A stretch of DNA of 64,000 nucleotides, taken from NCBI RefSeq assembly GCF_024138125.1, contig NZ_CP099993.1:2914001-2978000 (forward strand), written 5' to 3'. Origin of the DNA: Halorussus salilacus (GTDB taxonomy: Archaea; Halobacteriota; Halobacteria; Halobacteriales; Haladaptataceae). Below are positions 1-64,000 of the stretch, one piece after another. The position numbers and the translations under genes were made by a program. A model generated the notes under the pieces. That model was not told the origin of the DNA and did not search any database. It worked only from the letters and a program-made list of their open reading frames with translations. The number at the start of each line of letters is the position of its first letter. Positions within the stretch are counted from its first letter, which is position 1.

Positions 1-193
1 GTTCGGGGTCGAGACCGACGACGACTTGCGGCCGCTCGACTCGCGGGGAGCGCTGGAGTTCCCGAACCTCCGGGCCTGCGGGGCGGTGCTGGGCGGCTAC
101 GACTTCGCCGCGGAGAAGTCGGGCGCTGGCGTCTCGCTCGCCACCGGGCGGGCGGCCGGACTCGCGGCGGCGCGGGAGGGACTCGAAGCATGA
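1..193 (+). CDS. glpB: Anaerobic glycerol-3-phosphate dehydrogenase subunit B, C-terminal fragment
   Basis: The window opens inside this gene; reading from base 2 gives the last 63 residues and a TGA stop. The visible part contains a Gly-Gly-Tyr-Asp-Phe segment, then Glu-Lys-Ser-Gly-Ala-Gly-Val and a Thr-Gly-Arg-Ala-Ala-Gly stretch, as expected for the FAD-domain C-terminus of GlpB. GlpB is the membrane-linking flavin subunit that, with GlpA and GlpC, oxidises glycerol-3-phosphate to DHAP. The stop overlaps the start of glpC by 4 nt (ATGA), so the two are translationally coupled. The N-terminus and any glpA lie outside the window. Confidence 0.85.
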   Translation, partial: FGVETDDDLRPLDSRGALEFPNLRACGAVLGGYDFAAEKSGAGVSLATGRAAGLAAAREGLEA

Positions 194-1521
194 GCGATGC
201 ACGAAATCCGGACGACACCGACGACACCGACGACGTGCGACAGGAAGCGACAGTGGACGACGAGGCGTTCGAGCCCGTGGCGGTGTTCGGCGAGAGCGAG
301 GAGATGGACCTCCGGCCGGGCAGCGACGACTGCTACAAGTGTTCGACCTGCGACACCGCCTGCCCGGTCGCCGAGGTGGACGACGAGTTCCCGGGACCGA
401 AGTTCCAGGGGCCCGAGCAGTGGCGGCTCAAGCGCAAGGGCGACCACGATATCGACGAGTCGGTGATGTCCTGCTCGAACTGCATGCGGTGTGACGACGC
501 CTGCCCCTCGGACGTTCCGCTGAGCCAGATGCACAACACCGCCCGCGGCGAGTACGTCAAGAACGGAATGAGCAGGCTCTCCCGGGAGTACGTCCGGAAC
601 CGGATGCTGGCGAACTACCGGACGCTCGCCCGACTGGGGAGCACGGTCCCGCGACTGACAAACTTCCTCATGGGCAACTCGGTGGTCCAGACGCTCAACG
701 AGAAACTGCTGGGAATCACCAGCGAGCGCGAGTTCCCCGAGTTCGCCGAGGAGACGTTCCGGGAGTGGTGGGAATCGAGAGGCGGAGCAAATGTCGAGAG
801 CGACGACAAGCGCGTGGCGTACTTCCACGGCTGTTACGCCAACTACAACACGCCCGCGGTCGGCAAGGCGGCGGTCCGGGTGTTCGAGTCGTTCGGCTAC
901 GAGGTGCTGGTCCCGCCCCAGCGGTGTTCGGGCACGCCGATGTTCGCCAACGGGATGTTAGACGACGCCGAGCGCGCCGCCGAAGTCAACGTCGAAGAAC
1001 TCGCGGCCGCAATCGAGGACGGCGCGGATATCATCGCCTCCTGTACCTCCTGTTCGATGTCGCTCCGACAGGAGTACCCCGAACTGTTCGACTTCGAGGG
1101 GACCGCGTCGGTCGCGGCCCGGACCTACGAGGCGGTCGAGTACCTCCGGCTGTTCGAGGACCTCGACGGAGCGCTCGAAGATAGCGAAATCGAGGGACAG
1201 GAATTCGCCTACCACGCGCCCTGTCACGCCCGGAATCAGGGCATTGCGGGGCAGGCGGTCGAACTCCTCGACCGACTCGACGGCGCGAGCGCCGAGGACG
1301 TGGGACCCTCGTGCTCGGGCATCTCGGGCACCTACGGCTGGAAGCAAGAGAAGTACGACACCTCGATGGCCATCGGCGCGGAGATGTTCGAGCACATGGA
1401 AGACGCCGACGCCGAGACCGGCCTTACGGAGTGTCCGACCTGCGCGATGCAGATGGAACACGGCACCGGCTACGAGGTCCGCCACCCGCTGGAGGTGCTG
1501 GAAGCGGCGCTGGTCGAGTGA
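190..1521 (+). CDS. glpC: Anaerobic glycerol-3-phosphate dehydrogenase subunit C
   Basis: A 443-residue iron-sulfur subunit. Two ferredoxin-type clusters are visible: Cys48, 51, 54, 58 and Cys95, 98, 101, 105, both ending in Cys-Pro. Two cysteine-rich CCG domains follow (about residues 210-255 and 338-425), the first with His-Gly-Cys-Tyr and the second with Ala-Pro-Cys-His. This is the heterodisulfide-reductase-like architecture of GlpC, which passes electrons from GlpAB to the membrane quinone pool. In haloarchaea this dehydrogenase supports growth on glycerol. The start overlaps the glpB stop. The N-terminus carries an acidic extension of about 40 residues, typical of halophilic proteins. 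Confidence 0.93.
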   Translation: MSDARNPDDTDDTDDVRQEATVDDEAFEPVAVFGESEEMDLRPGSDDCYKCSTCDTACPVAEVDDEFPGPKFQGPEQWRLKRKGDHDIDESVMSCSNCMRCDDACPSDVPLSQMHNTARGEYVKNGMSRLSREYVRNRMLANYRTLARLGSTVPRLTNFLMGNSVVQTLNEKLLGITSEREFPEFAEETFREWWESRGGANVESDDKRVAYFHGCYANYNTPAVGKAAVRVFESFGYEVLVPPQRCSGTPMFANGMLDDAERAAEVNVEELAAAIEDGADIIASCTSCSMSLRQEYPELFDFEGTASVAARTYEAVEYLRLFEDLDGALEDSEIEGQEFAYHAPCHARNQGIAGQAVELLDRLDGASAEDVGPSCSGISGTYGWKQEKYDTSMAIGAEMFEHMEDADAETGLTECPTCAMQMEHGTGYEVRHPLEVLEAALVE

Positions 1522-1559
1522 GGCCGGGGAGGGGTGTCCGGTCCGATGTCGCTCCCTGC

Positions 1560-1780
1560 GACCACTCCACCGACGAGAGACCGCAACCACATGCCTCCCC
1601 AGCCAGCTCCCTCGCTCCTTCCAGTCGCTCGGTCGTTCCTCACGCGGGAATGGCGCGCGCTGGTGCGGGCCGCGGTTTGGCCCGCACCATCTCCGCGCGA
1701 GGGACGAGTATCACAGGGCCTGCCTGTGGCAGGCCCGAGAAACGCAGTCGGTTGGGGAGGGTGTGGCCCGCGGTCGCGGT
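1560..1780 (-). repeat. Dispersed intergenic element, copy 1 (body)
   Basis: This is a long imperfect palindrome: the bases near 1570-1605 (GAGACCGCAACC... CTCCCCAGCC) pair with those near 1749-1790, and an inner GC-rich hairpin lies near 1650-1695. Read on the minus strand it aligns with a block at 18640-18840: both have GCCACAC-CTCCCCAACCGACT, then TCGTCCCTCGCGCG, then a GATGG-GCGG hairpin, then CCAGCGCGCGCC. I see no reading frame with haloarchaeal acidic composition here, so it is treated as non-coding. Confidence 0.6.
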
Positions 1781-2004
1781 GCGGTCTCTCAGAGGTGTCG
1801 GGAGTAGTGCGGTCTCTCAGAGGTGTCGGGAGTAGTGCGGTCTCTCAGAGGTGTCGGGAGTAGTGCGGTCTCTCAGAGGTGTCGGGAGTAGTGCGGTCTC
1901 TCAGAGGTGTCGGGAGTAGTGCGGTCTCTCAGAGGTGTCGGGAGTAGTGCGGTCTCTCAGAGGTGTCGGGAGTAGTGCGGTCTCTCAGAGGTGTCGGGAG
2001 TAGT
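1781..2004 (-). repeat. Tandem array, 8 identical copies of a 28-bp unit
   Basis: Copies begin at 1781, 1809, 1837, 1865, 1893, 1921, 1949 and 1977, with no differences seen. Each unit starts GCGGTCTCTCAGAG and ends GGGAGTAGT on the plus strand. Read on the minus strand the unit (ACTACTCCCG...GAGACCGC) matches the left end of the dispersed elements at 18636 and 29772, where it occurs once. The array is therefore an expansion of that element's terminal unit. Because 28 is not a multiple of 3, long open frames through it are artefacts. Confidence 0.95.
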
Positions 2005-2097
2005 GCGGTTCTCGGTGGTGTTGGAGGACGCGAGTGCGGTTCCCGGCGGTGTTGGAGGATTCGAGTTCGGTTCTCGGTGGTGTTGGAGGACGCGAGT
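2005..2097. repeat. Three degenerate copies of a 31-bp unit
   Basis: This array directly abuts the 28-bp array. Units start at 2005, 2036 and 2067, each built on GCGGTTCTCGGTGGTGTTGG followed by AGGA and CGAGT. They differ at a few positions (TTCCCGGCGG in the second copy). The unit shares its first bases (GCGGTT/GCGGTC) with the 28-mer, which suggests a related but diverged repeat. The remaining 77 bases before the next gene hold nothing recognisable. Confidence 0.85.
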
Positions 2098-2174
2098 GCA
2101 TGCCCCGACCTGTCGACGGACGCGGGTGTCGTTCCCACCACCGCCGACAGGAGCGACGCCGACGCGGTTGGTCC

Positions 2175-3149
2175 CTAGTCCTGTCCCGGAGTCGGAGCCG
2201 GGTCGCCGCGCCCGTCCTCGACGTACTCCAGGTCGTCGGTGTAGTAGTCGACGAGCAGGACCGCGAACGCCCCGACGAGTCCGGCGACCAGCACCGCGGC
2301 CGCGCGCTCGGGTGACCACGCCCCGCCCGCGCCGACCACGCGCTCGACCGGCAGCCTGAGCGCCCCGACCATCAGCGCGACGAGGAAGGTCAGGGTCACC
2401 TGCCGGTGGGTCGCGAGTGCCCACTTCACCACGCGGGCGAACGAGAGGATGCCGACCGCCGCGCCCGCGACGAACGAGACCACCGAGACGCCGGGGCCGA
2501 CCAGCGCGTCGAGGGAACCGCCCCGGACCGCGCCTATCGCCCCGTCGATGAACGCGTGGAGGGTGTTGGACATGAACACGTACTGGCCGAACAGGACGAG
2601 CAGGAGCGACCCCGATATCCCGGGCAGGATCATCGCGCAGATGGCTATCGCCCCCGCGACGAAGAGGACCGGCGGTGCGTGGGAGATGGCGGCCCCCGCC
2701 GCCTCGCCCGAGAGCGCGAACGCGACGGCGAATCCCGCGACCGCCGCCGCGCGCTCCTCGCGGGTGTCCAGACCCACCTCGCTCCAGAGGACGACCGCCG
2801 ACGCCGCGATGAGACCGAAGAAGAACGCGAACAGGACCGCGGGGTTCGACGCTTCGAGCGCGGAGACGACCCCCGTCACGCCCACGATGGCGGTCATGAC
2901 GCCCGCGCCCAGCACCACCAAGAATCCGACGTCCATCTCCCGGAGCGTCCCGAGCGCCCGAGCGCGCGCGTCGGGGTCGTACGCCCGCGGGAGGTCGGCG
3001 AGTAGTTGCGGGTCGAACGACGCGATAGCGCCGACGAGTCGCTCGTAGATGCCGGTTATCAGCGCGATGGTGCCGCCCGAGACGCCGGGGACGGCGTCGG
3101 CGGCACCCATGCAGACGCCCTTGAGGTAGACCGAGAGCCAACGTCCCAT
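2175..3149 (-). CDS. DUF368 family polytopic membrane protein, candidate polyprenyl-phosphate transporter
   Basis: A 324-residue protein with about eight or nine hydrophobic helices. The N-terminus has the family signature Lys-Gly-(x)3-Gly-Ala-Ala-Asp-Ala-Val-Pro-Gly-Val-Ser-Gly-Gly-Thr (about residues 10-27), and a second Leu-Pro-Gly-Ile-Ser-Gly-Ser copy lies near residue 172, as in other DUF368 proteins. Bacterial DUF368 members (PopT) have been described as undecaprenyl-phosphate translocases that recycle the carrier lipid. The gene lies 48 nt downstream of aglB on the same strand. By inference the substrate here would be dolichyl phosphate released by AglB. Residues after 300 are an acidic cytoplasmic-type tail. 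Confidence 0.85.
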   Translation of the reverse strand: MGRWLSVYLKGVCMGAADAVPGVSGGTIALITGIYERLVGAIASFDPQLLADLPRAYDPDARARALGTLREMDVGFLVVLGAGVMTAIVGVTGVVSALEASNPAVLFAFFFGLIAASAVVLWSEVGLDTREERAAAVAGFAVAFALSGEAAGAAISHAPPVLFVAGAIAICAMILPGISGSLLLVLFGQYVFMSNTLHAFIDGAIGAVRGGSLDALVGPGVSVVSFVAGAAVGILSFARVVKWALATHRQVTLTFLVALMVGALRLPVERVVGAGGAWSPERAAAVLVAGLVGAFAVLLVDYYTDDLEYVEDGRGDPAPTPGQD

Positions 3150-3197
3150 CGGTTCTCGTCTACGCCGACCCCGCAGAAAACAGTTGGCTTTCGGCGT

Positions 3198-6100
3198 TCA
3201 GTTCCGGCCAGCGAGCGCGAACGCGCCGAGAGACGCGCCGACGAGTCCGGCGCTCGCGGGTGCCACGCCCTCGCGCTCGGGGACCGCGTCCCCGAGCGCC
3301 GACTGCGAACCGGCGGGCGAGGCGAGCGACGACTGGTTTCCGTCGTCGGTCGTCTCGTTCTGGCTGGTCGATTCGTTTCCGGTCTCGGTCTTCGTCTCGT
3401 TACCGGGCGGAGCCGTCTCGTTGCCCTCGGTCTCGTTACCGTTCTCGTTGGTCGGCGGCTCCCAGGTCTCCTCGGTGAGGTCGACCGAGACGTTGCTGTC
3501 GTCCTCGCCGATGACCTGTCCCTCGGTCACGTCGGCGCTGGCGTTGTGGAAGGTGTAGCTCTCGTTGCCCGACTCGCTGAGCGGCGTGTTGAACTCGTAC
3601 GGGCCGGTCGCGCGCACGCTGGTGTTGGTGTAGCCCTCGTCGGTGCCCCACTCGTCGTAGCCGGTCGTAGAGTACGGCAGGGTCATGGTGAACTCGCCGT
3701 TCTCGTTCGTCTCGGCCTGCTGGGTGTAGGTGAACGTGGAGTTGGCTCCCGTGGGCGCCATCTCGACCTCGGCGGTGACGGTCTCGTTCGTCGGGCCGCT
3801 GCCCTCGACCGTCGCGCCGGGGACGCGCTCGAACGTCTTGACCCACGAGGGGTTGGTCTTGAACAGCGCGTTGGGGTTCACGCCAGCCTCCTGGAGCAGT
3901 TGCATCTCGCGCTGGAGCGTCTGGGCGTACTCCCGGGACTGGGTGCCCGAGGACTCGCTCTGCTTGACCAGCCGGTAGTGTTCGAGCGCGGGGACGCGCT
4001 CGCTCGGGAACGGTCCGATGCCGCCGACCTGCGCGGAGCCGTCCTCCTCGACGTACTCGCGGGCCTCCTCCATCGAGTCGAACCGCTGGACGACACTGCT
4101 GTTCGGCCCGGTCGGCTCGCCGACCGCCGCATCGGAGTTGAGACCCGGGACGCGGTCGTAATCGACCACTATCGGACTCGGCTCGACCGCGCTTCCGTGG
4201 TAGAGGTAGAGCCGCGCCACCTGACTCCGGTAGTAGCGCTGGTCTTTCATGTTGAGCAGCATCTGGGGCTGGGACTGCTGGTCGGTCAGTCCGGCGTAGA
4301 CCTGCGTGGAGAAGTCGGTCGACTCGACATCGTCGTTGAAGACCGTGGGCGCGCTGAACTTCGAACTCGGTTCGGCCATCTGCCAGTCGGCCATCACGTA
4401 CCGAATCTCCTCGTCGTCCTCGCTGAGGTCATCGAGGACGGCGTCGGCGTCCGGCTCGCTCGGCGCGAGCAGGTACTCGGCGGCGGTCGGCGCACCCTCC
4501 TGGAACGGGTTGGCGTGCGGGATGCGCTCGCCCTGAGTCGTGATCCAGTGGCCGTAGTCCCACCACGACATCACGCCGTACGCGCCGTCGGGATAGTCGA
4601 AGTCGCTGTCCTGTTGGTCGAACGTGCCGTAGTGTTCCATCTCGTTGTCGGCACCGCCGAAGGTCCCCTCGGCGGGCGTCTCGTTCGCCATCCAGTCGAG
4701 CGTTCCGCCCCAGTTAGTCACCGCGCCGGGACCAGCGCTCGCACCCACCGACATCGCGGTCTGGGTCCTGTCGATGACCGGGTTGCCCGTGGTCCCGATG
4801 GTGGCCGGGAAGACCAGCACCGGTAACACGAGCAGGAGGATGAACACCACCGTCAGCACCTGATACCCCTCGATGTCGGTGAACGCCTCGCGGTCGGTGA
4901 GGTTCACGGCCGCGAGGGTGCGACCGAACAGGTACGCGTTCAGCACCGCGACCGGCACCACGAGGTAGTAGTTGAACCGCACCTGCGTGAACGCCGCCGC
5001 GAAGATGAACGCCGACCACACGAGCACGAGGAAGTACTCCGCGCGGTGGTCGTTCGTCCGGTAGGTCCGAACGACCATCCAGACCGCGGCCACGACGGCC
5101 GTGAACAGCATCAGGCCGTACTCCTGAAAGACGACGTCTAGCGGGGAGATTCCCCACTGCGGTTCGGCCCGAGAGAGGAACGGCTGGGCCTCGCCGATGG
5201 TCCGGGTCTGGGCGTTGGTGCCGAACCCGACGACACGGATGACGTTGTTCCGGACGAGGCGGAACAGGTCGGGGAGCGCGACCGCGACGAGTCCCACGAT
5301 AGCGACGACGACACCCGCGATGGCTCCCGGATAGAGCCTCGAATCGAGGTCGCGGGCGTCCCACTCGCGGGCGAGCCACGCCATGAACGCGGTGCCTCCG
5401 GCGACCCCGAACGCGAGCAGGGGCTGGAGGGGAGAGAACTTCGTCGGGCTGAACTCGAACGTCCCCAGCGGGACGAGCATGAGCAGTCCCGCGACCGCCA
5501 TGCTGGTCGCGCCGACGAACGCGAGGTGGTCGGGACTGACACCGCGGACGTAGTCGGCCGACAGCTTGAGCGCGAAGAACACGCCGAAGATGCCGACTAT
5601 CAGCACGCCCGGCGGCCACGTCCAGACGTAGAGCGCCGTCGCGAACCCGGCGAGGGCGCTGTAAGCGAGCGGAACCCGGAGGGCGGCGAGGTCGCGGTCG
5701 ACGAGGAGCTCGTAGACGGGCTTCTCGCGCTCGGCGACCGTCACCGCGACCATCATCGCGAACACCGCGATCACCTGGAAGAGGACCTCGGCGACGTGGT
5801 GGTCGGCGAACCCGACCGTACTCCGCCGGAGGAAGGTTCCCGGGAGCAGCGCGAGGACGACGACGCCGAACAGTCCGCCGGGGCGGCCGCCGAGGCGCTT
5901 GCCGATGAGATAGGTCGGAACCGCCACGAGCGCGCCGACCACCGCGGGAGTGACCATGACGGTCATCGCGATGGTCTGCTGGGAGGGGTCGCCCAGACCG
6001 ACCACGAGCGCGGCCGTCGCCATGAGTTGGTCGTACAGCGTCCCGTACTGGCCGACGCTGGTGCCGTACGGGAAGTAGGTCCACGGGTCGTAGGGCATGG

Positions 6101-6335
6101 TACTCGGCCAGTTGTCGACCGTGTACGTGACCTGTCGGAGGTGATACCACGGGTCGTTTCCGTCGAGGAAGACCTCGCCGTTTCGGAGGAAGTCACCGTA
6201 TGACTGGAGACGCACCCAGAGCATGAACGCGAACGCCGCGACGAGCACGGGTACGTGATACCAGTCCTCGAAGGCGTCGAGGATCGACTCGACGGATTCC
6301 GTCGAGTCTTCGACCTGCTCAGTCTGCTGGCTCAT
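3198..6335 (-). CDS. aglB: Dolichyl-(phospho)oligosaccharide-protein glycotransferase AglB (STT3 family)
   Basis: A 1045-residue membrane glycotransferase that transfers lipid-linked glycan to Asn in Asn-X-Ser/Thr of S-layer proteins and archaellins on the outer face of the membrane. Key elements are in place: a first acidic motif at Asn60-Asp61-Pro-Trp, a second around Asp178-His-His, about 13 hydrophobic segments up to residue 512, a Thr-Ile-Gly-Glu motif at 379-382 in the external loop, and the family hallmark Trp-Trp-Asp-Tyr-Gly at 591-595. The C-terminal globular region ends in a sequon-rich tail (six Asn-X-Ser/Thr between about 965 and 1001) and a short hydrophobic end. It is the likely lead gene for the downstream DUF368 gene. 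Confidence 0.96.
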   Translation of the reverse strand: MSQQTEQVEDSTESVESILDAFEDWYHVPVLVAAFAFMLWVRLQSYGDFLRNGEVFLDGNDPWYHLRQVTYTVDNWPSTMPYDPWTYFPYGTSVGQYGTLYDQLMATAALVVGLGDPSQQTIAMTVMVTPAVVGALVAVPTYLIGKRLGGRPGGLFGVVVLALLPGTFLRRSTVGFADHHVAEVLFQVIAVFAMMVAVTVAEREKPVYELLVDRDLAALRVPLAYSALAGFATALYVWTWPPGVLIVGIFGVFFALKLSADYVRGVSPDHLAFVGATSMAVAGLLMLVPLGTFEFSPTKFSPLQPLLAFGVAGGTAFMAWLAREWDARDLDSRLYPGAIAGVVVAIVGLVAVALPDLFRLVRNNVIRVVGFGTNAQTRTIGEAQPFLSRAEPQWGISPLDVVFQEYGLMLFTAVVAAVWMVVRTYRTNDHRAEYFLVLVWSAFIFAAAFTQVRFNYYLVVPVAVLNAYLFGRTLAAVNLTDREAFTDIEGYQVLTVVFILLLVLPVLVFPATIGTTGNPVIDRTQTAMSVGASAGPGAVTNWGGTLDWMANETPAEGTFGGADNEMEHYGTFDQQDSDFDYPDGAYGVMSWWDYGHWITTQGERIPHANPFQEGAPTAAEYLLAPSEPDADAVLDDLSEDDEEIRYVMADWQMAEPSSKFSAPTVFNDDVESTDFSTQVYAGLTDQQSQPQMLLNMKDQRYYRSQVARLYLYHGSAVEPSPIVVDYDRVPGLNSDAAVGEPTGPNSSVVQRFDSMEEAREYVEEDGSAQVGGIGPFPSERVPALEHYRLVKQSESSGTQSREYAQTLQREMQLLQEAGVNPNALFKTNPSWVKTFERVPGATVEGSGPTNETVTAEVEMAPTGANSTFTYTQQAETNENGEFTMTLPYSTTGYDEWGTDEGYTNTSVRATGPYEFNTPLSESGNESYTFHNASADVTEGQVIGEDDSNVSVDLTEETWEPPTNENGNETEGNETAPPGNETKTETGNESTSQNETTDDGNQSSLASPAGSQSALGDAVPEREGVAPASAGLVGASLGAFALAGRN

Positions 6336-6356
6336 TGGCTTGAGAAACTGGCAAAA

Positions 6357-6372
6357 CGCGCATAAGCCTTAT
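6357..6372 (-). promoter_or_regulatory. Putative TATA-type promoter of aglB
   Basis: On the minus strand the sequence reads GATAAGGCTTATGCGC, an A/T-rich TATA-like element about 22-37 nt before the aglB ATG. This spacing suits a leaderless or very short-leader transcript. No Shine-Dalgarno is seen before the ATG. Confidence 0.45.
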
Positions 6373-6486
6373 CATCTGGACACGTACCCAACAGTTTAAC
6401 TGTCGCTGATGCCGACACTTTTGCCGGGCCGGGAGAACGCCGGACGGCGGCCGTCGCTCGCGCTTCTGGAGAAGCGCGAGCGACTG

Positions 6487-7953
6487 TCAGGGGAGCATCT
6501 CCCTGCGGAGGTCCCGGAGGACCGCGAGAACGTCGATGCGGATGCGCTCGCTCAGGGCCAGCAGGACCGCGAAGTACGTCGCCGCGCCGACCCCGAGCAG
6601 GACCGCGATTCGGACCGCACCCGCTGCGCCGCCCAACTGGACTTCGAGGAGCCAGACCACGGCCGTCATGACCGCCATCGAGGCGACCTGTCGCGCAACG
6701 TCGACCACCGCCGACCGGGGAACCGGTTCGTCGAGGAAAGCGAGCATGCTGGCGACGCTCGCGCCGAACGCCAGCACGGTCGCCCACGCCACGCCCCACG
6801 CGCCGAACGCCACCGTGAGCGGGAGCGCAGAGAGGCCGTACGTGACGATGAGGACGACGCCGCTGGCGGCGTAGAGGCGGGGTCGGCCGGTCCCGAGGAA
6901 GAACTTCTCCAGCCCCTCGCGGTAGCCGTTCACCAGATTCGCCACCGCGAGGACGGGGATGAGCGCGTTCGCGAGGCCGACGACGCCCACCAGCGGGAGC
7001 GCTATCGTCCCGGCGCTGTTGGCGTAGATGGTCAGCAAGAGCGCGTTGCCGACGACCGCGCCGCCGCCGACGATGGGGATGGCGAACACTCCCGCGTAGG
7101 TGAACATCGCCGACAGCAGCCTGCCGACCTCCTCGTCGTCGCCCGCGGCGTCGAGCGCGGAGAACCGCGGGAACGCGACCTGCGCGAGCGCCGAGGAGAA
7201 CAGCATCGACGCCTCGGTGATGGTGAACACGTTCTTGTAGACGCCGGTCGGTCCCGGGCCGACGAACTGGCCGAGCAGGATGTAGTCGGCCTGCTTGAAC
7301 AGTTGGCCCGAGACGCTCTGGACGTAGGCGTACTTCGAGTAGTCGACGAACGACCGGAACAGCTCCATCGACGGCCGAGCGGGGACGACCCGCGCGAACC
7401 CGACGTACGAGACGAGGAATGTGAGGAACTGGCCCGCGATGAGCCCCCAGATGAGCCCCGGCACGCCGAAGTCGGCGACCACCAGCGCGGCCTGAATCGG
7501 GACGATGAGCGCGTACCGGCCGTTCTCTATCGCGCCGACGAGCGCGACCCGTTCTTTGCCTTCGAGGAACGAGCCCGAGAGCCGGAACAGCCCCCACGTC
7601 AGCACGGCGAGCGGGACGAGCAACGCGGCCTCGACCCCGACGAGGCCGTTTATCTGCGCTCGGAACGCCGCCGAGAGGACGGCGACGACCGCGACCCCCG
7701 CGAACAGGATTATCGCGCCGCTGGTGAAGTGGCGCGCCTCCTTACCGCCCTCGCTGACGCGCTTGACGACCACGGGGTAGAGGCCGAAGCTGAAGACGTT
7801 GGCCGCGACCATCTGGAGGCTGAAGAAGATGGCGTAGGTCCCGATGCCGTCGAACCCGAGCTGGCGGGTGAAGAAGACGGTGCCGAGGAATCCCGCCAGC
7901 GTCCCGAGGACGTTCGTGACGAACCGCTTCGATATCTCCGCGCCGACCTTCAT
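6487..7953 (-). CDS. Oligosaccharide flippase family protein (Wzx/MATE superfamily)
   Basis: A 488-residue polytopic protein with about 12-14 hydrophobic helices and the N-terminal Ala-Glu-Ile-Ser-Lys-Arg-Phe plus a following Leu-Gly-Thr-Leu-Ala-Gly-Phe-Leu-Gly-Thr segment typical of polysaccharide-biosynthesis flippases. Its place beside aglB and glycosyltransferases makes it the candidate for moving the dolichol-linked glycan (or another surface-polymer precursor) to the outside; Haloferax AglR belongs to the same broad family. ATG at 7953 is used. A GTG two codons upstream (7959) would overlap the stop of the upstream phosphodiesterase gene as GTGA, so the pair is probably translationally coupled. 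Confidence 0.88.
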   Translation of the reverse strand: MKVGAEISKRFVTNVLGTLAGFLGTVFFTRQLGFDGIGTYAIFFSLQMVAANVFSFGLYPVVVKRVSEGGKEARHFTSGAIILFAGVAVVAVLSAAFRAQINGLVGVEAALLVPLAVLTWGLFRLSGSFLEGKERVALVGAIENGRYALIVPIQAALVVADFGVPGLIWGLIAGQFLTFLVSYVGFARVVPARPSMELFRSFVDYSKYAYVQSVSGQLFKQADYILLGQFVGPGPTGVYKNVFTITEASMLFSSALAQVAFPRFSALDAAGDDEEVGRLLSAMFTYAGVFAIPIVGGGAVVGNALLLTIYANSAGTIALPLVGVVGLANALIPVLAVANLVNGYREGLEKFFLGTGRPRLYAASGVVLIVTYGLSALPLTVAFGAWGVAWATVLAFGASVASMLAFLDEPVPRSAVVDVARQVASMAVMTAVVWLLEVQLGGAAGAVRIAVLLGVGAATYFAVLLALSERIRIDVLAVLRDLRREMLP

Positions 7954-7955
7954 CG

Positions 7956-9521
7956 TCACTCCAGATAGCCGAGTTCCCGGAGCCGGTCCTTTACTTCGCC
8001 CTCCCGCTCGTCGTCGCCCGCGACCCCCTCGCCGTCACCCGTGACCGCGTCGTCGCCCGCGAAGTCGTAGGTCTCGGGGTCGCGTTTCGCGGGGTCGGAA
8101 CCCTCGGCGAACACGTCGAGGACCTCGCCGGTCGTCGATTCGGGAATCCGGTAGCCCAGCGCGTGGAGGACGGTCGGCGCGACGTCGGTGATGTGTGCGC
8201 CCTCGACCGTCCCGTCGCGGAACGACGGGCCGCGAGCGAGGAAGATGCCCTCGCGGGCGTGGCCGCTGGTGTCGACCTCGAACAGCACTTCCTCGGCGTC
8301 GAACCGCGAGGAGGCGTGGACCTCCGGCGTCTCGATGACCATCGCGAGGTCGGGCGTGTGGGGACCGCCGCGGTCGAGGCGCTCGAAGCGCACGTCGAGG
8401 CCCGCGGCGTCTGCGGCGTCGCCGAGCGCGCGCTCGGCGACGCCGCAGACGCGCTCGATCTCGTCGGGGTCGTCGGCGAGCGCGTACACCAGCGTCGTCT
8501 TCTGGCCCACGTCGGCGAGCGCCTCCGTCTCTGGCCAGTCGATGCGGCCCGTGCTCAGCGCGTTGTCGAGGCCGAGGGCGTCGCCCGTCGGGACGCCGGT
8601 CAGAGCGCTCTCGGGCACCAGCTTCCGGGCGAGCGTGAGCAGGCCGACCTTCCCGAGCAGGTCGCTTGCGGCGTCGCGGGCGGTCCCGAGCGCGGCCTTG
8701 GTCGCGTCCCCGGACTCGGTCAGCGAGACGAGTCCGGCGCGTTCGAGGGCGACGTTCGGCGCGAACTTCGCCCGGACCTTCTCGAAGCCGTGGTCGCTCA
8801 TCACCACGAGGTCCTCGTCTTCGTGAGCGTCGAGGAACTCCCCGAGGCGCTCGTCGACGCGCCGGTACACCTCGAAGACGGGATTGCCGGAATCGGCTGG
8901 CGGGGTGCTGTCGGCCCCCCAGTAGTGGTGGGCCACCCGGTCGGTCGCACGAATCAGTCCGACCGCGAGGTCCGGGTCGTCGCGCTCGACGAAGTGCTCG
9001 AACGCCTCGAAGCGCTTGTCCACGAGTTCGAGGCTCAGGTCCACGTAGGCCCGCGAGCCGGGCCGCTCGTCGTTGCGGAGCTTGTACTCGCCCACCACCT
9101 CCTGAAGCTCGTCCCAGCGCTCGGGCGGGTGGGCGTACTCGTCCTTGTACTCGGGTGCGGCGGCGATTATCGTCCCCTCGATGGCCTGCCACGGGTACGA
9201 GCCGGGGATGTTGAACACCACCGCCGACCCGTTCTGGTCGTCGACGGCGTCCCACATCTTGCCGGGGACGAACTCGTCGTGGCTCAGGTCGTTCTCGCGG
9301 GTCTCCCGGTTGAAGTGGGTGAACCCGTACATGTCGAGGTCGGTCGGCTCCCGGCCGGTCGCGAACGCGGGCCACGCCGGGACCGTGATCTCGGGGACCG
9401 TGCTCTCCAGTTCCCCGCCCACGCCCTCGTCGAGCAGGCGCTCGAAGTTGGGGAGGCGGCCGGACTCCACCCACGGCTCGATGAGCGAGAGGGTCGCGCC
9501 GTCGAGTCCGAGGACTATCAT
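7956..9521 (-). CDS. Alkaline-phosphatase superfamily protein, type I phosphodiesterase/nucleotide pyrophosphatase-like
   Basis: A 521-residue cytoplasmic-type protein (no signal peptide or membrane helix). The metal-site pattern is visible: N-terminal Gly-Leu-Asp-Gly-Ala, a Thr nucleophile in Glu-Ile-Thr-Val-Pro-Ala-Trp-Pro (about residue 48), Met-Ser-Asp-His-Gly-Phe near 250 and a late Ser-Gly-His-Ala near 430. ATG at 9521 is chosen because the conserved Ile-Val-Leu-Gly-Leu-Asp strand follows at once; a TTG at 9548 would add nine unconserved residues. It overlaps or abuts the flippase gene downstream. The C-terminus ends Leu-Gly-Tyr-Leu-Glu, shared with six other proteins in the window. The substrate is unknown; the context suggests a glycan or lipid-linked phosphodiester. 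Confidence 0.85.
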   Translation of the reverse strand: MIVLGLDGATLSLIEPWVESGRLPNFERLLDEGVGGELESTVPEITVPAWPAFATGREPTDLDMYGFTHFNRETRENDLSHDEFVPGKMWDAVDDQNGSAVVFNIPGSYPWQAIEGTIIAAAPEYKDEYAHPPERWDELQEVVGEYKLRNDERPGSRAYVDLSLELVDKRFEAFEHFVERDDPDLAVGLIRATDRVAHHYWGADSTPPADSGNPVFEVYRRVDERLGEFLDAHEDEDLVVMSDHGFEKVRAKFAPNVALERAGLVSLTESGDATKAALGTARDAASDLLGKVGLLTLARKLVPESALTGVPTGDALGLDNALSTGRIDWPETEALADVGQKTTLVYALADDPDEIERVCGVAERALGDAADAAGLDVRFERLDRGGPHTPDLAMVIETPEVHASSRFDAEEVLFEVDTSGHAREGIFLARGPSFRDGTVEGAHITDVAPTVLHALGYRIPESTTGEVLDVFAEGSDPAKRDPETYDFAGDDAVTGDGEGVAGDDEREGEVKDRLRELGYLE

Positions 9522-9641
9522 GTCCGAGCGAACGCGGGGGGTCGCCAAAAGGGGTTTGGTCCCGCTTCGAAGGTGTGTTCGATGGGAGGTCCGTGGTCGC
9601 AGGTGGGACTCCTACGGAATAGAGTGACTTCGGCACCAACA

Positions 9642-9777
9642 CTCCGAAAGCCCCCGCCCGGTCGCGGTCGCTCTGGCGGATATCCGCGCCTCACAACACC
9701 GCATCGGCGCGGATAGGGCCGCCAGAGACGACCACGGCCTTCGGCCGCGACCGGGCGGCCCCTTTCAGTCCCACCCG
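9642..9777 (-). ncRNA. Candidate structured RNA element, copy A
   Basis: Read on the minus strand, the element starts GGGTGGGACTGAAAGGGGCC and ends GGGCGGGGGCTTTCGGAG. An outer stem pairs GCCGCCCGGTCGCGG with CCGCGACCGGGCGG, and an inner stem pairs CTCTGGCGG and ATCCGCGCC with GGCGCGGAT and CCGCCAGAG. A second copy at 28777-28908 keeps the same flanks and inner core but changes both arms of the stems together, which argues for selection on base pairing. It lies between two minus-strand phosphatase-family genes. It could be a small RNA, a 5' leader element of the downstream gene, or a mobile palindromic repeat; transcription is not shown. Confidence 0.5.
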
Positions 9778-9839
9778 TGGTTCGGGTCACCGGGCGTTTT
9801 CGGCGGCTGTGTCATCGAGCGCGGTCGCCCGAGAAATCG

Positions 9840-11447
9840 TCACTCCAGATACCCCAAATCGGAGAGTCGCTCGGCCACCTCGGCGTCCTCGGTCGACTCG
9901 TGCGCGCCGACCTCGTACTCGGGGTAGGACCGCGGCTCGGGGGCCTCGACCGCCGGAAGCGCCTCGCCGTCCATCAGGTCTGCGGGCGCGATTCCGAGGG
10001 TCGCCAACACGGTCGGAGCCACGTCGAACAGGTGGGGGTCCCCGAGGTCGGCGTCGGCGTCCACGCCCTCGCCCGCGAGCGCGACGACGCCGTGGCGCTT
10101 GTGGTTCCACGGTTCGGGGTCGCCGAACTGCTCGCCGACGAGCGCCGACAGCGAGTGCCGGAAGTCGGTCGGCACCGCGAGCACGTCCACCGCCTCCTCG
10201 GCGTAGGGGCCGTCGATGTACTCCTCGCGGGGGACGACCTCCTCGAAGACGGGCGTCCCCTCGGGCGTGGTCGCGCTCGACAGCAGCGAGATTATCTCCT
10301 CGCGCACGCGCTCGTACTCGTCTGCGGGCACGACCCCCTCGGGGTCGCGGCCCTCGACGTTGAGCCGAACTCCCAGTTCGGAGGGCGACCGGAGGTACGC
10401 CCGCGAGGCCGCGAAGTCCACCGCGTCGCTCGCGGCGAACACCGCGCCGACCGGGACGTGGCGGCCGACGAACGCCGCGAGGCCGAGGCGCTCCAGAATC
10501 GCCTTGCCGCGCTGGTAGGTCAGGCCGAAGTCTGCGGCGGTCGCCGCGAGGCGTTCGAGCAGGGGACGGCCCGCGGGACGCGGGCCGTCCCCGCCCTCGG
10601 TCAACTGCTCGTCCTTGATCTGGAACCACGAGGGCACGCCCTGTCCGTCCGTGGTCGTCTCGACCACGCCCGCCTCCCGGAGGAACTCGTTGACCCGGAA
10701 CTCGCGGCCGTCGTACTCGCCCATGCCGTGGTCGCTGGCGACGACGACGGTGTCGGGGTCGCAGGCGTCGAGTATCTCGCCGATTTGCTCGTCCACCGCC
10801 CGATAGATGGCCCGCACCTTCTCGCGGTCGCCGGGATAGTCGTGGAAGACGGCGTCGGTCTTCTGGAACTGGACGAACCCGAACTCGGGTTCGAATCGGT
10901 CGGCGAGGTACCGGAACGCCTCCCCGCGCATCCGGGCGAGTTCGAGGTAGTCGTCGAACCGGTCGTCGCCCGCGGTCTCGTCGGTCTCCCGGCGGGCGTA
11001 GACGCGGTAGTCGCCCACCGCCTCGCGCACGTCGTCGAGGATTCCCTCGGGGTGACACGGCGGGTCCTCCGGAGCGAGGTAGCCCGGAATCACCGCGCCG
11101 TCGATGTCGGGCGGCGGACTGGTGACCGGCGCGTTGACCACGACGCTGGTCAGGCCCGCCTCGTCGGCGTACTCCCAGAGGGTGCGCTGGCGCACGTCGG
11201 TCGCGTTCACGATGTCCCAGTCGTAGCCGTCGAACCGCAGGAAGTCGAAGACGCCGTGCGTGCCCGGGTTGGTGCCGGTGTACAGCGAGGGCCACGCGCT
11301 CGCGGTCCACGGCGGAATCTGGGACTCCAGTCGCCCGGCCGCCCCGTCCTCGAACAGCGATTCGAGGTGGGGCAGGTCGCCGTCCTCGAACAGCGGTCGG
11401 AGCACGGGAAAGCAGGCGGCGTCGAGTCCGACCAGGAGCGTCTGCAT
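9840..11447 (-). CDS. Alkaline-phosphatase superfamily phosphodiesterase-like protein
   Basis: A 535-residue protein closely resembling the one at 61468-63108. Both share an N-terminal Leu-Leu-Gly-Leu-Asp-Ala type strand, a Pro-Pro-Trp-Thr-(Ala/Pro)-Ser-Ala-Trp-Pro-Ser nucleophile segment (Thr near residue 58), then Asp-Gly-Tyr-Asp-Trp-Asp. Metal ligands are seen in Ala-Ser-Asp-His-Gly-Met-Gly-Glu-Tyr and a late Asn-His-Lys-Arg-His-Gly. No signal peptide is present. It is known as a phosphatase/phosphodiesterase superfamily member; a role in trimming or transferring phosphoryl groups on surface-glycan precursors is inferred from context only. It ends Leu-Gly-Tyr-Leu-Glu. Confidence 0.85.
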   Translation of the reverse strand: MQTLLVGLDAACFPVLRPLFEDGDLPHLESLFEDGAAGRLESQIPPWTASAWPSLYTGTNPGTHGVFDFLRFDGYDWDIVNATDVRQRTLWEYADEAGLTSVVVNAPVTSPPPDIDGAVIPGYLAPEDPPCHPEGILDDVREAVGDYRVYARRETDETAGDDRFDDYLELARMRGEAFRYLADRFEPEFGFVQFQKTDAVFHDYPGDREKVRAIYRAVDEQIGEILDACDPDTVVVASDHGMGEYDGREFRVNEFLREAGVVETTTDGQGVPSWFQIKDEQLTEGGDGPRPAGRPLLERLAATAADFGLTYQRGKAILERLGLAAFVGRHVPVGAVFAASDAVDFAASRAYLRSPSELGVRLNVEGRDPEGVVPADEYERVREEIISLLSSATTPEGTPVFEEVVPREEYIDGPYAEEAVDVLAVPTDFRHSLSALVGEQFGDPEPWNHKRHGVVALAGEGVDADADLGDPHLFDVAPTVLATLGIAPADLMDGEALPAVEAPEPRSYPEYEVGAHESTEDAEVAERLSDLGYLE

Positions 11448-11469
11448 ACTCCGACCGACCGGACCCGGC

Positions 11470-11479
11470 GGCTTAAAAC
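11470..11479 (-). promoter_or_regulatory. TATA box for the gene starting at 11447
   Basis: The minus strand reads GTTTTAAGCC, 23-32 nt upstream of the ATG, the spacing expected for a leaderless haloarchaeal mRNA. It also lies in the 47-nt gap after the 11495-12991 gene, so this phosphodiesterase gene can be transcribed on its own. Confidence 0.6.
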
Positions 11480-11494
11480 TGCTTTTCCGCGGCG

Positions 11495-12991
11495 CTATTC
11501 GAGGTAGCCGAGTTCGCGGAGGTTCCGCTCGACGCCCTCGGTGTACTCGGCCTCGGCCGCTCCCGCCGACCCGGCGTCGTCGAACTCCGCGCCGAGGGTC
11601 TCGACGAGTCGCTCCCGGAGGTCGGCGACGACCTCCGGGAGCGACTCGTCGGCGTCGGGGACGACGGACTCGCCCGGCAGTTCGTACAGGATTTCGGTGC
11701 CGTCGGACCGCGACTCGAACCGGTACTCGTCGGTCCGAATCGACTTCCGGCCGACCGCGAACTCCCGCAGCGTCGCCTCCGAGACCTCGCTCGCGGCGTC
11801 GCGGTCCCGCGGGTCCGAGGGGGCCTCGGCGGCGAAGACGGCCTCGCGCTCGAAATCGCCGAACAGCGACGCGCCCTCGGTCTCGGGAGCGTCGAGTCCG
11901 CAGATATCGCAGAGCGTGGCGAACAGGTCGACGTGCGAGGCGAGGTCGGTCCGGCGCTCGCCCGCCGGGACGCCCGGCCCGGCGACCACGAGCGGGACCC
12001 GGGTGATCTCGTCGTAGAGGAAGTTACCGTGGTAGAGCGCGTCGTGTTCGCCGAACGCCTCGCCGTGGTCGGAGGTGAGGACGACGACCGTGTCGTCGGC
12101 GAGCCCCGCGCGGTCGAGCCAGTCGAGGAACGCCCCGAGGCGGTCGTCGAGGTACCGCAGGCTCGCGCCGTACCACTCCCGGAGGACGGCGAGTTCGGCC
12201 GGAGACAGCGACTCGGGGTCCTCGAAGTACCGGAGCGCGATGCTCGTCGCGCCCGCGCCGTCGGCCGCCCGGAACAGTCTGTCGTCGTCGACGGCGGGGT
12301 CGTCGAACTCGCAGGGCGAGTTCGACGACCCGAGCCTGTCGAGCAGTTCCTCGACCAGCCCGAACCGGGGCCGGGAGAGTTCGGGCGTCGCCTCCTGCTT
12401 GTACGGTCTGGGCGGGTCGTACGGCGCGTGAACCGTGGTCAGGTTCGCCATCGCGAAGAACGGCTCCGGCGAATCGCCCAGCCACTCCCGTAGCTTTTCG
12501 AACTTTATCTCGGTGAAGTAGTCGTTGCCCTCGCCGACGAGTCGGACGCCGTCCCGGCGCACGAGGGGGTCGGTCGCGAACTGTCGGAGGTACGCGAGCG
12601 ACGGCCGCTCGGCGACCTCCTCGTACACTTCGTAGTACTCCTCGAACCCGCGGTCGAGGCCGGTCGCCGACCCCATCTTCGCGGGCCCCGGGATGCCGAC
12701 GGTTCGGTAGCCCCGGTCGGCGAACCATTCGGCGAGCAGGGGGACCGACTCGGGCATGGTCGGCCACGCGCCGTCGAAGCCCGTGTCGTTCGGGTAGCGT
12801 CCCGAGAACAGCGCGCCGTGGGACGGCGGGGTCCACGGGCCGACCGCGAAGGCGCTCTCGAAGAGGGTTCCCCGCGCGGCAACGCGGTCGAACGCGGGGG
12901 TCTCGACCGAGAACGCCCCGTCGTAACAGGAGGGGGCGTCTGCCCGGAGCGTGTCGAAGACGAGCACGAGGACGTTCGGGCGGTCGCTCAT
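11495..12991 (-). CDS. Sulfatase-like hydrolase/transferase (alkaline-phosphatase superfamily)
   Basis: A 498-residue protein of the sulfatase fold. It starts Pro-Asn-Val-Leu-Val-Leu-Val-Phe-Asp-Thr-Leu-Arg-Ala-Asp, the first metal ligand region, and contains Thr-Ser-Asp-His-Gly-Glu-Ala-Phe-Gly-Glu-His for the later ligands. At the catalytic position the sequence is Trp-Thr-Pro-Pro-Ser-His, that is Thr where true sulfatases have the Cys or Ser converted to formylglycine. It is therefore more likely a phosphodiesterase or phospho-transferase than a sulfate ester hydrolase. It lacks a signal peptide and ends Leu-Gly-Tyr-Leu-Glu. It has its own TATA-like promoter divergent from the glycosyltransferase at 13078. 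Confidence 0.86.
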   Translation of the reverse strand: MSDRPNVLVLVFDTLRADAPSCYDGAFSVETPAFDRVAARGTLFESAFAVGPWTPPSHGALFSGRYPNDTGFDGAWPTMPESVPLLAEWFADRGYRTVGIPGPAKMGSATGLDRGFEEYYEVYEEVAERPSLAYLRQFATDPLVRRDGVRLVGEGNDYFTEIKFEKLREWLGDSPEPFFAMANLTTVHAPYDPPRPYKQEATPELSRPRFGLVEELLDRLGSSNSPCEFDDPAVDDDRLFRAADGAGATSIALRYFEDPESLSPAELAVLREWYGASLRYLDDRLGAFLDWLDRAGLADDTVVVLTSDHGEAFGEHDALYHGNFLYDEITRVPLVVAGPGVPAGERRTDLASHVDLFATLCDICGLDAPETEGASLFGDFEREAVFAAEAPSDPRDRDAASEVSEATLREFAVGRKSIRTDEYRFESRSDGTEILYELPGESVVPDADESLPEVVADLRERLVETLGAEFDDAGSAGAAEAEYTEGVERNLRELGYLE

Positions 12992-13012
12992 ACTCGGGTG
13001 GGCGTCCCTCGC

Positions 13013-13022
13013 GGGCTTAAAT
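13013..13022 (-). promoter_or_regulatory. TATA box for the sulfatase-like gene at 12991
   Basis: The minus strand reads ATTTAAGCCC, 22-31 nt before the ATG at 12991. It forms the left half of a compact divergent promoter of about 85 nt shared with the glycosyltransferase gene to the right. Confidence 0.6.
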
Positions 13023-13046
13023 CCATCAGTCCGTCGGGAGCGCGGG

Positions 13047-13054
13047 ATTTATCC
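13047..13054 (+). promoter_or_regulatory. TATA box for the glycosyltransferase gene at 13078
   Basis: ATTTATCC lies 24-31 nt before the ATG, consistent with a leaderless transcript. It would drive the three plus-strand genes from 13078 to 17120. Confidence 0.55.
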
Positions 13055-13077
13055 GTCCACCGCGCGCCGACACCCAC

Positions 13078-14112
13078 ATGGACCCCGACGCCGCCCGCGT
13101 GGCGATGCTCCATCAGGACCCCCATCCAGCCCACCGCGGCTTCGCGGAGGCGGTCGGTGCCGACCTCGTCGACTACCACCGCCTGTCGGTCGGCCCCCTC
13201 GAAGGCAGCGTCGCCGAGGACGCCCTCAACGGGCTGGCGTACCCCGACTACGACGTCTACCTCGTCGAGGGGTCCCGTCCGCTGTACGCCGCGCTCGCCC
13301 GACGGTTCACCCGCGGCGGGAAGCTCGTCTACCTCGGGGCCGACCACGGCCTCTACCAGCTCGGCAACCCCGACTTCGAGGGGAGCTCGGGCGTGAAATC
13401 GCTTGTCGGGAGGTTCGGCACGCCCGCTGTCCGGGCGGTCGGCCGCCGGGGAATCGACGGCGTGGTCGCCGTCTCGGAGTTCGTCGCGGAGTTCACCCGG
13501 CCCGTGGTGGGGCCGGACACGCCCATCGAAATCGCCCACCCGTTCGTCCAGCCCGACGCCTACGACGCGCTGGGCGAGGTGACCCCCGCCCTCGACGCGA
13601 ACGTCGCGGTCACGGTCGCCCGGCCGTGGGCGTACAAGGGCGTGGACATGCTCGTGGACGCGTGGCCGCGGGTCCGCGAGGCGTTCCCCGACGCCGAGTT
13701 GCACGTCGTCGGCGGGGGCCACCCCGAGTCGTACGCCGAGACGCCGGGCGTCCGGGTCCGGGGGTACGTCGAGGACCTCGCCGACGCCTTCCGACCGGCC
13801 TCGCTGTTCGTCCAGCCCTCGCGGATGGACGCCTTCCCCGTCTCGACCCTCGAAGCGATGCGCGCTGGCGTGCCGCCGCTGGTGACCCGGACCGCGGGCA
13901 CCCGCTCGGAGGCCCGCGAAATCGACCCCGGCCTCGTGGTCGAGACCAACGAGTACGCGCTCTCGCGGGGGGTCAGGGAGTACTTCGACCGCGACCCCGA
14001 CGACCGCCGGGAACTCGCTCGCCGCGCTCGCGAGCGCGGCGAGCGATTCGACCCCGACTCCCGGAAGGCGGCGTTCCGCGAGGCGTTCCGCGACGTTCTC
14101 AAAGAACTTTAA
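13078..14112 (+). CDS. Glycosyltransferase family 4 (GT-B fold)
   Basis: A 344-residue retaining-type glycosyltransferase. The N-terminal half is short and lacks a signal. The C-terminal nucleotide-sugar domain is clear: Thr-Val-Ala-Arg-Pro-Trp-Ala-Tyr-Lys-Gly-Val-Asp (about residues 180-195), Val-Val-Gly-Gly-Gly-His, and the Glu-containing Pro-Ser-Arg-Met-Asp-Ala-Phe-Pro-Val-Ser-Thr-Leu-Glu-Ala-Met (about 263-278). It likely adds a hexose to a lipid-linked glycan in the cytoplasm; donor and acceptor cannot be read from sequence. It is the first gene of a plus-strand set with two phosphatase-superfamily genes, 24 nt before the next. Confidence 0.88.
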   Translation: MDPDAARVAMLHQDPHPAHRGFAEAVGADLVDYHRLSVGPLEGSVAEDALNGLAYPDYDVYLVEGSRPLYAALARRFTRGGKLVYLGADHGLYQLGNPDFEGSSGVKSLVGRFGTPAVRAVGRRGIDGVVAVSEFVAEFTRPVVGPDTPIEIAHPFVQPDAYDALGEVTPALDANVAVTVARPWAYKGVDMLVDAWPRVREAFPDAELHVVGGGHPESYAETPGVRVRGYVEDLADAFRPASLFVQPSRMDAFPVSTLEAMRAGVPPLVTRTAGTRSEAREIDPGLVVETNEYALSRGVREYFDRDPDDRRELARRARERGERFDPDSRKAAFREAFRDVLKEL

Positions 14113-14136
14113 CCCGGTCGGAGCGACTACTCACCC

Positions 14137-15717
14137 ATGACCGTCTACGTCGTCGGCCTCGACGGGGCCGACTGGTCGCTCCTCCGACCGTGGGCCGAGG
14201 AGGGCCACCTCCCGGCGCTCGCCAGGATTCTGGACGAGGGGGTCGCTGGGGACCTCGCGAGCACCCTCCCGCCCGTGACCTTCCCCGCGTGGAAGTGCTA
14301 CTCGACCGGCAAGACCCCCGGAAAGCTCGGGGTCTACGAGTGGTTCGCGTACGACCGCGCGACCAACGAGATATCGGCCAACGACGCCAGCGACTTCCGG
14401 TCGCGCGAGTACTGGGACGTGCTGGCCGACCGCGGCCGCCGAGCGGGCGTGGTCAACATGCCGACCACCCACCCCGCGGGCGCGTCGGCGTCGGGCGCGC
14501 CCGACGCCGACGCGAGCAGAGAGGGAGCCGTCCTCACCATCGCGGGAAGCCCCGCGAGCGAGCGCAAGGAGTTCACCAGCCCCGAGTCGCTCAAAGCCGA
14601 CCTCCTCGACGCGATTCCCGACTACCGGGTCAAGCCCGACCTCGTGCTCGACGAGGCGACCCCCGACGAACTGGTCGCGGAGGCCCGCGAGCTGTTCGAA
14701 CAGCGGTTCGCGGCCGCGACGTGGCTCGCCGACCAGAAGGAGTGCGACCTCGTCCACACCACCCTCTTCGCGACCGACACGCTCCAGCACCGGCTGTGGG
14801 ACCGCCCCGAGAAGCTCCGGGCGGCCTACGAGCGCGTGGACGAACTGCTCGCCGACCTGCTCGCGCGCGACGACGCCGAGGCCGTCTTCCTGATGAGCGA
14901 CCACGGCTTCGCGGAAATCGACGAGATATTCCTCGTGAACCAGTGGCTACTGGAGCGGGGCGACCTCGTCGTCGAGGACTCGGAAACTCGGGACCTGCTC
15001 GCGACGGTCGGACTCACCGAGGAGCGCCTGAAGCGCGTCGTCGACCGCCTCGGCCTCGTCAACCTCGCCCAGTCGCTCGTGCCCGAGTCGCTCCAGCGGT
15101 TCTTCCCGAGCGAGAGCGGCCGGGTCGCGATTCAGGACGCCGCCATCGACTGGACCGAGACGAGGGCGGTCTCGCTCGGCCGCGGTCCGGTCTACGTCAA
15201 CCGCGAGGCCTTCCCCGACGACGCGGCGGCCGACGCCTACGCCGAGGACCTCGCAAGCGACTTCGAATCCCTCGAAACCCCGGCGGGCGACCCGGTCGCC
15301 GCGGCGGTCCACGACCCCGCCGACGTCTACACCGGCGAGCGACCCCGCGGCCCGGACCTGCTCGTCGAGTACGCGACCGGCGTCGACGCCCCGGAGGCCA
15401 TCGGCGGCGAGGTGTTCGGCGAGACCACCGAGTGGCTCGCGACCCACCGCCCGACCGGAATCTTCGCGGGGTGGGGCGAGGGGGTCGCGACCGGGAGCGC
15501 CGACCTCGACCTCTACGACCTCGCGCCGACACTCCTCCACTACCTCGGCTCGCCGGTCCCCGAGGACGCCGACGGCGAGGTCCGGTTCGACGCGCTGGCG
15601 GGCGAGGCGACCGAGCGGGAGGTCGCGGTCGGCCCGCCGACCGCGACCGACGCCGCGGGCGAGCGCGCGGGCGAGGAGGTCGAGGAGACCCTCCGCGAGC
15701 TGGGGTACCTCGAATGA
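14137..15717 (+). CDS. Alkaline-phosphatase superfamily phosphodiesterase-like protein
   Basis: A 526-residue cytoplasmic-type enzyme. It starts Val-Val-Gly-Leu-Asp-Gly-Ala-Asp-Trp-Ser, with a Thr nucleophile in Pro-Pro-Val-Thr-Phe-Pro-Ala-Trp (near residue 48) and Met-Ser-Asp-His-Gly-Phe-Ala near 252. It most resembles the product of the 7956-9521 gene in layout. It ends Glu-Leu-Gly-Tyr-Leu-Glu. The stop overlaps the next start as ATGA, so the two superfamily members are translationally coupled, which suggests they act together or in sequence. The substrate is unknown. Confidence 0.86.
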   Translation: MTVYVVGLDGADWSLLRPWAEEGHLPALARILDEGVAGDLASTLPPVTFPAWKCYSTGKTPGKLGVYEWFAYDRATNEISANDASDFRSREYWDVLADRGRRAGVVNMPTTHPAGASASGAPDADASREGAVLTIAGSPASERKEFTSPESLKADLLDAIPDYRVKPDLVLDEATPDELVAEARELFEQRFAAATWLADQKECDLVHTTLFATDTLQHRLWDRPEKLRAAYERVDELLADLLARDDAEAVFLMSDHGFAEIDEIFLVNQWLLERGDLVVEDSETRDLLATVGLTEERLKRVVDRLGLVNLAQSLVPESLQRFFPSESGRVAIQDAAIDWTETRAVSLGRGPVYVNREAFPDDAAADAYAEDLASDFESLETPAGDPVAAAVHDPADVYTGERPRGPDLLVEYATGVDAPEAIGGEVFGETTEWLATHRPTGIFAGWGEGVATGSADLDLYDLAPTLLHYLGSPVPEDADGEVRFDALAGEATEREVAVGPPTATDAAGERAGEEVEETLRELGYLE

Positions 15718-17120
15718 ACCCCCTGAAGCGGTTCCCGCGGGCGAACAACGCGTGGATGGACCTGAAGCATCGCGTGGCCCACTGGCGAAAGCGCCGGAAG
15801 CGCCGGGAGTTCGGCGGCCGAGCGGGCGCAGACCTGACCGTCACCGACCCCCGGAACGTCCTCGTCGTGGTACTCGACTGCCTCCGGGCCGACCACGTCT
15901 CGGGGTTCGGCCACGACCGGCCGACCACGCCCGCGCTCGACCGCTTCGCCGACGAGGCGGCGGCGTTCTCGAACGCCAAGGCCCCGAGTTCGTGGACGTT
16001 CCCCTCGATACCCTCCCTGCTGTCGGGGCGGTACCCCCACGAACACGGCGGGCGAATGGCGGCCGACCCGCGGAACCTCTCCTCCGAGCAGTTCCCCAGC
16101 AGGCCCCGGGCAGACGTCCCGATGCTCCCGGACCTGCTGGAGTCGGCGGGCTACGACACCGGGATGGTGACCGCGATTCCGATGGCCGAGGAGGCGGTCG
16201 GCGACCGGTTCCGGCACGTCAGCGTCAGGTACACCGACGCCAGCGAGCGGGTCGATGCGGCCCGCGAGTGGCTGTCCGGGCGCGACCGGTGGTTCTGTCA
16301 CCTCCACCTCGGGGACCCCCACGCGCCCCTCGATATCCCGGACGAACACCGCGAGACGTTCGGCGTGCCCGAGACGGACGGCCTCGAAGACTGGCGGTTC
16401 CGCGAGGGGACCGGGGACGGAGGCGACGACTTCGAATCCTATCGCGACGCCAAACTCCGGGCCTACGACGCCGCGATTCGGGGGGCCGACGACGCCCTCG
16501 CCGACCTGCTCGCCGACCTCCCCGACGACACCGTGGTCGTCGTCTGCGGCGACCACGGCGAGGCCTTCTGGGAGCATCCCGGATTGGAGCGCCGACTCAA
16601 CCACGACCCCCGGGGCTACTACGCGACCGACCACGGCCACAGCGTGCTCGAAGAGGTGGCGCGCGTTCCTCTCTGGGTTCGTGCGCCCGGCGTCGAGACC
16701 GGAGTCACCGACCGCCCCGTCTCGCTCGTGGATGTCGCGCCGACGATTCTGTCGGCGCTCGGCGCGGACGTTCCCGAGGTCCTCGGGGGCCCCGAGGACC
16801 TCAACAGTGCGGACGGCCTCAGCGGCCGGTCGCTCGCCGAGGCGGCGAGCGACCGGCCGCTGCTCTGCGAGGAGACGGCGTACGGCTACAATCAGCGCGC
16901 GGTCTGGCACGACGGCGAGAAACTGGTCGCGGTGCCCGAGACGGGCGAACGCGCGGCGTTCGCCCTCGACGGGTATCTGGAGGGCGACCCCCTCGACTCG
17001 GTGCCCGACCACCTCGACGCCGCGCTCGCGGGGTTCGGGTCGGGCGTCGCCGGGGGCGAGCGGATGGACGTGGACGACGACACCCGCGACCGGCTCGCGG
17101 AACTTGGCTACCTCGAATGA
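15714..17120 (+). CDS. Sulfatase-like hydrolase/transferase (alkaline-phosphatase superfamily)
   Basis: A 468-residue protein. The ATG at 15714 overlaps the upstream TGA (ATGA); the much longer open frame that continues upstream is in the wrong frame for the preceding genes and is not used. A basic N-terminal 35 residues (Arg/Lys-rich, unusual for this proteome) precede the fold. Then come Val-Val-Val-Leu-Asp-Cys-Leu-Arg-Ala-Asp-His, the nucleophile region Ser-Ser-Trp-Thr-Phe-Pro-Ser-Ile-Pro-Ser (Thr, not Cys/Ser of FGly sulfatases) and Cys-Gly-Asp-His-Gly-Glu-Ala-Phe-Trp-Glu-His. The basic start might contact the membrane. It ends Leu-Gly-Tyr-Leu-Glu, and its stop codon touches the stop of the convergent gene. 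Confidence 0.87.
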   Translation: MNPLKRFPRANNAWMDLKHRVAHWRKRRKRREFGGRAGADLTVTDPRNVLVVVLDCLRADHVSGFGHDRPTTPALDRFADEAAAFSNAKAPSSWTFPSIPSLLSGRYPHEHGGRMAADPRNLSSEQFPSRPRADVPMLPDLLESAGYDTGMVTAIPMAEEAVGDRFRHVSVRYTDASERVDAAREWLSGRDRWFCHLHLGDPHAPLDIPDEHRETFGVPETDGLEDWRFREGTGDGGDDFESYRDAKLRAYDAAIRGADDALADLLADLPDDTVVVVCGDHGEAFWEHPGLERRLNHDPRGYYATDHGHSVLEEVARVPLWVRAPGVETGVTDRPVSLVDVAPTILSALGADVPEVLGGPEDLNSADGLSGRSLAEAASDRPLLCEETAYGYNQRAVWHDGEKLVAVPETGERAAFALDGYLEGDPLDSVPDHLDAALAGFGSGVAGGERMDVDDDTRDRLAELGYLE

Positions 17121-18491
17121 CTACTCCATGTAGCCGAGGTCCTTGAGGTGGTCCTCGACCATCTCGTCGTCCTCGTCGATACCGCGCGAGCCGCCCTCTC
17201 GCATCCGCCTCATCCGCTCGCGATGGTCGTCGAGCGCTCGCGATAGCTCCGCGTACTCCGGCGGGGACTCGCCCGTACGGTCGTCCTCGGGGCGCTCGTC
17301 GGGGGTCTCGCGCACGTCGAAGCAGAACTCGCCGTCGTCGGCGTGCCGGAGGAGCTTCCAGCCGTCGGCCCGGCGGGCGCAACATCTGGCGTACTCGATT
17401 TGACGCCCCACGTCGGCGAACGCGTACTCGCGGCCCTCGACCTCGCCGTCGGCGAGGTCGAGGGCCGACGCGCCCTCCCAACCGTCGAACGCGTCGAGGC
17501 CGAGCGCGTCCGTAATCGTCGGTGCCGCGTCGATGAGCCGGACCTGTCCGTCCACGGTGGCGGCCCCGCGGTCGGGGTGAGCCACCACGAACGGGACCCG
17601 GAGCACGCCCTCCCAGAACTCCGGCGGGTGGCCCGCGTGGCCGTGTTCGCCCACGAGTTCGCCGTGGTCGGCGGTGAACACGACGAGGGTGTCGTCGAGC
17701 TCGCCGCGGTCGTCGAGCGCGTCGAGCAGGGCCGCGAACTGGTCGTCGACGTAGGCGCACTCGGCGTCGTACAGCCCCCGAATCAGCTCCCACTCGCGGT
17801 CGGTGACCTCCTCGGGGTGGTGGGTGCCCTTCCGCGAGAGGCCCCGACACCGCGCGAGCGGGAGGGGCTCGTCCAGAAATTCGCGCTGGTACTCGTCGGG
17901 AGCCTCGTAGGGGTGATGGGCGTCCATGTAGTGCAGCCACGCGAACCACTCGTTCTCGCGGTCGTCGACCCAGCCGAGCGCCCGGTCGTTCAGCGACTCG
18001 GCGCGCTCGTACTCGCTGTCGTTGCCGGTGGCGCTCGCGAACACCGCGTCGGCGCGGTTGTACACCGCCTCGATGGTCTTGAACAGCGGTCCGTCCTTGT
18101 CGAGGTTCGACTGGACGAACTGCTTGAGCCGCCCGGCCTCGGCCGCCCCGCTGGCGTCGTACATCTCGCCGAACCCGCGGTCGTAGCGGTACGACCCGCT
18201 CGCGAAGTGGTTGTCGGTGTAGCCCGCGGTGGCGTAGCCCTCCTCGCGCAGGGTCTCGGCCAGCGTCCGGATGGCGTCGTCGCGTCCGGGTTCGGGCAGA
18301 CCCAGTCCCTCGATGCTCGCGAAGTACCGACTGGCGTGGATGGCGGGGAACGACGCCGGGGTCGACGGCCCGTTGGCGACGCACTCGGTGAATTCGAGGG
18401 CGTCGTCGGCGAACGCGCGGGTCGCGGGCATCACCTCCGGGTTCACCCGGTCGGCGCGCAGGGAGTCGACCGTGACGAGGAGGACGTTCAT
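17121..18491 (-). CDS. Sulfatase-like hydrolase/transferase (alkaline-phosphatase superfamily)
   Basis: A 456-residue protein. ATG at 18491 is chosen because Asn-Val-Leu-Leu-Val-Thr-Val-Asp-Ser-Leu-Arg-Ala-Asp-Arg begins at once and a TATA box sits 21-31 nt upstream; an upstream GTG-type extension would be unconserved. The nucleophile region is Gly-Pro-Ser-Thr-Pro-Ala-Ser-Phe-Pro (Thr), and the metal site includes Thr-Ala-Asp-His-Gly-Glu-Leu-Val-Gly-Glu-His-Gly-His. It ends Leu-Gly-Tyr-Met-Glu, a variant of the shared tail. It converges with the 15714-17120 gene with no intergenic base, so neither has room for a separate terminator. Confidence 0.86.
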   Translation of the reverse strand: MNVLLVTVDSLRADRVNPEVMPATRAFADDALEFTECVANGPSTPASFPAIHASRYFASIEGLGLPEPGRDDAIRTLAETLREEGYATAGYTDNHFASGSYRYDRGFGEMYDASGAAEAGRLKQFVQSNLDKDGPLFKTIEAVYNRADAVFASATGNDSEYERAESLNDRALGWVDDRENEWFAWLHYMDAHHPYEAPDEYQREFLDEPLPLARCRGLSRKGTHHPEEVTDREWELIRGLYDAECAYVDDQFAALLDALDDRGELDDTLVVFTADHGELVGEHGHAGHPPEFWEGVLRVPFVVAHPDRGAATVDGQVRLIDAAPTITDALGLDAFDGWEGASALDLADGEVEGREYAFADVGRQIEYARCCARRADGWKLLRHADDGEFCFDVRETPDERPEDDRTGESPPEYAELSRALDDHRERMRRMREGGSRGIDEDDEMVEDHLKDLGYME

Positions 18492-18511
18492 ACTCGCGTG
18501 CAGTCGGTCGG

Positions 18512-18522
18512 CGCTTAAAACG
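18512..18522 (-). promoter_or_regulatory. TATA box for the gene at 18491
   Basis: The minus strand reads CGTTTTAAGCG, 21-31 nt before the ATG at 18491. It is similar to the boxes before the other phosphatase-superfamily genes (TTTAAGC core). Confidence 0.6.
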
Positions 18523-18632
18523 CTACTCGTCTCTCGTTCGACGGGTTCGCTCGATGTGGTGCCGAGAAACGGTTGCACCGCGCTCGGAGTTGGAGTTGGA
18601 ACCGGAAGAGAGGAACTCGGATTTCGGTGTCG

Positions 18633-18840
18633 GGAGCTAGCTACTCCCGGTACCTATGAGAACCGCACCGCCACCGCAACCGCGACCGCGACAGCCACAC
18701 GCCTCCCCAACCGACTCCCTCGCTCGCTCCGCTCGTTCGGTCGTCCCTCGCGCGCTGATGGCGCGGCACGACACCGCCGTGCCGCGCCAGCGCGCGCCGT
18801 GACGAGGGTGGAGAAGGCGCGAGACCGTGCGACGAGTGGC
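18633..18840 (+). repeat. Dispersed intergenic element, copy 2
   Basis: This fills most of the 385-nt gap between 18491 and 18877. It begins with GCTAGCTACTCCCGGTACC (18636-18654), which is identical at 29772-29790, then a run of ACCGC-type micro-repeats, then CTCCCCAACCGACTCCCTCG and a hairpin-rich segment ending near CCAGCGCGCGCC and GTGACGAGGG. The minus-strand reading of 1560-2004 has the same blocks in the same order, but with the first unit repeated eight times. It has no coding character. Confidence 0.65.
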
Positions 18841-18876
18841 TCTGTATGAGAAACGCGACTCCGGAGAGTTCGAAAC

Positions 18877-19941
18877 TCACCGATACACCGCCAGCACGCG
18901 CTCGGTCACGTCGTCCCACGTCGGCAGGGCGGCGTCGGGCGCGTCGCGCCCGACCGCCGCCCGGACGCCCGCGGCCACGTCCTCGGGCGCGACCGACTCG
19001 ACGCCCACGCAGTCGGCGCGGTCGGTCCAGTCGACCAGTGCGCCCGCCTCCCGGACCACGCAGGGCGTCCCCGACGCGAGGGCCTCGGCGACGGTCATGC
19101 CGTAGGACTCGAACACCGAGAGCGCGAGGTACGCCTCGGCCCCGGCGTAGAGTCCGGGGAGGCGGTCGGATTCGACGTAGCCGAGGAACGCCACCCGGTC
19201 GGCCACGCCAGCCTCGCGGGCGAGTCGCTCCAGTTCGTCGCGGTAGTCGCCCGACCCCGCGACCAGCAGGTCGTACTCCGGCAGGTCGGCGAGCGCCCGG
19301 ACGGCGTGCTGGACGCCCTTGTACTCCTCCAGTCGCCCGACGCAGAGCAGGTAGGGTCGGTCGCGGTCCTCGGGGGTCGCGTCGGCGAACCGCGAGACGT
19401 CGAGGCCGTTTGGAATCACGGTCGCCTCGACGCCGAAGTCGGCGCGAAGCCGTCTTCGCTCCCAGTCGCTGACCGCGACCACCGCGTCGGCCCGGCGGAG
19501 CGCCCACCCGCCGAGGGGTCGGTACAGCGAGAGCAGTCGGTCCCGGACCGGGTCTGCGCTCGCGCCGTGGTAGTGGGGCGTGACGACGAATCGCGCGTCG
19601 CTCGCTCCGTGGAGGACCGACGCGGCGCTCGCCCCGAGCGCCGCGAACGCGACCGGCAGGGAGTGGTAGTTGTGGGCGTGGACCACGTCGGGGTCGGCAC
19701 GGGCGACGGCGCGGGCGATTCCGGGCGCGACGTGGAAGGCCCCGCCGGGCGCGAACCCCCGGAATCGACGGACTTCGACGCCGTTCCGGGTCTCTCGGTC
19801 GGGAACCCCGCGGCCAGCGTCGGCCGCCAAGACCGTCACCTCGTGGCCGCGCTCGACCAGTCGCTCGGCTATCTCGGCGACGTGGGTCTCGACGCCGCCG
19901 GTGCGTGGCGGGTACCGGGGTGTGACCTGGAGAACTCTCAT
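18877..19941 (-). CDS. Glycosyltransferase family 4 (GT-B fold)
   Basis: A 354-residue enzyme with the typical GT4 N-terminus Val-Thr-Pro-Arg-Tyr-Pro-Pro-Arg-Thr-Gly-Gly-Val-Glu-Thr-His (residues 6-20), then Val-His-Ala-His-Asn-Tyr. The donor domain has Cys-Val-Gly-Arg-Leu-Glu-Glu-Tyr-Lys-Gly-Val and Ser-Val-Phe-Glu-Ser-Tyr-Gly-Met-Thr-Val-Ala-Glu-Ala-Leu-Ala-Ser-Gly, carrying the EX7E-type glutamates. It is followed 9 nt downstream on the transcript side by the GT2 gene at 19951-21093, which lies upstream in the same orientation, so the two form an operon. The role is sugar addition to a surface glycan; the specific linkage is unknown. Confidence 0.9.
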   Translation of the reverse strand: MRVLQVTPRYPPRTGGVETHVAEIAERLVERGHEVTVLAADAGRGVPDRETRNGVEVRRFRGFAPGGAFHVAPGIARAVARADPDVVHAHNYHSLPVAFAALGASAASVLHGASDARFVVTPHYHGASADPVRDRLLSLYRPLGGWALRRADAVVAVSDWERRRLRADFGVEATVIPNGLDVSRFADATPEDRDRPYLLCVGRLEEYKGVQHAVRALADLPEYDLLVAGSGDYRDELERLAREAGVADRVAFLGYVESDRLPGLYAGAEAYLALSVFESYGMTVAEALASGTPCVVREAGALVDWTDRADCVGVESVAPEDVAAGVRAAVGRDAPDAALPTWDDVTERVLAVYR

Positions 19942-19950
19942 CCGCGGGCC

Positions 19951-21093
19951 TCAGTCGAACGCCTCGCGGAGTTCCTCGTCGACCTCCCACGTCCCGTCGC
20001 CCTCCCCGCGCAGGAGTTCGACCGCGGCGTGGAGCAGCGACACCTGCGAGTCGAGGACGGCGTAGACGGCCTGTAGGGGGCCGAGCAGGTCCTTCTGTCC
20101 GAGCCAGACGAACCCCGCGAGCGCGGCCGGGACCGCCAGACCCGCGGGGCCCGCGACCGACACCGCCGCGGCGGTGACGACCAGCGCGTCGAGCGCCACG
20201 AGCCACGGCGAGGCCACCATGAACCACCAGTTGAACGGGAGGACGACCCGGCCGTAGTTGCCGTACTTCCCGAGCGCGTCGCGGTGCTGGACGAGCAGGC
20301 GGATGAGTCCCATCCCCCTGCGGTCCTTCTGGAGGCGGCGCTTGCCGAAGTCCGAGTGGGAGGCCTCGCTGTACCGGACCGCGGGGTCGAAGACCACGCG
20401 GTCGCCGCCGCGGCGAATCTTGAGCGCGAGTTCGGTGTCGTCGGCGAGCGACTCGGGGTCGAGGGGGACGATGGCGTCGTTCTCGAACGCCGAGAACGGA
20501 CCGTGGAAGATGAGCGTCGAGTCGAGGTGCGATTCGAGCGTCTGGACGTGTGCCTGGACGCCCCGGTAGCCCGCCTCGACCTCGCTCCCGCCGAGGACCT
20601 CGGCGTTCTGGCCCGTGACGGCCGCCACGTCGGGGTCGGCGAGGTTCGCGGCGGCCTCCCGGAGCGCGTCGTCGGCGACGTACGAATCGCAGTCGGTCTT
20701 GACGACCATCTCGTTGCCCGCGGCGGCGTAGGCGTCGTTGAGCGCGGGTGCGAGTCCCCGGCGCTCCTCCTCGCGGATGAGGGTCAGGTCGGGATGCTCG
20801 CGGTCGGCGAAGTACTCCTCGATCACCTCGGGGGTCTCGTCGTCGCTCGAATCCACGACGACGAGTTCGACCTTCTCCATCGGGTAGTCGAGCGAGAGCA
20901 GGTCGTCGAGCTTCTTCTCGACGATGCCCGACTCGTTGTACGTCGGGAGGACGACGCTGACGGTCGGCTCGGCGTCGCGCTTGTCGGCGGGCGACCCGCT
21001 CGGCCGGACCCACGCGTACAGCGCGAGGAATGCGAGGTACGGCAACGCCGTAACGGCGACGAGCGCCCCGGCGGCGGCCACGAGGCTGTTCAT
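19951..21093 (-). CDS. Membrane-anchored glycosyltransferase family 2
   Basis: A 380-residue GT-A fold enzyme. One N-terminal helix (about residues 5-27) is followed by Val-Ser-Val-Val-Leu-Pro-Thr-Tyr-Asn-Glu, Val-Val-Val-Asp-Ser-Ser-Asp-Asp, a Lys-Thr-Asp-Cys-Asp DXD-type metal motif, and two or more C-terminal hydrophobic helices (about 290-340). This layout is that of processive or lipid-linked GT2 enzymes working at the cytoplasmic membrane face. It is first in an operon with the GT4 gene and has a TATA box just upstream. It is divergent from aglJ, 152 nt away. Confidence 0.9.
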   Translation of the reverse strand: MNSLVAAAGALVAVTALPYLAFLALYAWVRPSGSPADKRDAEPTVSVVLPTYNESGIVEKKLDDLLSLDYPMEKVELVVVDSSDDETPEVIEEYFADREHPDLTLIREEERRGLAPALNDAYAAAGNEMVVKTDCDSYVADDALREAAANLADPDVAAVTGQNAEVLGGSEVEAGYRGVQAHVQTLESHLDSTLIFHGPFSAFENDAIVPLDPESLADDTELALKIRRGGDRVVFDPAVRYSEASHSDFGKRRLQKDRRGMGLIRLLVQHRDALGKYGNYGRVVLPFNWWFMVASPWLVALDALVVTAAAVSVAGPAGLAVPAALAGFVWLGQKDLLGPLQAVYAVLDSQVSLLHAAVELLRGEGDGTWEVDEELREAFD

Positions 21094-21111
21094 ACCGTGG
21101 AATATGGAATC

Positions 21112-21121
21112 GGGTTATAAC
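21112..21121 (-). promoter_or_regulatory. TATA box for the GT2 gene at 21093
   Basis: The minus strand reads GTTATAACCC, 19-28 nt before the ATG. It is the promoter side of a divergent region with aglJ (start 21246). On the aglJ side I see only a weak A/T-rich AAGCCTTTTG near 21212-21221. Confidence 0.5.
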
Positions 21122-21245
21122 ATACTGTTGTTTCGGGGTGTCGCCGAGTCGGCGCGAAAGGCGTGGTCTCCGGACATCGCTCCCCGGGTATCGGGCGGCG
21201 GTCGAGAAGTAAGCCTTTTGCGGACGTGGTGTCCACACCCTGCCA

Positions 21246-22154
21246 ATGGCCGAGTTCGAGGACGTGTGCGTTCTCATCCCCACGCTGAACGAAGCCGCGA
21301 CCATCGGCGACGTGATCGAGGGGTTCACGAGCCGCGGGTTCGAGAACGTTCTCGTCGTCGACGGCGACTCCACCGACGGCACCGCGGAGATAGCCCGAGA
21401 CCGCGGCGCGCGCGTCGTCGAGCAGTCCGGCACCGGGAAGGGACAGGCGATCCGAGAGGCGATCCGCCACGTCGACGCCGAGTACGTCCTGATGCTCGAC
21501 GGCGACGGGACGTACCGGCCCGAGGACGCCGACGCGATGCTCGAACCCCTCCTCGAAGGCGAGTACGAGCACGTCATCGGCGACCGCTTCGCCGACATGG
21601 AGGACGGCGCGATGTCGCGGCTGAACCGACTCGGCAACGCGATGTTCAACTGGGTGTTCCGCCACGTCCACGGCGAGAACTTCGAGGACATCCTGAGCGG
21701 CTACCGGGCGTTCACCCGCGAGTCGGTCGAGGACTTCTACCTCGACGCCGACGGCTTCGGCGTCGAGACCGAGATGGCGGTCGAGTGCGTCAAGCACGGC
21801 GTCCCGACCACGGTGGTCCCCATCCGGTACGAGGCCCGCCCCGACGGGTCGGACACGAACCTCCACCCGCTCCGGGACGGCGGCGTCATCCTCGTCACGC
21901 TCTACCAGCTCGCGAAGACGAGCAATCCCATGTTCTACTTCGGAAGCGTCGGCGTGGTGAGCGGGCTGTTCGGCGTCGCGATGGCCGGGTACGTCGCCTA
22001 CGAGTGGTTCGTGAAGGTTCCCCGCGAGAGCCACGAGGTGCTGGCGCTGGTCTCGGCGTTCGCCATCCTGTTCGGCGTGCAGTTGCTGATGTTCGGCGTC
22101 CTCTCGGACCTCATCGTGACGCTCCATCGAGAACAGATGCGGCGGCTGGAGTGA
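21246..22154 (+). CDS. aglJ: S-layer glycoprotein N-glycosyltransferase AglJ
   Basis: A 302-residue GT2 enzyme of the DPM1-like type. Motifs are Leu-Ile-Pro-Thr-Leu-Asn-Glu-Ala (near residue 10), Val-Val-Asp-Gly-Asp-Ser-Thr-Asp-Gly, the Leu-Asp-Gly-Asp-Gly-Thr-Tyr DXD region near 83, and Leu-Ser-Gly-Tyr-Arg-Ala-Phe. Two C-terminal transmembrane helices (about 222-245 and 258-285) anchor it. In Haloferax volcanii AglJ adds the first hexose to dolichyl phosphate, starting the N-glycan that AglB transfers; the same role is expected here. The next gene starts inside its stop codon (GTGA). Confidence 0.9.
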   Translation: MAEFEDVCVLIPTLNEAATIGDVIEGFTSRGFENVLVVDGDSTDGTAEIARDRGARVVEQSGTGKGQAIREAIRHVDAEYVLMLDGDGTYRPEDADAMLEPLLEGEYEHVIGDRFADMEDGAMSRLNRLGNAMFNWVFRHVHGENFEDILSGYRAFTRESVEDFYLDADGFGVETEMAVECVKHGVPTTVVPIRYEARPDGSDTNLHPLRDGGVILVTLYQLAKTSNPMFYFGSVGVVSGLFGVAMAGYVAYEWFVKVPRESHEVLALVSAFAILFGVQLLMFGVLSDLIVTLHREQMRRLE

Positions 22155-22708
22155 CGGGCGTGCGGTCGAGAGCCGCGGCGTCGGTCGCCGCCCTCGGAAC
22201 GGTCGCGCTGGTGGCCCCGGGCGTCGTCGCCGCCGGACTCGCGCTCGTTCCCGGTCTCGATACGTGGCCCAGCCTCGGCGCGCTTCGCAGGTGGGGTCTG
22301 ACGTACGCCCTCGTCGGCGTTCTCGCTGAACGGCAACTGCGCCGCGACCGGCGAGTCGATCCGAGACGGGCGGGGGCGATAGCGTGCGTCGCGGCGCTCG
22401 CGCTGTTCTGGGCACACCTCCTCGCCCTTCCCGATTTCGACGCTGCGGTCGAGACGTTCTCGTGGTCGGTCGCGGTCGTCGTTCCCTTCGTCGCGGGGAC
22501 CCCGCGGAGCGTGGCCGGTCGATACCTCGCGCTCGGTCTCCTCGCGCTCCCGATAGCCGCCACGAGAATCGCCAGCGAACCGGTCGCGTTCGCGTACGTC
22601 GTGTCCCCGCTCGCGGACGCGACCTACCGCTCGCTGGTCGGAGCGACGTTCGGCCTCCCGCTGTTCGCGCTCGGCGGTGTCGTGGGAGGGGAGAAGCAGG
22701 TGGATTAG
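22151..22708 (+). CDS. Polytopic membrane protein coupled to aglJ
   Basis: A 185-residue hydrophobic protein with about five to six helices and short basic/acidic loops. The GTG at 22151 overlaps the aglJ TGA (GTGA), so translation is probably coupled; the long open frame upstream of this GTG is only the shadow of aglJ. I recognise no family. Its tie to aglJ suggests a membrane partner in glycan assembly, but this is inference. It ends 4 nt inside the convergent 22705-23037 gene. Confidence 0.75.
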   Translation: MTGVRSRAAASVAALGTVALVAPGVVAAGLALVPGLDTWPSLGALRRWGLTYALVGVLAERQLRRDRRVDPRRAGAIACVAALALFWAHLLALPDFDAAVETFSWSVAVVVPFVAGTPRSVAGRYLALGLLALPIAATRIASEPVAFAYVVSPLADATYRSLVGATFGLPLFALGGVVGGEKQVD

Positions 22709-23037
22709 AGCGGGAGCGCGGCCCGGACGCGCTCGATGACGCCGGGCGACCGGGAGTTGCGATAGCGCTCGAAGACGGGGTGGAGCGCGTTCAGCAGTTC
22801 CTGCTCGCTCTCGAAGCGGTCGCGGTCGAGCTCCGAGAGCGCCTCCGAGAGCGCGACCGCGTGTCCTTTGGCGTTGTAGTCGATGCGCGGGTCCGACAGC
22901 GTGCTGACGACCTCCGCGCCGGTCGCGGGAAACGAGAGGTCGGCCTCGTCGAGTTCGGCCGCCACCTCCGCGATGCCGAACTCGATGACCTCGGGCCCGT
23001 CGTCGCCGGAGTTCGATTGTGGTGGCCTCACGCCCAT
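22705..23037 (-). CDS. DUF5789-like small haloarchaeal protein
   Basis: A 110-residue acidic soluble protein. The central part (Leu-Ser-Phe-Pro-Ala-Thr-Gly-Ala-Glu-Val... Asp-Pro-Arg-Ile-Asp-Tyr-Asn-Ala-Lys-Gly) fits the haloarchaeal DUF5789 pattern from memory, and the function of that family is unknown to me. The stop TAA overlaps the stop of the convergent plus-strand gene. Confidence 0.7.
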   Translation of the reverse strand: MGVRPPQSNSGDDGPEVIEFGIAEVAAELDEADLSFPATGAEVVSTLSDPRIDYNAKGHAVALSEALSELDRDRFESEQELLNALHPVFERYRNSRSPGVIERVRAALPL

Positions 23038-23130
23038 GGGTCGGGGTACTCGCTCCCTGCTTGAAAAACTACTCCCTCCCGGCGTCGCGAGTCAGTACCC
23101 CTAAGCCCCTCGGACGACTACGCGGCGGTG

Positions 23131-23370
23131 ATGGACGCGACCACGACGGACGACGGGCGGACGGTGTACGTCGCCCGCGAGGAGGGCGAGCGCGGGTCGA
23201 AGGGGCCCTTCTTCGTCGTCTACACCGGTGACGCGGGCGAGGACCGTTACGGCTACTTCTGCGGGAACTGCGAGCAAATCGACAACGCGATGGACCCGAT
23301 GGGCCGCATCGAGTGCAACGTCTGTGGCAACATCCGCAAGCCGACCGAGTGGGACGCCGCTCACGAGTGA
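23131..23370 (+). CDS. Small zinc-ribbon-like protein
   Basis: A 79-residue protein with Cys-Gly-Asn-Cys near residue 47 and Cys-Asn-Val-Cys-Gly near 68, a four-cysteine zinc ribbon. It is rich in aromatic residues between (Phe-Phe-Val-Val-Tyr-Thr). ATG at 23131 is preferred over the adjacent GTG at 23128. This is a conserved small haloarchaeal type (possibly DUF5816), function unknown; zinc binding is inferred from the cysteines. Confidence 0.75.
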   Translation: MDATTTDDGRTVYVAREEGERGSKGPFFVVYTGDAGEDRYGYFCGNCEQIDNAMDPMGRIECNVCGNIRKPTEWDAAHE

Positions 23371-23443
23371 CGCCCGGGCGGAGGGTCCGCTCGCGAGCGA
23401 ATCGGCCACTCGACTTTTGGACGCGATTCCCGAAGAAGGAGCC

Positions 23444-23473
23444 ATGACCGAATGCTGGGTGACGGTTCCATGA
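23444..23473 (+). other. Possible 9-codon leader ORF with Shine-Dalgarno
   Basis: GAAGGAG is followed 3 nt later by ATG (23444), giving a nine-residue peptide that stops in TGA overlapping the ATG of the next gene (ATGA at 23470). A good ribosome site in front of such a short frame, in a genome where most genes lack one, suggests translational coupling or a leader peptide. It could also mark a 5' frame error in the next gene. Confidence 0.25.
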
Positions 23474-24045
23474 CCGACGTCCGCGAGGACGTGCTGGCGG
23501 AACTCGAAAACAGGGACGACACCCTCCGGCTCGACGACTTCGTCCGAATCATCGAATCCCACCACGCGACCCGCCGGGGGGCGACCGACGGGGACGACCG
23601 GAGTATCGACCGCGGACCCCGAGGCGTCGACCGCGAGACGCTCGCGGCGTACGCCGAGGCGGTGCGGTTCGACGTGGACCTCGCGGCGCTCGACGACCGG
23701 GTGGTCGACAGCGACGACTGGGTGGAGGGCGGGCGCTTCTACGACTTCGGCGGCGACCGCATCAGCGTCTACCCGCCCGACTGGCACGACGCCATCGCCG
23801 ACACCGACGACATCCGCCATGTGGTTCGGGTGATACAGGACGAGACCACCGAGGTCGAGGGCGACCACTGGGGAGCGGTCACCGAGGACCGCGGCGTCCC
23901 GGAGGAGAAGGTCTTCCGCGTGGCCGAGACGGTCGCGGGAATCGACCGCGAGGCGGCGCGCGAACAGATAAAGGAACTGCGTCAGTCCGGAGAAATCGAG
24001 GAGTTCGCGTCCCAAAACCGGAACCCGACCATCCGCCTGTCGTAG
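23470..24045 (+). CDS. Conserved haloarchaeal protein of unknown function
   Basis: A 191-residue acidic soluble protein. The C-terminal third (Gly-Val-Pro-Glu-Glu-Lys-Val-Phe-Arg-Val-Ala-Glu... Ile-Lys-Glu-Leu-Arg-Gln-Ser-Gly-Glu-Ile) looks like a winged-helix-type segment in which the last strand ends Pro-Thr-Ile-Arg-Leu. DNA binding is only a guess. The ATG at 23470 overlaps the stop of a short upstream frame; an alternative start at 23452 would add six residues. Confidence 0.7.
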   Translation: MTDVREDVLAELENRDDTLRLDDFVRIIESHHATRRGATDGDDRSIDRGPRGVDRETLAAYAEAVRFDVDLAALDDRVVDSDDWVEGGRFYDFGGDRISVYPPDWHDAIADTDDIRHVVRVIQDETTEVEGDHWGAVTEDRGVPEEKVFRVAETVAGIDREAAREQIKELRQSGEIEEFASQNRNPTIRLS

Positions 24046-24089
24046 CTCGCAAGAAGGTTTATTACCCACTCCGTCCTACCACCACATGG

Positions 24090-24413
24090 ATGGCCCCTGT
24101 TAGCACACCACCCATCGAACAGGCGCGGTCTATCTTCACCGACCTAGGCTACGCCGTGTCCGGCGACGACGGCGGCGAGTTCCGGGCCGAGCGAAAGTGG
24201 CGTTCCGTCCGGGTCACGGCGATGGCCGATTCGGACGAGACGCCGGACGACGGCGACATGCGCTGTTTCGTAACGTGGGAGGAGTACGCGTCCGAACTCC
24301 GGCGACGACTTCGACATCTCGATCCGGAGTACGAGTGGGCGATAATCGGTGTCAGGGAGTGTGGCGACTACGAGGTAACGCGCGCACCGCCGAGCGTGGC
24401 TCCGGCGGTCTGA
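24090..24413 (+). CDS. Small conserved haloarchaeal protein
   Basis: A 107-residue protein with a mixed alpha/beta pattern: Ala-Arg-Ser-Ile-Phe-Thr-Asp-Leu-Gly-Tyr, then Phe-Arg-Ala-Glu-Arg-Lys-Trp, Met-Arg-Cys-Phe-Val-Thr-Trp-Glu and Trp-Ala-Ile-Ile-Gly-Val. I recognise no function. The start is ATG at 24090; an ATG four bases earlier leads to an early stop. An A/T-rich AAGAAGGTTTATTACC at about 24050-24065 is a plausible TATA region. A 38-bp perfect palindrome follows its stop. Confidence 0.7.
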   Translation: MAPVSTPPIEQARSIFTDLGYAVSGDDGGEFRAERKWRSVRVTAMADSDETPDDGDMRCFVTWEEYASELRRRLRHLDPEYEWAIIGVRECGDYEVTRAPPSVAPAV

Positions 24414-24422
24414 GGTCCCCGC

Positions 24423-24460
24423 CGACCGATTCGGGCGACCGCGGTCGCCCGAATCGGTCG
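24423..24460. terminator. 38-bp perfect palindrome with following T-rich repeats
   Basis: CGACCGATTCGGGCGACCG is followed directly by its exact reverse complement. Downstream, GGTCGATTTTCGCGGTCG-type direct repeats (24455-24473 and 24491-24509) supply T-runs. It sits between the convergent ends of the 24090-24413 gene and the aminotransferase gene, where a bidirectional terminator is expected. No spacer separates the arms, so as RNA it would need to open a few central pairs. Confidence 0.6.
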
Positions 24461-24561
24461 ATTTTCGCGGTCGATTTTTGCAGTCAGAAGCGGTCGATTT
24501 TCGCGGTCGTTCTCGAAGCGAAACGCCGCCGTCTCGAACTCACGAGCGGTCGAGCGTCGCG

Positions 24562-25752
24562 TCAGCGCTCGCCCAGCTTCGCGGCCGTGGCGGCGAGTCC
24601 GGCCTCCACGTCGACGTCCGCGCCCTGCTCGTCGAGCGCGTCGCCGAGCGCGGCCATGAGATACGAGACGTTCCCGGGCCGGGCGGAGTAGCCCATACAG
24701 CCGATGCGGAATATCTCGCCGTCGAGATCGCCGAGCCCGGTGGCGACTTCGAGGTCGTACTGGTCGAGCAGGTAGCCCGTCACGTCGGTGTCCGTGACGC
24801 CCTCGGGCACCCGCACCGCGTTGAGGCTCGGGAGCCAGTAGTCGTCGGGCGCGTTCATCTCCAGCCCCATCGCCTCGACGCCAGCCTTGAGCGCCCCGGC
24901 CATCTCGCGGTGGCGCTCCCAGCGCTCCTCGATGCCCTCCTCGGCCACGAGCCGGAGCGCCTCGCGTAGCGCGTAGACGTTCGTGATGGGCGCGGTGTGG
25001 TGGTACGACCTGTCGTCGCCCCAGTAGCCCTCCAGCAACGAGAGGTCGAGGTACCACGACCGGGCGTCCTCCTCGCGGGAGAGGACCTTCTCCATCGCGC
25101 GGTCGTTGAGCGTGAGCGGGCTCGCGCCCGGCGGACACGACAGGCACTTCTGCGGGCCGGAGTAGGCAACGTCGACACCCCACTCGTCGACCTTCAGTTC
25201 GACGCCGCCAAGCGAGGTGACGGTGTCGGCGATCACGAGCGCGTCGTGGTCGTGGGCCACGTCGGTCAGCTCCGACACCTCCGGCTGGAGGACGCCCGTG
25301 CTGGTCTCGGCGTGGACGAACCCGAACACGTCGGGCTGGTGTTCCTCGAACGCTTCGGCCACGTCGGCGGGGTCGAGGGGTTCGCCCCACGGCGCGTCGA
25401 CGTGGACCACCTCGCCCCCGGCGCGGGTCGCCATCTCCGCCATCCGGCCGCCGAAGTAGCCGTTGGTCGGAACGAGCATCGTGTCGCCCGGTTCGACGAC
25501 GTTGCCGATGGCGGCCTCCATCGCCGCCGACCCGGTACCGGACACCGGAATCGTCCACTTGTTGTCGGTCCGGAAGGTGTACCGCAGGAGGTCCTGGACC
25601 TCGTTCATGACCTCGATGAACGAGGGGTCGAGGTGGCCGACCAGCGGCGTGCTCATCGCCCGAAGCACTCGCGGGTGGACCTCGCTCGGTCCGGGGCCCA
25701 TCAGCGTCCGGTCCGGGGGTGTCAGCTCGCCAACGTCCGGTTTCTCTACCAT
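24562..25752 (-). CDS. Pyridoxal-phosphate class V aminotransferase (alanine-glyoxylate/serine-pyruvate type)
   Basis: A 396-residue fold-type I PLP enzyme. Features are Gly-Pro-Gly-Pro-Ser-Glu at 19-24, Ser-Gly-Thr-Gly-Ser at 71-75, the PLP-nitrogen Asp176 in Ile-Ala-Asp-Thr-Val-Thr-Ser, and the Schiff-base Lys202 in Ser-Gly-Pro-Gln-Lys-Cys-Leu. It converts amino acid/2-oxo acid pairs, most likely alanine or serine with glyoxylate or pyruvate. Haloarchaeal members are often annotated this way without biochemical proof. No partner genes lie next to it. Confidence 0.9.
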   Translation of the reverse strand: MVEKPDVGELTPPDRTLMGPGPSEVHPRVLRAMSTPLVGHLDPSFIEVMNEVQDLLRYTFRTDNKWTIPVSGTGSAAMEAAIGNVVEPGDTMLVPTNGYFGGRMAEMATRAGGEVVHVDAPWGEPLDPADVAEAFEEHQPDVFGFVHAETSTGVLQPEVSELTDVAHDHDALVIADTVTSLGGVELKVDEWGVDVAYSGPQKCLSCPPGASPLTLNDRAMEKVLSREEDARSWYLDLSLLEGYWGDDRSYHHTAPITNVYALREALRLVAEEGIEERWERHREMAGALKAGVEAMGLEMNAPDDYWLPSLNAVRVPEGVTDTDVTGYLLDQYDLEVATGLGDLDGEIFRIGCMGYSARPGNVSYLMAALGDALDEQGADVDVEAGLAATAAKLGER

Positions 25753-26284
25753 GTGAGACGTTACCCCCGCCTCCGACTAAAAGATGTCCACCGGACCGCC
25801 GCGGTTAGCGACCCGTTGCGCGGGGGGTTCCACAGCGTAATACCGCGTTGATGCCGGACGATACGTCGGTAGCCCGAGAAACGGCGACTTTCGGCGTCGA
25901 ATCCGCGAAAACGGTCTGGACCGTTTATTCGTGATGACGGCCTACGGAGATGTAGCCCGACGGATGATACGGGGGCGTCCGGCGGGCGAGAGTTCCCAAC
26001 GACACGACGCGTCGGATCCGCGGACCGAATCCGCGGCGGACCGGCGGACGGCCGAACGCGGTTCGGGGCGCTCGCGCGCGGCACGGGCCAACTGGGGGAG
26101 GTGGCCCGTTCCGGCGCGGGGGCGTCGAACCGCTCCGGGGTCGGTCGTCGGCTGGCTGCTGGCGTTTGCACGGCGTTCCGAGCCGTCGACTACGGCACGG
26201 GAACCGACGACCGCGGCGAGCGGGGTTCGCTCGCCCGAGCGGTCCTGTTTTCGCGGGGGTCCGGGGTGGTCCGACCGGGAAGAG
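25753..26284. other. Intergenic stretch, nothing recognised
   Basis: About 530 nt between the aminotransferase and the YdjM-like gene. An open frame runs through it on the plus strand in frame with the next gene, but its product is Arg-rich and lacks the acidic composition seen in real proteins here. I see no tRNA, repeat or clear hairpin. Confidence 0.5.
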
Positions 26285-26293
26285 GCTTATATC
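26285..26293 (+). promoter_or_regulatory. TATA box for the gene at 26318
   Basis: GCTTATATC lies 25-33 nt before the ATG. This decides the start at 26318/26321 against far-upstream in-frame codons and implies a leaderless mRNA. Confidence 0.7.
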
Positions 26294-26317
26294 TCCGGAG
26301 TGCCAAGGGACGCTCCT

Positions 26318-27256
26318 ATGATGGTCGGCCACGCGATGGTCGCGTTCGCGCTGGCGACCGCCGCGGCGTCCCGGCGGTGGTCCCCGCAGCGAGCGCTTTC
26401 GTTCGGCGTCGTCGCGGCCGCGTTCGCCACGGTCCCCGACGTCGACATGGCCTATGCGGGCGTCGGCCTCGCGCAGGCCGGGGTCGGCGGCGTCTGGGAG
26501 CTGACGTCGGCGTTCTGGGGGAGTTCGACCCTCGTCCACCGCGCGGTGACCCACTCGCTGGTCGTCGGGGCGGTCGCCGCGGTCGCGTTCGCGGCGACCG
26601 CGAGCGACCGCGCCCGGGTCGCCGCGGTCCCGCTCGGGGCCGCGCTGGTGGGCGCGGCGTTCGTCGAGAGCGGCCCGCTCGGGGCCGCGATAATGGGGCT
26701 GTTCGTGCTCGCGGGGGTCGGCGTCGCCGTCGTCGCCGCGGGCACGACCGACCTCGGGCCGCGCGAACTGCTGGTCGCCGCGCTGGTCGGTCTGCTGAGC
26801 CACCCGTTCGGCGACGTTCTGACGGGCGAACCGCCGGGGTTCTTCTACCCCTTCGACCTGCTGGCGTTCGACTCGCGAGTCGTCCTGCTGGGCGACCCGA
26901 CGCTCAATCTCCTCGCGGTGTTCGGGGTCGAACTCGCGACCATCTGGGTCGCGGGGTACGTCTACCTCCGGGCGAACGACGAGCGTCTCCTCGCGCACGT
27001 CGACGCGCGGGCGGCGGTCGGCGCGGCGTACGCCATCGCGGCGCTCGCGCTGCCCGCGCCCACGATGGAGGTCTCGTACCACTTCGTGTTCTCGATACTC
27101 TCGGTCGGTATCGTCGGGGTCGCGCCCCAGTTGCACCCCTCGCGGTCGGTGCTCTCGGCGGAGTGGGACGAGACGATAACGTGGGTGCTGACGGGGCTCG
27201 GGGCCGTCAGCATCGCCGCGCTCGCCTACACCGGAGTGTACGCGTTCGCGGCGTGA
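26318..27256 (+). CDS. Membrane-bound metal-dependent hydrolase, YdjM/DUF457-like
   Basis: A 312-residue protein with about eight helices. Conserved polar residues sit within the membrane region: Val-Gly-His-Ala-Met-Val-Ala-Phe at the N-terminus, Pro-Asp-Val-Asp-Met near 45, His-Arg-Ala-Val-Thr-His-Ser near 76 and Leu-Ser-His-Pro-Phe-Gly-Asp near 160. These match the His/Asp set of the YdjM-type family, proposed to be metal-dependent hydrolases. The start is the first Met after the TATA box. The substrate is unknown. Confidence 0.82.
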   Translation: MMVGHAMVAFALATAAASRRWSPQRALSFGVVAAAFATVPDVDMAYAGVGLAQAGVGGVWELTSAFWGSSTLVHRAVTHSLVVGAVAAVAFAATASDRARVAAVPLGAALVGAAFVESGPLGAAIMGLFVLAGVGVAVVAAGTTDLGPRELLVAALVGLLSHPFGDVLTGEPPGFFYPFDLLAFDSRVVLLGDPTLNLLAVFGVELATIWVAGYVYLRANDERLLAHVDARAAVGAAYAIAALALPAPTMEVSYHFVFSILSVGIVGVAPQLHPSRSVLSAEWDETITWVLTGLGAVSIAALAYTGVYAFAA

Positions 27257-27290
27257 CCGGTGGGGACCCGTTCGCGTCGCGGTCGGTCGC

Positions 27291-27330
27291 GACCGACCGC
27301 GACCGACCGCGACCGACCGCGACCGACCCG
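27291..27330. repeat. Short tandem repeat, 10-bp unit
   Basis: GACCGACCGC is repeated three times (27291-27320) and once more with a change (GACCGACCCG). Related CCGTCCGGACCG/CCGTCTGGACCG blocks follow up to about 27370. It lies between two plus-strand genes. Confidence 0.8.
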
Positions 27331-27414
27331 TCCGGACCGCCCCGTCTGGACCGACCCGTCCAGACCGACCGCTGACCACGACTTTCTTGTACTCCGGGTG
27401 AGAATCCGCGTGGT

Positions 27415-28035
27415 ATGGCCAAACGCGTCACCCGACTCGACAGCGTGGTCGAGGACGAGCGCGCGAACGCCGCGCTCGGATGGGTGCTCGTCGTGTTCAT
27501 CCTGCTGGTCGCCGTCGAGAGCCTGCTCGGGGGCGACCTGCTCTGGGCCGGATTCGCGGCGTTCGTCGCGGGCGTGGCGCTCGTGCCCGCGGTCGTCCAC
27601 CGGACGGCGACGATGATGCTCCCGTGGGAGGTGCTCGCGCTCGCGGCGCTCCCGATTCTCGGGCGCACGCTGGCGACGGTGGTGCTCACCTCGCGGGTCG
27701 CGACCTACCTCTCGGTGGCGGCGCTGGCGCTCATCGTCGCGGTCGAACTCCATCTGTTCACGACGGTCAAGATGACCCACTGGTTCGCGGTGCTGTTCGT
27801 CGTCATCGCCACCATCGCCGCCGCGGGCGTGTGGGCGGTCGTCCAGTGGCTCTCGGACGTGTACCTCGGCACCGCGTTCATAGAGAACGAGCACCGCCTG
27901 ATGTGGGACTTCGTGGCGGCGACCGCGGTCGGCGGGCTGGCGGGCGTGATATTCGAGTGGTACTTCCGGCGGTTCGCGCGACTGGACTCGCGTCTGCCCG
28001 ACGATGTCGGCGAGAAGGCGGGTGAGACCGAATGA
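27415..28035 (+). CDS. Polytopic membrane protein of unknown function
   Basis: A 206-residue protein with about five helices between residues 20 and 185 and an acidic C-terminal tail. A Trp-Asp-Phe-Val-Ala-Ala-Thr...Phe-Glu-Trp-Tyr-Phe-Arg-Arg-Phe motif ends the last helix. It overlaps the next membrane protein gene by ATGA, so the two are likely a pair in one complex or pathway. I recognise no family. Confidence 0.78.
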   Translation: MAKRVTRLDSVVEDERANAALGWVLVVFILLVAVESLLGGDLLWAGFAAFVAGVALVPAVVHRTATMMLPWEVLALAALPILGRTLATVVLTSRVATYLSVAALALIVAVELHLFTTVKMTHWFAVLFVVIATIAAAGVWAVVQWLSDVYLGTAFIENEHRLMWDFVAATAVGGLAGVIFEWYFRRFARLDSRLPDDVGEKAGETE

Positions 28036-28694
28036 GGATACGCGACAGGCTCCGGGTCTCCGATAGACGCCAGCGGCAGTTGACCCGCGTCATGGAGGTG
28101 TGTCTCGTCGGCGTCTTCTTCATCGGTCTGGACCGGGGCAACCCCGGCGTCGTCGTCAACGCCGGAATCGCGTTTCTGGTCACGTTCCTGCCCGCGGTAC
28201 TCGAACGCGACTACGACATCCCGATGGACGCCGGGCTCACCCTCTGGATCACCACCGCGGTGTTCCTCCACGCGGTCGGGACGCTCGGGCCGTACAGTTC
28301 GCGGATGACCGTTCTCGGCATCGGCTGGGACAACGTCACCCACACCCTGTCGGCGTCGCTGGTGGCCGCCATCGGCTACTCGACCGCGCGCGCCATCGAC
28401 CGCCACATCGACGACGTTCACCTCCCGCCGAAGTTCATGTTCGTGTTCATCCTGCTGTTCGTCCTCGCGTTCGGCGTCGTCTGGGAGGTCCTCGAGTTCG
28501 CCATCGGCGAGGCGGCCGCGATGTTCGGGACCGGCACGGTGTTGACCCAGTACGGCCTCGAAGACACCATGAAGGACCTCATGTTCAACACGGTCGGCGG
28601 CATCATCGTCGCGGTCTGGGGGACCGCCTACCTCACCGACGTGGTGGGCGCGCTAGAGGAGCACCTCGACGGGCGCGACCAGCGGGCCGACTGA
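28032..28694 (+). CDS. Polytopic membrane protein, YjdF/DUF2238-like
   Basis: A 220-residue protein with about six helices. Polar residues in the membrane region include Gly-Trp-Asp-Asn-Val-Thr-His-Thr-Leu-Ser (about 100-109), Val-Trp-Glu-Val-Leu-Glu-Phe (about 152-158) and Asp-Thr-Met-Lys-Asp-Leu-Met-Phe-Asn-Thr-Val-Gly-Gly (about 178-190). This Asp/His...Glu-x-x-Glu...Asp-x-x-x-Asp...Asn-x-x-Gly pattern is like the YjdF/DUF2238 family, whose function is unknown. Translation is coupled to the preceding gene. Confidence 0.75.
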   Translation: MRIRDRLRVSDRRQRQLTRVMEVCLVGVFFIGLDRGNPGVVVNAGIAFLVTFLPAVLERDYDIPMDAGLTLWITTAVFLHAVGTLGPYSSRMTVLGIGWDNVTHTLSASLVAAIGYSTARAIDRHIDDVHLPPKFMFVFILLFVLAFGVVWEVLEFAIGEAAAMFGTGTVLTQYGLEDTMKDLMFNTVGGIIVAVWGTAYLTDVVGALEEHLDGRDQRAD

Positions 28695-28705
28695 ACCGGG
28701 TTCGG

Positions 28706-28768
28706 CCGGTGACACAGTCCACGGTGAATCTGCCGGTGACACAGTCCACGGTGAATCGGCCGGTGAAC
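28706..28768. repeat. Tandem 27-bp repeat, 2.3 copies
   Basis: CCGGTGACACAGTCCACGGT continues as GAATC and is repeated at 28706 and 28733, with a partial third unit at 28760. It sits just before structured element copy B. Confidence 0.85.
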
Positions 28769-28776
28769 CATTCTCC

Positions 28777-28908
28777 CGGGTGGGACTGAAAGGGGCCGCC
28801 CGCTCGCGTTCTACGTGGTCGCCTGCGCGACCCCTATCCGCGCCGCGCGGTGCGGGAAGGCGCGGATATGTCGCGTCAGCGACCGCGAGCGGGCGGGGGC
28901 TTTCGAGG
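28777..28908 (+). ncRNA. Candidate structured RNA element, copy B
   Basis: It begins CGGGTGGGACTGAAAGGGGC and ends GGGCGGGGGCTTTCGAGG, as copy A does on the minus strand at 9642-9777. The outer stem pairs GCCGCCCGCTCGCG with CGCGAGCGGGCGG. The inner stem pairs CTGCGCGAC and ATCCGCGCC with GGCGCGGAT and GTCGCGTCAG. Compared with copy A both arms of each stem have changed in step. It lies on the same strand as the dodecin gene, 127 nt upstream of its ATG. It may be an independent small RNA or a dispersed palindromic element. Confidence 0.5.
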
Positions 28909-29035
28909 TCTGCGTTGCTGTGTTTCCTTCCGAACTCCCGGTACGAACCCAGCGCAGACGCGCAGAACTCCCGGTGAGAGCGATTCCTATCGGGCGAGTA
29001 ACTTTACATTCCTGTGCGCCGAACTGACACGCGCT

Positions 29036-29236
29036 ATGGTCTTCAAGAAGATCACGCTCATCGGCACGAGCCCCGAGAGCTTCGACGAGGCGGCAGACGA
29101 CGCCATCGACCGCGCGGAAGCGACGCTGGACAACATCAAGTGGGTCGAGGTCGACGAACTCGGCGTCGAACTCGCGAGCGTCGAGGACCGCGAGTATCAG
29201 GCAGAGGTCACGGTGGCGTTCGAACTGGAGGAGTAA
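29036..29236 (+). CDS. Dodecin (flavin-binding protein)
   Basis: A 66-residue protein starting [16 protein letters not shown] and containing Ala-Ile-Asp-Arg-Ala-Glu-Ala-Thr-Leu and Trp-Val-Glu-Val. This is very like the Halobacterium salinarum dodecin, a 12-mer that stores riboflavin and lumichrome, with the flavin stacked on the conserved Trp (residue 36 here). An A/T-rich AACTTTACATT at 29000-29010 lies 26-36 nt before the ATG and is the likely TATA region. Confidence 0.95.
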
Positions 29237-29302
29237 CCTCGCACCCGAACGTCTTCGGCCCGCGGCGTCAACGTTAACATCCCGGACGAGAAAGGGTGGA
29301 GT

Positions 29303-29671
29303 ATGAGTACCGATACCGCCCCCGACGCCGACCCCACGCCCAAAATCGAGGTGACCGAGACCGCGGCCGAGAAGGCGCTCGCGCTCCTCGACAGCGAGGA
29401 CCTCGACGCCGACGAGGCCGGACTCCGACTCTTCGTCCAGCAGGGCGGCTGTGCTGGCCTCTCCTACGGGATGCGATTCGACGAGGCACCGGAGGAGGAC
29501 GACACCATCTACGAGCACCACGAGCTGCGGGTGTTCGTCGACCCCGCGAGCCTCAACTACATCGAGGGGAGCGTCGTCGACTTCGAGGAGGGCCTGCAGG
29601 GCGCGGGCTTCCACGTCGAGAATCCGAACGTGGTCAGCGAGTGCGGGTGCGGCGAGAGCTTTAGGACGTAG
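29303..29671 (+). CDS. HesB/IscA/ErpA-type iron-sulfur cluster carrier
   Basis: A 122-residue A-type carrier. The three conserved cysteines are in Gly-Gly-Cys-Ala-Gly-Leu-Ser-Tyr-Gly (about residue 50) and Cys-Gly-Cys-Gly-Glu-Ser-Phe near the C-terminus. Such proteins accept Fe-S clusters from a scaffold and deliver them to apo-enzymes; SdhB and GlpC in this window are possible clients, but no link is shown. The N-terminal 14 residues are acidic and unconserved. Confidence 0.92.
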   Translation: MSTDTAPDADPTPKIEVTETAAEKALALLDSEDLDADEAGLRLFVQQGGCAGLSYGMRFDEAPEEDDTIYEHHELRVFVDPASLNYIEGSVVDFEEGLQGAGFHVENPNVVSECGCGESFRT

Positions 29672-29771
29672 AATCGGAGGTCTCCGTTTTCGGGCACGGT
29701 CCTTTCGAGGAGTATCGATAGCTAGCGGGTTCGGAATCGTCGAGTCGCCATCCGACGGTCCGAACGCTGGC

Positions 29772-29945
29772 GCTAGCTACTCCCGGTACCGAGGAGAAAC
29801 AGCGACCGCACAGCATCGCAACCGCACAGCACCGCCACCGCACCGCGCCCCGTTCCTCCCCGCGTGCGTCTGCGCTCGCACCGCGAGCGCAGACGCGGCG
29901 CATCCTGTGGTCGGTGAAGATGCGCGAAACCGTAGGGAGTGACCA
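29772..29945 (+). repeat. Dispersed intergenic element, copy 3 (diverged)
   Basis: GCTAGCTACTCCCGGTACC at 29772-29790 is identical to 18636-18654. It is followed by GAGGAGAA, ACCGCAC-type micro-repeats, then TCCTCCCCG and a hairpin (TGCGTCTGCGCTCG / CGAGCGCAGACGC). The right half differs from copies 1 and 2. It occupies the gap after the HesB gene. The 120 nt beyond, up to 30065, are A/T-richer and hold nothing I recognise. Confidence 0.6.
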
Positions 29946-30065
29946 CGTTGAAATCCTCTAGATCTGATCGGTTTCAGTAGGCATGCTGAATCTATGGTGC
30001 GTACCTCTTAGTGCTCACCAGCGGTCAAGGGAGTTATTTTACCACTAAACCAGGCCAAAGATTGA

Positions 30066-30638
30066 ATGGGATGGAATTGGAACACGACTACTGTGTCAAG
30101 TCAGAACACCAAAAAATCGTTTTCCAACGAAGGTGCAACAATCGTACTCCACCGTAATAACCCCGACCTCCCTCAGTCTACTTGCCGCGAGCTCACTCAG
30201 AGGGGTATCGGTGTCGTTGATTTCGGGATGGGAACGAATTTAGACCCCGACGACAGCGACAACGCGGCTGAAACCCGAAGCAAAAATACACTTCGACGGA
30301 TTTCGGCCGGTGGTGCCTATGGGGCAATCCATGTCAAGGGCCTTGATATCGTCGTGGTCGGGTACGCAGCGCCCCGAGCAATCCGGTTCTTCGAACTGGA
30401 GAATGTTGACGGAGAGGTACGCACGTACCCCGGTTTCCAGTTTGAACGGTTCGGCGAAGTTCCAGAAGGTGGCGATGGGGTCTTTGAACGACTCGACACG
30501 GCGATTGGGAATCGGACAAACAAGCCCACTCTCTATGAACCTGACGAAGGGACACCGGACCGGCCGGGAATTGAGACGATTCCAGAGGCGTTCATTGAAC
30601 TAGATAGAATGGGACGGCTCCGCCGACCAATCAAGTGA
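30066..30638 (+). CDS. Orphan protein in a low-GC insert
   Basis: A 190-residue soluble protein that I do not recognise. Its DNA is clearly lower in GC than its surroundings and uses AT-rich codons rare elsewhere in the window, which suggests recent transfer. Visible features are an N-terminal Ile-Val-Leu-His-Arg-Asn-Asn, a central Val-Val-Asp-Phe-Gly-Met-Gly-Thr-Asn, then Ala-Ile-His-Val-Lys-Gly-Leu-Asp-Ile-Val-Val-Val-Gly-Tyr and an acidic C-terminal half. There is no signal or membrane helix. Flanks on both sides (29946-30065 and 30639-30800) are also AT-rich. ATG at 30066 is used; a GTG at 30090 is possible. Confidence 0.6.
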   Translation: MGWNWNTTTVSSQNTKKSFSNEGATIVLHRNNPDLPQSTCRELTQRGIGVVDFGMGTNLDPDDSDNAAETRSKNTLRRISAGGAYGAIHVKGLDIVVVGYAAPRAIRFFELENVDGEVRTYPGFQFERFGEVPEGGDGVFERLDTAIGNRTNKPTLYEPDEGTPDRPGIETIPEAFIELDRMGRLRRPIK

Positions 30639-30802
30639 ACTATCCAGTATGTGTTGACAGGAAGTATCTATTATCTGGGGAGGGGAGACAGTGCTTTCCT
30701 GCCCCCAATTAGGGCAGTACTATATCTCTGACGCCAATTATCGATTGTACGGGATAGTGAATACATCCTCTTTATTCAGCACGCGAGTACTCCCAACCGT
30801 GA

Positions 30803-30824
30803 GGGTTTTAGTTAGCGAAAACCC
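30803..30824 (-). terminator. Hairpin after hisD
   Basis: On the minus strand GGGTTTT is followed by an eight-base loop and AAAACCC, about 20 nt past the hisD stop. The stem has an A/T-rich base. It is a plausible 3'-end signal. Confidence 0.4.
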
Positions 30825-30843
30825 CCGAAATCCCGTGCTCGCC

Positions 30844-32124
30844 TCACTCACCGTCGCCGAACCGCTTGCGGACGCTCTCGGCGTGGGCCTCCAGTCCCTC
30901 GGCCTCCGCGAGCGTGGTGATGGTCCCTTCGAGGTCCCCGAGCGCGTCGCGGTCGAGCCGCTGGACCGTGGTCGAGCGCAGGAAGGTGTCGACCGACAGC
31001 CCGCCCGTGAGCTTCGCGAGGCCGTTCGTCGGGAGGACGTGGTTCGTCCCGCTGGCGTAATCGCCCGCCGCAACCGGGGTGTAGGGGCCGAGGAAGACGC
31101 TCCCCGCCGAGTCGATGCGGTCGAGCAGTTCCTCGTCGCGGTCGGCCTGAATCGAGAGGTGTTCGGCGGCGTACTCCTCGGCGAACAGGACGGCCTCGCT
31201 CATCGACCGCGCGACGAACAGGCCGCCGGTGTCGTTGGCGAGCGCCTCGCGGATGGTGTCCTCGCGGTCGCGTTCCTCTGCCTGCCGGTCGATTTCCTCG
31301 GCGACCGCCTCGGCGAGGTCCCGGTCGTCGGTCACGAGCGCGACCGCGGCGTTCGGGTCGTGTTCGGCCTGCGCGAGCAGGTCCGACGCGACGAACGCCG
31401 GATTCGCGGTCGCGTCGGCCACCACGAGCAGTTCGCTGGGTCCCGCGAGGAAGTCGATCTCCACGTCGCCCCGCACCTCGGCCTTGGCCGCGGTGACCCA
31501 CTTGTTGCCGGGGCCGACGACCTTCTGAGCCCTATCGACCGTCTCGGTGCCGTAGGCCATCGCGGCGATGGCCTGCGCACCGCCGACGCTGTACACCCTG
31601 TCTGCGCCCGCGGCGTGGATGGCCGCGAGCGTGACGGGGTTCATCTCGTCGGCGGGCGGGGTCGCGACCGCGACCTGCTCGACGCCAGCGACCTTCGCCG
31701 GTATCACGCTCATCAGCGCGCTGGAGGGGTAGGCCGCCGCGCCGCCCGGAACGTACGCGCCGACGCGCTCGATGGGTCGGAAGCGCCGCCCGAGTTCACG
31801 GCCCGTCGAGAACTCCCGCCGCCAGTCGCCCGGGAGCTGGGCCTCGTGGAACTCCCGGACGTTCCCGGCGGCGTCCTCGATGGCCGCGCGAGTCCCGTCG
31901 TCGAGCTGCTCGTAGGCGCGCGCGGCCTCGTCGGTCACGTCGAGGTTGCCGACCTCGACGCCGTCGAACTCCCGGCAGAACTCCCTGACCGCCACGTCGC
32001 CCTCCTCGCGCACGCGGGAGACGATGTCGCGCACGTCGTCGCGGACGGCCTCGACTCCGGCGTCCCGGTCGAATAGCGCCCGCCGGTCGTCGGGGCCGAG
32101 GTCGGCTACGGTTCGAACGTTCAT
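30844..32124 (-). CDS. hisD: Histidinol dehydrogenase
   Basis: A 426-residue enzyme of the usual length. It catalyses the last two NAD-dependent steps of histidine synthesis, histidinol to histidine. The zinc and catalytic residues are all present: Gln and His in Leu-Leu-Ala-Gln-Ala-Glu-His-Asp, the Glu-His pair in Ala-Ala-Glu-His-Leu, Asp in Ala-Gly-Asp-Tyr-Ala-Ser-Gly, and the C-terminal His in Glu-Ala-His-Ala-Glu-Ser-Val. Gly-Pro-Gly-Asn-Lys-Trp-Val is also present. No other his genes are nearby, as is usual for haloarchaea. Confidence 0.97.
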   Translation of the reverse strand: MNVRTVADLGPDDRRALFDRDAGVEAVRDDVRDIVSRVREEGDVAVREFCREFDGVEVGNLDVTDEAARAYEQLDDGTRAAIEDAAGNVREFHEAQLPGDWRREFSTGRELGRRFRPIERVGAYVPGGAAAYPSSALMSVIPAKVAGVEQVAVATPPADEMNPVTLAAIHAAGADRVYSVGGAQAIAAMAYGTETVDRAQKVVGPGNKWVTAAKAEVRGDVEIDFLAGPSELLVVADATANPAFVASDLLAQAEHDPNAAVALVTDDRDLAEAVAEEIDRQAEERDREDTIREALANDTGGLFVARSMSEAVLFAEEYAAEHLSIQADRDEELLDRIDSAGSVFLGPYTPVAAGDYASGTNHVLPTNGLAKLTGGLSVDTFLRSTTVQRLDRDALGDLEGTITTLAEAEGLEAHAESVRKRFGDGE

Positions 32125-32207
32125 GCCCGGGGGTTCGAAGCGCGGGCGAAAAACGGTTTCCTTCCGGGAAGGCGAGACTCGGCCGCCGAGCGGTTCGAGC
32201 GAGACAC

Positions 32208-32258
32208 ATCTACAGATAAAGAAATAAGTGCGGGCGATAACTCAGACATCTTTAGATG
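32208..32258 (+). promoter_or_regulatory. Promoter region with two short palindromes
   Basis: ATCTACAGAT (32208-32217) and CATCTTTAGATG (32247-32258, which includes the ATG of the next gene) are both palindromic and share ATCT...AGAT, 39 nt apart. Between them GATAAAGAAATAAG forms a TATA-like stretch about 26-40 nt before the ATG. The pair could be an operator, though such short A/T palindromes can arise by chance. Confidence 0.35.
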
Positions 32259-33152
32259 AAACCCTCGGCCGTTCGCGCCTCCATTCTCCTGCTCGCCGCG
32301 CTCGTACTCCTCCCGGTGGCCATCGGCGGCGTCACGGTCCCGGGTGAGGCGTCGGCGGACGGCCCGCACGCGCTCCAGTCGGCCAACAAGACGACCGACG
32401 TCATCGATATCTCGACGGAGCGGACCTCTATCTACCTCTCGTCCGAACGGATTGTCGTCGACGAGGGGGAGAACGCGCGGCTCAGATTCAGCGCCGTGAA
32501 CTACGTCACGAACGAGCGACCGATGACGGTCCAACTCATCTTCCAGGCCCCGAGCGGGGTCTCGGTCGCTGGCGTCGCAGACGTAGACGAGGGCGACAGC
32601 CAGTACGTCGCCACGCGAACGCTCGACCCCGGCGGGGAGTTCGGCACCGAAATCGCCATCGACCCCGGGGAACCGGGCACGTATCCGGTCACCGCCAAGG
32701 CCGTCTACTACTTCGGGACGAACCACTCGAACGGCAGCGGCAAGGAGGTCGAACTCGATGTCACCCAGCGGTCGCCGCCCAAGTCGAGTTCCGAGAAGGT
32801 GGCTTCGAGCGTCACGAGCGCGCCGTCTGCGGTGATATCTGACTTCACGGAGGCGTTTCCCCCCGAGTACGCGCCGCTTTTCGTCTCGGGGCCGCTCCGC
32901 ATCAACGTCCTGTACGCCCTCGTCGATTACTTCCTCATCATCGCGATGTGCTCTCTCCTCTTGCTCAGCATAGACAGCGATGAAACCGGGGGTGCAGTCG
33001 CCCTGTCGGCCATGGTCTCGGCCGTTATCACGCCGATACTCTTCGTCGTCGGCTACACGAGGGTTGTCCTGCTCGCCGGAGTCGGATTCATCGTTCTCGG
33101 GTTCGGTCTACTCGTCGTGCTCACGGTAATCCTGTTGCTCTTCGGGAGCTGA
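32256..33152 (+). CDS. Secreted, membrane-anchored surface protein of unknown function
   Basis: A 298-residue protein with a Sec-type signal peptide (hydrophobic 9-26, Ala-Ser-Ala cleavage region near 34-36), an extracellular beta-sandwich-like domain (about 45-170, with Val-Asp-Glu-Gly-Glu-Asn-Ala and Asp-Pro-Gly-Glu-Pro-Gly-Thr-Tyr-Pro-Val turns) and three or four C-terminal helices (about 215-298). The layout resembles a COG1361-type adhesion/S-layer-like domain on a membrane stalk. Function is not recognised. It is divergent from hisD. Confidence 0.75.
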   Translation: MKPSAVRASILLLAALVLLPVAIGGVTVPGEASADGPHALQSANKTTDVIDISTERTSIYLSSERIVVDEGENARLRFSAVNYVTNERPMTVQLIFQAPSGVSVAGVADVDEGDSQYVATRTLDPGGEFGTEIAIDPGEPGTYPVTAKAVYYFGTNHSNGSGKEVELDVTQRSPPKSSSEKVASSVTSAPSAVISDFTEAFPPEYAPLFVSGPLRINVLYALVDYFLIIAMCSLLLLSIDSDETGGAVALSAMVSAVITPILFVVGYTRVVLLAGVGFIVLGFGLLVVLTVILLLFGS

Positions 33153-33191
33153 AACCCCACCCGAGGGCGCGTCCGACGCCCGCGGACCGAT

Positions 33192-34754
33192 TCAACAGCC
33201 GTCGGTCGTCTCGAAGTAGCCCTCGGAGGTCTCGGTCAGCGTCGCAGTCTCGTAGGTGTTGTAGAGGCCGAGGTTCTCGTCCGAGCCCTCGGCGTAGGCG
33301 TAGCTCCCGTCGGTCCACGCCCGACCGGCCTCGACGTGGGCGTAGTTGTCGTCGGTGCCGCAGTAGCCCTCGAAGCCGCCGTCCCCGACCGTCACGGTCA
33401 CCGAGTCGGTGTCGGTCGCGCCCGCGTCGTCGGTGACAGTGAGCGTCGCGGTGTACTCGCCCGAGTCGTCGTAGCTGTGGGTGGCGGTCTCGCCGGTCGC
33501 TGTAGCGCCGTCGCCGAACTCCCACTCGTAGGAGTCGACCGAGCCGTCGGGGTCCGAGGAGTCCGACGCGTCGAACTCGACCGTCTCGCCGGTGTCGGGG
33601 TCGGTCGGACTCGCGCTCGCGTCGGCGGTGGGCGCGTCGTTGTCGTCACCGTCGTCATCGTCACCGCCGTCGTCGCCATCGTCGCCGTCTTCGGGGCCGC
33701 CGAGCGTGAACCGTGAGAAGAACTCCCAGATACGCTGGCTGGCGTCGGGGCCGCCCGGCGCGGTGTACGACCCGCCGGACGCGCCGCCGGACCACGCGTG
33801 GCCCATGCCCTCGACCAGCCACTGCTCGACCCAGACGGTCCCCTCGGCGTCGGCGAACTCCTCGCGGGTGTAGCTCAGGCTGTCGCCCGACCCGTCGGTG
33901 GTCTCGTCGGGGGCGTAGTCTAGCTCGCCGTCGCCGTCACCGTCGAGCGCGAGGTCGTTTGTCACGGTCGCGCGTTCGGCCTCCTGCTCGCCGTTGCACG
34001 GGTCGACCGTGGTGTCGTCGGTGCCGTGGAACACGACGGTCGGGACCGGCCGGGTGATGCCGTTGCTCTCCATCCGGTCGTAGGCGTGCTGGCCCTCCTC
34101 CTCGGCGGTCGGTCCCGACGAACACCCCGACATCGTAGTGGTCCCCTCGGACTCGGTCTCGGCCACGTCGTACATCAGTCCGGAGTGGACGCCGCCCGCC
34201 GCGAACACGTCGGCGTACTCGACGACGAGGTTCGGGACGAACGCCCCGCCCGCCGAGAACCCGGCGGCGTAGACCCGCGAGTCGTCGATGGCGTGGTCGT
34301 CCGTCACGTCGTCGACCATCCCCTTGATCAGCGCGAGTTCGCCGTTCCCGCGGGTGGTGTTGTCGTCGTTGAACCACTGCCAGCACTCGTTGTAGTGCGC
34401 GCCGGTGGTCTGGTCGGGGTAGATGACCACGAAGGTCTCCTCCTCGGCGACCTCGTTCATCCGCGTCTCGTCCTTGAAGCCGTCGGGGCTCTGGGTACAG
34501 CCGTGGAGCATCACCACCAGCGGAATCTCCGTCGAGCCGTCGGCCCCGGTCGGGACGTACTTCTTGTACGTCCGACCGTCGTAGGTCTCGGACGTGTACT
34601 CGCCGTCGGCGGCGCTCGCGGTCGGCGCGCGGCCGACGGCGGCGGAGCCGCCGACCGCCGCGACGCCCATCGTCTTCAGTAGCGTTCGTCGGTTCAGTCG
34701 CGTCGCGTTCTCGTCGAACCGTCCTTCCGTGGTGTCGTTCGGGTTTCGTGTCAT
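33192..34754 (-). CDS. Tat-exported PHB-depolymerase-family esterase with PKD domain
   Basis: A 520-residue exported protein. The Tat motif Asn-Arg-Arg-Thr-Leu-Leu-Lys lies at 21-27, followed by a hydrophobic stretch and an Ala-Ser-Ala cleavage site. The alpha/beta-hydrolase domain (about 55-345) has His-Gly-Cys at 84-86, the nucleophile Ser167 in Gly-Phe-Ser-Ala-Gly-Gly, Asp in His-Gly-Thr-Asp-Asp-Thr-Thr and His in Gly-Met-Gly-His-Ala-Trp-Ser-Gly-Gly. An Asp/Gly-rich linker leads to a PKD domain (about 375-462), then a short Cys-containing domain ending in Cys. Family members hydrolyse polyhydroxyalkanoates or feruloyl/acetyl esters. It is a tandem paralogue of the upstream gene. Confidence 0.88.
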
Positions 34755-34772
34755 TGTTGTCTCCGTTCGCGT

Positions 34773-35762
34773 TCAGTCGAGCGTCCGTCCCTCGAAGAAG
34801 TCCCAGACGATTCGGCTGGCGTCCGGGCCGCCCGGCGCGGTGTACTCGCCGCCAGACGCGCCGCCGGACCACGCGTGGTCCATGCCCTCGACCAGCCACT
34901 TCTCGACGAGCGAGTCGCCGTCCTCGTCGTGGTACTCGTAAGTCGTGTAGTCGTAGTCCTCCGAGGACCTCTCCGCGACCTCGTCGGCGTCGTAGTCGAC
35001 GTTCCCGTCGTCGTCGCCGTCGAGCGCGAGGTCGTTGGTCTGGGTGGCCTGTTCGGCCGCCTGATGGCCGTTCACGGGGTAGACCGTGGTGTCGTCGGTG
35101 CCGTGGAACACGATGGTCGGAACCGGGCGCGTGATGCCGTAGTCCTCCATGGCCTCGTAGGCGTCTTCGCCCTTCGCCTGCGGGTCCGGACCGCCGTAGG
35201 TCATCGCCGACGTGCCGCCGGTCGCGGTGTCGGCCGCGTCGTACTCCAGACCAGAGTGGACCCCGCCCGCGGCGTACACGTCGGCGTACTCCGCGAGCAG
35301 GTTCGGGACCATCGCGCCGCCCGCCGACAGCCCCGCGACGTACACCCGCTGGGGGTCGAGGTCCTCCTCTTCGACCGTCTCCAAGGTCATCCCGGCGATA
35401 ACCTCGGCCTCGCCGTTTCCGCGGGTGGTGTTCGAGTCGTAGAACCAGTTCCAGCACATCGCGCCGTTCCGGGCGTTGTACTGGTCGGGGTAGATGACCG
35501 CGAACCCCTCCTCGTCGGCGACCTCGTTCATCCGCGTCTCCTCGCGGAACTGGTCTGCGGTCTGGCCGCAACCGTGGAGCATCACCACCAGCGGGTCCCC
35601 GGCACCGACGCCGTCGGGGACGTACTTCCAGTAGTCGAAGCCGCTGTAGTAGTGGTTGGTGTACGACCCGGACGCCGCGGCCGTCCCGAGGCTACCGAGG
35701 ACGGTCGCCGTCCCGACCGCGCTCCCGACCGATCTGATGAGCGTGCGTCTGTCGCAGTTCAT
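34773..35762 (-). CDS. Tat-exported PHB-depolymerase-family esterase
   Basis: A 329-residue paralogue of the 33192-34754 product without the PKD extension. The Tat motif Asp-Arg-Arg-Thr-Leu-Ile-Arg is at the N-terminus. The catalytic set is His-Gly-Cys-Gly, Gly-Leu-Ser-Ala-Gly-Gly (Ser nucleophile), His-Gly-Thr-Asp-Asp-Thr-Thr and Gly-Met-Asp-His-Ala-Trp-Ser-Gly-Gly. ATG at 35762 is chosen over a GTG five codons upstream because it puts the Arg-Arg near residue 4-5. The 18-nt gap to the next gene indicates an operon, probably led by this gene. The substrate is an extracellular polyester or acyl ester. Confidence 0.88.
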   Translation of the reverse strand: MNCDRRTLIRSVGSAVGTATVLGSLGTAAASGSYTNHYYSGFDYWKYVPDGVGAGDPLVVMLHGCGQTADQFREETRMNEVADEEGFAVIYPDQYNARNGAMCWNWFYDSNTTRGNGEAEVIAGMTLETVEEEDLDPQRVYVAGLSAGGAMVPNLLAEYADVYAAGGVHSGLEYDAADTATGGTSAMTYGGPDPQAKGEDAYEAMEDYGITRPVPTIVFHGTDDTTVYPVNGHQAAEQATQTNDLALDGDDDGNVDYDADEVAERSSEDYDYTTYEYHDEDGDSLVEKWLVEGMDHAWSGGASGGEYTAPGGPDASRIVWDFFEGRTLD

Positions 35763-35993
35763 GTCGTGACATACCACAGAATCCGGCGAGGGACAATCTA
35801 ATTATGGGTTAATATGTAAAATTTACCGCCTCGGAGGGTTATGTAATCGGTCTGGCGTCTTCCCTCGGCGAGCGCTCGACGGGAACCGGTATCCGTTTGC
35901 CGTTTCAGAGACGCGAGGGGAACCATCACTCACAAAAATTCTCGATTCCGTAAGATTGGTTCGGTCACATCGGAGACTTCGTTATCGGATTAG

Positions 35994-38171
<2,178 letters not shown>

Positions 38172-38243
38172 ACTCGACCGAGGGCTCGGCCCTCGTCGAC
38201 GAGTCCGTTCTCCCCCGGTTTCGTAGTCTCGTCCGACCGACGG

Positions 38244-38711
38244 CTACGACGGGTTCCCAGTCGACGACCGGACGCTGAAATCGGTCGTCGCGGTCGTCGT
38301 CGCCATCTCACCCATGTCGGTCAACACGACTATCGCCACGTACTCGTTGACCGCGCGGTCGGTCCCGACGGGGCCCAAACCGTGGACGCTAAAACGGTGG
38401 CCCCGTAGTACTGCTCCGTCGCGGCCAGCAGTTACGCGTTCGGTGGCGCACCTGGTATCGACGACGGCCCGGTCACCGTTGCGGCCGGTGTCTCTCTCCA
38501 CGACCGTCACCTGATTCGCCATTGGGACGGTCGCTTCGGGTGGGAGGTCGAGTGCGAGTACGACGTCTACGGTGTTCTCCGGTCGGTCCTCGAAGACGGT
38601 GGTTCGGGAGAACGGCGGACGTTCGCCCGGCGAAAAGCCGCTTCCCGTCGTAACGAAGTCGAGGACTATCGACGGGGCGCTCTCGCCCGTTTCGTGTTCG
38701 CCTCGGCTCAT
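38244..38711 (-). CDS. Small protein, possible paralogue of the upstream Tat protein's domain
   Basis: A 155-residue protein with no signal peptide and no family I can name. The C-terminal part (Glu-Tyr-Val-Ala-Ile-Val-Val-Leu-Thr-Asp-Met-Gly-Glu... Asp-Phe-Ser-Val) aligns by eye with the protein encoded upstream (Tyr-Thr-Val-Tyr-Ala-Ile-Val-Ala-Asp-Leu-Gly-Gly... Gln-Phe-Glu-Val), which suggests a duplicated beta-rich domain. ATG at 38711 is used; a GTG two codons earlier is possible. It is separated from the upstream gene by 69 nt on the same strand. Confidence 0.6.
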   Translation of the reverse strand: MSRGEHETGESAPSIVLDFVTTGSGFSPGERPPFSRTTVFEDRPENTVDVVLALDLPPEATVPMANQVTVVERDTGRNGDRAVVDTRCATERVTAGRDGAVLRGHRFSVHGLGPVGTDRAVNEYVAIVVLTDMGEMATTTATTDFSVRSSTGNPS

Positions 38712-38780
38712 AGTCACCGACTCACGCTGACTGTTGTCCGTTCGACAGCAAGTGCTCGATAAGAGACGGCAGAGAGACCG

Positions 38781-39533
38781 CTAGCTTCCGCCCTCCTCGG
38801 TCGTCGTCTCTTCGCCTTCTTCTTCTTCTTCGGTCGTCGTCTCTTCGCCTTCTTCTTCTTCTTCTTCTTCTTCGGTCGCCGTCTCTTCGCCTTCCTCGGT
38901 CGTCTCTTCTTCCGAAGTGGTGTCGGCGGTTCCCGGCGCGGCGACCTCGAACTGGTCTTCCAGCATGAACACGTTCCCCTCGACGCTGATGCCCTCTCCG
39001 TCGTCGAGACCCCCGAGATCGGCGACGATAGCGTAGACCGTGTAGGAAGTCCGATCTCCCTGTCGCGGGGCCAGCGGTTCCAAGTTGAAGAGGTGTTCCT
39101 GATCGAAGTCACCCGTCTCTATGGAGACGCCGACGTTCCCGGCGAAACAGGGCGGACGTCCCTGACCGAATCTCGGTTGCCGCATCTCCAGTTCGCCGTC
39201 CTCCAACGTTTCCACGAAGAAGAGCTGGTACGCTAACTTGACGCTGTCGTCTTCGGGTGCTCCACCGTCGGGAGTTACGTCGCCGGACAGCAACACGCGT
39301 GCCCGACTGTTGGGAGACGCTTCGTAGGTCTGTCGTTCCTCGGAGCTGTCGGTCGGAAGCACTCGGAGGCTGGTGTTGTTCGCAGTCAGCGGTTCGTCTT
39401 GCGCTCGCACCGTTTGCATCGCGACGTCACCGACGCTCGAACCTGCACCTAGAAGTCCGAGCGCGCCGAACCCCTTTAGCAGGTTTCGCCGTACGATGCC
39501 ATCGACCCTGTTGTCGGATTGGTCATCGGACAT
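38781..39533 (-). CDS. Tat-type exported acidic protein with Glu/Thr repeat tail
   Basis: A 250-residue protein. Val-Arg-Arg-Asn-Leu-Leu-Lys-Gly followed by a hydrophobic Gly/Leu/Ala stretch (about 14-36) is a Tat-like signal. A soluble beta-rich domain spans about 50-195. The C-terminal 50 residues are almost only Glu, Thr and Gly, encoded by GAA/GAG runs in two similar blocks. Function is unknown. Low-complexity acidic tails of this sort are common at haloarchaeal cell surfaces. Confidence 0.7.
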   Translation of the reverse strand: MSDDQSDNRVDGIVRRNLLKGFGALGLLGAGSSVGDVAMQTVRAQDEPLTANNTSLRVLPTDSSEERQTYEASPNSRARVLLSGDVTPDGGAPEDDSVKLAYQLFFVETLEDGELEMRQPRFGQGRPPCFAGNVGVSIETGDFDQEHLFNLEPLAPRQGDRTSYTVYAIVADLGGLDDGEGISVEGNVFMLEDQFEVAAPGTADTTSEEETTEEGEETATEEEEEEEEGEETTTEEEEEGEETTTEEGGS

Positions 39534-39548
39534 TGCAATACGACTCAC

Positions 39549-39866
39549 GAGAACGTAGCTATTAGTGCCGGTAGTTTGTTCAAATTGAAAACCACTTCTT
39601 GAACGTTAACAAATGAGAATACCGGATTTCAACGTGATTTGGAATCTAGTCCTGCCATAATTGCTGACAGGAAACCGCCTTGGGACACCGGTATTAGTGA
39701 GTGAACAGCTGAAACATACCTATCGCGCCCGGATATCTCCCTGGCGCACGTAACGCGACCTTGACCCAATAGTAATCCTCAAATCCTACAATACACTCCG
39801 AGTATACAGAGATTCCTGACACGTATTTTGGGAATTCTGCCGTATCTCCGGAATACTGTATACAAC
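39549..39866. other. AT-rich intergenic stretch
   Basis: About 320 nt of lower-GC DNA between divergent genes. It has several short palindromes (GTATAC twice, near 39812 and 39858) and no credible ORF; an 81-codon minus-strand frame here has AT-driven composition unlike the proteome. It likely holds the promoters of both flanking genes. Confidence 0.5.
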
Positions 39867-39877
39867 ATCTAAAAAGC
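39867..39877 (+). promoter_or_regulatory. TATA box for the beta-propeller gene
   Basis: ATCTAAAAAGC lies 22-32 nt before the ATG at 39899, consistent with a leaderless start. Confidence 0.5.
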
Positions 39878-39898
39878 AGGGAATAGAGGGTTTGTGGT

Positions 39899-42529
39899 AT
39901 GGGTGAGTTCTCAGAAGTCTCGCGTCGCTCGTTTCTCACCGCGATACCATCGATTAGTATTTCCTATAATGAACAAGACCAAAGAGGGTATCGGTTAGCA
40001 TCCGAGCGTAATTTAGCTGTAGAGGACCGGGACCGAAGTTGGCCGATGTTCCAGCACGACGTTGGAAACACGGGGTACGACTCGGACATCCGAGAACCGA
40101 GAGAGCGAATCCGGGAGCGCTGGCGTTTTCGAACGAACCGGGGGGTAACGAGCAGTCCGGCGGTAACCGACGACGCTGTGTTCGTCGGAAGCGAAGACGG
40201 ACAGCTGTACGCCCTCACTCCGGCAGGTGATGAGCGGTGGCGGTTTCGAACCGGACGACCGATACGAAGTAGCCCCGCAGTTATCGACGGTACGGTTTAC
40301 GTCGGAAGCGACGATCAGCGTATTCGCGCGATAACCGCCGAGAACGGCGGGGAAAAGTGGTCCGTCCGGACGGAGGGTGTGATCCGGAGTAGCCCGGTCG
40401 TAGCCGACGGAACCGTCTACGTCGGGAGCGACGACGGGGCGTTGTACGCGATAGCGACCGAGGGCGGCGACGAAGAGTGGCGCTTCCGAACCGGGCGGCG
40501 TATCTGGGGGAGTCCCGCAGTCGGCGACGGAACCGTCTACGTCGGGAGTCTCGACACGACGGTCTACGCGTTGTCGGCTGGCAGTGGCGAACCGAGGTGG
40601 CGATTCGACGCCGACGGTCCAGTCGTGAGTAGTCCGACCGTCGTCGATGGAAGCGTCTACGTCGGGGATTCGGGCGGTATCGTCCACGCGTTGACCACCG
40701 ACCGCGGGGACGAGCGGTGGCGCTTCGACGCGGGGGAGGCCGTCCTGGTGAGCCCCGCGACCGACCGCGGAGACGTCTACCTCGCCACGACTGGCGGTAC
40801 TGTGTTCGCACTCGACGCGGCGAGCGGGGAGGAGCGATGGCGGTTCCGGACGAATGGCCCCGTGGCGAGCAGTCCAGCGTTGACCGAACGCACGGTTTTC
40901 CTCGGAAGCGACGACGGCCGACTGTACGCAATCGACGCCGATGCTGGCGAGGAGCGGTGGCATCTCGAAACCGAGGACGCGATCCGAAGCAGTCCGGCAG
41001 TAGTCGATGGCGCGATATTCGTGGGAGGCGACGGCGGTCATGTCCACGCAATCGGTGAAGCAGAGAGGGACCCGTCGGAGATACTGAACCGGGAGCTACC
41101 GGATCCGTCCGGGCTCATCTCCGAGGACTCGAAACTCGGAACTGGGGTCGTCGAGATCGATACGGAGAATGGAACGCTGGAAATCTCCTCGAACCGCGAC
41201 CGAGCGACAGTGACTGCTATCACCGGCTTCCTCGTCGCCGACGAGCTACGCGCCGACGAGTCGTGGGAGGGAACCGTCGAGCCCGCTTCGAGCCGCCTCG
41301 AAGCGTCAACTGTCACCGGCTCGATGAGGCTCGAATTCATGCCCGGGACCTTCTGGGGGGTTGCACTCCGAGCGGTACGAGCCATCGACCTCGTCGTGGA
41401 CGGCGAGCGGGTCGCCCGAGGGGTGACTCGCGTCCGGTACTCGACCGACGAGGGTGTCTTCGAGTCGGAGTCACTGGTCGCTCCCGGAGAAGCGCTACCG
41501 TCTTGGCCGACCGTTCAGTTCGACAGTGCACGAACCGGTAGTCCTCCTGAAATGGGTCTCCCGACCGAGGGCGTTACGGAGCAATGGCGGTTCAGCGTAG
41601 ACGACATCGTTCGTAGTAGCCCCGCTGTCGCAAACGGCACGGTGTACGTGATGACCGGGCTGACGAGGGACCTCTACGCACTGGCGACCGACACCGGCGA
41701 CGAGCGGTGGCGGTTCGAATCGGGGGCTGTCGTCGGCAGCAGTCCAACGGTCGCCGAAGGTGCTGTCTTCACCGGCAGTAGCGACGGAGCGATGTTCGCG
41801 CTAGCGGCCGACAGCGGTACTGAACTGTGGCGGTTCGAGTCCGGAGACCACCGCATCGGTAGCCCCTCGGTTGCGGACGGGACGGCCTACGTCGGAAGCG
41901 TACACGGAGCCGTCCACGCGTTGACGGTCGCAGACGGGACCGAACGATGGCGGTTCGAGACCGAGGACGCGGTCGATACTACTCCGGCAGTGGTCGAAGA
42001 CACCGTATACGTCGGTGATCTCGGCGGACGCGTCTATGCAGTAGCGCGAAACGGAGCGACCGAGAGATGGCACTTCGACACCCGAGAACGGGTGTTCAGT
42101 AGTCCTGCAGTCGCTGACGGAACGGTCTTCGTCACCGACGCCGGTGGAGCAATGACGGCAGTAGCGGCTGACAGCGGCGAAAAACGCTGGTCGGTCGAGA
42201 CCAACGCACCGATCTACGGCAGTCCGACGGTGACGAGCGAGTCCGTCTTCGTCGGAAGCGATGACGGGTCGATCTACGCGCACGACGTCGAAACCGGGGA
42301 CCCGCGTTGGCGCTTCGAGACGGGTGCGGAGGTTCGGAGCAGTCCGACCGTCGTCGGCGACACCGTCCTCGTCGGGAGCAGGGACGGATTCGTGTACGCG
42401 TTAGCGGCCGAGAGCGGGGAAGAGCGGTGGCAGTTCTCGACGAACGGAGCCGTCGAGGGAAGTCTCGCGGTCGTCGACGGATTCGCCTTCTTCGGCTCGT
42501 GGGACGAGAACGTCTACGCTATCGGATGA
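39899..42529 (+). CDS. Large PQQ-like beta-propeller repeat protein (two propellers)
   Basis: An 876-residue protein made of about 18 repeats of the form Ser-Ser-Pro-Ala-Val-x-Asp-Gly-Thr-Val-Tyr-Val-Gly-Ser-x-Asp-Gly followed by Tyr-Ala-Leu and Trp-Arg-Phe, typical of PQQ-like WD/YVTN propellers. One block covers about 75-390 and a second about 545-876. Between them lies a non-repeat domain (about 395-530). The N-terminus has Ser-Arg-Arg-Ser-Phe-Leu-Thr but almost no hydrophobic stretch after it, so export by Tat is uncertain. Real PQQ binding is not implied; many haloarchaeal members are thought to be extracellular binding scaffolds. GC is a little lower than neighbouring genes. Confidence 0.85.
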   Translation: MGEFSEVSRRSFLTAIPSISISYNEQDQRGYRLASERNLAVEDRDRSWPMFQHDVGNTGYDSDIREPRERIRERWRFRTNRGVTSSPAVTDDAVFVGSEDGQLYALTPAGDERWRFRTGRPIRSSPAVIDGTVYVGSDDQRIRAITAENGGEKWSVRTEGVIRSSPVVADGTVYVGSDDGALYAIATEGGDEEWRFRTGRRIWGSPAVGDGTVYVGSLDTTVYALSAGSGEPRWRFDADGPVVSSPTVVDGSVYVGDSGGIVHALTTDRGDERWRFDAGEAVLVSPATDRGDVYLATTGGTVFALDAASGEERWRFRTNGPVASSPALTERTVFLGSDDGRLYAIDADAGEERWHLETEDAIRSSPAVVDGAIFVGGDGGHVHAIGEAERDPSEILNRELPDPSGLISEDSKLGTGVVEIDTENGTLEISSNRDRATVTAITGFLVADELRADESWEGTVEPASSRLEASTVTGSMRLEFMPGTFWGVALRAVRAIDLVVDGERVARGVTRVRYSTDEGVFESESLVAPGEALPSWPTVQFDSARTGSPPEMGLPTEGVTEQWRFSVDDIVRSSPAVANGTVYVMTGLTRDLYALATDTGDERWRFESGAVVGSSPTVAEGAVFTGSSDGAMFALAADSGTELWRFESGDHRIGSPSVADGTAYVGSVHGAVHALTVADGTERWRFETEDAVDTTPAVVEDTVYVGDLGGRVYAVARNGATERWHFDTRERVFSSPAVADGTVFVTDAGGAMTAVAADSGEKRWSVETNAPIYGSPTVTSESVFVGSDDGSIYAHDVETGDPRWRFETGAEVRSSPTVVGDTVLVGSRDGFVYALAAESGEERWQFSTNGAVEGSLAVVDGFAFFGSWDENVYAIG

Positions 42530-42617
42530 GTGGAATACTGTCGCCCGGAACACTAACCTCCAGCGTCATCCCGTGGCGGCGCGCCGAGTCGGCTGGCAAA
42601 CCCTCGTGCCGGGCGTG

Positions 42618-42709
42618 CGTGGCGCGGAGCGCCACGACTTGGTGAACCGGCGGTAGCCGGTGAACTGGCGTTGCTGTGCAACGCCGAACGTCGAGCCGGT
42701 AACGACCGG
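42618..42709 (+). other. Row of four short perfect hairpins
   Basis: CGTGGCGC-gga-GCGCCACG (42618-42636), ACCGGC-ggta-GCCGGT (42646-42661), GGCGTTG-ctgtg-CAACGCC (42667-42685) and CCGGT-aacg-ACCGG (42696-42709) follow one another with short linkers. This is a compact multi-stem structure in the 387-nt gap between the propeller gene and the regulator gene. It could be a structured RNA, the 3' end of the propeller mRNA or the remnant of a mobile element; I found no matching transposase. Confidence 0.45.
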
Positions 42710-42863
42710 CGGCGGTCACCTTCGGGCGTGACGGTCCCGTGTCTGTCGCGCACCCGGGTTCTCCGCGCTGTCATCGCTCCCGCGTGGGACTGCTCGGGCG
42801 GGGACTTGAGGCACGCGTCACGACGTAGTTCCTCCCCGGGGTTAAGCGTTACCCGCGACGAAA

Positions 42864-42891
42864 CCTAATCGTTTAGGTGAAGTACTTTTTG
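42864..42891 (+). promoter_or_regulatory. Inverted repeat and TATA-like element before the wHTH gene
   Basis: CCTAA-tcgt-TTAGG (42864-42877) is an inverted repeat located just upstream of AGTACTTTTTG (42881-42891), which lies 26-36 nt before the ATG at 42917. The position, directly upstream of the TATA region, suits a binding site, possibly for autoregulation by the winged-helix product. Confidence 0.4.
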
Positions 42892-42916
42892 TCCCCCGGT
42901 ACACGGATACAGTCGC

Positions 42917-43288
42917 ATGATGAACGCGGACTCCCCGGACGTGTCCGACGGGTACGCGAAGGAGGACGGCGGCATCTCCCCCAAGCTAGACGCCGCGCTC
43001 GACCTCCTCTCGAACCACCGCCGACGGTACGTCCTCTACGCTCTCCGACGCCGAGGTGGTGCGGTGACCCTCGAAGAACTCGCCGAGCAGGTCGCTTCGT
43101 GGGAGGACGACGGTGCCGACGAGAAACGCGTTCGCGCGGCCCTCTACCACAACCAGCTTCCCCGCCTGGAGAGCGCTGGCGTCGTCGCGCTCGACCCCGA
43201 GACGAACGTCGTCCGACTCACGTCGAACGACGGGTCGCCCCTCTCGGAGTACCTCGACCTCGCCGCCTGCGAGGAGAACGTCGCCTGA
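42917..43288 (+). CDS. Winged-helix DNA-binding protein, DUF7344-like
   Basis: A 123-residue protein. The core is Ala-Leu-Asp-Leu-Leu-Ser-Asn-His-Arg-Arg-Arg-Tyr-Val-Leu-Tyr-Ala-Leu (about 27-43), then Glu-Glu-Leu-Ala-Glu-Gln-Val, then Leu-Tyr-His-Asn-Gln-Leu-Pro-Arg-Leu-Glu-Ser-Ala-Gly-Val-Val, the usual pattern of the abundant haloarchaeal DUF7344 winged-helix regulators. It likely binds DNA as a dimer. Targets are unknown; an inverted repeat sits in its own promoter region. Confidence 0.85.
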   Translation: MMNADSPDVSDGYAKEDGGISPKLDAALDLLSNHRRRYVLYALRRRGGAVTLEELAEQVASWEDDGADEKRVRAALYHNQLPRLESAGVVALDPETNVVRLTSNDGSPLSEYLDLAACEENVA

Positions 43289-43336
43289 GACGGTCCCCGC
43301 TGACGTTCGGCCCCGCCGTCCCATAGGGCGGTGACG

Positions 43337-43927
43337 CTACTCGGCCTCGTACTCCGCCCAGATGTAGCGCGTGGCGACGCTGCGGTACGGACGCCACGGC
43401 TCGGCGACCTCCCGCATCTCCGCGCGGGTCATCCCGTCGCCCTCGCCGTACAACTGCTCGATACCCCGCCGAATCGCGAGGTCGCCGAGCGGGAGCACGT
43501 CCTCGCGCTTCAAGACGAAGATGAGGTACATCTGGGCGGTCCACTCCCCGATTCCCGTGATGTCGGTGAGCAGTTCGACGACCTCCTCGTCCGAGCGGTC
43601 GGCGAGCGCTTCCCGGGTGTAGTCGTCGCGCCGGAACGCCCGCGCGGCGTTCCGGAGGTACGCGACCTTGCTCCCGGAGAGCCCGGCCTCGCGCAGCGCC
43701 TGCTCGTCGGCCGCGAGCACGGTCTCGGGCACCACCTCGCCGTCGAGCAGGTCGAACACCCGCCCCCGGACGGCTTCTGCGCTCGCGGTCGAGAGCTGTT
43801 GGTTGATTATCGAGACCGCGAGCCGCTCGTACGCCGACCAGTCGCGCTCGGTGTGGGGGTCGTGGGTCTCGATGAGTCGCTCCATCACGGGGTCTTCTCG
43901 CAGTACGGGGATGGCCTCCTCCATCAT
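43337..43927 (-). CDS. DNA-3-methyladenine glycosylase, AlkA/HhH-GPD family
   Basis: A 196-residue base-excision repair glycosylase that removes alkylated purines. The helix-hairpin-helix is Leu-Thr-Asp-Ile-Thr-Gly-Ile-Gly-Glu-Trp-Thr-Ala-Gln-Met (about 123-136) and the catalytic Asp lies in Leu-Pro-Leu-Gly-Asp-Leu-Ala-Ile-Arg-Arg-Gly (about 150). No Fe-S cysteines are present, so it is not an endonuclease III type. ATG at 43927 is used; the longer upstream reading is Arg/Ser/Thr-rich and unconserved. Confidence 0.88.
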   Translation of the reverse strand: MMEEAIPVLREDPVMERLIETHDPHTERDWSAYERLAVSIINQQLSTASAEAVRGRVFDLLDGEVVPETVLAADEQALREAGLSGSKVAYLRNAARAFRRDDYTREALADRSDEEVVELLTDITGIGEWTAQMYLIFVLKREDVLPLGDLAIRRGIEQLYGEGDGMTRAEMREVAEPWRPYRSVATRYIWAEYEAE

Positions 43928-44039
43928 GGTCGCGGTAGTGGTAGCAGGGACGGCGGCGGAATATGTCTCTCGGTCGCGCCTTGCCGACACGAAGGCGTCG
44001 GTCGAGCCCCCACCGAGGGCGAAGGGGCGGTTCGGTCGG

Positions 44040-45419
44040 TTACGCCGCTCCTCGCTCTTTTTCCTCCTCTTCTTCCTCCTCTTCTTCCTCCTCGGTCTCC
44101 TCTTCCTGGTCGACGCGCTTCTGGACGTTGACCTGATAGTGCTTCAGGATGTCCCGACCCAGCAGGACGGGGTAGTCCATGTGGCCGCGGTCCTCGACGC
44201 TCGCGGTCACCGTGTGGCGGTTGCCCCCGACCCCGACGACCACGTCCACGACCGGCCGGGACCTGCTCGACTTGCTGGACCCGGACTTGACGCGGGCGAT
44301 GCTCTTGATGGGTCCCGCGCCGATCTTGGCGGCGAGCTTGGTGTCGATGCTCGTCCGGGTTGCGCCGGTGTCGGACTTGGCGAGGACGTTCTCTGAGCCG
44401 CTGGTGCCGCTCACGATGACCTCCTCGGTGTAGCCGATGACGACGGGTTCGGCCGGGCCGGTCTCCTTGGGACGGGGCTTGCATGCGGGCACCGAGTCGT
44501 CGAGAGTCGCCGACAGGTCCTCGACCTGCGCCTCGTCGACGGTGCCGCCAGCGCGCTCGACCGCGAGCTGTGCGATGTAGGGCGCGGGGCTCCGGCCGGT
44601 CGCCTGGAACAGCCCCTTGAATCCCGCGGTGGGATTGACTTCGAGGACGTACCAGCCGTCGTGGCCCTCGATGAGGTCGACGCCCGCGCAGTCGAGCCCG
44701 ATGGTGTCGGCGGCCTCGCGCGCCATGTCGGCGACCTCCCGCGGGAGGTTCTCGGTCGCGTTCTCGACCGCGCCGCCCAGCGCGACGTTGGTCCGCCAGT
44801 CGTTGTCGGGCGCGTATCGGTTCATCGCGCCGACGATGCGGTCGCCGACGACGTACACCCGGAGGTCGCGGTGCTCGCCCTCGTCGCGCTCGATGAGCTC
44901 CTGGAGGAACGCCTGCCGGTCGCCCACCCGGGGGTTGACGAGTTCGTCGGGCCCGACCTTCCACGTCCCGCCGCCGTGGGTCCCGATGGCCGTCTTGTAG
45001 ACCGCCTCCTCGCCGAAGTCCCCTCGGCCGTCGTTGAGGCGGTCGTTCGACAGCGCGAGCAGGGCGTCGGGCACCGGAATCCCGGCGTCGGCGAGCGCGG
45101 TCGCCGCCGAGAACTTGTGGATGGCGGTCATCACCGCGCTCGGGGGGTTTATCACCGGTAGAGCGGAGTCGTATATCTTGGCGAGTCCCAGCGCCTCGGA
45201 GGGCTGTTCGGTGTTCGAGAGGAGAAGCCGGTTTATCACGATGTCGACCTCGGGTTCGAAGTCGACCGTCCCGTCCTCGATGCTGACCGCGGTGTTCTCC
45301 TCGCGCAGCCACTCGGGGTGATGGCCGAGGTCCTCCAGCGCGTTCAGAATCGCCTTCGTCTCCTTGCTGTTGTGCAGACTGAGAACGCCCACGCCGACCC
45401 CGGAACCGTCCTTGCTCAT
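44040..45419 (-). CDS. RimK-type ATP-grasp ligase fused to a retropepsin-like domain
   Basis: A 459-residue fusion. Residues 1-300 form a RimK-like alpha-L-glutamate ligase, with the ATP-grasp pieces Lys-Thr-Ala-Ile-Gly-Thr-His-Gly-Gly-Gly (142-151) and Val-Leu-Glu-Val-Asn-Pro-Thr-Ala-Gly-Phe-Lys-Gly (258-269). Residues about 325-430 form a PF05618-type domain with Asp350-Thr-Gly-Ala-Thr, the aspartic-protease signature, and a late Val-Leu-Leu-Gly-Arg-Asp. The tail from about 436 is nearly all Glu. In Pseudomonas the two activities are separate proteins, RimK and RimB. ATG at 45419 fits a TATA box 25-37 nt upstream; an ATG at 45443 would add eight residues. Confidence 0.87.
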   Translation of the reverse strand: MSKDGSGVGVGVLSLHNSKETKAILNALEDLGHHPEWLREENTAVSIEDGTVDFEPEVDIVINRLLLSNTEQPSEALGLAKIYDSALPVINPPSAVMTAIHKFSAATALADAGIPVPDALLALSNDRLNDGRGDFGEEAVYKTAIGTHGGGTWKVGPDELVNPRVGDRQAFLQELIERDEGEHRDLRVYVVGDRIVGAMNRYAPDNDWRTNVALGGAVENATENLPREVADMAREAADTIGLDCAGVDLIEGHDGWYVLEVNPTAGFKGLFQATGRSPAPYIAQLAVERAGGTVDEAQVEDLSATLDDSVPACKPRPKETGPAEPVVIGYTEEVIVSGTSGSENVLAKSDTGATRTSIDTKLAAKIGAGPIKSIARVKSGSSKSSRSRPVVDVVVGVGGNRHTVTASVEDRGHMDYPVLLGRDILKHYQVNVQKRVDQEEETEEEEEEEEEEEKERGAA

Positions 45420-45443
45420 TTGTGTTCGGACATTGTACGCCAT

Positions 45444-45456
45444 CCCTTAAAAAGCC
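45444..45456 (-). promoter_or_regulatory. TATA box for the RimK fusion gene
   Basis: The minus strand reads GGCTTTTTAAGGG, 25-37 nt before the ATG at 45419. It is the left promoter of a divergent pair with the deacylase gene and supports the shorter start. Confidence 0.6.
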
Positions 45457-45513
45457 ACACAGACGCGTCGTGACGGCGTTCCAAGACGTTCGAGGCCGCC
45501 GACCGACTGCCGC

Positions 45514-45523
45514 GTATTTATAT
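45514..45523 (+). promoter_or_regulatory. TATA box for the AstE/AspA-like gene
   Basis: TATTTATATA is the strongest TATA box in the window, 24-33 nt before the ATG at 45547. It implies leaderless transcription and decides the start against a GTG at 45538. Confidence 0.75.
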
Positions 45524-45546
45524 ACGGCGCGGTCCGAGTGGGTGAC

Positions 45547-46611
45547 ATGGCCGGGTCGGATGCGGACGGCGCGTTCACGTACAACGGCGGCATCGTCGAG
45601 CCGGGCGAGACCCAGAACATCCGCTACGGCATCAGCGAGACGTATCTGGGCGACCCGGTTCGCATCCCCGTCACCATCGTAAACGGCGAGGAGCCGGGTC
45701 CGACCGTGTTCCTGTCGGCGGCGGCCCACGGCGACGAACTCAACGGCATCGAGGTCGTCCGGGAGGTCGCCCACGAGTGGAACCACGACGAGCTCTGTGG
45801 CACGCTGGTCTGTCTCCCCGTGCTGAACGTTCCGGGCTTCATCGCTCAGGAGCGCTACCTCCCCATCTACGACCGCGACCTGAATCGGTCGTTCCCGGGT
45901 CGTCCCGACTCGACCAGCGCCAAGCGGATGGCCCACCAGATATTCCGAAACTTCCTCGCGCCCTGCGACGTGGGCCTCGACTTCCACACGTCCACGCGCG
46001 GGCGAACGAACATGCTCCACGTCCGGGCGAACATGAACGACCCCGACGTGGCCCGCCTCGCGAAGGCGTTCGGGTCGAACGTCATCATCTCCTCGGAGGG
46101 GCCGACCGGCGCGCTCCGCCGGGAGGCCAGCGAGTACGGCACGCCCACCATCACCATCGAGATGGGCGAGGCCCACCGGTTCCAGCGCGAGTTCATCAAC
46201 CGCGGGCTCGAAGGCGTCGAGAGCGTGCTCGCGGAGTACGGCGTTCACCGGACCGAGTCGGTCAAGTGGCCGGGGTGGCGGACCGTCATCGACGAGGACA
46301 AGGAGAAGACGTGGCTCCGGGCCGACGCGGGCGGTCTCGTGGAGATGCACCACGACCGCGGCTCGCTGGTCTACGAGGGCGACGTCATCTGCACCATCAC
46401 CAACCCCTTCAAGACCGACACCGAGCGCGTCCGGGCACCCTTCACCGGCCTGCTCGTCGGCGTGCTGGAGAACCCCGTGGTCTACCCCGGGAACCCGCTG
46501 TGTCACATGGTCGAACTCGAAGCCGACACCCGGCGGGCGCTCAAGCGCGACCGGGCGCGCGGCGGTTCGGAGGGCGAGGGCGAACTCGCCCCGCCGCCCG
46601 AGACAAGGTAG
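45547..46611 (+). CDS. Succinylglutamate desuccinylase/aspartoacylase family protein
   Basis: A 354-residue M14-like zinc deacylase. Metal and catalytic residues are visible: His61 and Glu64 in Ala-Ala-His-Gly-Asp-Glu, Asp-Leu-Asn-Arg-Ser-Phe-Pro-Gly (111-118) for substrate carboxylate, His147 in Asp-Phe-His-Thr-Ser-Thr, and the general-base region Ile-Glu-Met-Gly-Glu-Ala (204-209). The C-terminal part (about 250-330) is a barrel-sandwich-like domain common in this subgroup. It cleaves an N-acyl amino acid or amide bond; the exact substrate is not known. It is divergent from the RimK-type ligase, and the two may make and break the same Glu-type amide bond. Confidence 0.88.
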   Translation: MAGSDADGAFTYNGGIVEPGETQNIRYGISETYLGDPVRIPVTIVNGEEPGPTVFLSAAAHGDELNGIEVVREVAHEWNHDELCGTLVCLPVLNVPGFIAQERYLPIYDRDLNRSFPGRPDSTSAKRMAHQIFRNFLAPCDVGLDFHTSTRGRTNMLHVRANMNDPDVARLAKAFGSNVIISSEGPTGALRREASEYGTPTITIEMGEAHRFQREFINRGLEGVESVLAEYGVHRTESVKWPGWRTVIDEDKEKTWLRADAGGLVEMHHDRGSLVYEGDVICTITNPFKTDTERVRAPFTGLLVGVLENPVVYPGNPLCHMVELEADTRRALKRDRARGGSEGEGELAPPPETR

Positions 46612-46734
46612 GCGGCGGTCGTGGGCCGCTAGCAGTTGCGCGCCGCCAGTAGTCGGGCAGTCGGGTCACAGCTACCGGTGAGTGTGGTCGTTACCGCCAT
46701 CGATTGATGGGACCGCTCCCAAGCGTCGGGCGAG

Positions 46735-48051
46735 ATGCCACGAAGAACACTTCGTCGCGGTTGGCACCGGTATCGCTCGGTGCCGATAGTGTATCGAATA
46801 TCGGCCGGATTCCTGCTCGGCGCGTTCGTCGGGCTACTGGTCGGCGAGCGGGCGACCGTCCTGCAACCGCTGGGCGACCTCTTCCTCGACCTGCTCGGGA
46901 TGCTGGTGGTCCCGCTGGTCGTGTTCACGCTCCTCTCGGGGATGGCGAAGCTCTCGCCGTCGAAACTCGGGCGGGTCGGCGGCACCGTGGTCGGTCTCTA
47001 CGCGGCCACGACCGCCATCGCGGCGGTCGTGGGGCTGACGGTCGCGAACATCGTCCAGCCCGGAACCGGCGTGGAGTTCACGGGCGGGGAGCCCCAGTCG
47101 GCGGAGGCCCCGTCGGTCGCAGAGGTGGTCCTCGGAATCGTGCCCGAGAACCCGCTCTCGGCGATGGCGGCTGGCGAACTCCTGCCGACCATCTTCTTCG
47201 CGGTCGTGTTCGGACTCGCGCTCGCGCTGGTCCGCGACACCGCCGACGAGGAGGCGGTCCGCGAGGGTGCGGAGACGTTCTTCTCGCTGGTGAACGCGGG
47301 GACGAAGGCGCTGTTCAAGATCGTCTGGGGAGTGATGGAGTACGGCGTCGTCGGCGTGTTCGCGCTGACGGCGGCGTCGCTCGGCGAGACGGGCGTCGGG
47401 GCCGCGCTCTCGCTGGCGACGCTCGTCGGTGCCATCGCAATCGGCATCGTCGTTCACATCGCGGTCACCTACCTCGGACTCATCGTCGCGGGGCTGCTGG
47501 GTCAATCGCCGCTCGCGTTCCTCGACGGCGCGAAGGACGCCATGGTGACGGCGTTCTCCATCCGGTCGTCGAGCGGCACGCTCCCGGTGACCATCGCCGA
47601 CGCCGAGGACAACCTCAAGATAGACGAGAGCGTCTACGGCTTCTCGCTCCCGCTGGGCGCGACGATCAACATGGACGGCGCGGCCATCCGACAGGCGGTG
47701 ACGGCAGTGTTCGCCGCTAACTTGGTCGGGGTTCCGCTCGGTCTCGGCGATCAGGTCGTGGTGCTGGCGACCGTGGTCCTCATCAGCGTCGGGACCGCGG
47801 GGGTCCCCGGTGCGGGCCTCATCATGCTCACTATCATCCTCGAAGCGCTGGGTCTGCCGCTCGAAATCGTCGGCTTCGTCGCGGGGGTCGACCCGATACT
47901 CGGGCGCATCGCCACGATGAACAACGTCACGGGCGACCTCGCGGTGTCGTCGCTCGCCGCGAAGTGGAACGACGCCATCGACTTCGAGTCGGGTGCGTGG
48001 TCCCGAGTCGCCGACTCCGACACCTCGGGTGCGATCACCTCCGACGACTGA
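46735..48051 (+). CDS. Dicarboxylate/amino acid:cation symporter (DAACS family)
   Basis: A 438-residue transporter of the GltP/GltT family. Features are eight or more hydrophobic segments, a Ser-rich hairpin ([10 protein letters not shown], about 278-287) and Asn-Met-Asp-Gly-Ala-Ala (about 317-322), which correspond to the re-entrant loop and the cation/substrate motif in TM7. It takes up glutamate, aspartate or C4-dicarboxylates with Na+. The location next to sdhCDBA would suit C4-dicarboxylate supply, but it has a separate upstream gap of about 120 nt. The first 15 residues are basic. Confidence 0.93.
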
Positions 48052-48149
48052 CCGAACGGTTCGGTCCGTCGTCCGAGCGTCGCCGCTCCGCCGGGCAAGA
48101 TTCTCGTAACTTCTATTTGCCCACAGTCCAACCTCACGAACGGACAAGT

Positions 48150-48542
48150 ATGAGTCAATCGTACAATCGAGGCCTCGTCGAAGACTTCGGCCGGTGGCGG
48201 GAGTTCACGGCCGGGATGTGGGCCTGGATATTCCACAAGTTCAGCGGGTGGGTACTCATCGGCTATCTGTTCACCCACATCGCCGTGCTGAGTACCGCCA
48301 CCGCTGGAGCGAACGCGTACACCGATACGATTCAAGGGCTCGAAAGCCTGCTTCTGGTCCGCGTCATGGAGGTCGGTCTGCTCGCGGTCGCCGTCTTCCA
48401 CATTCTCAACGGCGTCCGCCTGCTTTTCGTCGACCTCGGCGTCGGACTCGAAGCCCAGGACAAGAGCTTCTACGCGTCGCTGCTAGTCACCGCCATCATC
48501 GTGTTGGCGAGCATTCCCACCTTCCTGGAGGGGGCGTTCTGA
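48150..48542 (+). CDS. sdhC: Succinate dehydrogenase cytochrome b subunit
   Basis: A 130-residue membrane anchor with three helices. Trp-Ile-Phe-His-Lys-Phe-Ser-Gly-Trp at about 27-35 matches the SdhC signature, and histidines in Phe-Thr-His-Ile-Ala-Val-Leu and Val-Phe-His-Ile-Leu-Asn-Gly can ligate heme b. With SdhD it anchors SdhAB and passes electrons to menaquinone. It is the first gene of the sdhCDBA operon; the next start follows after 1 nt. Confidence 0.93.
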
Positions 48543-48543
48543 G

Positions 48544-48909
48544 ATGGCCGAACGCTACTCGTCGTTCCGGAGCGGTAGCACCTCGTGGCTTCTCCAGCGC
48601 GTCACCGCGGCGTTCCTCGTCGTGGTACTGGCGTTCCACTTCTTCCTGCTTCACTTCGTCAACCACGCCTCGGAGGTCACGTTCGCGGGGACTCAGGCCC
48701 GGATGAGCGAGTGGGGCTACCTCCTCACGATGGTACTGTTCCTGCTGACCGCGACGTTCCACGGCGTCAACGGCGTCTACGCCGCGCTCCTGAACCAGGG
48801 ACTGACCGGGACGAAAAAGCGCGTCGTTCAGGCCGTGCTCGGCGTCGCGGCGGTCGCGCTCGCCGCGCAGGGTATCTACGTCGCGCTCGTAATGTCCGGA
48901 GTGATGTAA
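48544..48909 (+). CDS. sdhD: Succinate dehydrogenase membrane anchor subunit
   Basis: A 121-residue protein with three helices and His residues at Phe-His-Phe-Phe-Leu-Leu-His-Phe-Val-Asn-His and Thr-Phe-His-Gly-Val-Asn-Gly-Val-Tyr that suit heme or quinone contact. It is packed between sdhC and sdhB with single-base gaps, so all four subunits are almost certainly cotranscribed. Confidence 0.92.
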   Translation: MAERYSSFRSGSTSWLLQRVTAAFLVVVLAFHFFLLHFVNHASEVTFAGTQARMSEWGYLLTMVLFLLTATFHGVNGVYAALLNQGLTGTKKRVVQAVLGVAAVALAAQGIYVALVMSGVM

Positions 48910-48910
48910 C

Positions 48911-49792
48911 ATGAGTACACAGATTCAAGAGGAACCAGAGGAGACCGAGACCGAAGCCACAGAGGTAGCACCCGCAGAGCGGGAGTCGCCCGGCGACCGG
49001 CGTCGCGCCGAGCGCGACGCCGGTCGCGAGCGAGCGGCCGCGACCGGCCCCGTCGGCGACGTCGAGGGCGAGTCGTTCCGGCTGAAGGTGTTCCGCTACG
49101 ACCCCGAGGTCGAGGGGAAGATGGAACCCCGGTTCGACGACTTTCGGATTCCCCGCGAGAAGGGGATGACGGTGCTGGACGCGCTCATCTACGCCCGCGA
49201 CCACTACGACACCACGCTGACCTTCCGACACTCGTGTCGGCAGGCGGTCTGCGGGTCGGACGCGCTGTTCATCAACGGCCGCCAGCGACTCGGGTGTCAG
49301 ACCCAGATCTCGGACCTCGACCACCCGGTCCGGGTCGAACCGTTGCCCCATCAGGACGTGGTGAAGGACCTCGTCGTGGACATGGAGCACTTCTACGACC
49401 AGATGCACGCGGTCGAACCCTTCTTCCAGGGCGACGCGCCCGAGGGCGAACTCGAAGAACAGCGCCAGTCCCGGGAGAACCGCGAGAAAATAAAGATGTC
49501 GACGCGGTGCATCTGGTGCGGAGCCTGTATGTCCTCGTGTAACATCGCGGCCGGGGACAATCAGTATCTCGGCCCGGCGGCCATCAACAAGGCCTACCGG
49601 TTCGCGATGGACGACCGCGAGGAAGAAGACCTCAAGGAACACCGGATGAACGTGCTGGACCAGGAACACGGCGTCTGGCGCTGCCAGACCCAGTTCTCCT
49701 GCACGAACGTCTGTCCGAAGGACATCCCGCTGACCGAACACATCCAGGAACTCAAGCGGGAAGCGGTCAAACAAAACCTCAAGTTCTGGTAA
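48911..49792 (+). CDS. sdhB: Succinate dehydrogenase iron-sulfur subunit
   Basis: A 293-residue subunit. The [2Fe-2S] site is Cys109, Cys114, Asp117, Cys129; Asp replaces the third Cys, as in Escherichia coli SdhB. The C-terminal clusters use Cys200, 203, 206, 210 and Cys258, 264, 268. The sequence carries an acidic/basic N-terminal extension of about 50 residues rich in Glu and Arg. It moves electrons from the flavin of SdhA to the membrane quinone. Confidence 0.95.
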   Translation: MSTQIQEEPEETETEATEVAPAERESPGDRRRAERDAGRERAAATGPVGDVEGESFRLKVFRYDPEVEGKMEPRFDDFRIPREKGMTVLDALIYARDHYDTTLTFRHSCRQAVCGSDALFINGRQRLGCQTQISDLDHPVRVEPLPHQDVVKDLVVDMEHFYDQMHAVEPFFQGDAPEGELEEQRQSRENREKIKMSTRCIWCGACMSSCNIAAGDNQYLGPAAINKAYRFAMDDREEEDLKEHRMNVLDQEHGVWRCQTQFSCTNVCPKDIPLTEHIQELKREAVKQNLKFW

Positions 49793-49795
49793 ACC

Positions 49796-51634
49796 ATGCA
49801 AGAACACGACGTACTCGTCGTCGGTGCGGGCGGCGCGGGACTTCGAGCGGCCATCGCGGCCCACGAGGAGGGCGCGGACGTCGCCCTCGTCACGAAGCTC
49901 CACCCCGTGCGCAGTCACACCGGCGCGGCGGAAGGCGGTATCAACGCGGCGCTCCGCGAGGGCGACGACTGGCAACTCCACGCCTACGACACGATGAAGG
50001 GGTCGGACTACCTCGGCGACGCCCCCGCCATCGAGACCCTCGCGCAGGACAGCCCCGAGGAGACCATCCAGCTCGAACACTGGGGGATGCCGTTCTCCCG
50101 CGAGGACGACGGCACGGTGTCCCAGCGGCCGTTCGGCGGGCTCTCGTTCGCCCGGACGACCTACGCTGGCGCGGAGACCGGCCACCACATGCTCCACACG
50201 ATGTACGAGCAGGTGGTAAAGCGCGGCATCCAGGTGTACGACGAGTGGTACGTCTCCCAGTTGGCGGTCACGGACGACGAGGACCCCAGCGAACGGGAGT
50301 GCCACGGCGTGGTCGCCTACGACATCAAGACCGGTCAGATAGAGGGCTTCAGGGCGAGAAACGGCGTGGTCCTCGCGACCGGCGGTCTCGGGCAGGTGTA
50401 CGACCACACCACCAACGCGGTCGCCAACACCGGCGACGGCGCGGCGATGGCCTATCGGGCGGGCGCGCCGCTGGAGGACATGGAGTTCATCCAGTTCCAC
50501 CCCACCACGCTCCCCTCGACCGGCGTCCTCATCTCCGAGGGCGTCCGCGGGGAGGGCGGCATCCTCTACAACAGCGAGGGCGAGCGGTTCATGTTCGAAC
50601 ACGGCTACGCGAACAACGCCGGTGAACTCGCCTCCCGCGACGTGGTCTCGCGCGCGGAACTCACCGAGATCAACAACGGACGCGGGGTGAACGACGAGTA
50701 CGTCTACCTCGACATGCGCCACCTCGGCGAGGAGCGCATCACCGACCGCCTCGAAAACATCCTCCACCTCGCCCGGGACTTCGAGGGCGTCGACGGCCTC
50801 GAAGAGCCGATGCCGGTCAAGCCCGGCCAGCACTACGCGATGGGCGGCATCGAGGTCGACGAGCACGGCCAGACCTGCATCGACGGCCTCTACGCCGCGG
50901 GCGAGTGTGCCTGCGTGTCGGTCCACGGGTCGAACCGACTCGGCGGCAACGCCCTGCCCGAACTCATCGTGTTCGGCGCGCGCGCGGGCCGCCACGCCGC
51001 GGGCACCGACCTCGGCGAGCCCGAGATAGAGACCGGCCGCTCGGAGGAGTTCGAGCGCGAGGACGACCTCGACACGCCGGTCGAACCCGGCGCGGTCGAG
51101 ACCGGAAGCGAGGACGCGGTCGCCGACGGTGGCGCGGCGGTCGCCAGCGGCGAAGAGGTCGTCCGGCGCGCGGTCGAGAACGAGCGGACCCGCGTGGACC
51201 GCTTCCTCGAAAAGGACGAGGGCGTCCAGCAGGCCGAACTCCGCGAGAAGCTCCAGAAGTCGATGACCCAGAACGTCAACGTCTTCCGGAACGAGGAGGG
51301 CCTCAAGCAGGCGCTCGAAGACATCCGGGAGGTACGGGAGGCCTATCAGGACGTGTACGTCGCCGACCCCTCGCGGACGTTCAACACCGACCTCATCCAG
51401 ACCATCGAGATGCGCAACCTCATCGACCTCGCGGAGGCAATCACGCTCGGCGCGCTCGCACGCGACGAGTTCCGCGGCGCTCACTGGCGACAGGAACATC
51501 AGGAGCGCAAGGACGACGAGTGGCTCAAGCACACGATGCTGGCGTGGAACGAGGGTCGCCCGGAGCTCTACTACAAGCCGGTCATCCTCGAAGGCGAGGA
51601 GAAGGCGTACGAGCCGAAAGAGCGGTCGTACTGA
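49796..51634 (+). CDS. sdhA: Succinate dehydrogenase flavoprotein subunit
   Basis: A 612-residue FAD enzyme that oxidises succinate to fumarate in the citrate cycle. Val-Val-Gly-Ala-Gly-Gly-Ala-Gly-Leu (8-16) binds FAD, and His41 in Arg-Ser-His-Thr-Gly-Ala-Ala-Glu-Gly-Gly is the site for covalent FAD. Active-site Arg/His lie in Gln-Phe-His-Pro-Thr-Thr and Val-His-Gly-Ser-Asn-Arg-Leu-Gly-Gly-Asn. An Asp/Glu/Val-rich insertion of about 60 residues (about 400-460) precedes the helical domain, longer than in bacterial SdhA and common in haloarchaea. It is last in the operon and is followed by a cluster of hairpins. Confidence 0.96.
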   Translation: MQEHDVLVVGAGGAGLRAAIAAHEEGADVALVTKLHPVRSHTGAAEGGINAALREGDDWQLHAYDTMKGSDYLGDAPAIETLAQDSPEETIQLEHWGMPFSREDDGTVSQRPFGGLSFARTTYAGAETGHHMLHTMYEQVVKRGIQVYDEWYVSQLAVTDDEDPSERECHGVVAYDIKTGQIEGFRARNGVVLATGGLGQVYDHTTNAVANTGDGAAMAYRAGAPLEDMEFIQFHPTTLPSTGVLISEGVRGEGGILYNSEGERFMFEHGYANNAGELASRDVVSRAELTEINNGRGVNDEYVYLDMRHLGEERITDRLENILHLARDFEGVDGLEEPMPVKPGQHYAMGGIEVDEHGQTCIDGLYAAGECACVSVHGSNRLGGNALPELIVFGARAGRHAAGTDLGEPEIETGRSEEFEREDDLDTPVEPGAVETGSEDAVADGGAAVASGEEVVRRAVENERTRVDRFLEKDEGVQQAELREKLQKSMTQNVNVFRNEEGLKQALEDIREVREAYQDVYVADPSRTFNTDLIQTIEMRNLIDLAEAITLGALARDEFRGAHWRQEHQERKDDEWLKHTMLAWNEGRPELYYKPVILEGEEKAYEPKERSY

Positions 51635-51671
51635 GACCGCGCTTCCACCCTTTTTTCTTCGTCGGGTGCGC

Positions 51672-51878
51672 GCAGAGCAGACCGCTTCGCGGTCTGCTCT
51701 GCTTGCCCACCCTCCTCGAAAAAATCTGCACCGCGGGAGTAAACTCCCGCGAGCCTTCGTTCGCTTCGCTCACGAAGAGACCAAAAAAGGGCCACTCGCT
51801 CGGCGATTTCGGGCCGCTCGGCGGCCCGAAATCGCCTCGCTCGTGGTACTGAAGCTAGTGCGCGAGCCTTCGGCTCGC
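51672..51878. repeat. Cluster of five inverted repeats downstream of sdhA
   Basis: Hairpins with small loops follow one another: 14-bp arms at 51672-51702 (loop TTC), 9-bp arms at 51732-51751 (loop AA), 6-bp arms at 51755-51777, 16-bp arms at 51802-51836 (loop TCG) and 7-bp arms at 51862-51878 (loop TTC). Four are perfect with loops of at most 3 nt. AAAAAATC and CAAAAAAGG runs lie between them. This is more than a normal terminator and may be a REP-like or RNA-processing region between the convergent sdhA and zinc-finger genes. Confidence 0.7.
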
Positions 51879-51913
51879 TGTGGCGTGGAACGTGGAGACA
51901 AACCCGAAACCGC

Positions 51914-52276
51914 TCAGCGGTCTTCCTCGCCGACAATCGCCGTCTCCTCGTCGGTCGCGTGACGGAGTTCGACGCTGTGGCGGGTGTGGCGCGCGTGGGT
52001 CTCGGCCCAGCGTCGCGCGGCGTCCTCCGAGAGTCGTTCGACCGCTTCCGGGCAGTTCCGGCAGGTCGCGCGCCACGTCGCGATGCCGTCGGGGAAGTGG
52101 CCGGTGTGGCGCTGGTGGTCGAGCGCGAACTGCTCGACCGCCTGATTGCCCACGCCGAGGTCGTCGAGTTCGTACCCGAGGTCCCACTCGCGGTCGCAAC
52201 GCGAGCAGGTGACGGTGGGCGTGTCGTCTATCTCGGACTCGGCGGGCGAGAATCCGGCGTCGTCGCGGTCGGTCAT
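51914..52276 (-). CDS. Small zinc-finger-like protein
   Basis: A 120-residue acidic protein with Cys-Ser-Arg-Cys (about residue 25) and Cys-Arg-Asn-Cys (about 75) and several His residues (Asp-His-Gln-Arg-His-Thr-Gly-His, His-Ala-Arg-His-Thr-Arg-His). The paired CXXC motifs suggest a zinc site. ATG at 52276 is preferred to a start ten codons upstream. Function is unknown. Confidence 0.7.
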   Translation of the reverse strand: MTDRDDAGFSPAESEIDDTPTVTCSRCDREWDLGYELDDLGVGNQAVEQFALDHQRHTGHFPDGIATWRATCRNCPEAVERLSEDAARRWAETHARHTRHSVELRHATDEETAIVGEEDR

Positions 52277-52401
52277 GGGTCCCGATAGCGCGCGCGGCCC
52301 TTTCAAGCTGTTCGCTTCGCGGGCGCGGGGCGAGCGGGCGTCCGACGAACCGCCGGGGAATCGCCAGCTATTTTTCGGTCTCGGTATTTTGGCAGGGTGG
52401 T

Positions 52402-53700
52402 ATGTTGCTGGAGGGAACCGTCGTCGCCGACGCGGAGACAGTCATCGACGACGGCGCACTCGTGGTCGAGGGCGACCGCATCGTCGCGGTCGGCGAGCGC
52501 GACGAACTGGTCGAGCAGTACTCCGACGAAGACCGGCGGGCCTGCGACGTGCTGATGCCCGGAATCGTCGGCGGACACGTCCACTCGGTCCAGTCGCTCG
52601 GCAGGGGCATCGCCGACGACACCGCCCTGCTCGACTGGCTGTTCGACTACGTCCTCCCGATGGAGGCCGGACTCGACGCCGAGGGGATGCGCATCGCGGC
52701 CGAACTCGGCTACGCCGAACTCGTCGAGTCGGGCGTCACGACCGCCATCGACCACCTCTCGGTCCGCCACGCCGACGAGGCGTTCGAGGCCGCGGGCGAG
52801 GTCGGCATCCGGGGCCGCATCGGGAAGGTCCTGATGGACAAGGACTCCCCCGAGGGACTGGAGGAGGACACCGGCGAGGCGCTCGCCGAGAGCGAGCGCC
52901 TCATCCGGGAGTACCACGACACCAGCGGCGGCCGGATTCAGTACGCCCTGACGCCCAGATTCGCCGTGAGCTGTACCGAGGAGTGCCTGCGCGGCGTCCG
53001 GGACCTCGCCGACGAGTACGACGGCGTGCGCATCCACACCCACGCCAGCGAGAACCGCGACGAGGTGGCGACGGTCGAGGACGACACCGGGATGCGCAAC
53101 GTCCACTGGCTCGACGAGGTCGGCCTGACGGGCGAGGACGTGGTGCTGGCCCACTGCGTCTGGACCGACGAGAGCGAGCGCGAGGTGCTGGCCGAGACCG
53201 GCACCCACGTCACCTACTGCCCCTCCTCGAACATGAAGCTCGCCTCGGGGGTCGCGCCGATTCCGGACTACCTCGACCGGGGCATCAACGTCGCGCTCGG
53301 CAACGACGGCCCGCCCTGTAACAACACCCTCGACCCGTTCACCGAGATGCGACAGGCCAGCCTCCTCCAGAAGGTCGAGGACCTCGACCCCACCACGCTC
53401 CCGGCCCGGACGGTCTTCGAGATGGCGACAGTCAACGGTGCGCGCGCCGCCGGATTCGAGCAGGTCGGCCGACTCGCACCCGGGTGGAAGGCCGACGTCG
53501 TGGGACTCACGACCGACCTCACCCGGGCCACGCCGCTGCACGACATCCTCTCGCACCTCGTGTTCGCGGCCCACGGCGACGACGTGGAGTTCACGATGGT
53601 CGACGGGGAGGTGCTGTACGACGACGGCGAACACGTCCGAATCGACGCCGAGCGCGTCCGGCGCGAGGCCAGCGAGTACGAGGTGCCGGTCGCCGACTAG
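52402..53700 (+). CDS. Amidohydrolase, 5'-deoxyadenosine/S-adenosylhomocysteine deaminase-like
   Basis: A 432-residue metal-dependent hydrolase of the amidohydrolase superfamily. The metal-site pieces are His59-Val-His61, a His-Thr-His-Ala-Ser-Glu-Asn near 223-229, His in Val-Leu-Ala-His-Cys-Val-Trp-Thr and Asp in Gly-Asn-Asp-Gly-Pro-Pro-Cys-Asn-Asn (about 300). This is the signature of the MtaD/TrzA/ATZ subgroup that deaminates adenosine-like compounds such as SAH, MTA and 5'-deoxyadenosine. It would salvage SAM by-products; other aminohydrolase substrates are possible. ATTTTGGCAGGGTGG just upstream contains no strong ribosome site. Confidence 0.88.
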   Translation: MLLEGTVVADAETVIDDGALVVEGDRIVAVGERDELVEQYSDEDRRACDVLMPGIVGGHVHSVQSLGRGIADDTALLDWLFDYVLPMEAGLDAEGMRIAAELGYAELVESGVTTAIDHLSVRHADEAFEAAGEVGIRGRIGKVLMDKDSPEGLEEDTGEALAESERLIREYHDTSGGRIQYALTPRFAVSCTEECLRGVRDLADEYDGVRIHTHASENRDEVATVEDDTGMRNVHWLDEVGLTGEDVVLAHCVWTDESEREVLAETGTHVTYCPSSNMKLASGVAPIPDYLDRGINVALGNDGPPCNNTLDPFTEMRQASLLQKVEDLDPTTLPARTVFEMATVNGARAAGFEQVGRLAPGWKADVVGLTTDLTRATPLHDILSHLVFAAHGDDVEFTMVDGEVLYDDGEHVRIDAERVRREASEYEVPVAD

Positions 53701-53742
53701 CCCGATTGGTCCGGCATCCTTCCCCCGGGAGACCCGGCGTCG

Positions 53743-53943
53743 CTACCCCGACAGACCCAGCGCAGACAGCAGGTCGAAGCTGATTCCCAGCATCTCCACC
53801 AGCCGGTATCCGACGTAGATGCCGACGATACCCATCAGCCCGGGGAGTTCGGGCGGCGCGGGGATGGGGATGTTGAGCGCGTGAAACAGCGCGCCCGTGA
53901 GCAGTCCGGTCAGGAGTGCGAACAGGGTGAGAACTGCGTCCAT
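53743..53943 (-). CDS. XapX domain small membrane protein
   Basis: A 66-residue protein with two hydrophobic helices joined by a Pro-rich turn (Pro-Ile-Pro-Ala-Pro-Pro-Glu-Leu-Pro-Gly) and ending in Ile-Tyr-Val-Gly-Tyr. This is the XapX family (small inner-membrane proteins of unknown function). It converges on the deaminase gene with 42 nt between them. Confidence 0.88.
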   Translation of the reverse strand: MDAVLTLFALLTGLLTGALFHALNIPIPAPPELPGLMGIVGIYVGYRLVEMLGISFDLLSALGLSG

Positions 53944-53997
53944 ACGGCTACGGTCGGGGCCGAGGAGATAAAGGCGATTCCCTCTCGCTACGCTCGC

Positions 53998-54222
53998 GGT
54001 CGCCTCCGGCGACCGCTCACCACCGCCGAGAAACCTCGGCGAGATTCGCGCTCGCTTCGCTCGCGCTCACTTCCGTCAGAAATACTGACGACGTGAGCGG
54101 TCGCCTCCGGCGACCGCTCACCGCCGCCGAGAATACTCGGCGAGATTCGCGCTCGCTCCGCTCGCGCTCACTTCCGTCGGCAAGCCGACGACGTGAGCGG
54201 TCGCCTCCGGCGACCGCTCACC
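53998..54222. repeat. 100-bp repeat built of four hairpins
   Basis: GGTCGCCTCCGGCGACC hairpins start at 53998, 54099 and 54199. Between them, twice, come three more hairpins: CGCCGAG-CTCGGCG type, GCGCTCGC-TTCG/TCCG-type GCGAGCGC arms, and a CGTCAG/CTGACG stem in the first unit that becomes CGTCGG/CCGACG in the second. That last change is compensated on both arms. The third copy runs over the stop codon of a short minus-strand reading frame. The element has no coding potential. Confidence 0.85.
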
Positions 54223-54403
54223 GCCACTGCGAGAGGGTGTGTGACTCCTCGTAGGGCATCGCGAGCCACGCGTCGTCGTTCGACACGTCGGCGATGACGG
54301 TGGTCGGGTCGTCGGCGTCGGTGTCGACGCCGAACAGCACGTCGCCGTCTTCGAACGATTCGTCCAGTTCGTCTGCGGATGGGATGGTCCAACTCAGGGT
54401 AGA
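54218..54403 (-). pseudogene. Short acidic haloarchaeal gene, probably with a damaged 5' end
   Basis: The minus strand from 54403 down to the TGA at 54218 encodes an acidic peptide: Ser-Ala-Asp-Glu-Leu-Asp-Glu-Ser-Phe-Glu-Asp-Gly-Asp-Val-Leu-Phe-Gly-Val-Asp-Thr, then Thr-Val-Ile-Ala-Asp-Val-Ser-Asn-Asp-Asp-Ala-Trp-Leu-Ala-Met-Pro, ending Trp-Arg. The acidic composition and Ile-Ala-Asp-Val...Trp-Leu-Ala-Met-Pro pattern look like a real small haloarchaeal protein. There is no ATG/GTG/TTG in frame before a GTG at 54340. A GTG at 54407 lies in another frame, downstream of a TATA-like TACTAAATAGG near 54452-54462. A 1-nt shift would join them. Confidence 0.45.
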
Positions 54404-54532
54404 TCACCGTGATTCGGTGGGTCGGTCGTGGTCGCTCTTGCCGCGGGTTCCTATTTAGTATTCACCACCGTTGCGCCAGTAACCGGACGTTATCGCGGTT
54501 TCGAACGGCGTGAAACGGTGGGTAACGGCTCG

Positions 54533-56791
54533 TTACGACGCCCGCCTCGCGGCGGCCAGCGCGGCCGCCAGCAGCGCGACGAGCGCCGCGGTCACGCCGA
54601 AGCCGGGGATGTCGCCGTCGGTCGTCTCGGTATCGCTCCCGTCGGTATCGCCACCGTCGGTCGTCTCGGTCTCGCTGTCGTTGGTCTCGGCGTCGTCCTG
54701 CGAGGCGACCTCGACTTCGACCTCCTCGGTCGCGGTCGCGCCGTACTCGTCCTCGACCACCACGGTCACGGTCTGCGTGCCGGTCGAACCGAAGCTGTGT
54801 TCGACCTCCTCGCCGGTCACCTCGCCGTCGCCGAACTCCCACGTCACCGTCGCGTTGCCGACCTCGTTGTCCACGTCGGCCGAGAAGGTCGCGGCGTCGC
54901 CGACCGTCACCGAGTCGGGCGCCTCGACGCTCACCGCGGGCTCGTCGTTGACCACCAGCGTCGCGGTCTCGGTGTCGGTCAGCCCGGCCGCGTCGGTCAC
55001 GGTGAGTTCGACCTCGCGCTCGCCGGGGTCCTCGAAGCTGACCTCGGCCGTCTCGCCGTCGTCGGTCTCGTCTCCGACCGTCCACTCGTAGGCGTCGAGC
55101 GAGCCGTTCTGGGCGCTCGACCCCTCGGCGCTCAGCGCGGCCGACTCGCCGACCGGCACCGACTCGTCGAGGTCGATGTCGGCGCTGGGCGCTTCGACCT
55201 CGGTCACCGCGAGCGTCGCCGAACCGTTCGCCTGCGCCGACAGGACCGCCGTGTCGTTGCCCTCCGAGACCATCTCGGTTTCGAGGACCGCCCACCCCTC
55301 GTCGCTGCGCTGGGCGACCCGGAGGTCCTCGACCTCGCCCGCGTCGGTCGGGACCGAGAACTCGACGGTCGCCGAGTCGTTCTCGACCGAGTCGGGGCCG
55401 GAGACGTTCACGGCGTAGACCGGTTCGCCCGGCGGCGAGACCGCCGAGAGGTCGGCCTCCTCCGAGACCGTGAGGACGCCCGAAGCGTTCGCGTCGGCCA
55501 GCGTCACCGTCCGGACCGGCGAGCCGTCGAGTTCGACCGTGGTGCCCGTGGCGTTCTCGTCGGCGTCCTCGATGGCGGCGGCGGCCGGGCCGCCGACCCG
55601 GACCAGCCAGCCGTCTTGGTTCTCCGAGAAGCTGGTGGAGTCGCCGACCGCGAGGTAGCCGCCGTCGTGGCCCTCGATGGCGGGCCAGAACTTGTCCCAG
55701 TTGTCGTTTCCGTACGTCTGCTCCCACTGTTTGCTACCGCTCTCGTCGGCGCGAATCACCCAACCGTCGGCACCGCGCTCGTCGAGCTTGTGTTTCGCGC
55801 CCGTGAGGACGTAGCCGTCCTCCTCGGCCAGCACGCCGTAGAAGGCGTCGTCGCGCTCGGTCCCGTAGGTCCGGTCCCACTGCTGGTCGCCCTCGCCGTC
55901 GATCTTCAGCAGCCAGCCGTCCTCGCCGTCCTCGCCGTGGCTGGCGGTCCGTCCCGCGAGGACGTAGCCGCCGTCGTCGGTCGCGGCCGCGTCGTGGACC
56001 CGATCTACGTCGGTGCCGCCGTACTCCTCTTCCCACCTGACCTCGCCCTCGCCGTCGACCTTCAGCACCCACGCGTCGGAGGGGTCGTAGGTGCTGCTCT
56101 CGATGGTCCCGGTGAGCAGGAGGCCGTCGTCGTCGGCGAAGATGGAGTTGACGTACTCGTCGGAACCGGAGCGCAGGGTGTCGTAGGTCTCGCTCCAGAC
56201 CTCCTCGCCGTCGGCGTCGAGTTCCATCAGCCAGGCTTCGGCGTTGCCGTCGTCCTGCCAGCCGCCCGCGTATATCGCGTCGCCGTCGGTCTCCAGCGAC
56301 CAGAACGCCGAGGAGCCGTCCTCGCCGTAGGTCCGCTCCCACTGGCGCTCGCCTTCCTCGTCTATCTTCATCACCCAGCCGTCCCGCTCGGAGCCGTCAT
56401 CGGCCGTGTACCCGGCGAGCAGGTAGCCGCCGTCGACCCGTTTCACGTCGAAGAGCCGGTCGGCCCCGTCGCCGCCGAAGGCTCGCTCCCATGTGGTGCG
56501 GCCGCTCTCGTCCACCATCGCGACGTAACCGTCGTCGGCACCGTCGGACGTGTCGCTGTCGGTCCAGCCGACGACCAGGTAGCCCTCGTCGGTCTTCACG
56601 CCGTTCGTGAGCTTGTCGTCGCCGCCCCCGCCGACCGTGGCGTTCCAGCGTTCGGGGGGTTCGGGGGCGTCGGTGTTGGCGGCCGACTGCGCGGCCGCGG
56701 GCGTACTCGACGGCGCGGTCGATACGGTTCCGACCGCCGGAGCCGACGCCACCAACACCACCAGCAGGACGCTCGCGAGCGCTCGTCTCAT
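54533..56791 (-). CDS. Secreted surface protein with propeller-like repeats, PKD domains and PGF-CTERM signal
   Basis: A 752-residue protein. A Sec signal peptide covers about 1-35. About seven repeats of the form Gly-Tyr-Leu-x-x-Gly...Asp-Gly-Trp-x-x-Lys-x-Asp...Gln-Trp-(x)3-Tyr-Gly fill 50-410 and likely form a beta-propeller. A central beta-domain (about 415-530) is followed by two PKD-like domains (about 530-615 and 615-695). After a Thr/Asp/Glu-rich linker the C-terminus is Ile-Pro-Gly-Phe-Gly, a hydrophobic helix and Arg-Arg: the PGF-CTERM signal removed by archaeosortase ArtA with lipid attachment. Several Asn-X-Ser/Thr sites make it a likely AglB substrate. Its role at the surface is unknown. 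Confidence 0.9.
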   Translation of the reverse strand: MRRALASVLLVVLVASAPAVGTVSTAPSSTPAAAQSAANTDAPEPPERWNATVGGGGDDKLTNGVKTDEGYLVVGWTDSDTSDGADDGYVAMVDESGRTTWERAFGGDGADRLFDVKRVDGGYLLAGYTADDGSERDGWVMKIDEEGERQWERTYGEDGSSAFWSLETDGDAIYAGGWQDDGNAEAWLMELDADGEEVWSETYDTLRSGSDEYVNSIFADDDGLLLTGTIESSTYDPSDAWVLKVDGEGEVRWEEEYGGTDVDRVHDAAATDDGGYVLAGRTASHGEDGEDGWLLKIDGEGDQQWDRTYGTERDDAFYGVLAEEDGYVLTGAKHKLDERGADGWVIRADESGSKQWEQTYGNDNWDKFWPAIEGHDGGYLAVGDSTSFSENQDGWLVRVGGPAAAAIEDADENATGTTVELDGSPVRTVTLADANASGVLTVSEEADLSAVSPPGEPVYAVNVSGPDSVENDSATVEFSVPTDAGEVEDLRVAQRSDEGWAVLETEMVSEGNDTAVLSAQANGSATLAVTEVEAPSADIDLDESVPVGESAALSAEGSSAQNGSLDAYEWTVGDETDDGETAEVSFEDPGEREVELTVTDAAGLTDTETATLVVNDEPAVSVEAPDSVTVGDAATFSADVDNEVGNATVTWEFGDGEVTGEEVEHSFGSTGTQTVTVVVEDEYGATATEEVEVEVASQDDAETNDSETETTDGGDTDGSDTETTDGDIPGFGVTAALVALLAAALAAARRAS

Positions 56792-56993
56792 GGCCTGTAC
56801 CTCCGTCCGTGGGTCGTCGTCTCGTGGTTCGGGTGCATGGTATCGAGTCGTTGTCCGGAAGTATTCGGACGTTATTCTCGCTCCTCCGGACTAGGCTCGC
56901 CGGAGCGAACGTTACTTCCAGTGTATCCCGATAAGCGCCTTTGTTATACGCCGTCTGACTCGGAGGTAAGCGGCGTCTGAAACCGGGTTTCTC

Positions 56994-57056
56994 GGGCCGG
57001 TTCGTGAGTTCCGTGGGCCGGTTCGTGGGTTCCGTGGGCCGATTCGTCGGGTCGGG
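56994..57056. repeat. Three imperfect 21-bp tandem repeats
   Basis: GGGCCGGTTCGTGAGTTCCGT-type units start at 56994, 57015 and 57036, the last diverged. They lie in the 497-nt gap between the PGF-CTERM gene and the DUF1616 gene, which otherwise holds an inverted repeat at 57171 and no gene. Confidence 0.75.
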
Positions 57057-57170
57057 AGTCCGATCCGCCCGGACAGGAATCGGCCTCTCTCGGTCGCTCG
57101 ACCGTCGCGTTCGCCGACGAATCCCCGACGGGGTCGGGTTCGGTAGCTGTCGGCCGGTAGTAAGCCGCGG

Positions 57171-57195
57171 TTATCGCCCGACAGACGGGCGATAA
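57171..57195. promoter_or_regulatory. Perfect inverted repeat before the DUF1616 gene
   Basis: TTATCGCCCG-acaga-CGGGCGATAA has 10-bp perfect arms, about 94 nt before the ATG at 57289. A weaker related GGCGATAGTCGG follows near 57212. It could be an operator or a terminator-like hairpin. Confidence 0.45.
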
Positions 57196-57288
57196 CAAAG
57201 TGGCAGTCCGGCGATAGTCGGGGGCAATGAGGCGTCGACACGCCGCCCGACAGCATCGGACGACAGCCGCGTCGCCGACGAGTCCACG

Positions 57289-58304
57289 ATGAGTCTGGAA
57301 ACCGCCGACAGGACGTGGCTGGACCGGCTGGCGCGTCCCGCGGTGGCGCTCGACCTGCTGGTGGTGGTCGGGTACGTCGCGGTCGCGGCCGCGCTCGTCT
57401 TCCGGCCCGGAATCTACGGGACCCCGCTGGCGGTGGCGCTGGGTCTGCCGTTGCTGTTCTTCGTTCCGGGCTATTCGCTGGTCTCGTTGCTGTTCCCCGA
57501 CGCCGTCCCGGACGACGCGGGGGGCGACTCGACGCTCGCGGGCGTCCGCCGACACGGACTGAGCGGTCCCGAGCGCGTCGCGCTCGGGTTCGGAGCCAGC
57601 GTCGCCTTCCTGCCGGTGGTGGGCGTCGCGCTGGCGGCCTCGCCGTGGGCCATCTCGCCGCCGACCGTCCTGCTGTCGGTCGGCGGGTTCGCGGTCGTCT
57701 GCGCGGTTGGCGCGACGCTCCGGCGACTCCGTCGCCCGGCCGACCGGCGGTTCTCGCTCCCGCTCCGGCGCTGGGCGGCCGACGCCGGGCGCGCGGTTCG
57801 CGGGGGTCGCTCTCGGACGCCGCGCTGAACGTCGGGCTGGCGGCCGCGGTCGTGGTCGCGGTCGCCGCCGTTGGCTACGCGGTCGCCGCGCCCGGCCCGG
57901 ACCAGTCGTACACCGAGGTCCAACTGCTCTCCCAGAACGAGACCGGCGAGCTCGTCGCCGACGACTACCCCGAGAACTTCACCCGGGGCGAGAGCGAACC
58001 CCTCGTGGTCGGTCTCGAAAATCGTGAGGGCGAGCGGATGGAGTACACGGTCGTGGTCGAACTCCAGCGGGTCGAGCAGGCCGCAGACGGCAGCGCCAGA
58101 GTGGTCCAGAACAGCCAGCTCGCGGCGTTCGAGCCGACGGTCGAGGCGGGCGACTCGTGGCGGACCCGCCACGACGTGACCCCGACGATGACCGGCGACG
58201 ACCTCCGGCTGGTCTACATGGTCTACGAGGGCGAACCGCCCGAGGACCCCTCGACCGAGAACGCCGACGAGTACGTCCACGTCTGGGTGGACGTCTCGGC
58301 GTAG
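57289..58304 (+). pseudogene. DUF1616 domain membrane protein, split by a frameshift
   Basis: Two consecutive frames together make one DUF1616-type protein of about 338 residues. The first (57289-57828) gives the N-terminal helices with Phe-Val-Pro-Gly-Tyr-Ser-Leu-Val-Ser-Leu-Leu-Phe-Pro and Leu-Ser-Gly-Pro-Glu-Arg-Val-Ala-Leu-Gly. The second, one base back, starts near 57783 with Ser-Asp-Ala-Ala-Leu-Asn-Val-Gly-Leu-Ala and gives a helix plus an extracellular domain with Leu-Leu-Ser-Gln-Asn-Glu-Thr-Gly-Glu-Leu. One extra G in the run of five Gs at 57802-57806 restores a single frame. It is either a genuine mutation or a homopolymer error. Such proteins occur near surface-polysaccharide genes. 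Confidence 0.8.
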
Positions 58305-58341
58305 CCGGACCACTCATGCCTGCCCGCGCCTAACTTCATCC

Positions 58342-58920
58342 ATGTGGCCGTGGGAACACCTCGCCGTCGGATACCTGGTCTACTCGCTGTTCAGCCGCTG
58401 GTTCGATGGACGCGCGCCCCGCGGTGCGGCGGTGGTCGCGCTCGCGTTCGGGACCCAGTTCCCCGATCTGGTCGACAAGCCGCTGGCGTGGGTGTTCGGC
58501 GTCCTGCCGAGCGGCTACTCGCTGGGCCACTCCATCTTCGTCGCCGCCCCGTTGTCGTTGCTGGCGGTCGCGGTCGGGGCGGCGGTCGGCCGCCGGTACG
58601 TCGGCACCGCGTTCGCCGTCGGCTACCTCTCGCACCTCCCGGGAGACGTGTTCTACCCGGTGTTGGTCGGCGGGCGGGCGAATCCCGGTGCGGTCCTCTG
58701 GCCGGTGGTCTCCCCGCCGCCGACCGGGACCAGCGTCGGCCTCCGGGAGATGGTCGGGGCGCTGTTCGGCCGGTACCTCCAGAACCTCTTCACGGCCGAG
58801 CTGTCGGCGTACTTCCTGCTCGAAATCGGTCTGCTGGCCTCGGTCGTCCTGCTGTGGCTCTACGACGGGATGCCACCCCTCCGGGCGCTGTTCGCCCCCG
58901 TCACCGAGGAGACCCACTGA
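58342..58920 (+). CDS. Membrane-bound metal-dependent hydrolase, YdjM-like
   Basis: A 192-residue protein with about five helices. Polar motifs are Trp-Glu-His-Leu-Ala-Val-Gly-Tyr (residues 4-11), Gln-Phe-Pro-Asp-Leu-Val-Asp-Lys-Pro-Leu-Ala-Trp (about 44-55), Gly-His-Ser (about 66) and Leu-Ser-His-Leu-Pro-Gly-Asp (about 98-104), the conserved His/Asp set of the family. It is distantly like the 26318-27256 product. It stands 37 nt after the DUF1616 gene and is probably cotranscribed. Confidence 0.8.
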   Translation: MWPWEHLAVGYLVYSLFSRWFDGRAPRGAAVVALAFGTQFPDLVDKPLAWVFGVLPSGYSLGHSIFVAAPLSLLAVAVGAAVGRRYVGTAFAVGYLSHLPGDVFYPVLVGGRANPGAVLWPVVSPPPTGTSVGLREMVGALFGRYLQNLFTAELSAYFLLEIGLLASVVLLWLYDGMPPLRALFAPVTEETH

Positions 58921-58992
58921 GACGCGCCGAACATCTCTCTTAACGCCTACAGGCCACCCATAACAAACCGGCTCCGGGACCGAGGGACGGAC

Positions 58993-60432
58993 GTGACCGG
59001 AGACGACACGCCCCTCGGGAGGCGCTCGTACCTCCGCGGTCTCGGGGCGACCGCGGTCGCGGCGTCGCTCGCGGGCTGTGGCGACTACCTCCCGGACCGC
59101 GAGACAGACGAGACCACCCGCGAGACGCCCGAGGAGACGCCGGAGACGACGACCGACGGCGCTCCCGAGAGTCGGACGACTGACGAGACGACCGGGGAAA
59201 CGACCGAGGAGACGGTCCACGAGGAGGCCGACCGGTTCGAGACGGTCGTGAACGTCGCCGACGCGGGCGCAGACGCCTCGGGCGAGCAACCGATAAACGG
59301 CGTCCTCGACGAACACCTCGCCGACGATACGATGCTGTACTTTCCGGAGGGCCGCTACCGGCTCGACCAGTGGGAGGTCACCGGCTACACCAACCTCGGG
59401 CTGGTCGGCGACGGCGCGGTCCTCGTGCCGCCCGAAGAGCGTTACTGGCTGTTGTTCGGTGAGCTCCGGGACCTCCTCGTGGAGGGGTTCACCTTCGACG
59501 GCAGCGCCGACGGCGTCGCGCCCACCAACCACCTCGCGGTGACGGGCGGCGAGAGCGTGGTGCGGGACGTGACGTGGCGCGGCCATCGGAGCAAGCCCCG
59601 GACCGGCTTCGCGGTCGCCGCCGAGTCGGAGGACGCAGACCTCCTGTTCGAGAACGTGAGCCTCCCCGACGGCTCGACCGGCGGCCACGCCGTCTTCGCG
59701 TTCCCCCGGAGCGTCGGACGGCTCACCTTCCGGGACTGCCGGGTCGAACACTGGGCGGAAGGGCTGTACGTCTCGTACCACTCGGGCCCGTTGCGGGTGA
59801 TAGGCGGCTACTACGCCAACAACGGCATCCAGCAGGTCCGGGTCGGCGGGGGCCACGCCGGGGCACTCGTCCGGGGTGTGACCGTCCGGGTCGACGACCC
59901 CCGCCAGCCCCAGCACAAGCCCAACATGCGCGGCATCTGGATGGAGGAGGGCGGGAGCGTCCGGGTCGAGAACTGCGATATCGCCGTCACCGACCTCTCG
60001 GGGACCTACAGTTCGGGCGCGATAGTCGTCGGCAAGGAGTTCGGCGCGGCCACCATCGAGAACACTCGTATCCGGACCGACGCCGACGCCTACGGGATAC
60101 TCGTCCGCGACCCCGTCGAGGAGGTCGACGAGGACTCGATGCCGAGCATGGACCGCCTGCCCGACGACTGGGAGGTCACCTGCCGGAACGTCCGGATTAC
60201 GGGCAGCGCCCCGGAGGGGACCGCGGTACGGGTCGACCGTCGAGACGACTGCGTCTTCGAGAACGTCTGTATCGGCCACGACCGGGGCTCCCGAGACGGC
60301 GTCGCCGTCTCGGGAGCCCAGGGGTGTGCGGTCCGGGACTCGACCATCGACGTGCCCGGCGCGACCATCGCCACCGACGAGGCCACTGTCAAGACCTCCC
60401 GCGTGCGCGAGCGCGGCGGGTGTGAAGAGTAA
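58993..60432 (+). CDS. Tat-exported lipoprotein with right-handed parallel beta-helix
   Basis: A 479-residue protein from a GTG start. Gly-Arg-Arg-Ser-Tyr-Leu-Arg-Gly-Leu-Gly (9-18) is a Tat motif and Leu-Ala-Gly-Cys (about 26-29) a lipobox, so it should be a lipid-anchored surface protein. An Asp/Glu/Thr linker (to about 75) precedes beta-helix repeats (about 80-470) with Phe-Pro-Glu-Gly-Arg-Tyr near the start, as in pectate-lyase-like proteins. It may bind or cleave a surface or environmental polysaccharide; no catalytic residues can be assigned. It converges on the FemAB-like gene. Confidence 0.83.
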   Translation: MTGDDTPLGRRSYLRGLGATAVAASLAGCGDYLPDRETDETTRETPEETPETTTDGAPESRTTDETTGETTEETVHEEADRFETVVNVADAGADASGEQPINGVLDEHLADDTMLYFPEGRYRLDQWEVTGYTNLGLVGDGAVLVPPEERYWLLFGELRDLLVEGFTFDGSADGVAPTNHLAVTGGESVVRDVTWRGHRSKPRTGFAVAAESEDADLLFENVSLPDGSTGGHAVFAFPRSVGRLTFRDCRVEHWAEGLYVSYHSGPLRVIGGYYANNGIQQVRVGGGHAGALVRGVTVRVDDPRQPQHKPNMRGIWMEEGGSVRVENCDIAVTDLSGTYSSGAIVVGKEFGAATIENTRIRTDADAYGILVRDPVEEVDEDSMPSMDRLPDDWEVTCRNVRITGSAPEGTAVRVDRRDDCVFENVCIGHDRGSRDGVAVSGAQGCAVRDSTIDVPGATIATDEATVKTSRVRERGGCEE

Positions 60433-60446
60433 CGAGAAAGGCCGAC

Positions 60447-61466
60447 CTACCGGAGCTTCTTGTACACGCTCGACAGCGCGCTGGTCACTCGCGTCCCGTT
60501 CTCCACGCTGTAGTACGACCGGAGTTCGGGCCCGAACTTCGCCTTGTAGCCACAGAGCCGTTCCTCGTTCGCGCCCACGAGGTCGTAGCGCTCGACGCCC
60601 CGGTCCATCGCGTCGGTCATGATGGCCCAGTCGACGAGGTCGTTGACCGGCAGGTCCCGGTCGTGCTTCGCGCCGCCCTGCCACCGGTAGACGGTGTCGC
60701 CGGACTCCAGCGCGACCATCCCGCCCGCGAACTCGCCGTCTATCTCGCAGGCGTAGGGCCGGACCGCGCCGTCGGGCAGGCGGTCGTAGAGGTCCGAGAC
60801 GAACGCCGGGGTGACGCCGTAGGACTCGTCCTGCTCGTCGTGGCGGGCACGGACCTGCGAGACGACCGCCTCGATCTCGTCGTGGCCGCCCTCGTAGACC
60901 CGGTAGTCGCCGTCGGTCCGGATGTTGTTGCGCGCGTCGCTGGAGAAGGACATCAGCACCTCCTCCTCGCCGGGCGTGAGGTCGACCTCGTAGGTGTGGC
61001 GCACGTCCACGTCGAAGTCGTTCCACTCGAACGGCCGGACGTCGCGGTACGCGGCGTCCGGGCGTATCTGGACGTACTTCGGGCCCAGCTCCCGGTCTAT
61101 CCAGTCGAGACACCCCCCGACGAACCGCTTGTTCCGGCGCTCGGCCTTCCGGCGCTTGAGCTTCTCCTGATTCAGGAGCGCGGGACCGAGGTACGACACC
61201 CACAGGCCCGGCGCGGGCGAGAACGCCATCGTCATCCCGCCCTTCCGGGTCTCGAACACCGGGAACAGCCCGACCGGCTCTTGGCCCTTGTACCCCACCA
61301 GCGGGTGGAGGTCGGCGTCGGCGTGGTCGGCCTGGACGGAGAGCGCCTCCCGGTAGTGGAAGACGTTGGCCTCCGGCGACCGCTCGACGAGGTCGTTCCA
61401 CCTCGCGAGGTCGTCTTCGTCGGCGCGTCCGATGCTGATGCCGTCCTTCTCGATGGTGGCGCTCAT
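60447..61466 (-). CDS. FemAB/BioF2-type GNAT acyltransferase
   Basis: A 339-residue protein. The N-terminal half has Trp-Asn-Asp-Leu-Val-Glu-Arg-Ser-Pro-Glu-Ala-Asn-Val-Phe-His (about 23-37). The second GNAT-like half has Phe-Ser-Ser-Asp-Ala-Arg-Asn-Asn-Ile-Arg (about 175-184), a Met-Val-Ala-Leu...Tyr-Arg-Trp-Gln-Gly-Gly strand and a late Phe-Gly-Pro-Glu-Leu. This is the PF13480-like double-GNAT fold related to FemX. Such enzymes transfer aminoacyl or acyl groups onto sugars of surface polymers. It lies 1 nt after the upstream phosphodiesterase-like gene, so the two form an operon. Confidence 0.85.
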   Translation of the reverse strand: MSATIEKDGISIGRADEDDLARWNDLVERSPEANVFHYREALSVQADHADADLHPLVGYKGQEPVGLFPVFETRKGGMTMAFSPAPGLWVSYLGPALLNQEKLKRRKAERRNKRFVGGCLDWIDRELGPKYVQIRPDAAYRDVRPFEWNDFDVDVRHTYEVDLTPGEEEVLMSFSSDARNNIRTDGDYRVYEGGHDEIEAVVSQVRARHDEQDESYGVTPAFVSDLYDRLPDGAVRPYACEIDGEFAGGMVALESGDTVYRWQGGAKHDRDLPVNDLVDWAIMTDAMDRGVERYDLVGANEERLCGYKAKFGPELRSYYSVENGTRVTSALSSVYKKLR

Positions 61467-61467
61467 G

Positions 61468-63108
61468 TTATTCGAGGTATCCGAGGTCTGCGAGTCGCGC
61501 TTCGACGTCGTCGTCGTCCGTTGCCACCCGCTCGTCGGCGTCGAACGCGGGGTAGGCCTCGGTGCCCGCCGCCCCGACGGCGGGCAGGACCGACCCGTCC
61601 ATCCGGTCGCCCGCCGGGAGTCCGAGGGTCGCCAGCACGGTCGGGGCCACGTCGAACAGGTGCGCGCCCGCGAGGTCGGCGTCGGCGTCGACGCCCTCGC
61701 CCGCGAGGGCGACGACGCCCTCGCGCTTGTGGTTGTACGGTTCGCTCGGCGGGCCGAACCGGCCGTCGCCGACCCGCGTCGAGAGGAACTCGTCGAAGTC
61801 GGCCGGAACCGTCACCACGTCGGGCGCGCGCTCGACGTGGGGACCCGAGAACACCTCCTCGCGCCGGGCGACCCGGTCGAACACCGGGTCGCCGTCGGGG
61901 GTCTCGACGCTCGATAGCATCGCCACGAGGTCGTCCCGGACCTGCTCGTAGTCGTCTGGCGAGACGATTCCGTCGGGCTCGCGGCCCGCGAGGTTGACCC
62001 GGACCCCGAGTTCGATGCGGTCGCGCATGTACGCGACCGACTCGGGGAAATCGACCTGCTCGGCCGCCCGGCGCGCCACGTCGGCGGGCACGCGCTCGGC
62101 GACGAAGTCGGCCGCGCCGACCGCGTCGAGCGCGGCGTGGATGCGCTGGCTGGTCAGCCCGACCTTCGCGCCGAGGGCGAGACCGCGGGCCGTCACCGAC
62201 GGCCCGCGGTCCTCGTCCTCCGCTTTCCCGGACTCGCCCTTCCGGAGACGGTTGGTGGCGATGGTCGACCACGTCGGCATCCCCTCGCCCTCGGTGGTGG
62301 TCTCGACCAGCCCCTGCTCGCGGAGGAACTCGTTGACCCGGAACTCGTGGCCGGTGTACTCGCCGATTCCGTGGTCGCTGGCGACGACCACGGCGTCGGG
62401 GTCGCAGGCGTCTATCACCTCGCCGACCTGCTCGTCGACCGCCTCGTAGACCGCCCGGACCGCTTCGTCGTCGCCGGGGAGCTCGTGGAAGACGGTGTCT
62501 GTCTGCTGGAACTGGACGAACCCGAAGTCCGGGTCGTACCTGTCGGCGAGGTACCGGAACGCCGCCCCGCGCATCCCGACCAGCCGCCGGTACCACTCGA
62601 CCTTCTCGTCGCGGCCCGAGGCGTCTCGGGGCGCGTACACCCGGTAATCGCCGATTTCCGCTCGCACGTCCGACAGAAGTCCTTCGGGGTGACACTCGGG
62701 GTCCTCCGGCGCGGTGTAGCCCGGAATCACCGCGCCGTCGACCTCGCGGGGCGGGTGGGTCACCGGCGCGTTCACCACGACGCTCGACTTCCCGTGGTAG
62801 TCGAGTATCTCCCAGACGGTCCGCTCGCGGACGTGGGTGGCGTTCACCACGTCCCAGTCGTAGCCGTCGAACGTCAGGAAGCCGAAGACGCCGTGCTTGC
62901 CGGGGTTGACCCCGGTGTAGACGGAGGGCCACGCGCTCGGGGTCCACGGCGGAATCTGGGACCGGAGCGGTCCGTCGGCTCCGTTCTCGAACAGCGACCG
63001 GAGGTTCGGCACCGCGCCGTCCTCGAACAGGGGGTCGAGGACCGACCGGCACCCCGCGTCCAACCCGAGTAACAGGGTGTCCACGTCTGCCTGTGGGCGA
63101 TCAGCCAT
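61468..63108 (-). CDS. Alkaline-phosphatase superfamily phosphodiesterase-like protein
   Basis: A 546-residue close paralogue of the 9840-11447 product, about 50 kb away. It has Leu-Leu-Gly-Leu-Asp-Ala, the Thr nucleophile in Pro-Pro-Trp-Thr-Pro-Ser-Ala-Trp-Pro-Ser, Asp-Gly-Tyr-Asp-Trp-Asp-Val-Val-Asn-Ala-Thr, Ala-Ser-Asp-His-Gly-Ile-Gly-Glu-Tyr and Asn-His-Lys-Arg-Glu-Gly. No signal peptide is present. It ends Leu-Gly-Tyr-Leu-Glu. Its operon partner is the FemAB-type acyltransferase, so this copy may serve the second surface-polymer module. Confidence 0.86.
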   Translation of the reverse strand: MADRPQADVDTLLLGLDAGCRSVLDPLFEDGAVPNLRSLFENGADGPLRSQIPPWTPSAWPSVYTGVNPGKHGVFGFLTFDGYDWDVVNATHVRERTVWEILDYHGKSSVVVNAPVTHPPREVDGAVIPGYTAPEDPECHPEGLLSDVRAEIGDYRVYAPRDASGRDEKVEWYRRLVGMRGAAFRYLADRYDPDFGFVQFQQTDTVFHELPGDDEAVRAVYEAVDEQVGEVIDACDPDAVVVASDHGIGEYTGHEFRVNEFLREQGLVETTTEGEGMPTWSTIATNRLRKGESGKAEDEDRGPSVTARGLALGAKVGLTSQRIHAALDAVGAADFVAERVPADVARRAAEQVDFPESVAYMRDRIELGVRVNLAGREPDGIVSPDDYEQVRDDLVAMLSSVETPDGDPVFDRVARREEVFSGPHVERAPDVVTVPADFDEFLSTRVGDGRFGPPSEPYNHKREGVVALAGEGVDADADLAGAHLFDVAPTVLATLGLPAGDRMDGSVLPAVGAAGTEAYPAFDADERVATDDDDVEARLADLGYLE

Positions 63109-63283
63109 GTGTCGGTATCCACCGCGCGTTCGGCCTTTGTTATGGGCCGTCTGTCAGCCCGAAGAGGGGGACTTATGCCGGAATCGGGGAGTTATGCTCC
63201 TGTTACCGACGAACGTTCGGCGAGAAATCGTCCGTTTCGACGGTTCCGTTTCGACCGTTCCGACCCGGCCATAACACTTAAAT

Positions 63284-63345
63284 TGGTAATCTAGCCTTGA
63301 AACAGAATCGGTACCTTTTTGAAGTGGTAATCTCGCATTGAACAG
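63284..63345 (+). promoter_or_regulatory. Direct repeat in the promoter of the last gene
   Basis: TGGTAATCTAGCCTTGAA (63284-63301, followed by ACAG) and TGGTAATCTCGCATTGAA (63325-63342, followed by CAG) are close direct repeats 41 nt apart. ACACTTAAATT precedes the first and CCTTTTTGAAG the second, each a possible TATA box. The second repeat ends 3 nt before the ATG at 63349. They may be operator sites or a duplicated promoter. Confidence 0.5.
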
Positions 63346-63348
63346 TAC

Positions 63349-64000
63349 ATGGCACGCGACAAGACGGCACGCGAGAACGATTCCGAACAGTCCCTCCTCG
63401 ACCGACGCGCGTACCTCAAGATGGCGGGCGCGGCGGCGGCGTCGGTCGCCGCGGTCGGTGCGACGACGAGTCGCGTCGACGCGGCGGATTACGAGACCAT
63501 CGAGGTCCCCGCCGGTTCCCGCGAGACCATCAGGATCGGCGGCGGCGAGACCTTCGAGAACAAGCTCATCGACATCTCGGCCGACGGCGCGCACTTCCGC
63601 GTGGTCACCAGCGGAAGCGGCTGGACCATCCGGAACGTCGGCGTGAAGGGACAGAACTCCGATACGTCGGACACCTACAGTTGCTTCGCGCTCCAGTGTG
63701 ACTCCGGCGGCGAGGGGCTCGTCGAGAACCTCTACATGGGCGACGGTTCGGTCGACCGCTGCGGCCACGCCGCCATCGGCGGCTACGGCAACGCGGGCCA
63801 CGTCACCCTCCGGAACGTCCACGTTCAGGGCTGGGGTGCCGACGGCATCTACCTGTCCCAGCCGGGCGTCGAGGGCAACTCCGGCGGGACGTTCACGGTC
63901 GAGAACGCGTTCGCGAAGAACAACAACATCGAGAACATCCGGATCGGCACCACCGGTAGCGTCATCCGCGATTCGGTGGTCCACGTCGAGGGGACCGACC
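63349..64000 (+). CDS. Tat-exported right-handed beta-helix protein, N-terminal part
   Basis: The window ends inside this gene, so only 217 residues are seen. Asp-Arg-Arg-Ala-Tyr-Leu-Lys-Met (19-26) and the following Ala-rich hydrophobic stretch to Val-Asp-Ala-Ala-Asp make a Tat signal with Ala-type cleavage near 45. Beta-helix repeats follow (Thr-Ile-Arg-Ile-Gly-Gly-Gly-Glu-Thr, Trp-Thr-Ile-Arg-Asn-Val-Gly-Val-Lys-Gly, Val-Thr-Leu-Arg-Asn-Val-His-Val). It is related in fold to the 58993-60432 lipoprotein. It is probably an extracellular polysaccharide-binding or lyase-like protein. Confidence 0.82.
   Translation, partial: MARDKTARENDSEQSLLDRRAYLKMAGAAAASVAAVGATTSRVDAADYETIEVPAGSRETIRIGGGETFENKLIDISADGAHFRVVTSGSGWTIRNVGVKGQNSDTSDTYSCFALQCDSGGEGLVENLYMGDGSVDRCGHAAIGGYGNAGHVTLRNVHVQGWGADGIYLSQPGVEGNSGGTFTVENAFAKNNNIENIRIGTTGSVIRDSVVHVEGTD

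Follow-up and report, generated by a model that had tools for sequence, protein, structure and literature searches.

Two hairpin sequences in the 64-kb window, the whole stretch of Halorussus salilacus DNA that was analyzed, are probably copies of a hairpin element of Halobacteriales that is dispersed, modular, and non-autonomous, is comparable to REPINs and BOX elements, and spreads in trans. A preliminary description had reported them as an element present twice, with stems that differ in sequence and remain paired. Both copies were found at the places it gave, and the stem differences with retained pairing are real. Copy A is a nested hairpin extending from GGACTGAAAGGGGC to GGGGGCTTTC with a type I core (9646..9771, minus strand; 119.6 bits with the covariance model), and its conserved 5′ block reaches to about 9777. 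It is preceded by 5′ units consisting of GCGCTCGATGACACAGCCGCCG, CCCGGTGACCCGAACCACGGG, and then TG (9772..9822, minus strand), and most other copies are preceded by the same units. Copy B, also a nested hairpin with a type I core, occupies 28783..28904 on the plus strand (125.8 bits) and follows two 27-bp units, CCGGTGACACAGTCCACGGTGAATCKG, and a third, partial one (28706..28782, plus strand). On the minus strand, copy A is flanked upstream by a gene for a phosphoesterase-like protein (9840..11447), used as an orthology flank, and downstream by the gene for a related phosphoesterase-like protein (7956..9521). A membrane-protein gene (28092..28694, plus strand) lies upstream of copy B and a small dodecin-like gene (29036..29236, plus strand) downstream of it. 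The folding energies were −94.7 kcal/mol for copy A (z, −7.0) and −83.5 kcal/mol for copy B (z, −3.6), and neither value was equaled by any shuffled sequence. With up to three mismatches allowed, the end block GGTGGGACTGAAAGGGGC occurred only in copies A and B, 0.05 matches being expected in the 64-kb window. A third full copy was not found in the window with the covariance model, the next-best score being 26.5 bits.

In the genome as a whole, the element is present not twice but in more than 100 copies. In 3.6 Mb, the end block GGACTGAAAGGGGC has 66 exact occurrences, a number that rises to 111 when one mismatch is allowed, and the reversed-pattern control gave 0 matches. Placement is essentially all intergenic, with one copy within a gene. 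A covariance model, R1, built from 43 copies of the H. salilacus genome gave matches in 151 of 293 genomes of Halobacteriales, spread over 52 of the 87 genera; the best 12 to 18 candidates per genome were scored, and counts per genome are therefore to be read as “at least.” Further covarying copies were thus obtained by the search of haloarchaeal genomes that the preliminary description had proposed. When 197 genomes from across the phylum were sampled, a match was obtained in 12, all of them within Halobacteriales. The congener G008 gave no model match among its best 12 to 18 candidates. Exact 22-nt hits were largely in Halorussus. The element is also carried on haloarchaeal megaplasmids. Viral carriage was considered and rejected, since the 17-nt end pattern had no match in IMG/VR viral contigs. 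An Rfam scan of the window, also proposed earlier, gave no match at gathering thresholds, and relaxed thresholds gave none of note for either core type, so the element is not a known Rfam family. Searches of the literature, both by end-block sequence and by general terms, returned no paper containing these sequences and no description of the family, so that by these searches it is undescribed so far. The main text of a REP survey that includes archaea has no word starting with “halo” (PMC12306157).

The element is modular: small hairpin units on the 5′ side precede a large nested hairpin, which is followed by repeated 3′ units. One to several 5′ units, with a consensus of about CCGGTGACACAGTCCACCGGGAATCGG, are followed by the fixed block GGGYGGGACTGAAAGGGGC and by an outer stem that is usually formed by CCGCCCGCTCGCG and its complement. 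After the outer stem comes a left-side bulge, which may contain a small hairpin, and then the inner stem. The type I internal loop consists of three or four nucleotides, is rich in C, and lies opposite one T; beyond it are a TATN/NATA stem, a variable apex, and the returning arms. The fixed end GGGGGCTTTC closes the hairpin, and in many copies GTAGCGAGCGGGCGGGGGCTTTC is repeated downstream with a spacing of about 35 nt. Between the two ends, only GAAAG/CTTTC is inverted, and the opposing GGG/GGG is unpaired. In the type II core, GACGACGCAAGCACCGCAG...GAGGAGCGCAGCGAG replaces the inner part while the ends are the same, and the internal loop carries the conserved motif GCAAGCAC / GAGGAGCGCAG. 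This core is found mainly in other families and is present in the H. salilacus genome too. Whereas the 5′ and 3′ units are repeated in variable number, the large hairpin is single or reduced, minimal forms retaining the outer stem alone (L004, L030, and L049) or no stem (L055 and one element in L049).

Pairing throughout this structure is maintained by covariation. Among the 43 H. salilacus copies, 97.4% of cells were standard pairs, and 24 pairs had changed on both sides, yielding 185 double-changed cells. None of 500 shuffles reached any of these values, and they were lost when the paired column was displaced by 1 to 3 positions. An alignment of 81 distinct copies from other genomes, fitted to the model, was 97.7% paired and contained 416 double-changed cells. 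Type II cores covary likewise (24 of 27 pairs in an independent RNAalifold fold). The invariant blocks described earlier held for the two ends, which are fixed; those in the middle covary across the family, with TATC/GATA changing to TCTC/GAGA or TATT/AATA. The original argument from covariation is stronger than it first looked, and the object to which it applies is a dispersed mobile repeat. The further step, that compensatory change with invariant blocks identifies a functional RNA, is unsafe here, since such change is also common in REPINs, which are mobile DNA (PMC3116915).

The mismatches that are tolerated in the stems carry a strand signal. On the sense strand, G-U outnumbered A-C by 84 to 21 (p = 4e-10, with cells treated as independent, which they are not fully), the separate ratios being 42:11 for type I copies of other genomes, 32:5 for type II, and 10:5 for the H. 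salilacus copies. A mutational origin of the excess in C>T changes on the sense strand was rejected, as the unpaired 3′ units show 2 C>T and 12 G>A changes. Pairing that is kept on the sense strand with tolerance of wobble points to selection on the folded sense strand, either as RNA or as one DNA strand. The excess of G-U pairs gives no means of telling RNA apart from one strand of single-stranded DNA. Judged from the pairing pattern together with the orientation of the copies, the folded sense strand appears to matter, most likely as RNA, and an RNA-level role for it is likely. To this extent the earlier proposal of a structured RNA stands: the predominance of G-U over A-C and the bias toward sense orientation described below both fit RNA.

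Much of the difference in stem sequence between copies is due to block replacement of the hairpin interior. In Halorussus amylolyticus (G010), 47 elements were read, 12 of which share site and orientation with elements of the H. salilacus genome. The flanks of these 12 sites are 72 to 90% identical (most of them 80 to 90%), and the element ends are identical in most of the pairs. The orthologous interior was the closest H. salilacus copy at 2 of the 12 sites and ranked 2nd to 72nd of 77 at the others, and one shared site had switched its core from type II to type I. In a further case, L018 and L019, which lie 8 kb apart in opposite orientation, have identical exteriors and entirely different hairpin interiors. 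The outer stems, in turn, are homogenized genome by genome: at one of their pairs, H. salilacus has C-G in 44 copies and G-C in 5, versus 7 and 25 in G010 (Fisher p = 5e-10). Such a pattern is concerted evolution that includes the exchange of blocks. Stepwise compensatory change also occurs alongside block exchange, and the vertically kept pair L278/L047 displays three double changes and one step from G-C to G-U. It should be noted that strong covariation in a multicopy intergenic element may stem from block exchange and not only from stepwise compensation.

Gain or loss of the element involves a whole block, about 0.3 kb in length. At locus A, the block at approximately 9564..9838 (minus strand) is missing in G008, G009, and G012 (L188 versus L190, L191, and L193); on one side of it is the stop codon of a phosphoesterase-like gene, on the other the CCAAACCCCTTTTGG region of the phosphoesterase-like gene that follows. 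A block is also missing upstream of the dodecin gene, at approximately 28695..28990 on the plus strand (L158 versus L160, L161, L163-L172, and L175), where congeners with the same neighboring gene order have a short spacer instead of the block of about 300 bp present here. Locus A of H. amylolyticus contains the element and then a different gene, which in H. salilacus comes after another element, L011, suggesting rearrangement at the repeat. The L012 and L048 sites are occupied in H. salilacus and G010 and empty in G008, in which the two genes at the L012 site are 30 to 40 nt apart; since the three genomes are nearly equidistant, gain and loss are not fully separable at these sites. A 7-kb stretch of G002 contains three identical 120-nt copies, and similarity on the 3′ side is lost close to their ends. 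No clear target-site duplication was seen at the empty-site junctions that were read, the unit arrays blurring the boundaries.

These observations bear on the reading of copies A and B as a duplicate gene for a small RNA acting in trans, which would explain their stable fold and covariation. As a stand-alone two-copy gene it is refuted by the number of copies and by the sites found empty, the element being a dispersed intergenic repeat whose orthologous sites are empty in relatives. Interiors are swapped wholesale, one congener (G008) appears to lack the element, and no promoter was seen at the 5′ ends of the element blocks. We therefore consider such a gene very improbable.

Gene context was evaluated with gene calls from a simple codon-usage script, so that single assignments may be wrong. 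In co-directional gaps, 88 copies are oriented with the genes and 36 opposite to them (p = 3e-6), a moderate bias of 71%. The copies are spread among gap classes approximately as gap length predicts, and they stay at least about 90 nt away from start codons. This arrangement could reflect a host cis-acting RNA, such as an intercistronic or 3′-UTR stabilizer, a processing site, or a terminator, that is useful to the adjacent gene and spreads by recombination between copies. The sense orientation bias, the wobble tolerance on the sense strand, the conserved internal loops of both cores (the C-rich bulge opposite U in type I and the loop motif in type II), and the position of copies after a stop codon and ahead of the following promoter would all be expected of it. 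However, convergent gaps are not enriched and divergent gaps hold 48 copies, no T-run follows the hairpin, orthologous sites are empty, and G008 gave no model match among the candidates scored. In addition, the 36 copies that oppose both flanking genes are a poor fit with a required role in the transcript. A cis-acting function of this kind is possible, though we regard it as doubtful.

For the element spreading in trans, we propose that the folded sense strand, most likely as read-through or 3′-UTR RNA and less likely as single-stranded DNA, would be recognized in trans. The trans-acting factor would recognize the fixed ends together with the conserved internal loops and, in combination with recombination between copies, would fill new sites and rewrite old copies. 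The moderate orientation bias, the 36 copies opposed to both neighboring genes, the lack of a clear target-site duplication at the empty sites that were read, and the negative outcome of the driver searches with Y1 transposases and reverse transcriptases count against this proposal. A Y1 transposase was rejected as the driver. The number of PF01797 (Y1_Tnp) genes was not correlated with copy number (Spearman, 0.05; p = 0.73), and PF01797 is absent from ten of the genomes that have 8 or more exact copies, including G010 (51 copies) and G035 (68 copies). This result weighs against a DNA-level element of the REPIN type, in which a single-stranded hairpin is moved by a Y1 transposase of the IS200/IS605 or RAYT type. 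Such an element would share the fixed ends, the compensatory hairpin, the intergenic placement, the tandem units, and the head-to-head pairs seen in G018, G046, and G053 with a spacing of about 36 bp, but with Y1 genes missing from copy-rich genomes we find it improbable. A retroelement whose RNA is mobilized by reverse transcriptase was likewise rejected, as PF00078 was found in 0 of the 59 genomes searched, that of H. salilacus included. A more specific possibility is a structured archaeal RNA element that moves and rewrites itself in place. A trans-acting system would recognize its fixed ends and internal loops and, at sites already occupied, would substitute the hairpin interior of another copy, without detectable reverse transcriptases and independently of Y1. 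This possibility is in our estimate unlikely.

The element could also be seen as an ordinary MITE or the remnant of an insertion sequence, whose marks are inverted repeats at the termini and duplication of the target. Such a sequence would likewise be short, non-coding, and mobile, would have inverted ends such as GAAAG/CTTTC, and could be found on megaplasmids. Its interior, however, would not need to be kept paired, whereas here the whole interior is paired with covariation. Arrays of 5′ and 3′ units are present, no clear target duplication was seen at the junctions read, whose boundaries these arrays blur, and a longer relative with the same ends was not noticed among the loci examined. We assign this origin a low probability.

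REPINs are hairpin-forming REP doublets of bacteria that are associated with RAYT transposases (PMC3116915). The element resembles them in being dispersed, extragenic, high-copy, and non-autonomous, in forming tandem clusters and inverted pairs, and in having two fixed ends around a variable middle of which only the hairpin fold is conserved, through compensatory change. It differs from them in its archaeal host, in copy numbers that do not track Y1 transposases, in ends (GGACTGAAAGGGGC and GGGGGCTTTC) that are not paired matching palindromic REPs, in a nested core with conserved internal loops and interiors swapped in place, and in its sense-strand wobble and orientation bias. The element works like a REPIN or BOX element, yet with ends that are not paired REPs and no cognate Y1 enzyme it falls outside the REPIN definition.

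BOX elements of Streptococcus pneumoniae are modular intergenic repeats with 5′, middle, and 3′ modules, some present in variable number, that form stable stem-loops. Separate modules, tandem repeats in variable number, and gain or loss at orthologous sites are common to both; unlike in BOX, the core of the large hairpin is free to vary as long as pairing is retained, and a sequence relation is not claimed. Non-autonomous derivatives of IS200/IS605 and omega RNAs, which are common in haloarchaea, combine hairpin ends with a structured RNA located close to the end of the mobile element. In contrast to these derivatives, the element contains no tnpA or tnpB, and its copy number is uncorrelated with Y1 genes. 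One copy is a neighbor of a tnpB-like gene: in L015, at about 1660-1950, it immediately precedes a right-end hairpin of the IS200/IS605 kind (GAAAGCCCCGCCCTTCAGGGCGGGG) and a reading frame resembling TnpB. With the structured RNA families of Rfam, the element shares covarying helices and conserved loops.

Dispersed hairpin repeats are well studied in bacteria and, to our knowledge, little described in archaea. A large family present in roughly one of every two Halobacteriales genomes sampled offers a natural test of the turnover rate of dispersed hairpins. As G008, match-free among the candidates scored, stands beside lineages with dozens of copies, the search for the driver becomes a direct genome comparison.

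Several minor observations concern the neighborhood and internal organization of the element. Other common haloarchaeal hairpins (CTCGTGAGCGAAGCGAACGAGG and GGAGGACGCGGTTTGTCCTCC, for example) sit within its loops in L017, L020, L039, L040, L050, and L063, and such insertions result in nesting up to four deep. Pairs of elements arranged head-to-head, with 5′ ends about 36 bp apart, were observed in G018 (L087/L093), G046 (L094/L099), and, several times, G053, and they resemble inverted REP doublets. The sequence GTGGGACTGAAAG may resemble the 3′ end of haloarchaeal CRISPR repeats. A second dispersed repeat has the form GCGCGAGGGACGAGYATCRCAG-[hairpin]-CGAGAARCGCAGTCGGTTGGGGAGG with a GC-rich palindrome in front. 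It occurs in the window at about 1640-1790 (plus strand), about 1594 (minus strand), and about 18702 (minus strand) and also in L003, L029, L035, L051, L067-L069, L077, L078, L086, L088, L097, L132, and L140. A loose pattern located it at 41 places in the loci examined, often directly 5′ of the hairpin element, and the internal-loop motif RAGNANCGCA is common to this repeat and the type II core.
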